Assembly (NCBI RefSeq): GCF_000264455.2
Contig: NC_017956.1
Span: 2,896,001-2,960,000, forward strand
Reading direction: 5' to 3'
Length of the DNA stretch: 64,000 nt
Origin: Tistrella mobilis KA081020-065
GTDB lineage: Bacteria; Pseudomonadota; Alphaproteobacteria; Tistrellales; Tistrellaceae
Positions 1 to 64,000 of this stretch are shown here, one piece after another (position 1 is the first letter of the stretch; every line of letters starts with the position of its first letter). Below the pieces are notes generated by a model, which made no database searches, was not told where the DNA came from, and worked only from the letters and a program-made list of their open reading frames with translations. Position numbers and translations under genes: made by a program.

Positions 1-331
1 CACGGGGGGTCGAGAGGATCTGGATGCCGAGGCCGTTATAGTGCTTCGGCAGGGCCTTGATCGACGAATAGACGCGGCGACCGGGGCGGGAAACGCGGCC
101 GATTTCGCGGATGGCGGGCTCGCCGTCCACATACTTCAGCGCGATCTCGAACACCGGCTTGCCTTCAGACGACTCGCTGCGCTCGTAGCCACGGATGTAG
201 CCCTCGCGGGTCAGCACGTCGAGCACCCAACCGCGCAGCTTCGAGGCCGGGCACAGAGTCGTCGACTTGCGCGCCAGCTGAGCGTTGCGGATACGGGTGA
301 TCATATCGCCGAGGGGATCGGTCATGGACAT
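1..331 (-). CDS. rpsH: 30S ribosomal protein S8, partial (3' end outside window)
   Basis: S8 binds the central domain of 16S rRNA and in many bacteria also represses its own operon. About 110 of the usual ~132 residues are visible; the last ~22 lie beyond the left edge. The N-terminus [18 protein letters not shown] is the standard S8 start. I chose the ATG at 331 because a GGAGG ribosome-binding site sits just upstream; the ATG at 325 is the alternative. It is the last visible gene of the long ribosomal operon, 16 nt after rpsN. Confidence 0.96.
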
Positions 332-347
332 ATCCGGTCCTCCTCTC

Positions 348-653
348 TTACCAGCTCGACTTCGTCATGCCGGGGATCTGCCCCTGCGACGCCAGGTCGC
401 GGAGCGCCACGCGGCACAGCTGCAGCTTGCGGTACACCGCACGGGGGCGGCCGGTCAGCGCGCACCGGTTCCGGATGCGGGTCTTCGAGCCGTTGCGCGG
501 GAGGGCGGCGAGCTTCAGGGTCGCCGCGAAACGCTCCTCGGGCGACAGCTCACGATCGTCAACCACCGCCTTCAGGGCAGCGCGCTTGTTCGCAAAACGC
601 GCAACCAGCTGCTCGCGGTGCTTGTTCTTCTGGACGGCACTGGTCTTGGCCAT
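348..653 (-). CDS. rpsN: 30S ribosomal protein S14
   Basis: Small-subunit head protein of 101 residues. This is the long, zinc-free form: only two cysteines occur, in the segment [20 protein letters not shown], so the four-cysteine ribbon of the short form is absent. The C-terminus [11 protein letters not shown] is typical. It lies between rplE and rpsH with 21- and 16-nt gaps, the standard spc order. No second S14 gene is in the window. Confidence 0.97.
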
Positions 654-674
654 AATCGCCTCGCTTGCCGTTGC

Positions 675-1214
675 TCAGTTCACGAAGGGCATCTTGAAGG
701 CGGCAAGAAGCGCCTTCGCCTCGGCATCCGTCTTGGCCGTCGTCGCGAAGACGATGTCCATGCCCCGGACGGTATCGACCTTGTCGTACTCGATCTCGGG
801 GAAGACGATCTGCTCTTTGAGGCCCATGGCATAATTGCCACGCCCGTCGAACGACTTGCCGTTCAGCCCGCGGAAGTCGCGGACGCGCGGCAGAGCGATG
901 GTGACGAGACGATCCAGGAACTCGTACATCCGATCGCGGCGCAGCGTCACCTTGACGCCGATCGCCATGCCCTCGCGCAGCTTGAAGCCGGCGATCGACT
1001 TCGAGGCGCGGGTCACGACGGGCTTCTGGCCGGTGATCTTGGCCAGATCGGTCACGACGCCGTTGATCTTCTTCTGATCGCCAACCGCCTCGCCGACGCC
1101 CACATTCAGGACGATCTTATCGAGACGGGGGATCTCCATGACGTTCGCGTAGCTGAACTGCTCGCGCAGCTGCGGGCGAACCTCGTTAACGTAGTACTCG
1201 TACAAGCGTGCCAT
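675..1214 (-). CDS. rplE: 50S ribosomal protein L5
   Basis: L5 binds 5S rRNA in the central protuberance. I place the start at the ATG at 1214 ([16 protein letters not shown]), giving 179 residues, the family length. A GGAG motif lies nine bases upstream. A TTG at 1235 could add seven residues but overlaps the rplX stop and has no better binding site. Segments [15 protein letters not shown] and [20 protein letters not shown] are L5 hallmarks. Confidence 0.96.
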
Positions 1215-1231
1215 TTTGGGCTGCTCCGCCG

Positions 1232-1549
1232 TCAACGATCGATCTGCTCGCCGGACCGCTTGGCGACGCGCACCTTACGGCCATCTTCGAGCGTGGTAAA
1301 ACCGACGCGGGTCGGCTTGCCGTCCTTGGGGTCGGCGATCGCGACGTTCGACAGGTGCAGCGACGCTTCCTTCTCCACGATACCGCCGGGATTGCCCGGC
1401 TTGGGAGCGGTGTGCCGCTTGACGAGGTTAACGCCCTGAACGACGACGCGGTTCTCCTTGGGGAGAACCTGCGCAACCGTCCCGGCCTTGCCCTTGTCAC
1501 GCCCGGTCAAAACGACGACGTTGTCGCCTTTCTTGATCTTGGCTGCCAT
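1232..1549 (-). CDS. rplX: 50S ribosomal protein L24
   Basis: L24 is an assembly initiator that binds the 5' end of 23S rRNA. The 105-residue protein begins with a KOW motif ([20 protein letters not shown]), followed by the conserved [10 protein letters not shown] segment. Its ATG shares one base with the rplN stop (TGATG), which points to translational coupling. Confidence 0.96.
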
Positions 1550-1917
1550 CAGAGGACCTCGGGGGCCAGAGAGATGATCTTCATGAACTTCTTGCCGCGG
1601 AGCTCGCGGGTGACCGGCCCGAAGATACGGGTACCGATCGGCTCGCCATGCTTGTTGATGAGCACGGCGGCATTGCGGTCGAAGCGGATGGCGGTGCCGT
1701 CCGGACGACGCAGCTCCTTGGCGGTACGAACGACCACCGCACGGTGGACGTCGCCCTTCTTCACCTTACCACGCGGAATCGCCTCCTTCACGGAGACGAC
1801 GATCACGTCGCCGACACGCGCGACGCGGCGACGCGAACCGCCGAGAACGCGGATGCACATCACACGCCGGGCGCCGCTGTTGTCCGCCACTTCCAGATTG
1901 GTTTCGGTCTGGATCAC
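1549..1917 (-). CDS. rplN: 50S ribosomal protein L14
   Basis: L14 lies at the subunit interface and contacts 23S rRNA and L19. The 122-residue length is exact for the family, and the N-terminus [20 protein letters not shown] is nearly invariant among bacteria. The gene follows rpsQ after 32 nt and overlaps rplX by one base. Confidence 0.97.
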
Positions 1918-1949
1918 GGGACCGTTCCTTAATCAGCAGGGGCCGGGCT

Positions 1950-2186
1950 TCATTCGCCGTCAGCGACGACCGTCCAGCGCTTGCGCTTGGAGATCGGAGC
2001 CGATTCAATGATGCGGACGATGTCGCCGGCCTTGAACCGGTTGTCCTCATCATGCGCGGCATACTTCTTGCTGCGGCGAATGAACTTCTTGTAGATCGGG
2101 TGCTGGAAGCGACGTTCGACCTTGACGATGATCGTCTTGTCGCCCTTGTCGCTCACCACGACGCCCTGAAGGATACGCTTGGGCAT
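1950..2186 (-). CDS. rpsQ: 30S ribosomal protein S17
   Basis: S17 is a primary 16S rRNA binding protein with an OB fold. Its 78 residues include [20 protein letters not shown] and [18 protein letters not shown], both typical. It starts 4 nt after rpmC. Confidence 0.96.
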
Positions 2187-2190
2187 CTGA

Positions 2191-2394
2191 TCACTCCTTC
2201 GCCGCGGCGCCGGCCGACTGGCCGATCACGGTCTTGATCCGGGCGATGTCGCGCCGCACCTCGCGCACGCGCGCGGTGTTTTCGAGCTGGCCGCCAGCCT
2301 GCTGAAAGCGCAGGTTAAACTGCTCTTTCTTCAGCTGGAGCAGCATGGTGTTCAGCTCGGTCGCCGACTTCGCGCGCAGTTCTTCAGCCTTCAT
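2191..2394 (-). CDS. rpmC: 50S ribosomal protein L29
   Basis: L29 is a small two-helix protein near the polypeptide exit tunnel. The start is the ATG at 2394 ([18 protein letters not shown]), giving 67 residues, the usual size. An in-frame start at 2412 would run into the rplP end and adds residues not seen in the family. The core [20 protein letters not shown] and the arginine-rich [14 protein letters not shown] are conserved. Confidence 0.95.
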
Positions 2395-2398
2395 GGCC

Positions 2399-2818
2399 TC
2401 AGCCCTCCACACCGATGCGCTGGATCACGCGGGTGCGGATCGGCAGCTTGGCGGCGCCACGCTCGAAGGCCTCGCGGGCCAGGTCGGCGGGGACACCATC
2501 CAGTTCGAACATCACGCGACCGGGCTTCACGCGGGCCATCCAGAATTCCGGAGAGCCCTTGCCCTTACCCATGCGCACCTCGGCCGGCTTCTTCGAAACC
2601 GGCACGTCGGGGAAGATACGCACCCACACGCGGCCGACGCGGCGGATGTGGCGGGTGATCGCGCGACGGGTCGCCTCGATCTGCCGCGCCGTCAACCGGC
2701 CGGGTTCCATCGCCTTCAGGCCGTAGGCGCCGAAATTCAGCGCCGTACCACCCTTGGCATCACCGTGGATGCGGCCCTTATGCGCCTTGCGATATTTCGT
2801 CCGCTTCGGACTCAGCAT
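2399..2818 (-). CDS. rplP: 50S ribosomal protein L16
   Basis: L16 helps form the A-site tRNA pocket at the peptidyl-transferase centre. It has 139 residues starting [19 protein letters not shown]. Conserved motifs are [32 protein letters not shown] and [22 protein letters not shown]. It sits between rpsC and rpmC, the canonical order. Confidence 0.97.
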
Positions 2819-2856
2819 AAGTTCCAGCCTTTCTCACTAAGCTGATCGCCGCCGGA

Positions 2857-3534
2857 TCAGCGCGAAGCCCGCGTCTCACGACGCTCGGCTTCCGCTGCCA
2901 GCGGATCGCGGCTCAGCACTTCGCCCTTGAACACCCAGACCTTGACACCGCAGGTGCCATAGGTGGTGAAGGCGGTCGCCTGGCCATAGTCGATGTCGGC
3001 GCGCAGCGTATGCAGCGGCACGCGACCTTCACGGTACCATTCCGTACGGGCGATTTCGGCGCCGCCCAGACGGCCGCTGCAGGTGATGCGGATGCCTTCG
3101 GCACCCAGACGCATCGCCGACTGCACGGCACGCTTCATCGCCCGACGGAACGCCACGCGGCGCTCCAGCTGCTGGGCGATGTTCTCGGCCACCAGGGTGG
3201 CGTCGAGTTCGGGCTTGCGGACCTCGGCGATGTTCAGATGAACCTCGCCCTTGACCAGCTTGCCGACATCGGCCTTCAGCTTGTCGATGTCGGCGCCCTT
3301 CTTGCCGATGATCACGCCGGGACGCGCGCTGTTGAGCGTGATGCGCACCTTCTGCGCAGCCCGCTCGATCACGATGCCCGACACGCCGGCGTTCTTCAGG
3401 CGGCCCTTCAGGTACTTGCGCAGGCGCAGGTCTTCCTGAAGCAGGTCGCCATAATTGTCATCCGCGTACCAGCGGCTGTCCCAGGTACGGATGATCCCGA
3501 GCCGGAGCCCGATGGGATTGACCTTATGACCCAT
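2857..3534 (-). CDS. rpsC: 30S ribosomal protein S3
   Basis: S3 lines the mRNA entry channel. The 225-residue protein starts [14 protein letters not shown], carries a KH RNA-binding domain with [20 protein letters not shown], and ends with the S3 C-terminal domain ([21 protein letters not shown]). Its ATG overlaps the rplV stop by one base (TAATG). Confidence 0.97.
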
Positions 3535-3914
3535 TAGTCCTGCTCCTCACGCTCGCGGACCACCACGGTCAGCTGGCTGAAAGGCTTCTCCACGCGACCA
3601 ACACGGCCACGGGCGCGGGCGCTGAACCGCTTCATGACCAGCGCCTTGCCGACAAAGGCCTCGGCCACGAACAGACGATCCACGTCCAGCTCGTGGTTGT
3701 TTTCCGCATTGGCGATCGCCGACTGCAGGGTCTTCTTCACGTCGTTCGAGATCCGGCGGCGCGAGAAGGTCAGCGCAGCCAGCGCCGACTCGACGCTCCG
3801 ACCACGGATCAGCTCGGCGACGGTGTTGAGCTTGCGCGGGCTCACGCGCAGCATCGTCGAAACCGCGCGCGCCTCGTTTTCGGCAACCCGCCGCTCGGCA
3901 CTAGGCTTGCCCAT
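3534..3914 (-). CDS. rplV: 50S ribosomal protein L22
   Basis: L22 lines the exit tunnel with its beta hairpin. It has 126 residues; [20 protein letters not shown] opens the globular domain. The hairpin segment is [21 protein letters not shown], where macrolide-resistance changes usually map; I see no insertion or deletion there. It lies 2 nt after rpsS. Confidence 0.96.
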
Positions 3915-3916
3915 GG

Positions 3917-4195
3917 TTATTTCCTCTTGGCCTTCTTGTCCGCGGCGTGGCCGTAGAACGTGCGGGTGGGCGCGAACTCGCCGAACTTATGCCCGACCAT
4001 GTCCTCGGAGACAAGCACGGGCAGGAACTTGTGCCCGTTATAGACCCCAAAGGTCAAGCCCACAAACTGGGGCAGGATGGTCGAACGACGCGACCAGGTG
4101 CGAATCACCTCCTTGCGGCCGGAGGTGTGCAGCGCGTCGGCCTTCTTCAGCAGGTACCCGTCGACAAACGGGCCTTTCCAAACCGAACGGGGCAC
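3917..4195 (-). CDS. rpsS: 30S ribosomal protein S19
   Basis: S19 is a small-subunit head protein that works with S13. The 92 residues start [18 protein letters not shown] and include [20 protein letters not shown] and [20 protein letters not shown], all family signatures. It follows rplB with an 18-nt gap. Confidence 0.97.
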
Positions 4196-4213
4196 GGTGT
4201 CCTCCTTCAGACC

Positions 4214-5038
4214 TTAGGGCTTGCGGCGACGGACGATAAACTTGTCCGTAGCCTTGTTATTGCGGGTGCGCTTGCCCTTGGTCGGCTTGCCCCACGGAGT
4301 AACCGGATGACGACCGCCCGAGGTGCGGCCTTCACCGCCGCCATGCGGGTGATCGACCGGGTTCATCGCAACGCCACGGACAACCGGGCGGCGACCCATC
4401 CACCGGGAACGGCCGGCCTTGCCCAGGCTGACGTTCTGGTGGTCGGGGTTCGACACCGCACCGATGGTGGCCATGCATTCGGCGCGCACCATACGCTGCT
4501 CGCCGGACGCCATGCGCAGCATGACGTAGTTGCCGTCCTTGCCGACCACCTGAACATAGGTGCCGGCCGACCGCGCGATCTGACCACCCTTGCCGGGCTT
4601 CAGCTCGACATTGTGGACGATCGTGCCGACCGGAATCGACGACAGCGGCATGGCATTGCCGGGCCGCACGTCGACCTTGGCACCGGCGACGACCTTGTCG
4701 CCGGCCTTCAGGCGCTGCGGGGCCAGGATATAGGCCTGCTCGCCGTCGGTGTACTCGATCAGCGCGATGAACGCGGTGCGGTTCGGATCGTACTCGAGGC
4801 GCACGACCGAGGCTTCCACGTCCCACTTGCGGCGCTTGAAGTCGACCAGACGGTAGCGACGCTTGTGACCGCCGCCAACCTGGAACGCCGTGATGCGGCC
4901 CATGTTGTTGCGGCCACCCGACTTGGTCAGGCCTTCGGTCAGGGACTTGACCGGCTTGCCCTTCCAAAGCTCCGAGCGATCGACCAGAACCAGCTGACGC
5001 CGGCCGGGCGAAGTCGGCTTGTATGCCTTCAAAGCCAT
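4214..5038 (-). CDS. rplB: 50S ribosomal protein L2
   Basis: L2 is a primary 23S rRNA binder needed for subunit joining and peptidyl transfer. It has 274 residues with start [17 protein letters not shown]. The conserved [20 protein letters not shown] segment near the C-terminus holds the functionally important histidine. It begins 4 nt after rplW in the S10-operon order L23-L2-S19. Confidence 0.97.
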
Positions 5039-5042
5039 CGGA

Positions 5043-5336
5043 TCAGATCCCCGCCGTCAGATCGATCTGCTGGCCTTCGGCCAGAGTCACGATCGCCTTC
5101 TTGAAGTCCGAGCGACGCCCGGGGCGGCCACGGAAGCGCTTGGTCTTGCCGGCCTGCACCAAGGTGTTCACCGCCTTGACCTTCACGCCGAAGAGCTTCT
5201 CGACGGCCTGCTTGATCTCGGGCTTGGTCGCATCCAGGGTCACCTTGAAGGTGACCTGGTCATTCTCCGAACCCATCGTCGACTTTTCGGTGACGACCGG
5301 GCTCAGGATGATGTCGTACATCCGCTCCGGGTTCAT
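5043..5336 (-). CDS. rplW: 50S ribosomal protein L23
   Basis: L23 sits at the exit-tunnel rim and is the docking site for trigger factor and SRP. Its 97 residues include [20 protein letters not shown] and [20 protein letters not shown]. The ATG overlaps the rplD stop by four bases (ATGA), implying coupled translation. Confidence 0.96.
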
Positions 5337-5956
5337 TTCAGCCGCGCCTCCAGGCTCTCGACCGCGGCGCGCGACAGCACCAGGGTGTCGCGGCGCAGGA
5401 TGTCGTAAACATTGGCGCCCTGGCTCGGCAGAACGTCGATGCCGATCAGGTTGCGGGCGGCGAGGCGGAAGCCCTGGTCGACCTCGGTGCCGCCGATGAA
5501 CAGCGTCGAGCTGCCCAGACCGGCCTTCTCGAGACGGGCCACCAGCGCCTTGGTCTTGGCGTCGTCGGCCTTCAGCTCGTCGACCACCACCAGCTTGCCA
5601 CCCTGGGCCTTGACCGACAGCGCGGTCTTCAGGGCCAGACGACGCACCTTCTTCGGCAGGTCGTGGGCATGGCTGCGGACCACGGGACCGTGGACCGTGG
5701 CACCGCCGCGGAAGATGTTCGCCCGCTTGGCGCCGTGCCGCGCGCGGCCCGTGCCCTTCTGGCGGTAGATCTTCGCGGTCGAGCCGGCGATCTCGGAGAT
5801 CGTCTTCACCTTGTGCGTCCCGGCGCGCCGCTTGGCGAGCTGGTAGCGCACCATCCGGTGCAGGATGTCGACGCGGGCCGGGAGACCGAACACCTCGTCA
5901 GCCAGCGCGATCGTGCCGGCATCCTCGTTATCGAGGGTAATGACCTTCACATCCAT
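5333..5956 (-). CDS. rplD: 50S ribosomal protein L4
   Basis: L4 reaches into the exit tunnel and, in enterobacteria, autoregulates the S10 operon. I start at the ATG at 5956 ([20 protein letters not shown]), 10 nt after rplC, giving 207 residues. The frame stays open upstream but that stretch is arginine/proline-rich shadow sequence inside rplC. The tunnel loop [20 protein letters not shown] is intact. Confidence 0.96.
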
Positions 5957-5966
5957 CGCTCGGCCC

Positions 5967-6677
5967 TCAGCCTTCCGTGGTCTCGGCGGCCGCCCCGGCG
6001 GCCTGCGCCTTGAGGCCGGCCGGGAACGGCACGCTCTCGGGCAGCGCCTTCTTGACGGCGTCACGCACGAGAACGTACGAACCGGCGGCACCCGGGATGG
6101 CGCCCTCGACGAGCAGCAGGCCACGGTCGGCGTCGACCACGGTCACGCGCAGGTTCTGCACGGTCACGCGGCGGGCACCCATGTGGCCGGCCATCTTCTT
6201 GCCCTTGAAGGTACGGCCCGGATCCTGACGGTTACCGGTCGAACCGTGCGAGCGGTGCGAGACCGACACGCCGTGGGTGGCACGAAGACCGCCGAAGTTG
6301 TGGCGCTTCATGGCGCCGGCGAAGCCCTTACCGATCGAGGTGCCGACGACGTCGACGAACTGGCCGACGACGAAGTGGTTGGCACCGATCTCGGCCCCGA
6401 TCTCCGGCAGCGCATCGGCGGTCACGCGGAATTCCGCGAGCTTCGCCTTCGGCTCCACCTTCGCCTTCGCGAAGTGGCCACGCTGGGCCTTCGAGACGTT
6501 CTTAACCTTGGCCGCGCCGTAGCCGACCTGAACCGCGGTGTAACCGTCGGTCTCGTCGGTGCGGTGGGCGACGACCTGCAGATTGTCGACCTTCAGCACG
6601 GTCACAGGAATGTGAATGCCGGCCGAGTCGAAAACGCGGGTCATCCCGAGCTTGCGGGTGATGACTCCAGTACGCAT
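5967..6677 (-). CDS. rplC: 50S ribosomal protein L3
   Basis: L3 is an assembly initiator near the peptidyl-transferase centre. It has 236 residues starting [16 protein letters not shown]. The extended loop carries [20 protein letters not shown] and [17 protein letters not shown]; the glutamine in GNRQDPG is the usual PrmB methylation site. The tail is Ala/Glu-rich. It lies 14 nt after rpsJ. Confidence 0.96.
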
Positions 6678-6691
6678 CTGGCGTTACCCCC

Positions 6692-7003
6692 TCAGAGCTT
6701 GATCTCGACGTCGACGCCGGCCGCGAGGTCGAGCTTCATCAGCGCGTCGACGGTCTGCGGGGTGGGCTCGACGATGTCGAGAAGGCGCTTGTGCGTCCGG
6801 ATCTCGAACTGTTCGCGCGACTTCTTGTCGATGTGCGGCGAACGGAGCACCGTGAAGCGCTCGATCTCGGTCGGCAGCGGGATCGGGCCCCGCACGCTGG
6901 CGCCGGTCCGCTTGGCGGTGTTCACGATCTCGCGCGTCGACTGATCGAGCACGCGATGATCGAACGCCTTCAGGCGGATGCGAATGTTCTGGCCTTCCAT
7001 CAT
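6692..7003 (-). CDS. rpsJ: 30S ribosomal protein S10 (NusE)
   Basis: S10 is a head protein and, with NusB, an antitermination factor. Two adjacent ATGs (7003, 7000) are possible starts; [19 protein letters not shown] from 7000 is the commoner form. Hallmarks are [20 protein letters not shown] and [18 protein letters not shown]. It is 188 nt downstream of tuf. That spacer holds a GC-rich imperfect hairpin around 7083-7103 but no convincing promoter, so readthrough from the str genes is likely. Confidence 0.96.
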
Positions 7004-7191
7004 GGGCTTCTACCTTGGCCTCGGCGGTGCGACCTGCCGGATGAATCCGGGGTGCCGCAGCGCCGCGCGTCCTTGCATGAGACCGGCCCGCCGGGCGGAC
7101 CGGCCGGGCGCTCGTGGCGTCAGGATATCAGGCGGCGAATGCGCCAAGCGGGATCAACCCGCCCGGCGCACCCGCTGCCGTCGTCCGTCGA

Positions 7192-8382
<1,191 letters not shown>

Positions 8383-8436
8383 GGCTCTCGCCTCCGTCTT
8401 TCCAAACGTTTTTCAAACCGGTCGTCGATCCGCGGA

Positions 8437-10518
<2,082 letters not shown>

Positions 10519-10562
10519 GTTCGCGTCCAGGAAGCTGGGGTTTCTAAGAGACGGCCGACCCG

Positions 10563-11036
<474 letters not shown>

Positions 11037-11059
11037 TCAACCTCTCCTTGACGGCCGGA

Positions 11060-11431
11060 TCACTTCGGCCGCTTGGCGCCGTACTTCGAACGACGCTGAC
11101 GACGGTTCTTGACGCCCTGGGTGTCCAGCGTGCCGCGGAGGATGTGGTAGCGCACGCCCGGAAGGTCCTTCACGCGGCCGCCACGGATCAGCACCACCGA
11201 GTGCTCCTGAAGGTTATGACCTTCGCCCGGAATGTAGCTGGTGACTTCGAAGCTGTTGGTCAGACGCACGCGGGCGACCTTACGAAGCGCCGAGTTCGGC
11301 TTCTTCGGGGTGGTCGTGTACACGCGGGTGCAGACACCACGCTTCTGGGGGCACGCCTCGAGGGCCGGCACCTTGTTGCGATCCACCGGCGCGAGGCGCG
11401 GCTTGCGGATCAGCTGATTGATCGTGGGCAT
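11060..11431 (-). CDS. rpsL: 30S ribosomal protein S12
   Basis: S12 sits at the decoding centre. I chose the ATG at 11431 ([15 protein letters not shown]), giving 123 residues; the frame is open 24 codons further but that lies in the leader. The streptomycin-relevant segments [11 protein letters not shown] and [13 protein letters not shown] carry wild-type lysines. It is the first gene of the operon, about 225 nt downstream of the predicted transcription start. Confidence 0.97.
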
Positions 11432-11457
11432 CCAATCGATCCCGTCAAACTTGGGCT

Positions 11458-11550
11458 GCAGGGTTTGCGACCCTGCGTCCACACAAAAACCGTCGGAGGG
11501 CAAAGCCCCTTTCCCGCCAACGGCACAAATGCCGGCTCGGGAAAGGCTTT
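11458..11550 (-). promoter_or_regulatory. Structured 5' leader of the rpsL operon
   Basis: Between the predicted promoter and rpsL the transcript can form a nested hairpin (11502-11550: outer arms AAAGCCTTTCCCG and CGGGAAAGGGGCTTT, inner stem CGGCA/TGCCG). A second 7-bp hairpin (11458-11476, GCAGGGT/ACCCTGC) lies close to the rpsL start. A short T-run lies between them. The layout would suit an attenuator or a ribosomal-protein binding site. Function is inference. Confidence 0.5.
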
Positions 11551-11665
11551 ACCTTCCGGGGGCTGTTTTCGCCGGCCCCTACGGCATGGAGGGGACCGGA
11601 TGTCCGTGCGGCATGGACGCGCCCGCCCATGGGGGTCCGCACACCAGCCCCCGAAGTGAGCGCGC

Positions 11666-11694
11666 ATACTAGTTGTGGCCCCTCCCCCCGTCAA
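11666..11694 (-). promoter_or_regulatory. Sigma-70-type promoter of the rpsL-fusA-tuf operon
   Basis: Read on the minus strand: a -35 of TTGACG (11694-11689), a 17-nt G-rich spacer and a -10 of TAGTAT (11671-11666). It lies between the rpoC terminator and rpsL and predicts initiation near 11659. Confidence 0.7.
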
Positions 11695-11870
11695 CCCCAA
11701 AAGGCTTGACACGCAAGGGTTTCCGGCCCGTCGGGGAATCCCGCGGGACTCTGCGGAATCCTGCAGGATTCCCGCGAAAAGCGAGGGGCCGGCCCTCCGG
11801 GGCGGGTAGCGGACCTGCATCATCTGCATGCCCCGACCTCATCCCCTCCCCGCCTCCCCTCAAACGCCGA

Positions 11871-11910
11871 CGGCCCTGTTGCCGCCCCTTGAAGGGCAGC
11901 AACAGGGCCG
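11871..11910 (-). terminator. Terminator hairpin after rpoC
   Basis: A perfect 12-bp stem (CGGCCCTGTTGC at 11871-11882 with its complement at 11899-11910) encloses a second CCCTT/AAGGG stem. It begins 34 nt after the rpoC stop. The T-tract is poor, so efficiency is uncertain, but its position between rpoC and the rpsL promoter is right. Confidence 0.65.
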
Positions 11911-11943
11911 CGGATGTCGTCCAGGGCGTCCTGGCCTGGAGAG

Positions 11944-20387
<8,444 letters not shown>

Positions 20388-21123
20388 CGTCGTTCCTCTC
20401 GAACCGTTTTTCTAACGGCGTCGGCGCCGTCAATTCATGCGCCCGCCCCGCCTGCAGGACCCCCGGCATTCACCGGAGCCGGTCCTCAGACAGTCGATCC
20501 CGCACTCACCGCCCCAGGCCACCGGCTGCCGACGCGCCGGTGAAGTCGGACGTTTCGACGAAAACGGCCGGCACTCCGCCCGCGCGCGTCGCGCGCTGCG
20601 ATGAGCCGACCAGCCATCCGTCGTTCACGTCCTGCTGCGTGCCCGTCCATGACGGGATCGCATCCTTCCGCCGAGGGACGATCGCCTGCATATCCGTCTG
20701 AAATCCACACACCCGAAGACGCGTCCGATCCAGCCACATACACATGCGGTTGCGGCGCCATGCCGGATCCTGCATGACGCCCGATGAAACCCGTAAGTAG
20801 TTGCGTGTGTCCAGCCTGTCGCGGAGCCAAAGCTGCCCGTCACCACTTGCGAGCCTGTGACCATATCCGAAAGCGAGGCGGATGGGAAGATTTTTGTTGC
20901 AGCATGCGGCTGCGCCCATCACGGCGGCGATCGATCGATGGTCCGGTCCGCCGGCCACACGGCCCTGCCCGTCCCGCCCCCGGTGGCGAGCCACCGAAGG
21001 ATCCTCCCGGCAAGGCAACGCCGCCCGCCCCCGGGCGAACCGGGGTCGGGCGGCGCAGCTGCCGCGACACCCTTGGGCGTCGCGGCGGATCGCTCGGTCG
21101 AGCGATGCGTCGGGTCGGGTGAA
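20388..21123. other. Long non-coding spacer rplL-rpoB with hairpins
   Basis: No recognisable gene; possible ORFs here have random-looking composition. Just downstream of the rplL stop lie three stem-loops: ATCGCTCG/CGAGCGAT (21089-21106), GCCGCGAC/GTCGCGGC (21061-21086) and a GC-rich imperfect one (about 21021-21053). A small CGGTGG/CCACCG stem follows (20981-20996). These may attenuate or process the transcript so that rpoBC is made at lower levels than L7/L12. I found no convincing promoter. Confidence 0.5.
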
Positions 21124-21501
21124 TTACTTCACTTCGACCTTCGCACCGGCCTCTTCCAGCTTCTTCTTCATCGCCTCGGCTTCGTCCTTGGTCACGCCTT
21201 CCTTCACCGGCTTCGGCGCGCCCTCGACCAGGTCCTTGGCTTCCTTCAGGCCAAGGCCCGTGATCGCACGGACTTCCTTAATGACGTTGATCTTCTTGTC
21301 ACCGGCATCGGCGAGGATCACGTCGAACTCGGTCTTCTCCTCGACCGGGGCGGCAGCCTCGGCGGCGCCACCGGCGGCAGCCACGGCGACCGGAGCGGCG
21401 GCGGAGACGCCCCACTTCTCTTCGAGCATCTTCGAGAGCTCGGCGGCCTCGATAACGGTGAGGGCGGACAGCTCGTCAACCAGGCGGGCGAGATCGGCCA
21501 T
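21124..21501 (-). CDS. rplL: 50S ribosomal protein L7/L12
   Basis: Multicopy stalk protein that recruits translational GTPases; 125 residues. Layout: N-terminal dimerisation domain ([20 protein letters not shown]), an Ala/Pro-rich hinge near residues 38-55, and the C-terminal factor-binding domain with [20 protein letters not shown]. It lies downstream of rplJ as usual. Confidence 0.97.
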
Positions 21502-21642
21502 TGTAGTAGCTCCTGAACTTCGATCCGGGTCGGCCCGCGCGGGGTCCGGTCACGGGCCGGCATCTGCCGTGCCACCAACCGGTGCCCTGGGTCGGGCGGG
21601 CCTTCGATGATGGGTTTGGTCCGAGGGGTGGGCAGCCTGGGG

Positions 21643-22161
21643 TCAGGCGGCCTGGTCCTTCTCGGCATAGGCCTTGAGGACACGGGCCAGCTGGCCGCCG
21701 GGGGCCTGCAGCACGCCGACGATGCGGCTCGCGGGCGCCTGAAGGACGCCGATGAGCTTGCCGCGCAGTTCGTCGAGCGACGGCAGGTCCGCAAGGGCCT
21801 TGATGCCGTTGGCGTCGAGGGTCTGACCGATGATGCCGCCGCCCAGAACAACGAGCTTCTCGTTGGTCTTGGCGAACTTCATCGTGGCCTTGGCCGCCGC
21901 CACCGGATCCGACGACACCGCAATGGCGGTCGGGCCGTTGAACAGCGGGATGATCCCCTCGAAAGCCGTCCCCTGGAGTGCCAGACGGGCGAGCGTGTTC
22001 TTGGTGACCTTGAAGGACGCGCCAACCTCGCGCATCCCGATCCGGAGCTGGGTGGACTCGGCCACCGTCAGACCCCGGTAATGGGTCACCACCACGACGC
22101 CCGCGGACGTGAAGGACTGGCGCAGTTCTGCGACCAGCTCTTCCTTGCTTGCACGATCCAC
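21643..22161 (-). CDS. rplJ: 50S ribosomal protein L10
   Basis: L10 is the stalk base and anchors L7/L12 dimers. I chose the GTG at 22161 (start DRASKEELVAELRQSF after fMet) because GGAG lies 7 nt upstream and the result is 172 residues, the family size; the frame is open 44 codons further but is unlike L10. The C-terminal helix QLARVLKAYAEKDQAA is the L7/L12 binding region. Confidence 0.95.
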   Translation of the reverse strand: MDRASKEELVAELRQSFTSAGVVVVTHYRGLTVAESTQLRIGMREVGASFKVTKNTLARLALQGTAFEGIIPLFNGPTAIAVSSDPVAAAKATMKFAKTNEKLVVLGGGIIGQTLDANGIKALADLPSLDELRGKLIGVLQAPASRIVGVLQAPGGQLARVLKAYAEKDQAA

Positions 22162-22499
22162 GGTTCGTCTCCGCGTGTGGGTTACCATGCGACGCGCCGG
22201 CTCCCCCGGATAAGGGGGGACGCCGCATCGCGGCTCGGTGGCACCGTCTCCGGTCTCCGGCCGGGCCGGGAACCGTCGGGGTGCCGTCCGCACCTGCCGC
22301 GAGTCTGCGAACCGTCCGGACCGGCAAGACGCCGTACCGGATCGATTGCTCGCCGTCTGGACAGGCGGATCCCGGAGGATCCATTAAATGCCGGGCGCTC
22401 CGGTCGGAACCGGGGGTCCGGCACACCTGCCGTCTCGGACAGGACGGTCTTCAGTCATCCGGCCCGCGGAAACCCGCCGGCCGGATGAAGGTCTTGAAG
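22162..22499 (-). promoter_or_regulatory. rplA-rplJ intercistronic leader
   Basis: A 338-nt spacer with no gene. Just after the rplA stop a strong hairpin (CATCCGGCC at 22456-22464 with GGCCGGATG at 22479-22487, extended inside) could attenuate or be a processing site. The remainder is the expected location of the L10 leader, where the L10-L12 complex represses its own translation in other bacteria; I cannot confirm the binding fold by eye. Confidence 0.4.
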
Positions 22500-23219
22500 T
22501 CAGGCCGCGTTGCCCTGGCCACCCGGCTGGGTGATCTCGGCAACGTCGACGCGCACGCCCGGACCCATGGTCGAGCTGAGCGCCAGCTTCTTCAGGTAGG
22601 TGCCCTTGGCACCCGACGGCTTCGCCTTGATCAGCGCATCCACGAAGGCGCGGATGTTCTCGACCAGGGCGGTCTCCGAGAAGCTCGCCTTGCCGACGCC
22701 ACCATGGATGATACCGGCCTTTTCGACGCGGAATTCAACCTGGCCGGCCTTGGCGGCCTTGACCGCATCGGCGACGTTCGGGGTGACGGTGCCGAGCTTC
22801 GGGTTCGGCATCAGGCCGCGGGGGCCGAGCACGCGGCCCAGACGACCCACCACCGGCATGAGGTCCGGGGTCGCGATGGCGCGCTCGAAATCGATCTTGC
22901 CGCCGAGGATCTCTTCGGCCAGATCTTCCGCACCCACCACTTCGGCGCCGGCCGCGCGGGCCTCTTCGGCCTTGTCGCCGCGGGCGAAAACCGCCACGCG
23001 CACGCTCTTGCCGGTGCCGTTGGGCAGCTGCACCACGCCACGGACCATCTGGTCGGCGTGACGCGGATCGACGCCCAGGCCGACCGAGATTTCGACGGTC
23101 TCGTCGAACTTCGCGCCGGCATTGGCCTTCACCAGAGCCACCGCCTCGTCAAGGCCGTAGAGCTTCTCGCGATCGACGGTCGCGCGGGCCTGCTTCAGTC
23201 GCTTGCCGTGGAACGCCAT
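22500..23219 (-). CDS. rplA: 50S ribosomal protein L1
   Basis: L1 forms the mobile stalk that releases E-site tRNA and commonly represses the L11-L1 unit. It has 239 residues. The two-domain protein shows [40 protein letters not shown] and [20 protein letters not shown]. Its start is 4 nt from the rplK stop, implying coupling. Confidence 0.97.
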
Positions 23220-23223
23220 CCGA

Positions 23224-23652
23224 TTACTCCACCACCACGAGGCCCATGGACCGGGCCGAGCCCTTCACCATCTGAATCGCGCCGTCCAGGTCGTTCGCGT
23301 TCAGATCGACCATCTTGTCCTCGGCGATCTTGGCGATCTGCTCGAGGGTGATGGAACCGGACTGGGCCTTGCCGGGGGTGGCGCCGCCCTTGGAGATGCC
23401 CGCGGCCTTCTTGATGTAGTACGAAACCGGCGGCTTCTTCATGATGAAGGTGAAGCTGCGGTCCTGGTAGGCCGTGATGACCACCGGGATCGGCATGCCG
23501 ACTTCCATACCCTGGGTCTGCGCGTTGAACGCCTTGCAGAACTCCATGATGTTCAGGCCGCGCTGACCGAGCGCGGGACCGATCGGCGGCGACGGGTTCG
23601 CCTTACCGGCCGGCACCTGAAGCCGGATATAGCCGGTAATCTTCTTTGCCAT
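23224..23652 (-). CDS. rplK: 50S ribosomal protein L11
   Basis: L11 forms the GTPase-associated centre and is needed for RelA activation. The start at 23652 ([20 protein letters not shown]) gives 142 residues, the family length. Motif [20 protein letters not shown] is the thiostrepton-binding N-terminal domain. It lies 188 nt after nusG. Confidence 0.96.
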
Positions 23653-23760
23653 GTTCAGACCCTTCCATTCAGACGGGGCGGCGGTGGCGGCCCTGGCAAG
23701 GCCTCCCGCCGGCACCACCCGCGATCACCCGTGCCGTCACCGGCTCCGGAGCTGCGGGCT

Positions 23761-23827
23761 GCATCCGCCCGGCGGATGCCGGAACGGATGCGGGCGAAGC
23801 CGGCCCTGAAGAGGCCGGCTTCGCCCG
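23761..23827 (-). terminator. Tandem hairpins between nusG and rplK
   Basis: Downstream of the nusG stop lies a perfect 15-bp stem with a 7-nt loop (23791-23805 pairs with 23813-23827), then a second 9-bp stem (GCATCCGCC/GGCGGATGC, 23761-23779). Neither is followed by a T-tract. They may act as a partial terminator or an RNase site separating secE-nusG from the L11 unit. Confidence 0.5.
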
Positions 23828-23840
23828 AAGCCTTGATGTC

Positions 23841-24374
23841 TCAGACCTTTTCGACCTGAGAGAATTCCAGTTCGACCGGGGTCGAGCGGCCGAAGATCGA
23901 AACGGCCACCTTCAGGCGGGCCCGCTCGTCGTCGACATCCTCGACCACACCGTTGAACGAGGTGAACGGACCGTCGGCCACCCGCACCTGCTCGCCGATC
24001 TCGAAGCTGATCGACGGCTTGGGGCGCTCGACGCCTTCCTTCACCTGATTGATGATCCGGTCGGCTTCCGCCTGGGTGATCGGCACGGGGCGCGAGCCGC
24101 CGCCGCCCAGGAACCCGGTGACCTTCGGCGTGTCCTTGACCAGATGCCAGGTGTCGTCGGTCAGCTGCATCTTCACCAGCACATAGCCGGGGAAGAACTT
24201 GCGCTCGGTGTTGACCTTCACGCCGCGGCGGACCTCGACCACGTCTTCCGACGGCACCAGGACCTCTTCGATCAGGCCTTCCATGCCCTTGCGGGCGGCC
24301 TGTTCGCGGATCGACTGCGCCACCTTCTTCTCGAAGCCCGAGTAGACGTGGATGATGTACCAGTTGCTGATCAT
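23841..24374 (-). CDS. nusG: Transcription termination/antitermination factor NusG
   Basis: NusG couples RNA polymerase to Rho and the ribosome; 177 residues. The NGN domain opens [20 protein letters not shown] and includes [12 protein letters not shown] and [10 protein letters not shown]. The C-terminal KOW domain has [20 protein letters not shown]. It follows secE with 21 nt between them. Confidence 0.97.
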
Positions 24375-24395
24375 GGTGCCGGCTCCTCGTTCAGG

Positions 24396-24593
24396 TCAGG
24401 CGCCGAGGCCGAGGATCAGCCGAACGCCCCAGGCGATCACCTGGTCGGCGACGAAGAAAAAGATCGCCGCGACGAACGCCATCACGAACACGGTGGCGGT
24501 GGTGATCAGCGTTTCCTTGCGGGTCGGCCAGGTGACGCGGCGCGCCTCCTGACGAACCTGCCGCACGAACTCGCCGGGGGAAGTCTTGGCCAT
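24396..24593 (-). CDS. secE: Preprotein translocase subunit SecE
   Basis: Small SecYEG component; 65 residues. The amphipathic segment FVRQVRQEARRVTWPTRKET precedes one membrane helix (about residues 32-56). The short single-helix form is usual outside the enterobacteria. It is followed by nusG and lies 77 nt downstream of tRNA-Trp. Confidence 0.95.
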   Translation of the reverse strand: MAKTSPGEFVRQVRQEARRVTWPTRKETLITTATVFVMAFVAAIFFFVADQVIAWGVRLILGLGA

Positions 24594-24670
24594 GGCTACT
24601 CTGTTCCGGATCTGCCGCCGGTCAGCCCGGGCGGCTCTGGGTCGGGGTCACGAACGCGCGGCGGAGAGGT

Positions 24671-24745
24671 TGGCAGGAGTGGAGGGACTCGAACCCCCAG
24701 CCCCCGGTTTTGGAGACCGGTGCTCTACCATTGAGCTACACTCCT
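24671..24745 (-). tRNA. tRNA-Trp (anticodon CCA)
   Basis: Minus strand, starting AGGAGTGTAGCTCAATGG, with anticodon loop CTCCAAA, T arm GGTTCGAGTC and acceptor AGGAGTG/CACTCCT. Discriminator G and an encoded CCA end are present (24671-24674). It lies upstream of secE, as in many proteobacteria. Confidence 0.97.
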
Positions 24746-24846
24746 CCACCGCCGCACGACACACCGGACTGGCCGATGCGACGTGCCCTTCAAAGATCAC
24801 GGCCCGCCTTCCTGAAGGCCTGCCCTACGATCGACGCCGTAAGGTG

Positions 24847-24884
24847 CCCGGTTCGGCAGACAAGGCCCGGTTCGGCAGACAAGG
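24847..24884. repeat. 19-bp perfect tandem repeat (two copies)
   Basis: CCCGGTTCGGCAGACAAGG occurs at 24847-24865 and again at 24866-24884, in the leader between the predicted promoter and tRNA-Trp. No coding function visible. Confidence 0.9.
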
Positions 24885-24917
24885 ATCGCCGTCGCCCGCA
24901 GGTGCGGACGGGCCATC

Positions 24918-24946
24918 CTTCTAGCGCGTCATGTCCGACTTGTCGA
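24918..24946 (-). promoter_or_regulatory. Promoter for tRNA-Trp-secE-nusG (copy 1)
   Basis: Minus strand: -35 TCGACA (24946-24941), 17-nt spacer, -10 TAGAAG (24923-24918). It predicts a start near 24911, upstream of tRNA-Trp. The same element recurs 196 bp upstream. Confidence 0.5.
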
Positions 24947-25020
24947 GACACTTTCGACGCCCTGCGCGCAGTTCTTCACGTCACCCCTGAAGCACCGTCC
25001 GGCGCCGTCGGGAAAACGCC

Positions 25021-25056
25021 GCGGCCCCTGCCGGAACACTGTCCGGCAGGGGCCGC
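25021..25056 (-). terminator. Terminator hairpin (duplicated copy)
   Basis: A perfect 14-bp stem, arm GCGGCCCCTGCCGG, with loop AACACTGT, followed on the minus strand by GGCGTTTTCCC. It is an exact duplicate of the terminator at 25217-25252. A further hairpin (25066-25101) lies just ahead of it. Confidence 0.75.
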
Positions 25057-25113
25057 AAAGCGGGTCCGGAGGCCGCTGGAACCGGGGTTCCGGGCCTCCG
25101 GGGTCTCGTCAGC

Positions 25114-25142
25114 CTTCTAGCGCGTCATGTCCGACTTGTCGA
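25114..25142 (-). promoter_or_regulatory. Duplicate promoter (copy 2)
   Basis: Same TCGACA-17-TAGAAG pair as at 24918-24946, here inside the right-hand repeat unit (-35 at 25142-25137, -10 at 25119-25114). Transcripts from it would meet the terminator at 25021-25056 within about 90 nt. Confidence 0.4.
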
Positions 25143-25216
25143 GACACTTTCGACGCCCTGCGCGCAGTTCTTCACGTCACCCCTGAAGCACCGTCCGGCG
25201 CCGTCGGGAAAACGCC

Positions 25217-25252
25217 GCGGCCCCTGCCGGAACACTGTCCGGCAGGGGCCGC
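25217..25252 (-). terminator. Rho-independent-type terminator of tuf copy 2
   Basis: Perfect 14-bp GC-rich stem with an 8-nt loop and a short T-run (GTTTT) on the minus strand, about 50 nt after the tuf stop. A second hairpin (CCGGAGGCC/GGCCTCCGG with inner GGAACC/GGTTCC, 25262-25297) lies between it and the stop. Confidence 0.8.
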
Positions 25253-25304
25253 AAAGCGGGTCCGGAGGCCGCTGGAACCGGGGTTCCGGGCCTCCGGGGT
25301 CTCG

Positions 25305-26495
<1,191 letters not shown>

Positions 26496-26585
26496 CCTGC
26501 TCAAACCCGACTAGAGAGCTGTACCGACGGAGAAAACGCGGCTGCCCAAAGATTTCGGGCCCGCGAGGGTAGCATTTCCGGGATC

Positions 26586-26660
<75 letters not shown>

Positions 26661-26743
26661 CCCGCGCGACCATAAGGGCCGCCCCGCTTGGGGCGGAGGC
26701 CGGTCACGCCTGCATCCGCGACCAGGCTGCGCTGCAGGGAAAG

Positions 26744-26829
26744 TGGTGGAGGGGGTTGGATTTGAACCAACGTAGGGAAAACCCGGCAGATTTACAGTCT
26801 GCTGCCATTGACCGCTCGGCCACCCCTCC
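26744..26829 (-). tRNA. tRNA-Tyr (anticodon GTA)
   Basis: Minus strand, 86 nt, beginning GGAGGGGTGGCCGAGCGG; anticodon stem GCAGA-CTGTAAA-TCTGC, a long class II variable arm, T loop GTTCAAATC, discriminator A and an encoded CCA. First gene of the tRNA-Tyr-Gly-tuf unit. Confidence 0.97.
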
Positions 26830-26863
26830 ATGGGTGCTTCCTGCACCGCGCCTTGGCGACGGC

Positions 26864-26891
26864 ACTATGGAAATTCGCGGGAAGAAGTCAA
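26864..26891 (-). promoter_or_regulatory. Promoter of tRNA-Tyr-tRNA-Gly-tuf
   Basis: Minus strand: -35 TTGACT (26891-26886), 16-nt spacer, -10 CATAGT (26869-26864). Predicted initiation near 26857 is about 28 nt before the mature tRNA-Tyr end. The rest of the 26830-27054 spacer shows nothing else. Confidence 0.6.
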
Positions 26892-27054
26892 CGAGAATGT
26901 TGCAGAGCACGCATTCGAAGACCTTGTCCCACGATCGCGAACCGGTACCGGAGTACGGGTCCGCTTGACGAAGCCTTGTTCCCTGCCCCATGAAGAGGCC
27001 GGAACCGGCCGCGTCGAACGCGGTGTAGCGCGTTCGTAACGAAACCGAGGACCG

Positions 27055-27909
27055 ATGTCAAACCAAGATCGCCGCCGACCGTCAAATCGTGATTCAACAC
27101 ATCGTGATCAGGCACGGGCCGGCCGCAGCCGCGGACGGGGCGACCAGGGCGGCCGCGAGACCGGCGGCGGGCTGTGGTTCTACGGCCGCCACCCGGTCGA
27201 GGCGGCGCTGGCCAATCCGGCGCGCAGCCTGCACCGGCTGCTGGTCGCGGAACGGTCCGAGGCCGCAAGCGACCCGAAACTCTCAAGCCTTGCCCGCCGG
27301 CGCAACCTGCAGATCGAAACCGTGCCCCGCGCCGAGATCGACCGGCGCTTCGGCGAGGATGCCGTCCATCAGGGGCTGGCTTTGCAGCTCGCCCCCCTGC
27401 CCGAGCGCGATCTTGAGGCGACGCTCGCCGCCGTGCCCGAGGGGCCGGCGCTGATCGTGGTGCTGGACCAGGTGACCGACCCGCATAATGTGGGCGCGAT
27501 CCTGCGGGCCGCCGCCGCCTTCGGCGCGGCCGCAGTGATCACCACCGAACGGCGGGCGGCGCCCGAAAGCGCCGTGCTCGCCAAGGCCGCTTCGGGCACG
27601 CTCGAACTCGTGCCGCTGGTCCAGATCGGCAACCTCGCCCGCGCGCTCGACGAGCTGAAGCGGCTGGGCTGGTGGTGCGTGGGCCTCGACGGCCATGCGA
27701 CACAGGATGTCCGCGCCGCCGGCCTGCCCGAGCGCCTGGCCCTGGTGATGGGCGCCGAAGGCCCGGGGCTGCGCCGGCTGACCCGCGAGACCTGCGACCT
27801 GCTGCTGCGCCTGCCGATTTCGGACCAGGTGGAGAGCCTGAACGTCGCCACCGCGACCGCCGTCGCCCTTTATGCGCTGGGCCCCAGCCGGGGCGCTTCG
27901 GGCGCCTGA
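27055..27909 (+). CDS. rlmB: 23S rRNA (guanosine-2'-O)-methyltransferase, TrmH/RlmB family
   Basis: SPOUT methyltransferase, 284 residues, that most likely methylates G2251 of 23S rRNA. The N-terminal substrate-binding domain opens after a basic, disordered ~40-residue stretch (WFYGRHPVEAALANPARSLH). SPOUT motifs are VLDQVTDPHNVGAILRAAAA (motif 1), LVMGAEGPGLRRL (motif 2) and LPISDQVESLNVATATAVAL (motif 3, the cofactor knot). A GAGGA binding site precedes the start. Its last 40 bases overlap the convergent histidine-kinase gene. Confidence 0.9.
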   Translation: MSNQDRRRPSNRDSTHRDQARAGRSRGRGDQGGRETGGGLWFYGRHPVEAALANPARSLHRLLVAERSEAASDPKLSSLARRRNLQIETVPRAEIDRRFGEDAVHQGLALQLAPLPERDLEATLAAVPEGPALIVVLDQVTDPHNVGAILRAAAAFGAAAVITTERRAAPESAVLAKAASGTLELVPLVQIGNLARALDELKRLGWWCVGLDGHATQDVRAAGLPERLALVMGAEGPGLRRLTRETCDLLLRLPISDQVESLNVATATAVALYALGPSRGASGA

Positions 27910-29366
27910 TCCAGCGGCCGGGGGGCGGCCCCCTCGCGCGGCAGCCTCAACTCTACGGCGAGCCCGGGCATGGGCTCGCCGGGTGCCGTGTCGGACAGCA
28001 CCAGCCGCCCGCCATGCAGCCGGGCCACGGCATCGGCAAGCGCAAGCCCCAGGCCGCTTCCGGGGCGGCTGCGCGCCGGATCCAGCCGGGCATAGCGCTC
28101 CACCACCCGCGCGCGTTCCGCCGCCGGAACGCCGGCTCCGCGATCCTCCACCCTGATCACGATCCAGTCCCCGTTCGCCTCGACGGCGAGGCGGATCACC
28201 ACCGGCCCGGCGCCGTGTTTCAGGCTGTTCTCCAGCAGATTGGCCACCGCCCGCTGCAGCAGCGCCCGGTCACCCGGCCGGGTGATGTCGGGCGTGAGAA
28301 CGCTGGTGACCGGCCGGCCCTCGTCCTCGAAGGGCAATTCGTAGATCTCGGCCAGTTCCGCGACCAGCGCCGAGATGTCCACCGGCGCCCAGGCGGTGCG
28401 GCCGGCGCCGCTTTCGGCGCGGGCGATGGTGGTCAGCGCCTCGAAGGTCTGGATCACCCGGTCGATTTCCGCCACCGCCTCGTCGAGCCCGGCGCGGGCC
28501 GCGGCACCATCGCCGCGCCCGACCGCCGCCGCCGCGTCTTCGGCCGACACGCGGGCCCGGGCCAGCGGCCCGCGCAGATCATGGGCCATAGCGTCCGAGG
28601 CGAGCCGGCTTGCGGTCATCAGCCGGGCGATCTCGTCGAGCATCGCATTCACCGCATCCGCCAGACGGTCGTATTCATCGCCGCTGCCGGCTACCGGAAG
28701 CCGCTTCTCCATGTCGCCGGCCATGATCCGGCGCGCGGCCTGGGCCATGGCATCCACCCGGGCGAGCGATCGCCGGGCCAGGATCCAGCCGCCATAGAGC
28801 CCGAGCAGCAGCACCAGCCCCATCGACCAGGCAGAGGCCTCGGTCACCAGCTCGCGGAACCGGGCGCGCTCGGCCAGATCCCGACCGACCAGCAGGCGGA
28901 AGCCGCCCGCCAGCTGATAGACCCGGACCCGGGCGGTGCGGCCGTCGGCCAGTTCGGCATCGATGGCGCCGTCGGCGGTCACCTCGGCGGCCCGCGGCCA
29001 GGCATCAAGCGTGCCCTCGATCGGTACGCCGTCGGGGGCCGCCAGCAGGTAGATGCCGCCCAGCCCCATGCCGGGCGTGGCGCCCGGATTGGGCCCGGGC
29101 CGGCCGCGCGGCGCACCGGATCGTGCCCGCACCACCTCGATCAGCCGGCCCAGCCCCTCGATCCGGTACTGTTCGGCCAGGCCCCGCACCTCGGCATCCA
29201 GGGTCTGGTCGATCTGCTGGTCGATGAGCGTCAGCGCCGCCCAGGTCACCGCCCCCAGCACGATGCCGGTCGAGGCCACGAAAACCGCCAGATACATCGC
29301 AACGATGCGCGCGGCCGATGTCCGGCGCAGATGCCGGAACAGACCGGCCGCATCAGCGGTCATCAT
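27870..29366 (-). CDS. Sensor histidine kinase (HAMP, HisKA, HATPase)
   Basis: Membrane sensor kinase of 498 residues. Membrane helices lie near residues 20-45 and 179-198 and enclose a periplasmic sensor region. HAMP follows, then the phospho-acceptor box MAHDLRGPL with His262, N-box LLENSLKHG (Asn380), and G-boxes EDRGAGVP and GSGLGLALAD. The stimulus is unknown. It overlaps the upstream regulator gene by 14 nt, so the pair is co-translated. Its C-terminal codons overlap rlmB on the other strand. Confidence 0.92.
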   Translation of the reverse strand: MMTADAAGLFRHLRRTSAARIVAMYLAVFVASTGIVLGAVTWAALTLIDQQIDQTLDAEVRGLAEQYRIEGLGRLIEVVRARSGAPRGRPGPNPGATPGMGLGGIYLLAAPDGVPIEGTLDAWPRAAEVTADGAIDAELADGRTARVRVYQLAGGFRLLVGRDLAERARFRELVTEASAWSMGLVLLLGLYGGWILARRSLARVDAMAQAARRIMAGDMEKRLPVAGSGDEYDRLADAVNAMLDEIARLMTASRLASDAMAHDLRGPLARARVSAEDAAAAVGRGDGAAARAGLDEAVAEIDRVIQTFEALTTIARAESGAGRTAWAPVDISALVAELAEIYELPFEDEGRPVTSVLTPDITRPGDRALLQRAVANLLENSLKHGAGPVVIRLAVEANGDWIVIRVEDRGAGVPAAERARVVERYARLDPARSRPGSGLGLALADAVARLHGGRLVLSDTAPGEPMPGLAVELRLPREGAAPRPLDQAPEAPRLGPSA

Positions 29367-30069
29367 GCTCTCCGTCTCCTCCGGCCGGCACCGGATCCTC
29401 CATGCCCAGCGAATAGCCGCCGCCGCGATGGGTGCGGATCAGCGGTCGACCGAAACCCTTGTCGATCTTCTGGCGCAGCCGGCTGACATGGACCTCGACC
29501 ACATTGGTCTGGGGTTCGAAATGGAAGTCCCAGACCCCTTCATAGAGCATGGCCCGGGTCACCACCTGGCCTTCGTGGCGCATCAGGAATTCGAGCAGCC
29601 GGTATTCCTGCGGCCGGAGGTCGATGGCGCGGCCGGCGCGGGTCACCCGCCTGGTGCGCAGGTCGACCTCCAGATCCGCCACCACAAGCCGGTCGGTGGC
29701 GGTGGCCTGCACCGGTCGGCGGCCCAGCGCTTCGACCCGCGCCACCAGTTCCACGGCGGCGAAGGGTTTGGAGAGATAGTCGTCGCCGCCGGCCTTCAGG
29801 CCACGCACGCGTTCATCCACATGGGCCAGCGCCGAGAGGATCAGCACCGGCACCCCCTGACCGGCCCCCCGCAGCGCGCCCAGCACCGCCAGCCCGTCCA
29901 GCCCCGGCAGCATGCGGTCGAGCACGATCACGTCATAGCCGCCGCCGGTGGCGAGAAACAGCCCCTCGCGCCCATCGGGTGCCCGGTCGACGACGTGGCC
30001 GGCCTCGGTCAGCGCGCGCGTCGCCTGCTGGGCGGTGCGGTCGTCATCCTCGATGATCAGGATCTTCAT
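29353..30069 (-). CDS. OmpR/PhoB-family response regulator
   Basis: Transcription factor of 238 residues, partner of the overlapping kinase. The receiver domain has ILIIEDDDR (acidic pocket), phospho-acceptor Asp51 in DVIVLDRMLPG and the conserved Lys in YLSKPF. The C-terminal winged helix has LRPQEYRLLEFLMRHEGQVV and NVVEVHVSRLRQKIDKGFGR. I start at the ATG at 30069 (MKILIIEDD); the open frame upstream is not receiver-like. It follows the HtrA protease gene on the same strand, so envelope stress is a plausible signal (inference). Confidence 0.92.
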   Translation of the reverse strand: MKILIIEDDDRTAQQATRALTEAGHVVDRAPDGREGLFLATGGGYDVIVLDRMLPGLDGLAVLGALRGAGQGVPVLILSALAHVDERVRGLKAGGDDYLSKPFAAVELVARVEALGRRPVQATATDRLVVADLEVDLRTRRVTRAGRAIDLRPQEYRLLEFLMRHEGQVVTRAMLYEGVWDFHFEPQTNVVEVHVSRLRQKIDKGFGRPLIRTHRGGGYSLGMEDPVPAGGDGEHDDR

Positions 30070-30269
30070 GGGCCGGCATGTCCCGAAGCATTGGGCAGAA
30101 GAGTTCAGGGAAGGGTATCGCAAGCCCCGGTCAGAAGACGGAGCGGGCGGGCACCCCCGGAATGGTGGCACCCGCCCGCATCCCCCCGCAAGCATCGCAT
30201 CTGCCCTGCGCTGCCCGCGGGTCTTGGATCCGGAGCGACCAGGAGGGAGGGTCAGCCGCTCCGGAAGGC

Positions 30270-30300
30270 GTCATCCGGGCCGGTGCGCGGCCCGGGTGAC
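30270..30300 (-). terminator. Hairpin after the HtrA-type protease gene
   Basis: 12-bp stem with one G-T wobble (30270-30281 with 30289-30300), 24 nt downstream of the protease stop. No T-tract follows, so it may allow readthrough into the two-component genes. The rest of 30070-30324 shows no gene. Confidence 0.5.
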
Positions 30301-30324
30301 GTCAACCATGAACCGGTCCGGCGG

Positions 30325-31881
30325 TCACTTGATCTCGACCGCGACGAAGCGGCTTTCATTGCCGCGGGCGACCAGCAGCAGGACATGATCGCGCTTGCGG
30401 GCGCGGGCCTCGTCGATCAGCGCCGTCACCTGCGACGGGCGGTCGACCGCGGTGCCGGCCACCTGCTCGATCACGTCGCCGGGGCGCAGCTCCGGGCCGG
30501 GGCCGGCATGGGGCCGCTTGTCGTCGCCTTTGGGCGGCAGGATGTCGACCACGGCCACGCCCTTGACGCTGTCGTCGATGCCCAGCCGCTGGCGCAGCCC
30601 GTCATCGATCGGGGCCAGGCGCACGCCCAGCGCATCCACCGCCACACCGGCGCCCGGATCTGCATGATCGCCCTGCTGGTTGGCCGCCAGATCCTGCGGA
30701 CGCTCGCCCAGGCGGATGCGGATCTCCTTCTCATCGCCCTGGCGCTTCACCGCCAGCCCGACCCGGTCGCCCGGCTGCAGATCGCCCACCTTGCGGGTCA
30801 GATCGCGGGCATCCTTCACCGGCTGGCCGTCGATCTGCACCACCACATCGCCGCGTTCCAGCCCGGCATCACCCGCCGGGCTGCCCGGCAGCACCCGGGC
30901 GACCAGCGCGCCTTCGGGCTTGTCCATGCCCAGCGCCTCGGCGATTTCAGGCGTCAGCGGCTGGATTTCAACACCCAGCCAACCGCGGGAGATGCTGCCG
31001 CTTTCCTTCAGCTGCGCCACCACCTTGGTCGCGATATTGGCCGGGATCGAAAAGCCGATGCCGACCGACCCGCCATTGGGGCTGTAGATGGCGGTGTTGA
31101 TGCCGATCACCTTGCCGCTTTCGTCGAAGACCGGGCCGCCGCTGTTGCCGCGGTTGATCGCGGCATCGATCTGCAGGAAATCGTCGTAGGGGCCGGCATT
31201 GATGTCGCGGTTGCGGGCCGAGACGATGCCGGCGGTCACCGTGCCGCCCAGGCCGAACGGGTTGCCGACCGCCAGCACCCAGTCGCCCACCCGGGCGGCG
31301 TCGCTGTCGCCGAACTGAACCGCCGGCAGGTCGTGGCCGGCCTCGATCTTCAGCAGCGCAAGGTCTGTCAGCGGGTCGCGGCCCACCAGCTTGGCGGTGT
31401 ACTGGCTCTTGTCTTCCAGCGTGACCTTGATTTCCGTCGCGCCGTCGATGACGTGGTTGTTGGTCACGACATAGCCCGAGGGATCGATGATGAAGCCCGA
31501 TCCCAGCGCATTCACCACCTGGGGATGGGTCGGCTGCTGGCCCTGCATGAAGGGTTCGAAGAAGCGGCGGAAGGGGGAGTTCTCGGGCAGGTCGAAGGGC
31601 AGCATCTGCTCGGGCCCGCTCGGCTGCTGCACTTCCTGGGTGGTGGAGATGTTGACCACCGCCGGCATCACCTTCTCGGCCAGCGGTGCGAAGCTTTCGG
31701 GCAGCGATGCGGCATTGGCGGGCACCGGCGCGATCACCGTGCCGCCGACGGCGGCCAGCGGCAGGGCAAGCGCTACGCCGGCCATCAGCCCGGCGCCATA
31801 GCGGCGCAGGCGGTTGGCGTGGCGGCGGGCGGCGAAGTCGCGGGTGCGGATCGCGGCCGGCTGGGGAAGCTGTTCGGTCAT
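30325..31881 (-). CDS. Do/DegQ-type periplasmic serine protease (HtrA family)
   Basis: Envelope quality-control protease, 518 residues. A basic N-terminus and hydrophobic stretch (residues 30-58, ending PVPANA) form a signal peptide. The trypsin-like domain has the triad His143 (TNNHVIDG), Asp173 (DPLTDLALLKI) and Ser247 (NRGNSGGPVFDE). Two PDZ domains follow: the first with GWLGVEIQPLTPEIAEALGM and RGDVVVQIDGQPV, the second ending in RPGDVIEQVAGTAVD. Closest in layout to DegP/MucD. It lies upstream of the two-component pair. Confidence 0.92.
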   Translation of the reverse strand: MTEQLPQPAAIRTRDFAARRHANRLRRYGAGLMAGVALALPLAAVGGTVIAPVPANAASLPESFAPLAEKVMPAVVNISTTQEVQQPSGPEQMLPFDLPENSPFRRFFEPFMQGQQPTHPQVVNALGSGFIIDPSGYVVTNNHVIDGATEIKVTLEDKSQYTAKLVGRDPLTDLALLKIEAGHDLPAVQFGDSDAARVGDWVLAVGNPFGLGGTVTAGIVSARNRDINAGPYDDFLQIDAAINRGNSGGPVFDESGKVIGINTAIYSPNGGSVGIGFSIPANIATKVVAQLKESGSISRGWLGVEIQPLTPEIAEALGMDKPEGALVARVLPGSPAGDAGLERGDVVVQIDGQPVKDARDLTRKVGDLQPGDRVGLAVKRQGDEKEIRIRLGERPQDLAANQQGDHADPGAGVAVDALGVRLAPIDDGLRQRLGIDDSVKGVAVVDILPPKGDDKRPHAGPGPELRPGDVIEQVAGTAVDRPSQVTALIDEARARKRDHVLLLVARGNESRFVAVEIK

Positions 31882-32021
31882 GGCGTCAGATCCTCGGTCA
31901 GTGCAGCCTGCCCCCGGCGGGGAGGAGCGTTGGGGGAAGCAGAGAGGGGGAAGACCTCTCCCCGGCTGCGTCGTCGAGGATCATTCAAGCAGCCGGGCCC
32001 TCACCGCCGGATGTCAGGAAC

Positions 32022-32037
32022 ATGAACGCCCGTTCAT
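32022..32037. promoter_or_regulatory. Palindrome upstream of the HtrA-type gene
   Basis: ATGAACG-CC-CGTTCAT, a perfect 7+2+7 palindrome about 140 nt upstream of the protease start. It is a possible binding site for a dimeric regulator; identity unknown. Confidence 0.35.
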
Positions 32038-32056
32038 CTTTCCGACCTTCGTAGCC

Positions 32057-32085
32057 TTGTCCCGATCACCGTCACGCGGTATGTA
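32057..32085 (+). promoter_or_regulatory. Candidate promoter of tRNA-Thr
   Basis: TTGTCC, 17-nt spacer, TATGTA, about 75 nt upstream of the mature tRNA-Thr 5' end. Confidence 0.4.
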
Positions 32086-32159
32086 GTGCGGGTGCCGTCG
32101 CGCACAGGCTGTACCCGGCCCCGGCCGGGACGCGTCCCGGGCCCGATGCGGCGCCGGCT

Positions 32160-32235
32160 GCCGGATTAGCTCAATTGGTAGAGCACCCGCCTTGTAAGCG
32201 GAAGGTTGTGGGTTCAAGTCCCCCATCCGGCACCA
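32160..32235 (+). tRNA. tRNA-Thr (anticodon TGT)
   Basis: 76 nt with encoded CCA. Acceptor GCCGGAT/ATCCGGC, D arm GCTC/GAGC, anticodon loop CTTGTAA, T loop TTCAAGT. Two stems carry a non-pairing position (27 C opposite 43 A, and 50 T opposite 64 C); the rest is canonical. Confidence 0.93.
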
Positions 32236-32364
32236 GCGCGGCCCCCGCTCAGATGTCCCGCCCGCTGCACGCCACGACCATCCCCAGCACGACCCGCCAC
32301 GGCTCCGGTTACCGGCTTCACACAGCCTTTTCGGGAACGTCACTTCACCTGTGACCGCCGTCAC

Positions 32365-32392
32365 TTCACGTGCGTCCGCCGTTTCCTATAGT
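32365..32392 (+). promoter_or_regulatory. Promoter of the predicted small RNA
   Basis: TTCACG, 16-nt spacer, TATAGT, predicting initiation near 32399. A direct repeat GTCACTTCAC occurs twice just upstream and around the -35 and could be an operator. Confidence 0.5.
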
Positions 32393-32398
32393 GACTTG

Positions 32399-32546
32399 CG
32401 TAGCCGTGATGCCGGCGGCAGCTCCCACTCCCCGGCATCCCGTCCATTCTGGCGCCCGTGCCCGGATGGACCCTACCCGATTGGTGCTGATGCTTGACTT
32501 GAGCCCCGCCCGGCGCGTCCGCGTGCCTTGCGGGGCTTTCTTTTTG
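32399..32546 (+). ncRNA. Predicted small RNA of about 148 nt
   Basis: A promoter and a strong intrinsic terminator bracket a stretch without a plausible ORF. It can fold into three consecutive hairpins: GATGCCGG/CCGGCATC (32408-32439), GTCCAT/ATGGAC (32442-32471) and the terminator stem (32502-32537). The first loop contains CTCCCACTCCC, complementary to Shine-Dalgarno sequences, as in several alphaproteobacterial trans-acting sRNAs. The separate hairpins do not look like 6S RNA, and the SRP RNA consensus loop is absent. Family and targets unknown. Confidence 0.6.
32502..32545 (+). terminator. Rho-independent terminator of the small RNA
   Basis: Perfect 8-bp stem AGCCCCGC/GCGGGGCT followed by TTCTTTTT. 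This is the most canonical intrinsic terminator in the window. It lies 220 nt upstream of the molybdoenzyme gene. Confidence 0.85.
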
Positions 32547-32766
32547 TCCTGACGCCGCCCGCGCTTCACCGCAACGCAACAATGTGTTGTGCACTGCGGG
32601 CGGGCGGCCTGATCCACAGTCGGCACAACCTGCCCGATTCTTAGGCAGCCCCTGAACGACTCGGATGGAGTCAGGGGGTTGGACTCGTTGTCCACAGACT
32701 TCTCCACCAGAACGGGGGAAAAGCTGGAGGCTTCCAGCGGACCGCAGGCGCAGCTAGTCTGAGGGG

Positions 32767-35172
32767 ATGAGTGATCGTTCCATCGAACCGGGCGCCACCG
32801 GTACCCATCCGACCCGCTGGCTGATGACCCATTACGGGCCCTATCAGGCCGGCCTGGACGCGGCCGGCCGGCCGCAGCTTGCGCCCGATCCCGCGGATCC
32901 GGCGCCGACGCCGCTTGGCCTGGCGCTGGCGGAGGTGGATCACCGGCTGCGCATCCGCCGCCCCGCCGCCCGCAGCACCTGGCTTGCGGCGGTGGAAGCG
33001 GGCCGCGATCCGGAAGGGACCGGGCGCGGCGAGGCCCCCTTCGTGGAACTGCCCTGGGACGAGGCGCTGGATCTGGCGGCCGCCGAACTGGCCCGCATCC
33101 ATCGCGACCACGGCCCCACCGCCATCTATGGCGGCAGCTATGGCTGGGGCTCCGCCGGCTGGTTCCACCGTGCCCGCGCCCAGCTGCACCGGCTGCTGGC
33201 CGCCGCCGGCGGCTTCACCATGGGGGTCGGCACCTATTCCCACGGCGCGGCCGAGCGGATGATCCCGCATGTTCTGGGGCTGGATTTCGCCGCCGCCGGC
33301 GCCGCCGCCCCCGATTGGGACGAGATCGCGGCCACGACCGACATCCTGTTGAGCTTCGGCGGCATCCCGCTGCGCAACACCCAGCTCGACTGGGGCGGCA
33401 TCCCCGGCCACCGGGTGGGTGCCGCGCTGGAACGCGCGCTCGATCGCGGCCTCGACATGGTCACCGTGGCGCCGATGGCCGATGATGCGGCCGCGGCCGG
33501 CCGGGCCCGATGGCTCCGCATCCGCCCCGGCACCGATGTCGCGCTGATCCTGGCTCTGCTGCATGTGCTGGTCAGCGAAGGGCTGATCGACCGGCCGGCG
33601 CTGGACCGGCTCACCCATGGCTGGCCGGTGCTGGAAGCCCATATCCTGGGCCGCGACGGCACGCCGCCCAAAACCCCGGCCTGGGCGGCCGGCATCACCG
33701 GCATCGCGGATGCCGCCATCACCGCCCTCGCCCGAAGGCTCGCCGGCCGCCGGGCGGTGATCGCCATGGCCTGGGGCGTGCAGCGCCACCAGAATGGCGA
33801 GATGGCGGTTTGGGCCGCCCATGCCCTGGCGGCGGCGCTGGGCCAGATCGGCCTGCCCGGCGGCGGGGTCGGCATCGGCTATGGCGCCGGCGGCGGCTTC
33901 GGCCTGCCCCAGACCGGGCGCCGCCCGGGGCTGATCGGGGCCTTGCCCAACCCCAACGGCATGGAGGTGCCGGTCTCGCGCTTCGCCGACATCCTGCTCG
34001 CCCCCGGCGCCACCATCGATCACGACGGCCGCCGGATCACCGCCCCCGATATCCGGCTGGTCTGGTGGGCGGGCGGCAACCCCTTCCACCATCATCAGGA
34101 TCTGAACCGGCTGATCCGCGCCTGGGCGGTGCCGCGCACGATCATCGTGCAGGATATGGTCTGGACCCAGGCCGCCCGCCGCGCCGATCTGGTCCTGCCC
34201 GCCACCGGGCCGCTGGAACGCGCCGATATCGCGGGCGGTCTGCAGGGCCCCACGATCATCGCCGCCGATGCGCTGGTGCCGCCGGTGGCGGAGGCCCGCG
34301 ACGATCACGCCATCCTGGCGGCCATCGCCGACCGGCTGGGCTGCCGCTCAGCCTTCGATGACGGGCTCGACGCCGAAGCCTGGCTCGCCCGGCTCTGGGA
34401 CCGCGCCCGCAGCGGCACCGACGATCTTCCCGATCTGGCCGGGCTGCGCGCCGCAGGCCGCATCGACCCGCCCCCCCTGCCCGATGCCGTCCGCACCCGC
34501 GCCGGGAGGCTTGCCCGCTTCCGCGCCGATCCCGCGGCCGACCCGCTGCCGACGCCTTCGGGGCGCATCGAACTGGCATCGGACAGGATCGCGGCGATGG
34601 GGCTTCCGGGCCATCCCTGCTGGCAGCCGCCGGCGGAATGGGCGGGCAGCGACCTCACCGCCCGTTTCCCCCTGCATCTGCTATCGCCCCAGCCGGCGAC
34701 GCGGCTGCACGGCCAGCTGGACCATGCCGCCCCCTCGCTTGCGGCCAAGCATGACGGGCGCGAGCGGGTGATGCTGCATCCGGAAGATGCCGCCGCCCGC
34801 GGTATTGCCGACGGCGACTGCGTGATGATCTGGAATGATCGCGGTGCCTGCCTTGCCGCGGCCCGCCTCTCCACCGACATCATGCCCGGCGTGGCGGCCC
34901 TGCCGACCGGCGCCTGGTATGATCCCTCTCCCACCCTGAAGGATGCCGCCGGCCGGCCGGTCTGCCGCCACGGCAATCCCAACCTGCTCACCCGCGATGC
35001 CGGCTCTTCGCCGATCGCCCAGGCGCCGGCCGCCCAGACCTGTCTGGTCGACATCCGGCGCGTCGATCCGGCCACCGCCGCCGCGGAACGCCCCAGCCCC
35101 TATGAAGGCCCGATGTTCGCAGATCGAGACACCGTAACCACCGCCAGCCCCGACACCGGACCCGCCGCATGA
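32767..35172 (+). CDS. Molybdopterin oxidoreductase, BisC/DMSO-reductase family
   Basis: Bis-MGD molybdoenzyme of 801 residues, probably a cytoplasmic S- or N-oxide reductase like BisC (biotin or methionine sulfoxide). No Tat signal and no N-terminal Fe-S cysteines. Active-site residues fit the DMSO-reductase group: Tyr125 and Trp127 in GSYGWG, and the Mo-ligand Ser158 in GTYSHGAAE. All three are exactly 11 residues offset from Y114, W116 and S147 of the Rhodobacter enzyme as I recall it. The C-terminal MopB domain has LSPQPATRLHGQLDH. It overlaps the ABC gene by 4 nt. Confidence 0.85.
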   Translation: MSDRSIEPGATGTHPTRWLMTHYGPYQAGLDAAGRPQLAPDPADPAPTPLGLALAEVDHRLRIRRPAARSTWLAAVEAGRDPEGTGRGEAPFVELPWDEALDLAAAELARIHRDHGPTAIYGGSYGWGSAGWFHRARAQLHRLLAAAGGFTMGVGTYSHGAAERMIPHVLGLDFAAAGAAAPDWDEIAATTDILLSFGGIPLRNTQLDWGGIPGHRVGAALERALDRGLDMVTVAPMADDAAAAGRARWLRIRPGTDVALILALLHVLVSEGLIDRPALDRLTHGWPVLEAHILGRDGTPPKTPAWAAGITGIADAAITALARRLAGRRAVIAMAWGVQRHQNGEMAVWAAHALAAALGQIGLPGGGVGIGYGAGGGFGLPQTGRRPGLIGALPNPNGMEVPVSRFADILLAPGATIDHDGRRITAPDIRLVWWAGGNPFHHHQDLNRLIRAWAVPRTIIVQDMVWTQAARRADLVLPATGPLERADIAGGLQGPTIIAADALVPPVAEARDDHAILAAIADRLGCRSAFDDGLDAEAWLARLWDRARSGTDDLPDLAGLRAAGRIDPPPLPDAVRTRAGRLARFRADPAADPLPTPSGRIELASDRIAAMGLPGHPCWQPPAEWAGSDLTARFPLHLLSPQPATRLHGQLDHAAPSLAAKHDGRERVMLHPEDAAARGIADGDCVMIWNDRGACLAAARLSTDIMPGVAALPTGAWYDPSPTLKDAAGRPVCRHGNPNLLTRDAGSSPIAQAPAAQTCLVDIRRVDPATAAAERPSPYEGPMFADRDTVTTASPDTGPAA

Positions 35173-37037
35173 GCCGTGGCATGCGCCGCGGCGGGGGCCT
35201 GCCCGCCGATCTGCCGCCGGCACCGGTGGAACGCCCGCAATTCGCCGCCGCCCGCGATCTTCTGCCCTATCTCTGGCCCCGCGGCCGCCGGGACATGAAG
35301 ATGCGGGTGGTGTTCGCCCTGCTGGCGCTGGTCGGCGCCAAGGCGGCGATGCTGACCGTGCCGCTGTTCTACAAACAGGCGGTGGATGCGCTGGGCACGG
35401 GGGCCGGCACGGCCGCGACCGCGGTCACCGTACCGGTGATGCTGATCCTGGCCTATGGCGTGGCGCGTCTGGCCGGCCAGGCGCTGGGCGACGTCCGCGA
35501 CGCGGTCTTCGCCCGCGTCGCCCAGAACGCCACCCGCGCCGCCGGTCTCGACGTCTTCCGCCACCTGCATCGGCTGAGCCTGCGCTTCCATCTGGAGCGG
35601 CGCACCGGGGCGCTGGCGCGCGCCATCGAGCGCGGCGTCCAGGGCATCCAGTTCCTGCTGTCGACGGTGCTGTTCAGCATCGTGCCGACGCTGATCGAAC
35701 TCTGCCTGGTCGCGGTGGTGCTCTGGCGGCTCTATGACTGGCGCTTCGCGGCGGTGACGCTCGCCACCGTCGGCATCTATGTCGCCTTCACCATCCGGGT
35801 CTCGGAGCTGCGCGTCGTTCATCGCCGGGTGATGAACGAACGCGACCAGGAAGCCGGCGGCCGGGCGATGGACAGCCTGCTCAACTACGAGACGGTGAAG
35901 TATTTCGGCGCCGAAACCCGCGAGGCAGAGCGCTATGACCGTGCGCTCGCCGCCTATGAAACCGCCGCCGTCCGCGCCCAGCTCTCACTCTCGGGTCTCA
36001 ATGTCGGCCAGGGGCTGATCATCGCCTCGGGGCTGGTCGCAATCATGCTGCTGGCGGCCAGCGGCATCGCCGACGGCAGCATGACCATCGGCGATTTCGT
36101 CGCGGTCAACGCCTATCTGATCCAGCTTTATGTGCCGCTCAACGTGCTGGGCTTCGTCTACCGGCAGCTGCGCCAGTCGCTGACCGATATGGAGACCATG
36201 TTCTCGCTGGCGGCGGTCGCGCCAGAGGTCGCCGATCGCCCGGACGCCCCACCGCTTCGGGTCACCGGCGGCGAGATCCGGTTCGAAGACGTCGTCTTCG
36301 GCTACGATCCGCGCCGGCCGATCCTGAAGGGGTTGAGCTTCACCGCCCGCGCCGGCAGCACGGTCGCCATCGTCGGCCCCTCGGGCGCCGGCAAATCCAC
36401 GGTCTCGCGGCTGATGTTCCGTTTCTTCGACCCCGGCTCCGGCAGGATCCTGATCGACGGCCAGGAGATCGGGGCCGTCGCCCAGGAAAGCCTGCGGGCC
36501 GCGATCGGCATGGTTCCGCAGGATCCCGTGCTGTTCAACGACACGCTCGGCTACAACGTCGCCTATGGCCGCCCCGATGCGACGCCCGACGAGATCCGCG
36601 CCGTGCTCGACCGCGCGGCGCTGGGGCCCCTGCTCGCCAGCCTGCCCGACGGGCTGGAAACCCGGGTGGGCGAACGCGGGCTGAAGCTTTCAGGCGGAGA
36701 GAAGCAGCGGGTGGCGATCGCCCGCGCTTTGCTCAAGGATCCGCCGATCCTGATCTTCGACGAGGCGACATCGGCCCTCGACACCCGCACCGAGGCCGCG
36801 ATCCGCGACGGGCTGGCGCTGGCCGGGCGCGGCCGCACCATGCTGGTCATCGCCCACCGCCTGTCGACCATCGTCGATGCCGATCTGATCGTGGTGATGG
36901 AAGACGGACGGGCGGTCGAACAGGGCCGCCATGACGAGCTGGTCGCCGCGGGCGGGCTCTATGCCCGGCTCTGGGCGCAGCAGAGTGCCGAGCCCGAGGC
37001 AGCGCCGGCGGGCACGTCCGAAGAGGCGGCATCATGA
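35169..37037 (+). CDS. Atm1/HMT-like ABC exporter (permease-ATPase fusion)
   Basis: Half-size exporter, 622 residues. The membrane domain (residues ~40-330) starts PYLWPRGRRDMKMRVVFALL, typical of the ABCB7/Atm1 group that exports glutathione-linked persulfides or metal conjugates, with the family segment NYETVKYFGAE. The ATPase has Walker A GPSGAGKST (about residue 403), signature LSGGEKQ (about 507) and Walker B ILIFDEATSALD. The start codon overlaps the upstream stop (ATGA). Substrate is inference. Confidence 0.9.
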   Translation: MSRGMRRGGGLPADLPPAPVERPQFAAARDLLPYLWPRGRRDMKMRVVFALLALVGAKAAMLTVPLFYKQAVDALGTGAGTAATAVTVPVMLILAYGVARLAGQALGDVRDAVFARVAQNATRAAGLDVFRHLHRLSLRFHLERRTGALARAIERGVQGIQFLLSTVLFSIVPTLIELCLVAVVLWRLYDWRFAAVTLATVGIYVAFTIRVSELRVVHRRVMNERDQEAGGRAMDSLLNYETVKYFGAETREAERYDRALAAYETAAVRAQLSLSGLNVGQGLIIASGLVAIMLLAASGIADGSMTIGDFVAVNAYLIQLYVPLNVLGFVYRQLRQSLTDMETMFSLAAVAPEVADRPDAPPLRVTGGEIRFEDVVFGYDPRRPILKGLSFTARAGSTVAIVGPSGAGKSTVSRLMFRFFDPGSGRILIDGQEIGAVAQESLRAAIGMVPQDPVLFNDTLGYNVAYGRPDATPDEIRAVLDRAALGPLLASLPDGLETRVGERGLKLSGGEKQRVAIARALLKDPPILIFDEATSALDTRTEAAIRDGLALAGRGRTMLVIAHRLSTIVDADLIVVMEDGRAVEQGRHDELVAAGGLYARLWAQQSAEPEAAPAGTSEEAAS

Positions 37038-37621
37038 CCCGACGCGCCAGGACCACGTCGTTCCCCGAAATCGCCGTGGCCAAAAGCCCGATGCGCATCG
37101 CCACCCTGCTGGTGGTCGGGCTGGTCTGGATCGCCGCCTGTGCCTGGTTCGCGGTCCAGGGGCTCAGCGGCGCGATCGAGGATCCGGCGGCGCTGCTGGT
37201 GTTCTCGGCCCTGCTCGCCGGCATCGCCGGGATGCTGGTCTGGACGGTGATCGATCTCGTCCGCCGCCCGGGGCCGGTGATGGTGCTGGCGGCAGACGGG
37301 CTGATCGCGCCCTTCCTCGGCAGCGACCGGCCGATCCCCTGGGCGGATGTCCAGATGCGCCGCTCCGCGCTCGGCGCCTGGTTCATGGGCATCGTGCTCG
37401 CGGTCAGGATCGACCCCGCCGTCCATACCGGCCGCCCCGGCCCCGCCCGGCTGTTCGGCCCGGGGGGCCGGCGGCTCGACGACGGCAGGGTCGAGGTCGA
37501 CATCGCCCTGCCCAACATCTTTGCCGGCGGCCGCGAGAAGGTCATCGCGATGATCATGCAGCGCCATGTGCCGGCGGCGCTGGCTGCGGCGGGCATCCCG
37601 CCCGGCGGCAGGAAGCGCTGA
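37034..37621 (+). CDS. Membrane protein with two helices and a PH-like cytoplasmic part
   Basis: 195 residues, function not recognised. Two hydrophobic helices (about residues 22-44 and 52-74) are followed by a soluble part (MVLAADGLIAPFLGSDRPIP, then WADVQMRRS) that resembles the short PH-like domains of bacterial two-helix membrane proteins. The tail is Gly/Lys/Arg-rich. It overlaps the ABC gene stop by 4 nt, so it belongs to the same operon. Confidence 0.7.
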   Translation: MTRRARTTSFPEIAVAKSPMRIATLLVVGLVWIAACAWFAVQGLSGAIEDPAALLVFSALLAGIAGMLVWTVIDLVRRPGPVMVLAADGLIAPFLGSDRPIPWADVQMRRSALGAWFMGIVLAVRIDPAVHTGRPGPARLFGPGGRRLDDGRVEVDIALPNIFAGGREKVIAMIMQRHVPAALAAAGIPPGGRKR

Positions 37622-37622
37622 G

Positions 37623-37669
37623 ACGTCCGGAAGCCGGGATACGTCCGGAAGCCGGGATACGTCCGGAAG
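37623..37669. repeat. 18-bp tandem repeats containing CGTCCGGAA
   Basis: ACGTCCGGAAGCCGGGAT occurs at 37623-37640 and 37641-37658, then a partial third copy from 37659. It sits directly after the stop of the membrane-protein gene. A related TCCGGAA array is at 47374-47426. Confidence 0.85.
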
Positions 37670-37807
37670 TATGTGCTGCATTGCAAAAGGCGCATTGGGC
37701 AAACGCCGCCTGCAGGCCTACCTTTCAGTCATCGAACACGACCGCTCCGGCGCGGCGCCCGACAGTCACGGACGCCCCGGAGCCGACTGAAACCGGAGCC
37801 TTACCCC

Positions 37808-37984
37808 ATGGCCGCCACCAAGATCGCCCAGGTCCCCTCTCAGGACGAAATCGACGCGCTGATCCGCGAAGCCCGCCAGATGCGCGCCCGCGCCTTCGCC
37901 CAGTCGATCGAAAACCTCTTCGCCCGTATCGGCCGCCTGTTCGGCGGTCACCAGGGCACCAATGGCGGCCTCGCCGCCCGCTGA
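37808..37984 (+). CDS. Small hypothetical protein (58 aa)
   Basis: Translation begins MAATKIAQVPSQDEIDALIR after a GGAG ribosome-binding site 9 nt upstream. The helical, Arg/Ala-rich sequence (ARQMRARAFAQSIENLFARI) ends in a Gly-rich tail. No signal peptide or membrane helix. Family not recognised. A strong hairpin (38095-38130) lies downstream. Confidence 0.55.
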   Translation: MAATKIAQVPSQDEIDALIREARQMRARAFAQSIENLFARIGRLFGGHQGTNGGLAAR

Positions 37985-38094
37985 CCGGACATCTCTTCCG
38001 GCAGTTCCCACGCCCCCGCATATCCGTGCTGCAGCGCAGCATATCCCGGACGTCGTGCCGTCGGTTCGGGGACTTGCCACAGCCCGGTCTCGAC

Positions 38095-38130
38095 CATGAG
38101 GCGCCGACCCGTTAAGGTCGGCGCCTCATG
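38095..38130. terminator. Perfect 15-bp inverted repeat
   Basis: CATGAGGCGCCGACC (38095-38109) and its complement (38116-38130) are separated by CGTTAA. No T-tract follows on either strand. It probably ends transcription of the small ORF or insulates the transporter; it also overlaps an ATG that would otherwise be taken as the transporter start. Confidence 0.6.
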
Positions 38131-38181
38131 TCGTTCGGGCCCCGGATATCGGGTGCCGCAGTGTTTCGGGAAGGTCAGACA

Positions 38182-39126
38182 GTGGCATCGGATACCCCCC
38201 GCGCCGCAACCGACGCCACGATAGATACCGCGACCCGCCGCCGCGCCATGGCGGCACTGGTGCTGACCGTCACCTTCTGGTCGTTCAACTTCGTGGTCGG
38301 CCGGGCGGTGGCCGGGCAGATCCCGCCGCTGACGCTGTCTTTCCTGCGCTGGTTCTTCGCCTTCCTGCTGTTCAGCCTGATCGCCTGGCCGCATGTCCTG
38401 CGCGACCGGTCGGGGCTGATCCGGGCCTGGCCCAAGCTGCTGCTGATGGGGCTGACCTCGGTCGCCGGCTACAACACCTTCGTCTATCTGGCGCTGGAGC
38501 GGACCACCGCGATCAACGCCGTCATCCTGAACGCCACCATGCCGATCGCGATCGCGGTGATGGCGGCGCTGGCCGGCGTCGACCGGCTGGGCCGCAACCA
38601 GCTGGCCGGGATCATCGTCTCCTTCTGCGGCGTCGCCTATATCGTCGCCGGCGGCGACCCCATGGCGCTGCTGCATCTGAAGATCGGCGCGGGCGATCTG
38701 TGGATTCTGGGCGCCACGCTGTCCTGGGGCGTCTATTCGGTGGCGCTGCGCTTCAAGCCGGCCTGGCTGCACCCCTTTTCGCTGCTCTGGGCCAATATGC
38801 TGATCGGCATGCTGGCGCTCAGCCCGCTGGCGCTGACCGAAGTGCTCGACGGCCGCCTGCCGGTGGTCTCGGCGACCACGGTGGCGGCGGTCGCCTATGT
38901 CGCGATCTTCCCCTCGATCATCGCCTATATCCTGTGGAACGGGGCGGTGGCGAAGATCGGCCCCAATCGCGCCGGGCTGTTCATGCATCTGATGCCGATC
39001 CTGACACCGGTCTGGAGCATGCTGTTTCTGGGCGAAAGGCTGGGGCCCCATCATCTGGTCGGTGGTATCGCCATCCTGGCCGGGCTGGTGCTCACCACCA
39101 GGACATCCCGGGCCGCCCGCGGCTGA
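38182..39126 (+). CDS. EamA/DMT-family transporter
   Basis: Inner-membrane drug/metabolite transporter, 314 residues, with about ten helices in two EamA repeats (LVLTVTFWSFNFVVGRAVAG starts the first; ILGATLSWGVYSVALRF starts the second). I chose the GTG at 38182 because GGAAGG lies 7 nt upstream. The longer ATG at 38128 lies inside a perfect hairpin and would add 18 non-family residues. Substrate unknown. Confidence 0.85.
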   Translation: MASDTPRAATDATIDTATRRRAMAALVLTVTFWSFNFVVGRAVAGQIPPLTLSFLRWFFAFLLFSLIAWPHVLRDRSGLIRAWPKLLLMGLTSVAGYNTFVYLALERTTAINAVILNATMPIAIAVMAALAGVDRLGRNQLAGIIVSFCGVAYIVAGGDPMALLHLKIGAGDLWILGATLSWGVYSVALRFKPAWLHPFSLLWANMLIGMLALSPLALTEVLDGRLPVVSATTVAAVAYVAIFPSIIAYILWNGAVAKIGPNRAGLFMHLMPILTPVWSMLFLGERLGPHHLVGGIAILAGLVLTTRTSRAARG

Positions 39127-39149
39127 ACCGGGCCTGCCGCGGAACTGGG

Positions 39150-39179
39150 TGATCCGCCACCGGAGCGGGTCCGTATAGT
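39150..39179 (+). promoter_or_regulatory. Possible ECF-type promoter upstream of the photolyase cluster
   Basis: TGATCC, 18-nt spacer, TATAGT, 60 nt upstream of the photolyase start. TGATCC with an 18-nt spacer resembles the singlet-oxygen sigma-E promoters of Rhodobacter sphaeroides; the -10 is only a partial match. Confidence 0.3.
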
Positions 39180-39238
39180 GACGTGAACCCTGCCGGAGAT
39201 GCCGGCATGCCAGTCACGTCCCTGCCCGCCGAGGCCCG

Positions 39239-40708
39239 ATGACCGACCGTCCCCTGATCGTCTGGTTCCGCCAGGATCTGCGCATCGCCGACAACCCGGC
39301 GCTTCACCGCGCATCCCGGAGCGGCAGCCGGCTGGTCTGCGTCTATGTCCATGAAGACGACGATCCCGCCCATGACGACGTGCCGGCGCCGCGGCCGCTC
39401 GGCGGTGCGGCGCGCTGGTGGCTGCATCGGTCGCTCCTGGCGCTCGATGCCGATCTGCGCGCGATCGGCGGCCGGCTGCTGCTGCTGAAGGGGCCGGCCG
39501 CGCGCGAGATCCCGGCGCTCGCCCGCCGGATCGGGGCCGGGGCCGTGCTGATCAACCGGGTCTATGATCCCGAAGGCGCCGCTCGCGACCGGGCGATCGG
39601 AGAGCGGCTGAAGGCCGATGGCATCCACATGGCCGGCCACAACGCCCTGCTGCTCCACGAGCCCTGGACGATCGAGACGAAGACCGGCGGCCCCTATCAG
39701 GTCTTCACCCCCTTCTGGCGCGCCGCCCGCGACAAGGGTGAGATCCCGCCGCCGCTCGCGGCACCCGACCGGCTGGACCTGGTCGAAGACGCGCCCGAAG
39801 GCGTGCCGCTCGCAGCTCTCGACCTGCTGCCGCGGATCGACTGGGCGGGCGGCATCGCCGCCAGCTGGACGCCCGGATCCGCCGGCGCCCGCGACCGTCT
39901 GGCCGGCTTCCTGAACCGCGCCCTCACCGGCTACAAGCCCGATCGCGACCGGCCGGCGGGGGAGACCACCTCGCGGCTGTCGCCGCATCTGCGCTTCGGC
40001 GAGATCGGCCCGCGCACGGTCTGGCATGCCGTCCACCATGCGATCGAGGCCCAGGGTCTTACGGGGCCGGCACGGGCCTCGGCCGACACCTTCCTCACCG
40101 AGCTGGGCTGGCGCGAATTCAGCTATCACCTGCTGCATCATTTCCCGCATCTGCCGGCACGCGACCTTAAAGAGACGCTGACCGGCTTTCCCTGGCGAGA
40201 AGATGCCGCGGCACTCGATGCCTGGCAGCGCGGCCGGACCGGTTATCCGATCGTCGATGCCGGCATGCGCCAGCTCTGGCACACCGGCTGGATGCACAAC
40301 CGGGTGCGGATGGTGGTCGCGTCCTTCCTGGTCAAGCATCTGATGATCTGGTGGAAGCCGGGCGAGGCCTGGTTCTGGGACACGCTGGTCGATGCCGATC
40401 CGGCCAGCAACACCGCCAGCTGGCAATGGTCGGCCGGCACCGGTGCCGATGCCGCCCCCTATTTCCGGATCTTCAACCCGGTGCTGCAGGGCGAGCGGTT
40501 CGACGGCGACGGCGCCTATGTCCGCCGCTGGGTGCCCGAGCTTGCAAAACTCCCCGACCGCTATCTGCACAAACCCTGGACGGCCCCCGCCTCCGTCCTC
40601 GCCACCGCCGGCATCAGGCCCGGCCAGACCTATCCCGCCCCGATCGTCGATCACGATCAGGCCCGCGAGCGTGCGCTTGCGGGGTATGCGCAGACCCGCA
40701 AGGAGTGA
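39239..40708 (+). CDS. phrB: Deoxyribodipyrimidine photolyase (class I CPD type)
   Basis: Light-driven repair of cyclobutane pyrimidine dimers; 489 residues. The N-terminal antenna domain starts LIVWFRQDLRIADNPALHRA. The FAD domain has TSRLSPHLRFGEIGPRTVW, WREFSYHLLHHFP, GYPIVDAGMRQLWHTGWMHN and DADPASNTASWQWSAGTGAD, the core flavin and lesion-binding motifs of class I enzymes. First gene of a five-gene + strand cluster; the next gene begins 5 nt later. Confidence 0.93.
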   Translation: MTDRPLIVWFRQDLRIADNPALHRASRSGSRLVCVYVHEDDDPAHDDVPAPRPLGGAARWWLHRSLLALDADLRAIGGRLLLLKGPAAREIPALARRIGAGAVLINRVYDPEGAARDRAIGERLKADGIHMAGHNALLLHEPWTIETKTGGPYQVFTPFWRAARDKGEIPPPLAAPDRLDLVEDAPEGVPLAALDLLPRIDWAGGIAASWTPGSAGARDRLAGFLNRALTGYKPDRDRPAGETTSRLSPHLRFGEIGPRTVWHAVHHAIEAQGLTGPARASADTFLTELGWREFSYHLLHHFPHLPARDLKETLTGFPWREDAAALDAWQRGRTGYPIVDAGMRQLWHTGWMHNRVRMVVASFLVKHLMIWWKPGEAWFWDTLVDADPASNTASWQWSAGTGADAAPYFRIFNPVLQGERFDGDGAYVRRWVPELAKLPDRYLHKPWTAPASVLATAGIRPGQTYPAPIVDHDQARERALAGYAQTRKE

Positions 40709-40713
40709 GCCGG

Positions 40714-42120
40714 ATGTACGGTCTGAACGAGATCGAGCAGGCGGGCGGGACCGCCGAACGCCTGCGGCCGGTGGCGGTGATCGGCGCCGGCGGGGCCGGG
40801 CTCGCCGCCGCCTGGGCGCTGGCCCGTTCCGGCCGGCCGGTGACGCTGATGGAGCGCGCGCCCCGTGCTGGCGGCCACATCAACACCATCGATGCCGGCC
40901 CCGCGCTGGGCAGCCCGCATCCGGTGCCGGTCGATACCGGCTTCATCGTCTATAACGAGCGCAACTACCCCAACCTGGTCCGGCTGTTCGGGGCGCTCGA
41001 CACCGAAACCGCCGCCAGCGACATGTCGTTTTCGGTCAGCCTGGCGGGGGGCGCCTATGAATATCGCGGCAGTGCCGGCGGGCTGTTCGCCGCCCGCCGC
41101 AACCTGATCGACATGAGCCATTGGCGGATGCTGCGCGACATGCACCGCTTCAACCGCCAGGCCCCGGCGCTCGCCGTCGACGGCACCGAAAGCCTGGGGC
41201 GGTTCCTCGGCCGCAACGGCTTCTCGACCGATTTCGCCCGCCGCTATCTGCTGCCGATGGGGGCGGCGATCTGGTCGGCGCCGATCGCGACCCTGCTGGA
41301 GTTCCCCGCGGAAAGCTTCGTGCGCTTCTTCCGCAACCATGCCCTGCTCGACTATCGCGGCCGGCCGGTCTGGCGCACGGTGGCCGGCGGCACGCGCAGC
41401 TATGCCGATCGGGTCCTGGCCCATCCGCTGATCACGCTCGAAACCTCGGCGGGGGTGGAGGCGGTGATCCGCAGCCCGGCCGGGCCGATGGTGAAATGCC
41501 GCGGCCGCATGGCCGAGACCTATTCGGCCGTCATCCTCGCCACCCACGCCGACGAGGCACTGGCCCTGATCGACCGTCCGGATGCCGCAGAACGCCGGGT
41601 TCTGATGGCCTTCGGCTATCAGCCCAACCGGGCGGTGCTGCATCGCGACGCGCGGCTGATGCCGCGCCGCCGCCGGGCCTGGGCCTCCTGGAACTATCTG
41701 GGCCATACCGATGGCAGCGGTACTGAGCAGCTGGCGGTCAGCTACTGGATGAACCGCCTGCAGCCGCTCGCGACCGAAACCGACCTCTTCGTCACCCTGA
41801 ACCCGCCGGTGGAGCCGCGGGACGTCATCGCCGACATCACCTATGCCCATCCGGTCTTCGATGGCCCCGCCATCGCGGCCCAGCCGGCCCTGGCCGACAT
41901 CCAGGGCACCGGCGGTGTCTGGTTCGCCGGGGCACATTTCGGCTTCGGCTTCCACGAGGATGCCTGTGCGAGCGGCCTTGCCGCGGCGGTCATGGCCGGC
42001 GCCGACCTGCCCTGGCCGGAGCTGCTGGGCGAGGCGACCCTGCGTCGCCTGCCGGCCCTGACCGCCCTGCCCGCGCGGATCGAGGCCCGCAGCCGCAGCT
42101 GGGCCCTGGCTGCGGAATAG
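40714..42120 (+). CDS. FAD-dependent oxidoreductase (amine-oxidase fold)
   Basis: 468 residues. The start at 40714 has AAGGAG 8 nt upstream. The N-terminal dinucleotide site is VAVIGAGGAGLAAAWALARS followed by ERAPRAGGHINTID, as in the flavin-containing amine-oxidase/desaturase family. This type is repeatedly found beside DUF1365 and CFA-synthase-like genes; in Rhodobacter a comparable FAD enzyme acts on methylated fatty acids to make furan fatty acids (known family context, applied here by inference). Confidence 0.8.
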   Translation: MYGLNEIEQAGGTAERLRPVAVIGAGGAGLAAAWALARSGRPVTLMERAPRAGGHINTIDAGPALGSPHPVPVDTGFIVYNERNYPNLVRLFGALDTETAASDMSFSVSLAGGAYEYRGSAGGLFAARRNLIDMSHWRMLRDMHRFNRQAPALAVDGTESLGRFLGRNGFSTDFARRYLLPMGAAIWSAPIATLLEFPAESFVRFFRNHALLDYRGRPVWRTVAGGTRSYADRVLAHPLITLETSAGVEAVIRSPAGPMVKCRGRMAETYSAVILATHADEALALIDRPDAAERRVLMAFGYQPNRAVLHRDARLMPRRRRAWASWNYLGHTDGSGTEQLAVSYWMNRLQPLATETDLFVTLNPPVEPRDVIADITYAHPVFDGPAIAAQPALADIQGTGGVWFAGAHFGFGFHEDACASGLAAAVMAGADLPWPELLGEATLRRLPALTALPARIEARSRSWALAAE

Positions 42121-42215
42121 GCGGCACTCCCGGCGACGCCACGTCTGGAATTGTCCGCGCATTGCCCCCATCCTGAACCCGTGACGGTTCATTCGCTGCA
42201 GCCACCGGAGGCCGC

Positions 42216-42983
42216 ATGAGGATCGAAGGCGGGCTCGGATCTGCGAAGGTGATGCACCGGCGGCTGCGGCCGCGGGAGAATGCCTTCGTCTATCCGGCCT
42301 TTTACGTCGCCCTGCCCCTGGACCGGATCGACCGGGCCGGCAACGCCCTGTTCGGGGTGGACCGTCTGCGCCCGCTCGCCTTGCTCACCCGCGATCACGG
42401 CCCCCGCGACGGCAGCCCCTGGCGGCCCTGGCTTCAGGACATTCTGGACCGTTTCGGCCTTGGCGATCTGGGCACCGGCAACGTGCTGCTGATGACCCAT
42501 CCCCGGGTCTTCGGGCATGTGTTCAACCCGGTCAGCTTCTGGTTCGTGCGCGATGACGACGGCCGTTTACGGGCGGTGCTGGCAGAGGTGAACAACACCT
42601 TCGGCGACCGGCACAATTATCTCGTGGCCCATGACGACGGCCGGCCGATCCTGCCGGAAGACCGGATCACGGCCCGCAAGGTGTTCCACGTCTCGCCTTT
42701 CTGTGCCGTCGACGGTCACTACCTCTTCCGCTTCCGGGTGGAAGACGGGATGATCGCGGCAGCGATCGATTATCACGATGCGGCCGGTCCGCTGCTGCTG
42801 ACCGCCGTCACCCTGAAGCGCCGCCCGCTCGACTTTGCCAATGCCGCCCGGCTGCTGGCGTCCATGCCGGTGATGACGCTCCAGGTGGTGGCGCGGATCC
42901 ACTGGCAGGCGCTCAGGCTCTGGCTGCGCGGCACCAGGTTTCACCGCCGCCCGGCCCCACCGATGGAGGAGACGACCCGATGA
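42216..42983 (+). CDS. DUF1365 protein
   Basis: 255 residues with the domain hallmarks HPRVFGHVFNPVSFWFV, EVNNTFGDRHNYLV and KVFHVSPFCAVDG. Biochemical function unknown. It is almost always encoded between an FAD oxidoreductase and a CFA-like methyltransferase, as here. The stop overlaps the next start by 4 nt. Confidence 0.85.
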   Translation: MRIEGGLGSAKVMHRRLRPRENAFVYPAFYVALPLDRIDRAGNALFGVDRLRPLALLTRDHGPRDGSPWRPWLQDILDRFGLGDLGTGNVLLMTHPRVFGHVFNPVSFWFVRDDDGRLRAVLAEVNNTFGDRHNYLVAHDDGRPILPEDRITARKVFHVSPFCAVDGHYLFRFRVEDGMIAAAIDYHDAAGPLLLTAVTLKRRPLDFANAARLLASMPVMTLQVVARIHWQALRLWLRGTRFHRRPAPPMEETTR

Positions 42984-44230
42984 GCACGGACAGTCTGTCC
43001 CCGGGAAGCGGTTTCGCAGGCCCGGCCGGCCTTGCCGGTCTGGATCTGCCGGGCTTCTTCAGCGGCATCCTGGGGCGCTGGGCCGTGGGCGAGCTGACGG
43101 TCATTCTGCCCGACGGGCACAAGGTCACAGCGCGGGGCGCCACGCCGGGCGAACATGCGGTGCTGCGCCTGACCGACTGGTCGGTGGTCCGCCGCTGCCT
43201 GAAGCGCGGCGCGGTCGGCTTTGCCGAGGCCTATATGGACGGCGCGGTCGATACCGACGATCTGGTCGCCCTGCTCACCCTGCTCGCCCGCAATGAAGAC
43301 GTGATCGCCCGCGGCTTTTCGGGCGGGCGCACCGCGCGTCTGCTGGGCTGGATGGCCCATGCCCTGTTCCGCCGCAACAGCCGGCGCGGTTCGAAGCGCA
43401 ACATCCACGCCCATTACGATCTGGGCAACAGCTTCTACGCCCTCTGGCTCGACGACAGCATGACCTATTCCTCGGGCATCTACGGGCCGGACGGAACCGG
43501 CGATCTGGCGGCGGCCCAGGCCGCCAAATACGACCGCCTGCTCGACCGGATCGCCCTGGCGGAAGCAGGGCTCGACAGCCCCGGCCGGGTGCTGGAGATC
43601 GGCTGCGGCTGGGGCGGCTTTGCCGAACGCGCCGCCGCCCGCGGCCATCACGTCCACGGCATCACCATCAGCCGCGCCCAGCTGGACCATGCCTGCGCCC
43701 GTGCCCGCGACGGCGGCTGGGCCGATCGGGCGCATCTGGAATTCCGCGACTATCGCGACCTTCAGGGCCGCTACGACCACATCGTCTCGATCGAGATGAT
43801 CGAGGCGGTGGGCGAGCGCTGGTGGCCGACCTATTTCCGCACCCTCGCCGACCGCCTGGCGCCGGGCGGCCGGGCCCTGGTCCAGGCGATCACCATCGAC
43901 GAGCGGCACTACCAGCGCTACCGGCGCGGGGCGGATTTCATCCAGCGCTATGTCTTCCCCGGCGGCATGCTGCCGACCCGCACGGTCATCCGCGCCCAGG
44001 CCGCCGCGGTCGGGCTGACCGTCACCGATGAATTCGCCTTCGGTCGCGACTATGCGCGCACGCTGGTCGCCTGGCTCGCCCGCTTCGATGCCGCCCGCGC
44101 CCGCGTGCTGGCGGCCGGCTTCGACACCCGGTTCATCCGGCTCTGGCGGTACTACCTCGCCTATTGCGCCGCCGGGTTCGAGACCGGCCGCATCGACGTG
44201 GTTCAGGTGGAGATGGCCCATGGCCGATGA
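42980..44230 (+). CDS. Cyclopropane-fatty-acyl-phospholipid synthase-like methyltransferase
   Basis: SAM-dependent lipid methyltransferase, 416 residues. The N-terminal lipid-binding region leads to HYDLGNSFYALWLDDSMTYS, the SAM motif VLEIGCGWGGFAERAAARGH and HIVSIEMIEAVGERWWPTYF. The first two are CFA-synthase signatures. In this context it may methylate unsaturated acyl chains for cyclopropane or furan fatty acids, which protect against singlet oxygen. It overlaps the next gene by 11 nt. Confidence 0.88.
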   Translation: MSTDSLSPGSGFAGPAGLAGLDLPGFFSGILGRWAVGELTVILPDGHKVTARGATPGEHAVLRLTDWSVVRRCLKRGAVGFAEAYMDGAVDTDDLVALLTLLARNEDVIARGFSGGRTARLLGWMAHALFRRNSRRGSKRNIHAHYDLGNSFYALWLDDSMTYSSGIYGPDGTGDLAAAQAAKYDRLLDRIALAEAGLDSPGRVLEIGCGWGGFAERAAARGHHVHGITISRAQLDHACARARDGGWADRAHLEFRDYRDLQGRYDHIVSIEMIEAVGERWWPTYFRTLADRLAPGGRALVQAITIDERHYQRYRRGADFIQRYVFPGGMLPTRTVIRAQAAAVGLTVTDEFAFGRDYARTLVAWLARFDAARARVLAAGFDTRFIRLWRYYLAYCAAGFETGRIDVVQVEMAHGR

Positions 44231-45020
44231 CCGACGACGCACCGCCCCCCTGCTCCGCCGGCTGGAAAGCTGGCAGGGCCGGCGGGTCTGGCTGATCGGC
44301 GCCAGCGACGGCATCGGCCGCGAACTGGCCCGCCTGCTCGCCGCCGACGGCGCAAGGCTCGCGGTCAGCGCCCGGCGCGTGGACGAGCTGGAGGCACTGG
44401 CCCGCGATCTCGGCCCCGAGGCCCTGGCGCTTCCCGTCGATGCCACCGATCAGGCCGCCCTCACCACCGCCGCCGCCCGTCTGGAGGCCGCCTGGGGCGC
44501 CGTCGACCATGTGATCTATACCGCCGGCGTCTACTGGCCGATGGGCATCGACACATTCGATGTCGAAAAGGCCGCGAAGATGATCGAGGTCAACCTGACC
44601 GGCGGTCTCAGGGTCACCGCTGCCGCCCTGCCCCTGCTCGAACGCGGCCACGCGCCCCAGCTGGCCCTCACCGCCAGCGCTTCGGCCTATCGCGGTCTGC
44701 CGCGGGCGATCGGCTATGGCGCCTCCAAGGCCGGGCTCTACAATCTGGCCGAAACCCTGGCGGTGGAGCTGGCGCCGCGCGGCATCGACGTGCGCGTTAT
44801 CAACCCCGGTTTCGTGCGCACCCGGCTGACCGACATGAACGATTTCCGCATGCCGGCGATGATCGAGCCCGAGGCCGCCGCCCGGGCGATGCGCGACGGC
44901 CTGGCCTCACGCCATTTCCACATCCATTTCCCGAAGCGCTTCACCGGTCTGCTGGTCGCCGCCCGCCTCCTGCCCAGCCGCTGGTGGCTGGCGCTCTCCG
45001 CCCGCATGGTCAAGGGGTGA
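44220..45020 (+). CDS. Short-chain dehydrogenase/reductase
   Basis: Classical SDR, 266 residues. Cofactor motif WLIGASDGIGRELARLLAAD, then the NAG-like VIYTAGVYWP, catalytic Ser in LTASASAYR and Tyr/Lys in GYGASKAGL. I start at 44220, 11 nt inside the methyltransferase gene. A role in acyl-chain oxidoreduction is inferred from neighbours only. Confidence 0.87.
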   Translation: MADDRRRTAPLLRRLESWQGRRVWLIGASDGIGRELARLLAADGARLAVSARRVDELEALARDLGPEALALPVDATDQAALTTAAARLEAAWGAVDHVIYTAGVYWPMGIDTFDVEKAAKMIEVNLTGGLRVTAAALPLLERGHAPQLALTASASAYRGLPRAIGYGASKAGLYNLAETLAVELAPRGIDVRVINPGFVRTRLTDMNDFRMPAMIEPEAAARAMRDGLASRHFHIHFPKRFTGLLVAARLLPSRWWLALSARMVKG

Positions 45021-45039
45021 TCGGCCAGCGCGACGCCGC

Positions 45040-45480
45040 TCAGACCGGCGCCGCCAGCCGGCGCCGGATCATCCGCAGCACCGCCCCCAGCACCGGCACC
45101 CGCTCGTAAAGCTGTGCCGCCGGGTCCCAATGGTCGATATGGGCCAGCACCCGGCCGTCTTCCGCCAGCGTCACCTCGCTCATGCCCTCCAGCGTGAAGG
45201 GTTGCGTTCGGCCCTTGCGCCGGGCGGTGAACCGCCAGCGGATGAGGCCCGTGGCGCCGTCTGAGGCGCGGGCCGTTACCCGGAAGCGCGGCACCTCCAG
45301 CGTCTCGAACATATGGGCCAGCAGCGCCTTCACCCGATCGCGCCCGGTCACGTCGTTGAACGGGTCGGCAAAGCGCAGCTCCGCCACCGCCAGATCGCCG
45401 ATCCGGTCCAGGCTTTCCGGCGACAGGCTCTCGAAAAAGCTGCACCAGGCGTCCAGCCCGGCATTCATCCGGTCGGTCAT
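45040..45480 (-). CDS. NTF2-like (SnoaL-type) protein
   Basis: 146-residue single-domain protein with cone-fold features: a helical start, FADPFNDVTGRDRVKALLAH, and strand-rich RWRFTARRKGRTQPFTLEGM and LAHIDHWDPAAQLYE. Function unknown. Its start overlaps the photolyase-like gene stop by 4 nt. It converges with the SDR gene 20 nt away. Confidence 0.75.
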   Translation of the reverse strand: MTDRMNAGLDAWCSFFESLSPESLDRIGDLAVAELRFADPFNDVTGRDRVKALLAHMFETLEVPRFRVTARASDGATGLIRWRFTARRKGRTQPFTLEGMSEVTLAEDGRVLAHIDHWDPAAQLYERVPVLGAVLRMIRRRLAAPV

Positions 45481-47093
45481 GCGAAAAGATCCCCTGTGGC
45501 ATCCGTCGGGGCGTCCGTCGGTCGGCCGAAGCCCCGGTCGCTGCCGTGCCGGTCCAGATGGGCCAGGAAATCCGCAGCCTGGCGTTCCAGCGCCGCCACC
45601 CGCGCCGGGGCCATCCGGTCCAGCGAGCGATAGGCCAGCGCCAGCCGCGGATTGCCGTCCAGCCGCCGGCGGTTGCGGATCAGGAAATCCCAGTAGAGCG
45701 CATTGAACGGGCAGGCGCCATCGCCGGTCGGCCGCTTGGGGTCATAGCGGCAGCCGCGGCAATGATCCGACATGCGCGAGATATAGCCGGCCCCCGCCGC
45801 ATAGGGCTTGCTCGCCATCCGCCCGCCATCGGCATGCAGCGCCATGCCCTGGACATTGGGCAGCTCCACCCACTCCACCGCATCGGCATAGACCGCCAGG
45901 TACCAGGCGGCGACCTCCTCCGGCCGGGTGCCGGTCAGCAGCGCGAAATTGCCCGTCACCATCAGCCGCTGGATGTGATGGGCATAGCCGGTGCGGAGCG
46001 TCTGGCCCAGGGCCGCCGCCATGCAGGCCATGTCGGTCTCGCCCGACCAGTACATCCAGGGCAGCGGCCGGGTTGCGTCGAGCGCATTGGTCGCGGCATA
46101 GCCCGGCATCTCCAGCCAGTAGATCCCGCGGACATATTCCCGCCAGCCCAGGATCTGGCGGATGAAGCCCTCGACCGCGGCGAGCGGCGCACGCCCCTCC
46201 GCCCATGCCGCCTCGGCCCGCCGGCAGACCTCCAGCGGTTCCAGCAGGCCCAGATTGAGCGCGGGCGAGATCCGGGCATGGAACAGCACCTCCTCACCCG
46301 CGGCCATCGCATCCTGATAGTCGCCGAACCGCTCCAGCCGCCGGGTGATGAAATCCTCCAGCGCCGCCAGCGCCTGGGCCCTGGTCACCGGCCAGTCGAA
46401 ACCGGCGGTGTCGCCGACATGGGCCCCGAACCGCGCATCGACCAGCCGGATCACCGCACGGGTGACCTCATCGGGCGGAAAGCCCGCCGGTACGGGCGGA
46501 CGCCCGCCCGCCGCCTTCGCATCGAAGGGCTTGCGGTTCTCGGCATCGAAATTCCATCGCGCTCCCGCCGGGCTGTCGCCGTCATCGGCCATCAGCAGCC
46601 CGGTCCGGCGGCGCATCATCCGGTAGAAATGCTCCATCCGCTGCTGGCGGCGCCCGCGCGCCCAGTCGCGGAAATCATTCCGGCTGCACAGGAAACGGGT
46701 GTCGGGGCGGATGTCCAGATCCACGCCCGCGGCTGCGGCCGCCCGGATCAGCGCCTGTTCCACCCGCCAGTCGCCGGCTTCGGTCATCACCACCCGCCGG
46801 GTGCCGTGCCGGGCGATGGCGCGGGTCAGCTCCCCCGCCAGGCTGCCGGTATTGCCGGCATCATCCAGCGCCACATAGTCGACCGTCAGCCCCCCGGCCA
46901 CGAGATCATCGGCGAAATGGCGCATCGCCGACAGGAAGAGCGCGATCCGCACCCGGCTGGACGGCACATGGGTCGCCTCTTCGGCGACCTCGGCCATCAG
47001 AATCACATCCGCCTCGCCGGGCTGCGCGCCGTCGAGCGCAGTCAGCCCCCGGCTCAGCTGGTCGCCCAGCACCAGGCGCAGCGTCCGGGCCAT
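45477..47093 (-). CDS. Fe-S bacterial cryptochrome/(6-4) photolyase (PhrB type)
   Basis: 538 residues. The N-terminus LRLVLGDQLSRGLTALDGAQ is typical of the FeS-BCP group. Four cysteines (C357, C445, C448, C461; the last three in DHCRGCRYDPKRPTGDGACP) correspond with a constant offset of 7 to the cluster ligands of Agrobacterium PhrB as I recall them. The histidine pair needed for (6-4) repair is H372-H373 (TGYAHHIQRLM). It is a different photolyase class from the one at 39239. Confidence 0.9.
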   Translation of the reverse strand: MARTLRLVLGDQLSRGLTALDGAQPGEADVILMAEVAEEATHVPSSRVRIALFLSAMRHFADDLVAGGLTVDYVALDDAGNTGSLAGELTRAIARHGTRRVVMTEAGDWRVEQALIRAAAAAGVDLDIRPDTRFLCSRNDFRDWARGRRQQRMEHFYRMMRRRTGLLMADDGDSPAGARWNFDAENRKPFDAKAAGGRPPVPAGFPPDEVTRAVIRLVDARFGAHVGDTAGFDWPVTRAQALAALEDFITRRLERFGDYQDAMAAGEEVLFHARISPALNLGLLEPLEVCRRAEAAWAEGRAPLAAVEGFIRQILGWREYVRGIYWLEMPGYAATNALDATRPLPWMYWSGETDMACMAAALGQTLRTGYAHHIQRLMVTGNFALLTGTRPEEVAAWYLAVYADAVEWVELPNVQGMALHADGGRMASKPYAAGAGYISRMSDHCRGCRYDPKRPTGDGACPFNALYWDFLIRNRRRLDGNPRLALAYRSLDRMAPARVAALERQAADFLAHLDRHGSDRGFGRPTDAPTDATGDLFA

Positions 47094-47099
47094 GCGCGG

Positions 47100-47321
47100 T
47101 CAGCTTTTCACATGCAGGGCGCCGCGCCCGCCATCCACCGCGATCACCTGGCCGGTGATCCACCCGGCGCGGGCCGACAGCAGCAGGGCCATCATCACCG
47201 CCACATCTTCGGGCTCACCCAGCCGGCGCATGGGGTGCAGGCGGGCCAGAGCCGATCCCACACCGCCGGTGGCGCCATAGATCAGCACCGGGGCCTCATC
47301 CCCTTCCAGGATATCCGTCAT
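47100..47321 (-). pseudogene. Internally deleted SDR remnant
   Basis: A 73-codon open frame joins the first ~27 residues of an SDR (APVLIYGATGGVGSALARL, the cofactor loop) directly to an SDR C-terminus (MRRLGEPEDVAVMMALLLS then ITGQVIAVDGG). The ~150-170 residues with the catalytic Ser-Tyr-Lys are missing. The frame is kept, so a short protein could be made, but it cannot be a working dehydrogenase. Confidence 0.75.
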
Positions 47322-47373
47322 CGAACCGCTCCAGCAGACCTCGTCTTCCGGACAGGCAAGCTAGATCTGGCGG

Positions 47374-47426
47374 CGCATCCGGAAAGGGTCGACGCATCCG
47401 GAAAGGGTCGCTGCGTCCGGAAACGG
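47374..47426. repeat. 19-bp tandem repeats containing CATCCGGAAAGG
   Basis: Units start at 47374, 47393 and 47412; the first two share CGCATCCGGAAAGGGTCG, the third is TGCGTCCGGAAACGG. They lie between the SDR remnant and the efflux-operon terminator. Period is close to two helical turns. Confidence 0.8.
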
Positions 47427-47460
47427 CCGACGGCCCGCAGCTTGCACTGCGGGCCGTCGG
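47427..47460 (-). terminator. Terminator hairpin of the efflux operon
   Basis: Perfect 14-bp stem CCGACGGCCCGCAG with loop CTTGCA, 31 nt downstream of the outer-membrane channel gene stop. Only CCGTTTCC follows on the minus strand. Confidence 0.65.
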
Positions 47461-47491
47461 GGATACGTCTGCATAGGGCGGGTCCGTCGGA

Positions 47492-49051
47492 TCAGTCTTT
47501 CAGCCCGCCATAGGGGTCGGCCAGCACCGGGCCGGGGTCTTCCGCCCCCTGGGGCAGGCCTTCCCAGCCGCCGCCCAGCGCCTTGTACAGGTTCACCGAG
47601 GCGACATAGAGGTTCTGGCGGGTGGTCACCCGCGACAGCTCGACGTCGAGCAGGGTGCGCTCGGCATCCAGCACGTCCAGATAGGCGGCATAGCCGGCGT
47701 CATAGCGCAGCCGCGCCAGTTCCACCGTCCTCTGCAGCTCGGCCACCTGGGCGTCCTGCGCCTCCAGCTGGCCCATGGCCGCCGTGCGCGATGCCAGCGC
47801 ATCCAGAACGTCCTGGAAGGCGGTGCGCACCGTCTGGCGATAGCTGATCGCGGTCTGCTCATAGCGCGACTTCGCCGCCTCGACCTGGGCATCGGTGCGC
47901 CCGAAATCGAAGATCGGCCCGGTCAGCGCCAGGGCCAGGCCCCAGATGCCGGCGCCGTTCGACAGGAAGTCAGACAGCTGCGTGCTCTGTCGTCCGGCCG
48001 AAGCGGTCAGGCTGATCTGCGGGAAATAGCCCGCCCGCGCGACGCCGACATTGGCGGCCGCGGCCGCGATCTGCTGTTCGGCCACCGCCACGTCGGGGCG
48101 GCGCAGCAGCAGTTCCGACGGCAGGCCCAGCGGCGGCACCGGTGCATCCGGCAGAACGTCCAGCGCCACGCCGCGCTCGACATCCTTGCCGATCAGCTCG
48201 GCCGGGGTGCGCCCCAGCAGCACGCCCAGCGCATTGGCGGCCTGATCGCGCGAGCCTTCCAGCTCCGGGATCCGGGCGCGGGTCGATTCCCGCTCCGACC
48301 GCGCCTGGGCCAGGTCGAGCGCGTCGATCGTGCCGGCCTCGTACTGGGCCTGCTGCAGCTCCAGGGTCTGTTCGCGCGCCGACAGCGTGCGGCGGGCGAT
48401 CTCCAGCTGCAGGTCCAGCGCCCGAAGCTGCAGATAGGCGTTGGCGGTGTCGGCCGCGACGGTCAGGCGCACCGCATCGCGATTGGCCACCGTCTGCAGC
48501 AGCTGGGCACGCTGGGCCCGGTCGGCATTGCTGAGCCGGCCCCAGAGGTCCAGCTCATAAGACAGCGCCGCCGAGGCCGAGAAGGTATTGGCCAGCTGGC
48601 CACCCGACGAGCCGAAGCTCGATGTCTGGTTGCGCTGGGCACTGCCACTGCCATCCAGCGACGGCAGCCGGTCGGCCGAGGTGCCCCGGGCCAGGGCCCG
48701 GGCCTCGTTCACCCGCTCCACCGCCAGCAGCAGGTCGTCATTGGCGACCAGCGCCTCTTCGACCAGACGGGTCAGGGCGGGATCGCCGAAATTGCGCCAC
48801 CAGGTGCCGTCGACACGGGCGGCGGGCAGTTCCGCGGCGCGCGCCTCGGCAGCGGCCTGGCCGCGCTCGCCCCAGCTGGCGCCGGTCTGGATGGCCGGGG
48901 GATCCCCGGCCGGGGCCAGTGCACAGGCGGACATCAGGGCTGCGGCCAGTACCGCGACAAGGGGCCGGGCCGCGACAAGGGGCCGGGCCGCGCGGCGGGG
49001 CAGATCGCCCCGGATCACGGGTGCCGCGAGGCTCGGGTCAGCTACGGACAT
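47492..49051 (-). CDS. RND efflux outer-membrane lipoprotein (OprM/NodT family)
   Basis: TolC-like channel of 519 residues. A start at 49051 ([15 protein letters not shown]) gives a signal peptide ending in lipobox LMSAC, Cys43 being the acylation site. Two OEP repeats follow ([20 protein letters not shown] and [20 protein letters not shown]). A perfect 18-bp in-frame duplication (48952-48987) doubles AARPLV in the signal region. Its start overlaps the pump gene by 14 nt. Confidence 0.9.
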
Positions 49052-52000
49052 GGGCGCTCTCCGGAGTTTCGGTCGGGGCTGCTGCCTTGTGGCGGTCTTT
49101 CCGCGACAGCTTCGCCGCCAGTGTATAGAAGGCCGGCACGAAGAACATCGCGATGAAGGTGGCCGCCAGCATGCCGCCGATGACGCCGGTGCCGATCGAG
49201 TGACGGCTGGCAGAGCCGGCACCGGTGCTGATCGCCAGCGGCACGACGCCCAGGATGAAGGCGAGAGAGGTCATCACGATCGGCCGGAAGCGCAGGCGCG
49301 CCGCCTCGTCCGCCGCATCGATGATGCTCCGCCCCGCCCGGCGCTGCTGCATGGCGAACTCCACGATCAGAATGGCGTTCTTCGCCGACAGGCCGATCAG
49401 GGTAACCAGACCGATCTGGAAATACACGTCGTTCTCGATGCCGCGCAGCCAGATTGCGAGCAGCGCGCCCAGAACCGCGAAGGGCACGGCGGCCACCACC
49501 GCCAGCGGCATCGTCCAGCGTTCATACTGGGCGGCCAGGATCAGCACCACCATCACGATGCCGAAGCCGAAGGCGAGCATGCTCGACCCGGCGGCCGCCT
49601 TTTCCTGATAGGCCGAGCCGGTCCAGCTCAGCGTATAGCCCTCGGGCAGGCTTTCCGCCGCCACCTGCTCCATGATCGAGAGCGCCTGGCCCGAGCTGAA
49701 GCCCGGGGCGGGCTGGCCCATGATCTTGGCGCCGGTGAACAGGTTGAAGCGTTCCAGCATGTCGGGACCGACGATGCGCTTCGCCGTCACCAGCACGTCG
49801 AGCGGGATCATTTCGCCCGAATTGGAGCGCACGAAGACATAGCGCATATCGTCCGGCGTGCGGCGGAAATCGCCTTCCGACTGCAGGTTCACCTGGAAGG
49901 TGCGGCCGAACAGGGTGAAGTCGTTGACATAGACCGACCCGAAGGTCGCCTGCATGGTGGTGTAGACATCGGCGATGGGCACGCCCAGCGCCTTGGCCTT
50001 CTCGCGGTCGACGGCCACGTCGTACTGCGGCACCGAGGCCGAGAAGGTGGTCGACAGGCCGGTCAGTTCCGGCCGCTGCGACGCCGCCTGGATCAGGCCC
50101 TGCACGGCGGCCTGAAGGTCGGCGACGGTGCCACCGGTGCGGTCCTGGACATAGGCCTCGAAACCGCCGGTCATGCTGATGCCCTGAATGGGCGGCGGGT
50201 TGAAGGCCAGCGTGAACGAGTTGGGGTCGCTCATGCCGATGCCCATCATCGGGCCGGGCAGGTTGCGGGCATCCAGCGACGGATCGTTACGCTGGCTCCA
50301 GTCCTTCAGCGGCAGGAAATAGGCGGCGGCATTGGTCTTCTGGGCCGAGGACAGCAGGTCGAAGCCCGACAGCGTCACCACCTCGTTCACCGCCGGATGC
50401 TGCATGAACTTCTCGGTCAGGCCCAGCGCACTGTCCTCGGTCCGCGACAGCGACGCCGCCGGCGGCAGATAGGTCTGGGCGATGATATAGCCCTGGTCCT
50501 CGTTCGGCAGCAGAGAGCCCGGGATCCGCTGGAACAGCGTCCAGGACGCGAAGCCCACCGCCGCCAGCACCAGAATGGCCAGGAAGGCGCGCTTCACGAT
50601 CACCGACACGCCATAGACATAGCCGCGGGTCAGGCGATCGAAATTGCGGTTGAACCAGCGGAAGAAGGCCCAGGGCTTGTGCTCGCCCTCTTTCAGCAGC
50701 AGGGCGCAGAGCGCCGGCGACAGGGTCAGCGCCACGATGCCCGAGATGAACACCGACATCGCGATGGTGATGGCGAACTGCTTGTACATCTGGCCGGTCA
50801 GGCCGCCCAGGAAGCCCACGGGCACGAACACCGCGCACAGCACCAGCACGATCGCGATGACCGCGCCCGACACTTCCTGCATCGCCTGGATGGCGGCTTC
50901 GCGCGGGTGCAGGCCCTTTTCGCGCATCACGCGTTCCACATTCTCCAGCACGACGATGGCGTCGTCGACCACGATACCGATGGCCAGCACCATGCCGAAA
51001 AGTGTGAGCAGATTGATCGAGAAGCCCAGCAGATACATGCCGGCGAAGGTGCCGATCAGCGACACCGGCACCGCGATGATCGGGATCAGCGTCGCGCGGA
51101 AGCTCTGCAGGAACAGGAACACCACCACGATCACCAGCGCGATCGCCTCGGCGAAGGTCTTGATAACCTCCTCGATCGACACCTGGACGAATTTGGTCGT
51201 GTCATAGGGCAGCGCGTAGGTGATGCCTTCGGGAAAACGCTCCGACAGCTCGCTCATCCGCGTGCTGATTGCCTGGGCGGTCGACAGCGCATTGGCGCCC
51301 GGCTGCAGATAGATGCCGATCGCGACCGAGGGCTGACCATTGTAATAGGACTGGAACGCGTAGTCCTTGGCGCCCAGCTCCACCCGCGCCACATCGCGCA
51401 GCCGGAGCACGGCACCGTTGGAATCCGAGCGCAGGATGATGTTGCCGAAGGCCTCGGCATCCGGCAGCCGGCCGGGGGTCTGGACGGTATAGGTGAAGGC
51501 CTGGCCGCCGGCATCCGGCTCCTGGCCGAACTTGCCGGCCGCGAAATTGTCGTTCTGCTCTTCGATGGCGCTGGCCACGTCCGACGGCGTCATGTCGTAG
51601 CGGGCCAGCTCATCCGGCTTCAGCCAGATGCGCATCGAATAGTCCTTGGCGCCGAACAGCGTGGCATCACCCACGCCCGGCACGCGCTTCAGCTCGTCGA
51701 TCACGTTCAGCAGGGCGTAATTGCTGACATAGATCGGGTCGTAGCGGTCGACCGGGGCCTGCATGGTCACCACCTGCAGGATCGAAGACGACCGCTTTTC
51801 CACGCGCACGCCCTGCTGGCGCACCGTCTCGGGCAGCAGCGGCTCGGCCGCCTGCACGCGGTTGTTGATGTTGATGGTCGCCTGGTCGGGATCGGTGCCG
51901 ATCTCGAAGGTGACGGTGATTTCCAGCGAGCCCGCAGCCGAGGCGTTGGAGGTCATGTAGAGCATGCCCTCGACGCCGTTGATCTCCTGCTCGATGGGGG

Positions 52001-52190
52001 ACGCCACCGATTCCGCCAGCACCTCCGGGCTCGCACCCGGATAGCTCGCGCTCACCACCACCTGCGGCGGCACGATTTCGGGATACTGCTCGATCGGCAG
52101 GGCGCGCATGGCCATGAAACCGGCCAGCACGATCACGATCGAGATGACCGCCGCAAAGACCGGCCGGTCGATGAAGAAGCGCGAGATCAT
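49038..52190 (-). CDS. RND multidrug efflux pump, HAE1 family (AcrB/MexB-like)
   Basis: Proton-driven inner-membrane pump, 1050 residues, twelve membrane helices with two large periplasmic loops. [20 protein letters not shown] is the standard N-terminus; the relay aspartates are in [38 protein letters not shown] marks the second half. Substrates cannot be read from sequence. It overlaps the adaptor gene by 4 nt. Confidence 0.95.
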
Positions 52191-53383
52191 GCACCACCCT
52201 CCGGGCGTGCCGGGGCGGCATCACCGCCCTTGGCGACCTGCACCGGGGCACCCGGGCGGACCTTGATCGTGCCGCCGACGATGACGTCGTCACCCGAGGC
52301 CAGGCCCTGTTCGACCACCCAGTCCTTGCCGACGGTCGGGCCCAGCACCACCGGCCGCACGCCGGCCTTGCCGCCCTCTTCCACGACATAGACGAAGGTG
52401 CCGTTCGGGCCCTGCTGCACGGCTTCCTGCGGCACGGCGATGGCATTGGGCAGGGTGAGGCCCTGCAGCGACACCCGCACGAACTGGCCGGGCATCAGGG
52501 TCTCGTCGGGGTTCGCCACCTCGGCGCGCAGCCGGACGGTGCCGGTGGCCGGGTCGATGGTGCTGTCGGCAAAGTTCACCTCGCCGCGCACCACCTCGTC
52601 ACGCCCCTCGACCTTGACCGCCACGTCGAGCTTCTGCTCGGTCGCAGGCGTCGAGGCCATCAGCCGCAGCTGGCGCTGACGCTCGCTGTCGGGGACCGAG
52701 AAGTTAATGTAGACCGGGTCGAGCCGGGTGATCGTGGTCAGCAGGCTGTCGGTCGAGCCGGTACCGACCAGGCTGCCTTCCGACACTTCCTCGATGCTGG
52801 TCACGCCGTCGATCGGCGCCCGCACCTCGGTATAGGCGAGGTTGATCTTGGCGGTGTCGAGCCGCGCCTCGGCCGAGGCCAGAGAGGCGCGGGCCAGATC
52901 GCGGGCCGACAGCAGCTGGTCGCGTTCCGACGCACTGATCGCGTTCTGCTGGAACAGCTTCGACCCGCGCGCCCAGTCGCGATCGGCCTTGGCCAGATTG
53001 GCGCGGGCCTCGGCGACCGAGGCCTCGGCTTCGGCGACCGCCGCCTTGTAGGTGTCGGGGTCGATGCGGAACAGCAGATCGCCCGCCTCGACGCGTGCGC
53101 CCTCGACATAGGTCCGCTCCAGCAGAATGCCCTGGACGCGGGCGCGAACCTCGACCGATTTCGACCCGGCCACACGGCCGGCATATTCATAGGACAATGG
53201 CAGATTGCGCGGCGTCGCCTCGACGACGCTCACCTGTGCCGGCGGCATCTGCCCGCCCTGCTGCTGCGCCGGCGCATTGGATTCCGCCGCATCACACGCT
53301 GCAAGGGCGAGGGCGGCGATCGTCGACAGAACGACAGCGGGGCCGGCGCGTCTGTCGCGCCGCCCGAAACGGTACCGGACCAT
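52187..53383 (-). CDS. RND efflux periplasmic adaptor (AcrA/MexA-like)
   Basis: Membrane-fusion lipoprotein, 398 residues. Signal peptide with lipobox LAAC (Cys30), a lipoyl half-motif ([20 protein letters not shown]), alpha-hairpin (residues ~95-165), beta-barrel and membrane-proximal domains. First gene of the adaptor-pump-channel operon; about 125 nt downstream of a predicted promoter overlapped by an AcrR-like operator. Confidence 0.93.
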
Positions 53384-53516
53384 GGATCTTCCTCAATTCC
53401 TGTCGAGACCCGCCGCCTGCCGCTCCCCCGGGGGGCGGGCTGCCGCCGCGGCCTGGGTCTTCCGCCCTCACAAAAGGGTGTGGCACGAAGGGGGTGGAGG
53501 CGAGTGCACTGCACAA

Positions 53517-53544
53517 GTAATATACGTGCATGAATGTATGTAAA
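53517..53544 (-). promoter_or_regulatory. Promoter of the efflux operon
   Basis: Minus strand: -35 TTTACA (53544-53539), 16-nt spacer, -10 TATTAC (53522-53517). The AcrR-like operator covers the whole core promoter. Confidence 0.5.
53519..53542. promoter_or_regulatory. AcrR-like operator between repressor and efflux genes
   Basis: On the minus strand TACATACATT, then CATG, then CACGTATATT. The left half is identical to the E. coli AcrR half-site as I recall it; the right half matches at 6 of 10; total length and 4-nt centre are the same. Confidence 0.6.
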
Positions 53545-53680
53545 GTGACGTCCATCACGGCATTCGCCGCCGGATCCGTTATTTTTGCGGAAACGTGCTA
53601 TATGCGCCCCGGGCGCAAACCGCGCGGGGCGAGCCGGGGCGTCCCTGATCACCCCCTGCCTGAGGAAGCCGAGACCGATC

Positions 53681-54376
53681 GTGGCCAGACGCACCAAGGA
53701 AGATGCCGAAAAGACCCGCCAGCAGATCCTGGATGCTGCGGCGGCCGCCTTCGATGCCGAAGGTGTGGCCGCCTGCGCCCTGGAACATGTGGCGCGTCTG
53801 GCCGGCGTCACCCGCGGGGCGATCTACTGGCATTTCAAGAACAAGTCCGACCTGCTCGACGCCATGCTCGAACGGGTGCGCCTGCCCCAGGAACAGGTGA
53901 TGGAGGATCTGGCCGCCGGCCGGATCACCGACCGGCGGCCGCTCGACCTCTTCCATGAAACGAGCCGCGACGCCCTCAGCATGATCGTAAACGACGAGCG
54001 CCGCCGCCTGGTCTTCCGGATCATCTTCACCCGCATCGATCAGGCGCATGAACAGTCGCCCCTGCATGAACGCCAGCAGGCCGACCGGGTGCATTTCATG
54101 ACGCTGATACGCCAGATCATGGCCCGGGCCGCCGAGGCCGGCGACCTCGCCCCCGGCTGGACGCCCGAGACCGCCATGCGGGTCGCCCATGCCATGTTCC
54201 ACGGCGCGGTGTCGGACATGCTGGTGCTCGACGAAGCCCGGCTCGCGGACGAACTCGCCCTCTACCTCGACGCCGCCGACACCCTGATGCACACCCTCGG
54301 CAGCCGCTACGACCCCCGCCTCAACGACGGCCAGGGCTGCCTGCTGCGGCCGGCGCTGCCGGTGGGTGAGGGGTGA
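53681..54376 (+). CDS. TetR/AcrR-family repressor of the efflux operon
   Basis: 231 residues from a GTG at 53681 (ARRTKEDAEKTRQQILDAAA follows fMet). The N-terminal helix-turn-helix has ACALEHVARLAGVTRGAIYW and HFKNKSDLLDAMLERV, close to AcrR/TtgR; the C-terminal ligand domain is TetR_C_2-like. It is divergent from the efflux operon across 297 nt containing the operator. The start could lie upstream at 53585, but that adds non-family residues. Confidence 0.88.
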   Translation: MARRTKEDAEKTRQQILDAAAAAFDAEGVAACALEHVARLAGVTRGAIYWHFKNKSDLLDAMLERVRLPQEQVMEDLAAGRITDRRPLDLFHETSRDALSMIVNDERRRLVFRIIFTRIDQAHEQSPLHERQQADRVHFMTLIRQIMARAAEAGDLAPGWTPETAMRVAHAMFHGAVSDMLVLDEARLADELALYLDAADTLMHTLGSRYDPRLNDGQGCLLRPALPVGEG

Positions 54377-54396
54377 TCCCCAGCCGCTGAGGGGCG

Positions 54397-54422
54397 CTAT
54401 GCCCGTCTGACACCGGGCATAG
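54397..54422 (+). terminator. Hairpin after the repressor gene
   Basis: Perfect 9-bp stem CTATGCCCG/CGGGCATAG with an 8-nt loop, 20 nt after the stop. No T-tract follows. Confidence 0.45.
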
Positions 54423-54454
54423 CCGGCGGGAATGACGTGACCCGGCAACTGCCG

Positions 54455-54479
54455 CTGCTACACCACGGGGCGGGACGGC
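54455..54479. mobile_element. IS256-type element end (left, inverted copy)
   Basis: The 25-bp stretch beginning CTGCTACACCACGG matches, in reverse orientation, 58203-58225 with two differences. The CTACACCAC...GGGAC pattern is typical of IS256-family ends. It abuts the transposase fragment directly. Confidence 0.5.
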
Positions 54480-55049
54480 TCCAGCTGACGCGCCGAGGTC
54501 TGGCTGGCGTGAAGCTGGTGGTGTCTGACGCACATGAAGGCATCAAAGCCGCGGTGACCAGCGTGTTTTCGGGCAACATGGCAGCGCTGCCGGGTCCACT
54601 TCATGCGCAATGCCCTCGCCCATGCCGGCAAGCAGGGCCGCCGGGTCGTTTCGGCTTTCATTACCACGGCCTTCGCCCGGAATGATGCCGGCGCTACCAG
54701 GGCACAGTGGCGTCAGGTCGCCGATCAGATCCGGCCCAAAGTTCCAAAACTGGCGGTATTGCTGGACGAGGTCGAAAAGGACGTGCTCGCCTGCATGACA
54801 TTTCCGAAGAACCATTGGGCCAGGCTGCACAGCACCAATCCCATCGAGCGCCTGAACGACGAGATCAAGCGCCGGACCGAGGTCGTCGGCACCTTTCCCG
54901 GCGAGGCCGCCATCACAAAGCTCATCGGTGCCATTCTCCTGGAGCAGAATGATGAGTGGGCTATTTAGCGTAACCGATACATGACCCTTGAGACCATCGC
55001 TTCTCTCGGCGATGATCCACACATCATGCTTCCCGTCGTCGCAGCATGA
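54480..55049 (+). pseudogene. IS256-family (mutator) transposase, 3' part, frameshifted and interrupted
   Basis: Conceptual translation follows the C-terminal half of mutator transposases: RRGLAGVKLVVSDAHEGIKA, then after a +1 frameshift near 54575 TWQRCRVHFMRNALAHAGKQ, then HSTNPIERLNDEIKRRTEVV (catalytic Glu region). An in-frame TAG at 54966 splits the end; downstream RNRYMTLETIASLGDDPHIM and the true stop at 55047 remain. The 5' half is absent. Inactive remnant. Confidence 0.85.
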
Positions 55050-55094
55050 GACAGCCGGCCAGACATGCCGGAAACTTCGACGCTATGGCGCGAG

Positions 55095-55116
55095 CTAAAT
55101 CACGGGGTGGGGCACG
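55095..55116. mobile_element. Degenerate IS256-type right end
   Basis: CTAAATCACGGGGTGGGGCA resembles the element end at 54455 (about 16 of 20 matches) and lies 45 nt after the transposase stop, where the terminal repeat is expected. The TIR gene starts 17 nt later. Confidence 0.4.
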
Positions 55117-55132
55117 ATCGGGAGGCTGGTTC

Positions 55133-56566
55133 ATGAGTTCGCAGTCGCCAAGCACACGGCTGAAAGCAGAGGAAGAGCCGCGCGAGGCTATCTTCATCAG
55201 TCACGCTGCACCGGAGGACAATGCGTTCACACTCTGGCTGGGCGCCAAGCTTGCCGCCATGGGCTACGAAGTCTGGGCCGACGTGCTCAAGCTCAGGGGT
55301 GGTGACGACTGGCAACGCAAGCTCGAAAACGCGCTGCGCCACCGCGCCTGCAAGATGCTGCTCGTCGCCAACCCCCGGGCGGTCGACAAGCAGGGCGTGC
55401 GCAACGAAATTCAGATTGCTTCAGATGTCGCGCACAAGCTCGGCGACGCTGCCTTCATAATCCCTCTGCGTATGGAGCCATTCGAGGCCCCCTTCCTGAT
55501 CGCACATGCTCAATACATCGACTTCACCCGCGGCTGGGCGCACGGGCTTTCGGAGCTGTTAGAGACGCTGCAAGAAACCTATCGTGTCCCGCGCAATCCC
55601 GCGGGTGAGGAGAAGAACTGGCGCGAAATCCAACTCATTCACGGCAAGACGCTTGTCACCGAACCCGAGCGGCTGATCTCGAACTGGCTCTCGATCGATC
55701 AACTGCCGACAAAGATCCGCTACTACGAGTTCAAGGGGCAGGTGTCCGAGCGTCGAGCCCAGGAACGGATGAGGGAAGCGCCATGGCCATTAAAGCGGTT
55801 TCGCCTGGGCTTCCTCACTTTCGCGCCCATCCACGATCTGCAAGACCATTTCGGACCGAACCTTCCGATCAGGCCGAAAGAGGAGCGTCGCGTCGCGGAC
55901 TTTCTGGAAAGCGGTTGGTCCGAGCTCGATATCGTACGGCTCGACGCCCGCAACCATTTCAGCGATCTCGCCCGCCAGGCGTTTGAAAAGCTGTTCGCTG
56001 AGCGCGGCCTTCGCCACTACGCGCTGTCAGGTACCCAGTCGGCATGGTGGCCTCCTGTCCATATCGCGCCGACGACGAAGATTGGCTTCCGCTGGGGGGA
56101 TGTCGCCGGTCTGCGCCAGATCCAAGGCGTATCGCACAAGCGGCAGATGAACTGGCATTTCGCTGTGAGCGTCGCCGCGCGCTCGGCGCCTGTGCCCCAT
56201 ATTCGGATCGTCAGCCGCCTTGTCTTTACAGAAGATGGCGACAAGCCCTTCGACGATCTTGCGAAAATGCATAGGCTCAGGCGCTCCTTTGCCAAAACCT
56301 GGCGCAACGCCCGCTGGCGCGACATGCTCCTCGCCTTCCTGCATTGGCTTGCCGAAGGGCAGGACTCGCTCTCTGTGCCCGTCACTTCCGAAGAAGGCGT
56401 TGTTCTCGGATTGCCGCCGATGTCCTGGGAGGTGCCAGTCAGCCTGCCTGTCGAGGATGAGGCGCCTGAGCCTGATGATGACGATCCCAGCGACGACGAC
56501 GAGCCGGACGAATCCGACAGTCCCAGCGCGGTCGGTGGCCCGGAGGAGGCAGGCGATGACGTCTAG
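55133..56566 (+). CDS. TIR-APAZ effector of a SPARTA short-Argonaute system
   Basis: 477 residues from the ATG at 55133 (GGAGG 7 nt upstream). The N-terminal TIR domain (~18-160) has AIFISHAAPEDNAFTLWLGA, GYEVWADVLKLRGGDDWQ and GVRNEIQIASDV; Glu92 aligns with the catalytic NADase glutamate reported for the Maribacter SPARTA. Residues ~165-430 form the APAZ region, which substitutes for Argonaute N/L domains. The C-terminus is a strongly acidic tail (about 438-477). In known SPARTA systems guide-directed target binding triggers oligomerisation and NAD+ depletion. Base composition is lower in GC than flanking genes. Confidence 0.9.
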   Translation: MSSQSPSTRLKAEEEPREAIFISHAAPEDNAFTLWLGAKLAAMGYEVWADVLKLRGGDDWQRKLENALRHRACKMLLVANPRAVDKQGVRNEIQIASDVAHKLGDAAFIIPLRMEPFEAPFLIAHAQYIDFTRGWAHGLSELLETLQETYRVPRNPAGEEKNWREIQLIHGKTLVTEPERLISNWLSIDQLPTKIRYYEFKGQVSERRAQERMREAPWPLKRFRLGFLTFAPIHDLQDHFGPNLPIRPKEERRVADFLESGWSELDIVRLDARNHFSDLARQAFEKLFAERGLRHYALSGTQSAWWPPVHIAPTTKIGFRWGDVAGLRQIQGVSHKRQMNWHFAVSVAARSAPVPHIRIVSRLVFTEDGDKPFDDLAKMHRLRRSFAKTWRNARWRDMLLAFLHWLAEGQDSLSVPVTSEEGVVLGLPPMSWEVPVSLPVEDEAPEPDDDDPSDDDEPDESDSPSAVGGPEEAGDDV

Positions 56567-58118
56567 ACCGCAACCATTCACGCCTCGGATGCTGTATCTT
56601 GAGGAACCGCGGTTGGAATTCCGTCACGGGCAGCGCCTCGTCTATCCCCGTGATGGTCTTTATCTCTACGGACCTGTCGGGGATACAAAGGAATTGCCGA
56701 CCATCCGCTATGGGGTGATCGGTACACCGGACGGCGTGCGCCGCTTCAAGGGCTGGGCAAAGACCATGGAGGGCTTCATCGACATCCCGGCCCCGGGGCC
56801 GCGGTCGCGAGCCGTCGAACCCCAGCATGTGCCTTTCCCTGGCTTCGCCGAAGCCTTCCATGCCGCCTGGCCGGTCGAACCGCCCTGTGTCATTGACAAT
56901 CTTGACCCCGACGAGATCGAGAGAACTCTTCGGATCGCCAACCGCCATGAGGCCGTGCGCGGTACTGTAGATATATTTGTATCCCGCCTCGTCGCGGAGA
57001 ACAACCGGCTAGAGAGTGCGCCGCAATTCTGGTTCGTCGTGATTCCCGAAAAGGTCTACGAACTCGGCCGGCCGAAATCGACGGTAAGACGCAATGATCG
57101 GGTCGCCGGTGCGGTGACCATCTCGCAACGCCGTGCTCGGGCGTTGCAAAGCCAACCCACCCTGTTTGGCGACGATGAGCGCGAAGCTCAGGTCTATCAA
57201 TATGCAACGCATTTCCGTCGACAGTTGAAGGCGCGCCTCCTCAAGGAGCGGATCGTCACGCAAATCGTGCGCGAAACGACCTTGGCGCCAGGCGATTTCC
57301 GCCGCGAGAGCGGAATGCCTATCCGCCGCGTCGAAGATCCGGCAACGATCGCCTGGAAGCTTGGCACGGGCGCCTATTACAAGGCAGGCGGAAAACCATG
57401 GCAGCTGGCCGACGTTCGCCCCGGCGTGTGCTATGTCGGTCTCGTCTACAAGCGCAGCGAATTGACAAGTGACAGGCGGCATGCCTGCTGTGCAGCGCAG
57501 ATGTTCTTGTCGGATGGCGAGGGCGTCGTGTTTCGCGGTGCGCTCGGTCCCTGGTTCCAGACCGACACGAAACAATTCCACCTCGATAGAGACGCCGCCC
57601 ATAACCTCATAAAGATGGTGGTGGGCGAGTACGCTCGTTTGCATGACGGCCCGCCCACCGAACTCTTCATCCACGCAAAGTCCGCCTTCACGGATGACGA
57701 GTGGGGAGGCTTCTCATCCGCTTGTGGAGAGAAAACGAACCTCGTTGGCGTGCAGATCGGCGACGCCCACGATGATTTGAAACTCTACCGGCCCGGCGAA
57801 TATCCCGTTATCCGTGGCACGGCACTCCAGATCGGAGAACGCCACGCGCTGCTCTGGACGTCCGGTTACGTTCCGCGCCTCGACACCTATATGGGACCAG
57901 AGACCCCAAATCCGGTCTCCGTGCGCGTTCTTCGGGGCGATTGCGCTTTGACGACTGTACTCTCCGACGTGCTCGGCCTCACCAAAATCAACTTCAATTC
58001 GTGCCTTCACAACGACCGGTTGCCGGTGACAATCCGGTTCGCCAACGCCGTGGGCGATGTCCTGATCTCCGCGCCGATGGATGGAGAACCGAAGCTGCCG
58101 TTTAAATTCTACATCTAG
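56556..58118 (+). CDS. Short prokaryotic Argonaute (MID-PIWI), SPARTA subunit
   Basis: 520 residues; the start at 56556 overlaps the TIR-APAZ stop by 11 nt and has GGAGG upstream, so the subunits are coupled. The N-terminal part includes LVYPRDGLYLYGPVGDTKEL; MID has QFWFVVIPEKVYELGRP and YATHFRRQLKARLLKERIV; PIWI runs from CYVGLVYKRSEL to LTKINFNSCLHNDRLPVTIR. No PAZ or N domain. The first catalytic Asp position reads Tyr/Lys (GLVYK), so slicing is presumably lost, as in other short pAgos. It binds guide and target and activates the TIR partner. Confidence 0.9.
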   Translation: MTSRPQPFTPRMLYLEEPRLEFRHGQRLVYPRDGLYLYGPVGDTKELPTIRYGVIGTPDGVRRFKGWAKTMEGFIDIPAPGPRSRAVEPQHVPFPGFAEAFHAAWPVEPPCVIDNLDPDEIERTLRIANRHEAVRGTVDIFVSRLVAENNRLESAPQFWFVVIPEKVYELGRPKSTVRRNDRVAGAVTISQRRARALQSQPTLFGDDEREAQVYQYATHFRRQLKARLLKERIVTQIVRETTLAPGDFRRESGMPIRRVEDPATIAWKLGTGAYYKAGGKPWQLADVRPGVCYVGLVYKRSELTSDRRHACCAAQMFLSDGEGVVFRGALGPWFQTDTKQFHLDRDAAHNLIKMVVGEYARLHDGPPTELFIHAKSAFTDDEWGGFSSACGEKTNLVGVQIGDAHDDLKLYRPGEYPVIRGTALQIGERHALLWTSGYVPRLDTYMGPETPNPVSVRVLRGDCALTTVLSDVLGLTKINFNSCLHNDRLPVTIRFANAVGDVLISAPMDGEPKLPFKFYI

Positions 58119-58202
58119 TGCCGCATGTCAGCGCCAAGTTGATGACGTGACAGAACCGAGAACAAAAGATGGCTTTCGTCACACAGGCCCGCCTTTCGGG
58201 GT

Positions 58203-58225
58203 GCCGTCCCACCGTGGTGTAGCAG
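58203..58225. mobile_element. IS256-type element end (right)
   Basis: GCCGTCCCACCGTGGTGTAG is the reverse complement of the left end at 54455-54479 with two differences. It marks the right boundary of the island. The spacer 58119-58547 otherwise holds only element remnants and the downstream terminator. Confidence 0.5.
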
Positions 58226-58350
58226 TACGGTCACCTGGGCACATCTTCCAACCGGCTATGCCGGCCTACAGGTTTGACCCGCCGAGCGGTCATCATGGTT
58301 CTTCGGTAAAGCTTGGTCACCACAACAAAACCCAACCGAGGGTGACCCCG

Positions 58351-58395
58351 ATGACGAACGCGATGATGGCACTGCACGGCTTTTACGCCCGTTAA
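58351..58395 (+). pseudogene. 5' remnant of an IS256-family transposase
   Basis: A 14-codon frame, MTNAMMALHGFYAR then stop, preceded by GAGGGTGACCCC. IS256-family transposases of alphaproteobacteria often start in this way (MTN..MAL). Everything after is lost. Short, so tentative. Confidence 0.35.
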
Positions 58396-58466
58396 AACGG
58401 TCATATCGTGCCGACGCACCCGGCGGATGTCAATCCACCGCCGGTAGCCGGCGCGCCGCAGACACG

Positions 58467-58501
58467 CAAAAGGCGGCCCCCCCTCACGGAGATGCCGCCT
58501 T
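58467..58501 (-). terminator. Terminator of the ETF-QO gene
   Basis: Minus strand: AAGGCGGC...GCCGCCTTTTG, an 8-bp stem followed by a TTTT run. A further 7-bp hairpin (58515-58537) lies between it and the stop codon. Confidence 0.7.
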
Positions 58502-58547
58502 CCGTCGTCAGGCCGCCCGCCGCTGATCGTGGCGGGCGCTGCCGTCG

Positions 58548-60176
58548 TCACATATTGGGATAGTTCGGGCCGCCCGCGCCCTCGGGCACGGTCCAGACGA
58601 TGTTCTGGGTCGGGTCCTTGATGTCGCAAGTCTTGCAGTGCACGCAGTTCTGCGCGTTGATCTGCAGCCGCGGGCCGGCGTCTTCCTGCACGATCTCGTA
58701 GACGCCGGCCGGGCAATAGCGCTGCTCGGGGGCGTCATACGTGGGCAGGTTCACCGTCACCGGCACCGACGGATCCTTCAGCCGCAGATGGATCGGCTGA
58801 TCCTCCTCGTGATTGGTGTTCGACAGGAACACCGAGGACAGCTTGTCGAAGCTGATCTTTCCGTCGGGCTTGGGATAGACGATCTTCTTACAGGCCGAGG
58901 CCGGCTTCAGCGACTTGTGGTCTTCGTGGTGGTGGAAGGTCCAGGGCGCATTGCCGCGGAACAGATAGGTGTCCAGCGCCGAATAGGCGAGGCCGGCCAG
59001 CAGGCCCCTGTTGAAGGAGGGGCGGATGTTCCGCACCTTCTTCAGCTCCTGATGCACCCAGCTCTGTTCATAGAGCGCCGGATAGGCGTCGAGCACGTCG
59101 TTCGCCCGGCCGTCCTTCAGCGCCTCGAAGGCGGCTTCGGCGGCCAGCATGCCGGTCTTCATCGCCGTGTGGCTGCCCTTGACCTTGGGCACGTTCATGA
59201 AGCCGGCCGTGCAGCCGATCAGCACGCCGCCCGGGAAGGCCAGCTGCGGGACCGACTGGAAGCCGCCCTCGGTCAGCGCGCGGGCGCCATAGGCGATGCG
59301 CTTGGCGCCTTCGAAATAGTCGCGCAGTGCCGGGTGCTGCTTCAGCCGCTGGAACTCGTCGAAGGGCGAGATATGCGGGTTCTGATAGTCGAGGCCGATC
59401 ACCAGGCCGACGGCGACCTGGTTGTTCTCCATATGATAGAGGAACGACCCCGAATAGGTCTTGGTATCCAGCGGCCAGCCGATGGTGTGGATGACCAGGC
59501 CCGGCTTGTGCTTGGCCGGGTCGATCTCCCACAGCTCCTTGATGCCGATGCCATAGGTCTGCGGGTCGCAATTGTCGCGCAGGCCGAACTTGTCGGTCAG
59601 CATGCGGGTCAGCGAGCCGCGGGCGCCCTCGGCGAACAGCGTATACTTCGCGTGCAGCTCGACACCCGGGGTGTAGCCCGACTTCTGCTCGCCGTCGCGG
59701 CCGATGCCCAGATCGCCGGTGGCAACGCCCTTCACCCGGCCCTGCTCGTCATACAGCACCTCGGCCGCCGCGAAGCCGGGATAGACCTCGACCTCCAGCG
59801 CCTCGGCCTGCTCCGCCAGCCAGCGGGCCAGATTGCCCAGGCTGATGACGTAGTTGCCGTGATTGTTCATCTGCGGCGGCGTCGGCAGCCGGATATGGTT
59901 GGACTCCGTCAGCAGCAGGAACCGATCCTCGTCGGCCGGCTGGTTCAGGGGCGCGCCCTTCTCCTTCCAGTCGGGGATCAGTTCGTTGAGCGCCCGCGGC
60001 TCGAAGCAGGCGCCGGCCAGGATATGCGCACCGACCTCCGACCCTTTTTCGATGACGCAGACGGAGACCTCGTGGTCGTTCTCGGCGGCGAGCTGTTTGA
60101 GACGGATCGCCGCTGACAGACCGGCCGGGCCGGCGCCAACGATGACCACGTCGAATTCCATCACTTCCCGTTCCAT
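58548..60176 (-). CDS. Electron transfer flavoprotein-ubiquinone oxidoreductase
   Basis: Inner-membrane-associated enzyme passing electrons from ETF (beta-oxidation and amino-acid dehydrogenases) to ubiquinone; 542 residues. FAD site [20 protein letters not shown]; membrane/ubiquinone region with [21 protein letters not shown]-terminal [4Fe-4S] cysteines in RYCPAGVYE and [18 protein letters not shown]. Length is typical. Divergent from the glycosylase gene. Confidence 0.95.
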
Positions 60177-60335
60177 GACCCCTCCTCAAGCCGCCTCGTC
60201 CTGCAGTGCGGCCGGGTGATCTCGTTCTCGCTCGTCACGCGGCGCCGCTCGCGTCCCCCTCGCTACGTTCGGCCCTCGCTCCTCGGATATGGACCCGATC
60301 CGTGCCCGTGACAGGGGTCGCCTGATACGAGACGC

Positions 60336-60347
60336 GAATCGCGATTC
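60336..60347. promoter_or_regulatory. Palindrome in the ETF-QO/glycosylase spacer
   Basis: GAATCGCGATTC, a perfect 12-bp palindrome in the 219-nt divergent spacer. Possible operator; no known regulator match. Confidence 0.25.
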
Positions 60348-60395
60348 AGTAAGGTTATCTATCAGCGCCGCCGTGAAATTGCTACAGTCCAGGCC

Positions 60396-61304
60396 ATGAC
60401 GACGATCGATCCGACACCGGCAGCGGCCATCTCCGCACTCGCCACGTGGTATATGGAGTGGGGGGTAGAGACCGCCACCACCGATACCCCGGCCGACTGG
60501 TATGCCGCCGCCGCGGCCGCCCGGGAAAGGCTGCTGCGCGACCGGCCCAGGGTGGCCGAGGATGCCCCGGCGCGGGCAGGCGAAGGGCTGCGTGCGCGTG
60601 GCGCGCTGCTGCGTGACGGCAGGGCGCCGGCGCCTGCCGTGCCGCGGGCGGACCCGGCGGCCGTCGACCCGCTCTCGCCCGAAGGGGCGGCCGCACTTGC
60701 CCGCAGCCATGCGGGGGCCGCCCAAAACCTGGCGGAGCTGGAACAGGCGATCCGCGCCTTCGAAGGCTGTGCGCTCAAGGCCACGGCCTCGAACACCGTC
60801 TTCGCCGACGGCAACCCCGAAGCCGATCTCATGCTGGTGGGCGAGGCGCCGGGTGCGGAAGAGGACCGGCGCGGCCTGCCCTTCGTCGGCCAGTCGGGCC
60901 GACTGCTCGACCGGATGCTGAAGGCGATCGGCCGCGACCGCAGCACCGTCTATATCACCAATGTTCTGCCCTGGCGCCCGCCGGGCAACCGCACCCCCAC
61001 CCCGGCGGAAATCGCCGCCTGCCTGCCCTTTGCCCTGCGACATATCGCCCTGGTCCGCCCGAAGCTGGTCGTGGCGGTGGGCGGGGTCTCCGCCAAGGCG
61101 CTACTCGACCGGCCCGAGGGCATCACCCGGCTGCGCGGACGCTCGGCAACCCTCGATCTTCCGGGGCTGGCGGGGCCTCTGCCGGTCTTCGCGACCTTCC
61201 ACCCCGCCTACCTGCTGCGCCAGCCGGCGCAGAAGCGTCTGGCCTGGGGCGACTGGCTCAGAATCGCGGAAATCCTTGAAAAGCAATCATCCCCGGTTCC
61301 GTGA
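60396..61304 (+). CDS. Uracil-DNA glycosylase, family 4-like
   Basis: Base-excision repair enzyme, 302 residues. After a ~95-residue variable N-terminus come the family-4 motifs [20 protein letters not shown] (motif A), [19 protein letters not shown] and the HPAYLLRQ loop (motif B). Only two of the four usual Fe-S cysteines are visible: C125 (FEGCALK) and C209 (EIAACLP). The other two positions are changed (the C-x-x-C partner, and Trp in PWRPP). It may therefore lack the cluster. Confidence 0.85.
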
Positions 61305-61329
61305 CAATGTCGTGTCGCGAAGCGGGGGC

Positions 61330-61359
61330 TTGCCGGGACACCACATCCTCCCCTATAAA
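61330..61359 (+). promoter_or_regulatory. Promoter of the lytic transglycosylase
   Basis: TTGCCG, 18-nt spacer, TATAAA. Initiation would fall only a few bases ahead of the ATG at 61370, so the message may be nearly leaderless. Confidence 0.5.
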
Positions 61360-61369
61360 CGTTGCCATC

Positions 61370-63313
61370 ATGGCTTCGGAAAGCAACGACGCGCGTCACC
61401 AACCGCGGTCGGCACGTAGCTTCGCGCGTGCGATCGTGGCGCCTGCGGTGACGCTGGCCCTCTTGCTCGGCGGTCCTGTCGCAACGGGTGTGTTCATCAC
61501 ACGCGCGCATGCAGAGACCTCCCTGCCGACCGGCCTGGAGACGGCGGATGACGCCGACTTCGGAATGGCTGGATTCGGTCTGGTCGATTCGTTCGAAGAG
61601 TGGCCCCAGGTCCTCTCTGATGCGGATGCCGAGCGTTATGCCCGGATTTTTGCACTGCAGTCCGACGGCCGCTTCGACGAGGCGGACAGGCTGATCGCGC
61701 GGCTTGGCGACCGGCTGCTGATGGGCCATGTGACCGAACAGCGACTGATGCATCCGACGGCCTATACCGCGAGCTACGACGAGCTGCGGGACTGGATGGC
61801 GTTCTATGGCGACCACCCCGATGCCGAACGGATCTATGCGCTGGCGATGAAGCGTCGCCCGGGCGGCGAGGCCCGCCCGCGCGAGCCGGAGCGTCCGGAA
61901 GAGACCGCGATGCCGGTGGTCAGCCGCCAGCCCAGCACCATCGACCAGCTCGACAGCTATTCCGCCGCCGACCGGCTGAAGGGGGCGCAGGCCAAGCGTG
62001 CGCGTGCGCTCGAAGCCCAGATCGCCGCCCGTGTCCGCAAGGGCGAGGCCGAAGCCGCCGAAAAGCTGATCGGCTCGGCCGAGGTTCAGAAGCTCTTCGA
62101 CCGCCCGGCGCTCGACCAGGCGCGCATCCGCGTCGCCTCGCTGCTGCTGATGCAGGGGCAGATCGCCCGCGCCTATGAACTGGCCGGCCCCGCCGCCGAC
62201 CGTTCGGCCGCGATCGTGCCCTATGGCCACTGGACCGCGGGTCTCGCGGCCTGGAAGCTCGGCCGTGCCGAAACCGCGCGGCGGCATTTCGAACTCTTCG
62301 CCCGCACCGCCGGCCTCTCGGCCTGGAACGAGGCCGCCGGCGCCTTCTGGGCAGCGCGGACCAACATGGCGCTGGGCGATTTCGACACCGCGCAGACCTG
62401 GCTCGACCGGGCGGCCCGGCAGCCGCTGACCTTCTATGGCCAGATCGCGCGGGCGATGCTGGGCGCGCCCACCGGCGATGTCTGGCAGCCCTCGCTCGCC
62501 GGCGGCGTGACGCCGGGCCTGCGCCGGGCGCTGCTGCAGAACGAGGGGGCCCGCCGGGCGCTGGCCCTTTCCCAGATCGGCGAATACGACCGTGCCGCGG
62601 GCGAGGTGGAGCTGGTCGCGGCCGCAGCCGCCCCCGAAGAGGCGCCGGCCGTGGTCGAACTGGCCGAGCAGGTGAACGCGCCCGAGGCCGCCACCGTGAT
62701 CGGCCGCAAGGTCGCCGCCGCCTCGGGCATGCCCGATGTCGCCTCGATCTTTCCGGTGCCGGACTACACGCCCCGCGGCGGCTTCTCGGTCGACCGGGCG
62801 CTGCTCTATGCGCTGGCCCGCAAGGAAAGCAATTTCAACCCGCATGCCGTCAGCCCCGCGGGCGCCCGCGGCCTGATGCAGCTGATGCCGGGCACGGCGC
62901 AGCTGGTGGCCAACAGCCTGGGGCTGGGCGGCGGGCTGTCGCTCAACCGGCCGGACGTGAACCTGCAGCTGGGCCAGGCCTATCTCCGCCGGCTGATGGA
63001 CGAGCCCTATATCGGCAACAATCTGGTCAATGTGCTGGTCGCCTATAATGCCGGCCCGGGCAATCTGCGCCGCTGGCAGGACGGCCGCGGCATCTCTGCC
63101 GACGATGATCCGCTGTTCTTCGTGGAAACCATCCCGGTCGCCGAGACCCGCGACTTCCTTGAGCAGGTGCTGACCAATCTCTGGATCTATCGCAACCGTC
63201 TGGGCCAGACCTCGCCGTCGCTGGCGGCCCTGGCGGAGGGCGACTGGCCGTCTTACGAGACCATCGACGGCAATGTTGGCAGCGACAACGCCGCCATCGC
63301 CTCGCGCCGCTGA
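61370..63313 (+). CDS. Soluble lytic murein transglycosylase (SLT family)
   Basis: Periplasmic peptidoglycan-cleaving enzyme; 647 residues from the ATG at 61370. A GTG at 61301, overlapping the glycosylase gene, is possible but would precede the signal peptide with 23 unlikely residues. Signal peptide ends near THAHA-type site ITRAHAETS. A long helical superhelix domain (residues ~100-450) precedes the SLT domain with catalytic Glu486 in ALARKESNFNPHAV, then GARGLMQLMPGTAQLVA and LVAYNAGPGNLRRW. Confidence 0.9.
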   Translation: MASESNDARHQPRSARSFARAIVAPAVTLALLLGGPVATGVFITRAHAETSLPTGLETADDADFGMAGFGLVDSFEEWPQVLSDADAERYARIFALQSDGRFDEADRLIARLGDRLLMGHVTEQRLMHPTAYTASYDELRDWMAFYGDHPDAERIYALAMKRRPGGEARPREPERPEETAMPVVSRQPSTIDQLDSYSAADRLKGAQAKRARALEAQIAARVRKGEAEAAEKLIGSAEVQKLFDRPALDQARIRVASLLLMQGQIARAYELAGPAADRSAAIVPYGHWTAGLAAWKLGRAETARRHFELFARTAGLSAWNEAAGAFWAARTNMALGDFDTAQTWLDRAARQPLTFYGQIARAMLGAPTGDVWQPSLAGGVTPGLRRALLQNEGARRALALSQIGEYDRAAGEVELVAAAAAPEEAPAVVELAEQVNAPEAATVIGRKVAAASGMPDVASIFPVPDYTPRGGFSVDRALLYALARKESNFNPHAVSPAGARGLMQLMPGTAQLVANSLGLGGGLSLNRPDVNLQLGQAYLRRLMDEPYIGNNLVNVLVAYNAGPGNLRRWQDGRGISADDDPLFFVETIPVAETRDFLEQVLTNLWIYRNRLGQTSPSLAALAEGDWPSYETIDGNVGSDNAAIASRR

Positions 63314-63451
63314 TCCACAACAGCTCCGGGGGCCGGGCGTCGAGCCGGTGTCGTTCAGAGGGACGGCGCCGGTTTTTCATTGGCCGGGCCGCAATTTGCG
63401 AAGCACCGCCCTGCAGGCATCGCACTTGCCTTCACAGCCGGCCCGGGCGTA

Positions 63452-63478
63452 GTTTGCAAACGACTCGCAATTGCAAAC
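63452..63478. promoter_or_regulatory. Inverted repeat upstream of exbB (possible iron-regulator site)
   Basis: GTTTGCAA, 11 nt, TTGCAAAC: a perfect 8-bp inverted repeat 65-90 nt ahead of the exbB ATG. TonB-system genes are usually iron regulated, so a Fur-superfamily site is plausible; not confirmed. Confidence 0.4.
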
Positions 63479-63542
63479 CACAAACGGCCGGTGCCACATG
63501 CTGCGATGTGCGCCGGTCCTCGCTCGAGGCAGTGCCCACCCG

Positions 63543-64000
63543 ATGCGCCACACGGCTTTCAGACACCTCACCGCCGCCATCCTGCTTGCGATGACGGCAA
63601 CGGCCCCGGCGATGGCCCAAAGCCCTGTGACGGACCCGGGCTCTGCGACGAATCCGGGCCCTGCGACGAATCCGGGCATCCAGGCCGCACCGCAGCCGGT
63701 CACCGGAGAGGCCCTGCCAGCCGCTGAAGACGCGGCGACCGAAGAGACGGCAATCGAAGAAGACGCCGCGATGGCCGCCACCCTGCCCCACGACCTGTCG
63801 CCGATCGGCATGTTCATGGCCGCCGACATCGTGGTGAAGGCGGTGATGACCGGGCTTGCCCTCGCCTCCATCGCCACCTGGACGGTCTGGCTGGTGAAAA
63901 GCCTGGAGCTGGCCGCCGCCCGCCGCCGGGTCCGGCGCGATCTGGCGATGCTCGACGAGGCGCGCAGCCTGGCCGAAGCCGTGACCGGCATGGACGGGCA
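63543..64000 (+). CDS. exbB: TonB-system energiser ExbB, partial (3' end outside window)
   Basis: Proton-channel subunit that powers TonB-dependent outer-membrane receptors. 152 residues visible. Signal-like N-terminus (MRHTAFRHLTAAILLAMTAT), a Pro/Ala/Glu-rich linker, then PHDLSPIGMFMAADIVVKAV and LASIATWTVWLVKSLELAAA, the first ExbB membrane helix in the long alphaproteobacterial form. The MotA/ExbB core lies beyond the edge. Confidence 0.85.
   Translation, partial: MRHTAFRHLTAAILLAMTATAPAMAQSPVTDPGSATNPGPATNPGIQAAPQPVTGEALPAAEDAATEETAIEEDAAMAATLPHDLSPIGMFMAADIVVKAVMTGLALASIATWTVWLVKSLELAAARRRVRRDLAMLDEARSLAEAVTGMDG

Follow-up and report, generated by a model that had tools for sequence, protein, structure and literature searches.

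Two described small RNAs stand closest to the locus analysed here. The first, alpha-r14 (NfeR1) of Sinorhizobium meliloti, is a short trans-acting sRNA with three predicted hairpins and an identical CCUCCUCCC motif in an unpaired region of each of the three (PMC10746234). The second, GsrN of Caulobacter, is driven by sigma-EcfG and has an exposed C-rich loop near its 5' end and an intrinsic terminator; its BLAST matches are confined to one bacterial family, in which the gene is typically found close to those of the general stress response, although C. crescentus is an exception (PMC5869019).

A predicted 148-nt RNA in the window (the whole 64,000-nt stretch of Tistrella mobilis DNA that was analysed) resembles each of these in part. 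Like alpha-r14, it has three hairpins and a C-rich, anti-Shine-Dalgarno-type sequence that is unpaired; unlike alpha-r14, it lacks CCUCCUCCC and carries a single C-rich loop of other sequence (PMC10746234). It shares with GsrN an exposed C-rich loop near the 5' end, an intrinsic terminator and a narrow range, but differs in having no EcfG pattern at its promoter and in its five neighbour genes, which by Pfam are not of the general-stress kind (PMC5869019). A preliminary description had likened its loop to those of several alphaproteobacterial sRNAs, a likeness that holds insofar as the loop is predicted to be open and might pair with Shine-Dalgarno sequences, but that does not extend to the alpha-r14 motif. 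The sRNA may work like NfeR1 or GsrN, while belonging to neither by the features compared.

We put the probability that this element is a real sRNA gene at roughly 90%; it is very probably of an ordinary kind, constituting a new genus-level sRNA family. It adds a well-delimited sRNA candidate without an Rfam match at gathering score, in the sole genus of its order among those searched. Because it is kept almost base for base and has only one C-rich loop, it offers a clean test of repeated origin of anti-Shine-Dalgarno loops in Alphaproteobacteria, and the conserved repeat pair at its promoter gives a handle on the regulator of the sRNA.

Limits, fold and coding potential

The element sits between tRNA-Thr(TGT) and a bisC-like molybdopterin S/N-oxide reductase gene in a 6.5 Mb alphaproteobacterial genome of five contigs (G000). 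It was compared with two further genomes of the genus, one of the same species (G041) and one of another (G001), and the order of tRNA-Thr, sRNA and bisC-type gene is preserved in both; among the genomes available for the searches below, the order is represented by these three alone. The features of the locus are as follows.

27870-29366: HAMP/HATPase histidine kinase gene, next in the divergent row
29353-30102: response regulator gene of OmpR/PhoB type, following the DegP-type gene in the same divergent row
30325..31881, minus strand: trypsin/PDZ (DegP-type) protease gene, divergent neighbour beyond tRNA-Thr
32160..32235, plus strand: tRNA-Thr(TGT), upstream neighbour on the same strand as the predicted sRNA
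32399..32546, plus strand: predicted sRNA, 148 nt, from the start of the invariant run to the terminator end; one strong match per genus genome
32408..32439, plus strand: hairpin 1, stem GAUGCCGG/CCGGCAUC, with C-rich apical loop (fold prediction)
32442..32471, plus strand: hairpin 2, stem GUCCAUUC/GGAUGGAC (fold prediction)
32501..32546, plus strand: intrinsic terminator hairpin (32501-32538) and U-rich tail (scan and fold)
32767..35172, plus strand: molybdopterin S/N-oxide reductase gene, downstream neighbour (profile match, best model the bisC family at 736 bits, below the model cut-off of 1018)

The preliminary description proposed about 148 nt folding into three hairpins, which is right if the terminator is counted as one of them. 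The fold of 32395-32546 reaches -71.7 kcal/mol (z -3.99), and none of 200 shuffled sequences was as stable. Taken alone, hairpin 1 has a z of -3.6 (3 of 500 shuffles as stable) and hairpin 2 of -3.4 (2 of 500), while the RNA body without the terminator (32399-32500) has a z of only -1.7, its stability being matched by 30 of 500 shuffles. The predicted structure further includes a small hairpin of 3 bp and a weak closing stem. The terminator, called textbook in that description, merits the word by its fold (z -4.7, 0 of 500 shuffles) but not by a simple terminator scan, which returned one site in 31800-33000 against 0.6 (sd 0.8) in shuffles and so is not above chance; the evidence for the terminator is therefore the fold and not the scan.

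Conservation gives the element its limits. In a three-way alignment of the genus genomes over 30865-33815, the longest run identical in all three is 120 nt (32399-32518), extending from 7 nt past the -10 box into the terminator loop, and the runners-up are two runs of 74 nt, both coding. Across the predicted sRNA, the start of which is placed at 32399 +/- 1, 146 of 148 positions are identical, and the two substitutions, at 32519 in the terminator loop and at 32529 in an internal loop, both fall at bases that are unpaired in the predicted structure. Identity is lower to either side: 73/103 and 60/78 in the adjoining spacers (71-77%), 84% at the third codon positions of the two neighbouring genes, and 2/6 in the six bases that separate the -10 box from the predicted start. 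That conservation begins where the -10 box would place the start and lasts to the terminator is strong evidence for a functional RNA. Nearby non-coding blocks are highly conserved as well, so high conservation alone is not unique to the sRNA, although the longest unbroken identical runs in those blocks are 54 nt (31966-32159) and 60 nt (32625-32766). None of the 46 predicted base pairs varies among the three near-identical genus sequences.

These two blocks have features of their own. The first, between degP and tRNA-Thr, is identical at 188 of 194 positions in the three genomes and contains the palindrome TGAACGCCCGTTCA, which we take to be TetR-operator-like in appearance, as well as a promoter-like site for tRNA-Thr recognised by eye (TTGTCC-17-TATGTA). 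The second, immediately 5' of the bisC-type gene, is identical at 139 of 142 positions and contains a GACTC/GAGTC hairpin together with TTGTCCACA, and the region 32600-32780 folds no better than its shuffles (z -0.4). A replication origin was considered for this region and rejected: there is a single TTNTCCACA match, at 32688, and the GC skew keeps its sign there. Viral contigs searched with degP held no relative.

The position of the element ahead of the reductase gene raises a different reading, in which the RNA is a cis-acting leader of that gene, a riboswitch-like attenuator with a multi-branched sensor followed by a signal-switched terminator. Both lie on the same strand in a conserved gene order, the RNA body is invariant in the three genomes, and the predicted weakly closed multi-branch domain followed by a terminator does resemble an aptamer plus terminator. 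However, the terminator ends 220 nt short of the reading frame, with the separate conserved block 32625-32766 in between; its 5' arm pairs upstream with a probability of at most 0.03 in the full RNA, and holding its 3' arm open costs about 15 kcal/mol, so that no good antiterminator is seen. No riboswitch family in Rfam reached its gathering score or was among the four matches up to E 10, and we consider an attenuator quite improbable. It is very hard to credit, although it can be imagined, that a genus-restricted RNA switch combines both functions. Its invariant multi-branched domain would respond to a ligand, such as a signal linked to the molybdenum cofactor or to S/N-oxides, and so control termination before the bisC-type gene, and the terminated RNA would double as a C-loop regulator of other mRNAs.

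Translation of the element itself seems most unlikely. The frame from ATG 32409, 47 amino acids long in G000, stays open across the invariant run in each of the three genomes, as a small-protein gene would, but it continues past the terminator to a stop that differs among all three. Over the 120 nt its third codon positions are no less invariant than the first and second, against 84% in the flanking genes, and neither a Shine-Dalgarno sequence in the 10-nt leader nor a protein family match was seen. Searches of Pfam and NCBIfam gave no match, and two minus-strand frames that are open in G041, the genome of the same species, are interrupted by stops in G001. By this comparison the predicted sRNA has no conserved coding potential. 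An unannotated, independently transcribed structured sRNA, as first proposed, is much the best reading, with conservation limits that fit the predicted start and terminator and no open reading frame kept in the second species.

Distribution and family resemblance

No Rfam family matched the element at gathering score. Rfam contains an alpha-r14 model, and none of the four weak matches up to E 10 bore that name. The best sRNA-type resemblance is to suhB/MmgR (RF00519), over the terminator and tail, at 14.8 bits against a gathering score of 41; membership in that family was rejected on this score, and true members occur over the cut-off at three places elsewhere in G000. Those three suhB/mmgR-family copies lie in a row (G000:C1:743793-744391), with a weaker one at C4:125847, and G001 and G041 likewise have three close copies and one weak. 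The sX13 family of Xanthomonadaceae (RF02232) has C-rich hairpin loops in common with the element and matched at 14.3 bits, which is below its gathering score of 50, with an E of 3.2 and over positions 43-110 of 115 only.

Searches for homologues returned little beyond the genus. BLAST of 221 nt of DNA against 41 genomes found matches in two, both of the genus. A covariance model run on 387 genomes gave nine at E <= 0.1, namely the three genus genomes and six weak matches with E of 0.004-0.055 per genome, values expected by chance over so many genomes; by alignment, none of the six, nor one weak extra match in G041, combines the C-rich loop with a strong terminator. Another draw of 385 genomes, overlapping the first, yielded two at E <= 0.01, both of the genus. 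Both covariance searches used strict filters and scored the best candidates in each genome, up to eight, so distant homologues may be missed and absence is not proven. In 80 degP-type loci of other organisms the best covariance match was 17.6 bits (E 0.13), and the 46 of these loci that were scanned for tRNAs had no tRNA-Thr near degP. An exact 26-mer had no match in general genome contigs, a set from which near relatives are possibly absent, and a plasmid search gave only two matches, at E 0.9. The expectation that the hairpins would be conserved in relatives is thus borne out in all three genus genomes, but nothing convincing was found outside them in the 387 and 385 genomes or the 80 degP loci. 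In a literature collection that lacks most subscription papers, no paper on Tistrella small RNAs was found, and a narrow search on anti-Shine-Dalgarno sRNAs returned none either.

Putative promoter and paired repeats

Upstream of the predicted start lies a promoter-like arrangement with the following parts.

32339..32348, plus strand: GTCACTTCAC, first copy, with the core GTCACTT; putative half-site for a regulator, at about -60; core kept in 3/3 genomes
32349..32354, plus strand: CTGTGA between the repeats, kept in 3/3 genomes by alignment; role putative
32360..32369, plus strand: second, exact copy of GTCACTTCAC, overlapping the -35 position; GTCACTT core kept in 3/3 genomes
32365..32370, plus strand: -35-like hexamer TTCACG of a sigma-70-type match; TTCGCG in both relatives
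32387..32392, plus strand: -10 hexamer TATAGT, kept in 3/3 genus genomes

The promoter-like site TTCACG-16-TATAGT is present as the preliminary description had it, and is the sole sigma-70-type match within 31800-33000 (shuffle mean 0.0). As a conserved -35, however, TTCACG did not hold up, being TTCGCG in both relatives, which keep the -10 and the GTCACTT cores. The sigma-EcfG consensus is GGAAC-N16/17-CGTT; the pattern GGAAC-N16-19-CGT occurs eight times in the window and nowhere at the sRNA promoter, and an EcfG promoter was rejected for want of a match there.

A direct repeat had also been noted near the -35, and it is indeed present: GTCACTTCAC occurs in two exact copies set 21 bp apart, and the window has no other exact match of GTCACTTCACNTG. 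At up to three mismatches GTCACTTCACNTG was found 19 times where 35 would be expected, which leaves the exact pair as the one notable occurrence. CTGTGA and the first GTCACTTCAC copy together form a TCAC-N7-GTGA inverted repeat. The perfect pair GTCACTT-N14-GTCACTT occurs once in each of the three genus genomes, at the sRNA locus alone. A large regulon sharing this pair was considered and rejected: at two mismatches the other matches number 9, 8 and 10 in G000, G041 and G001, at or near the level of a reversed-pattern control (8, 5 and 8).

A variable -35 hexamer next to conserved GTCACTT repeats suggests control by an activator, one that would act at a site specific to this promoter and not across a large regulon. 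The conservation of the repeats makes regulated expression of the predicted sRNA plausible. By its position alone, the adjacent OmpR/PhoB-type response regulator (29353-30102) is a candidate for this role. Of the envelope, oxidative and light stresses named in the preliminary description, the one feature with any bearing is the DegP-type protease gene close by.

The RNA might instead be the 3' part of the tRNA-Thr transcript: the tRNA gene, which has the same orientation, stops 163 nt before it, and 31800-33000 contains no terminator-like site besides the one at the end of the sRNA. Yet the conserved -10 box and repeats lie in between, the spacer is poorly conserved (73/103), and conservation sets in sharply at 32399. 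A sponge RNA that binds and titrates a protein would be a related possibility, against which no repeated protein-binding motif was recognised by eye. We regard these two readings together as unlikely.

The C-rich loop and candidate targets

The apical loop of hairpin 1 contains the sequence on which pairing by the predicted sRNA would depend.

32422..32433, plus strand: C-rich CUCCCACUCCCC, putative anti-Shine-Dalgarno seed (accessibility prediction)

CTCCC occurs in the sRNA only at 32422 and 32428, both within hairpin 1. The C-rich loop motif CTCCCACTCCC reported in the preliminary description is present, but only its CUCCCA (32422-32427) is predicted to be open, unpaired at 0.99-1.0, while the second CUCCCC forms stem. 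Hfq is encoded in the genome (profile match of 110 bits), and from this gene, the open CUCCCA and the U-rich tail we infer a trans-acting sRNA that pairs with Shine-Dalgarno regions. Action in trans by base pairing is probable; anti-Shine-Dalgarno pairing is the likeliest mechanism, judging from the open C-rich loop, and for that loop as the main seed the chances appear evenly balanced.

The fullest explanation that we favour, at slightly better than even odds, is of an own-promoter, activator-boosted and Hfq-bound sRNA whose C-loop pairing blocks mRNA translation. A single-copy gene would be transcribed from about 32399 to the intrinsic terminator at about 32546, with transcription probably boosted by a regulator on the paired GTCACTT sites (about -60 and -39). 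Hfq would bind the RNA via its U-rich terminator tail, and the RNA would act in trans, its open hairpin 1 loop (CUCCCACUCCC) pairing with G-rich Shine-Dalgarno regions in a group of mRNAs and so blocking their translation.

Several scans sought such mRNAs. Complements of the 12-nt seed at up to one mismatch, counts that include the sRNA's own complement, are rarer than those of the reversed control (20 against 77 in G000, 21 against 66 in G041, 16 against 71 in G001), and four of these loci that were inspected (L056, L068, L071, L072) showed no clear leader site. Matches to GTGGGAG-N3-12-ATG number 48, 43 and 40 in G000, G041 and G001 against 29, 37 and 39 for the reversed control, and matches to GGGGAGT-N0-12-ATG 43, 42 and 40 against 10, 12 and 19. 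Since the use of Shine-Dalgarno sequences by itself places G-rich sites ahead of ATG, the excess does not count as evidence of targets. Twenty stretches of G000, picked by eye mostly for strings kept in the other genomes, were inspected, and most of their sites fall within probable coding sequence, on either strand, or belong to CRISPR-like repeats. Leader-like sites with the string whole or nearly so in all three genomes precede a flavin-reductase-like gene (L092), a D-amino-acid-dehydrogenase-like gene (L099), an ABC-permease gene (L096) and an Lrp/AsnC-type gene (L097), where recurrence is established for the string and the gene identity is that read in G000.

The Lrp/AsnC-type gene, with GGGGAGT in its leader, is our first-choice candidate target. 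The leader of this reading frame (L097 303-412, assigned by Pfam) contains GGGGAGTCGCCATGATGAACGGGAGTCACC, with two sites complementary to the sRNA loop; the string GGGGAGTCGCCATG occurs in all three genus genomes, and the second site, GGGAGT, was seen in G000 only. The longest match at a start codon, GGGGAGTGGGATG with 11 of 12 bases, lies at the likely start of an HlyD-type membrane-fusion gene (L083 1999-2011, G000:C4:674598-674610). As a conserved target this gene was rejected, because the same string in G001 falls in an unrelated frame; a search of 40 kb of G041, a region whose correspondence is a guess, did not turn up the string. For a crude set of 31 leaders in the window, the strongest duplex had an energy of -13.8 kcal/mol when the first start was taken (mean -7.9) and of -14.1 kcal/mol when alternative starts were allowed, and two candidate leaders whose strings occur in all three genomes reached -14.3 and -16.1 kcal/mol, values for hand-picked sites scored without accessibility. 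No candidate stands out fairly above the leader background, and we therefore claim no target.

Among the stretches inspected is a CRISPR-like array (L085 1645-1955, G000:C2 about 412,240-412,560) in which the repeat GTTTCCATGACCGGAGCCATTGGTCATGGCTTCAAAC occurs in five copies at a spacing of 66-69 nt, and similar repeats are visible in the reading frames of L084 (C2 about 372 kb).
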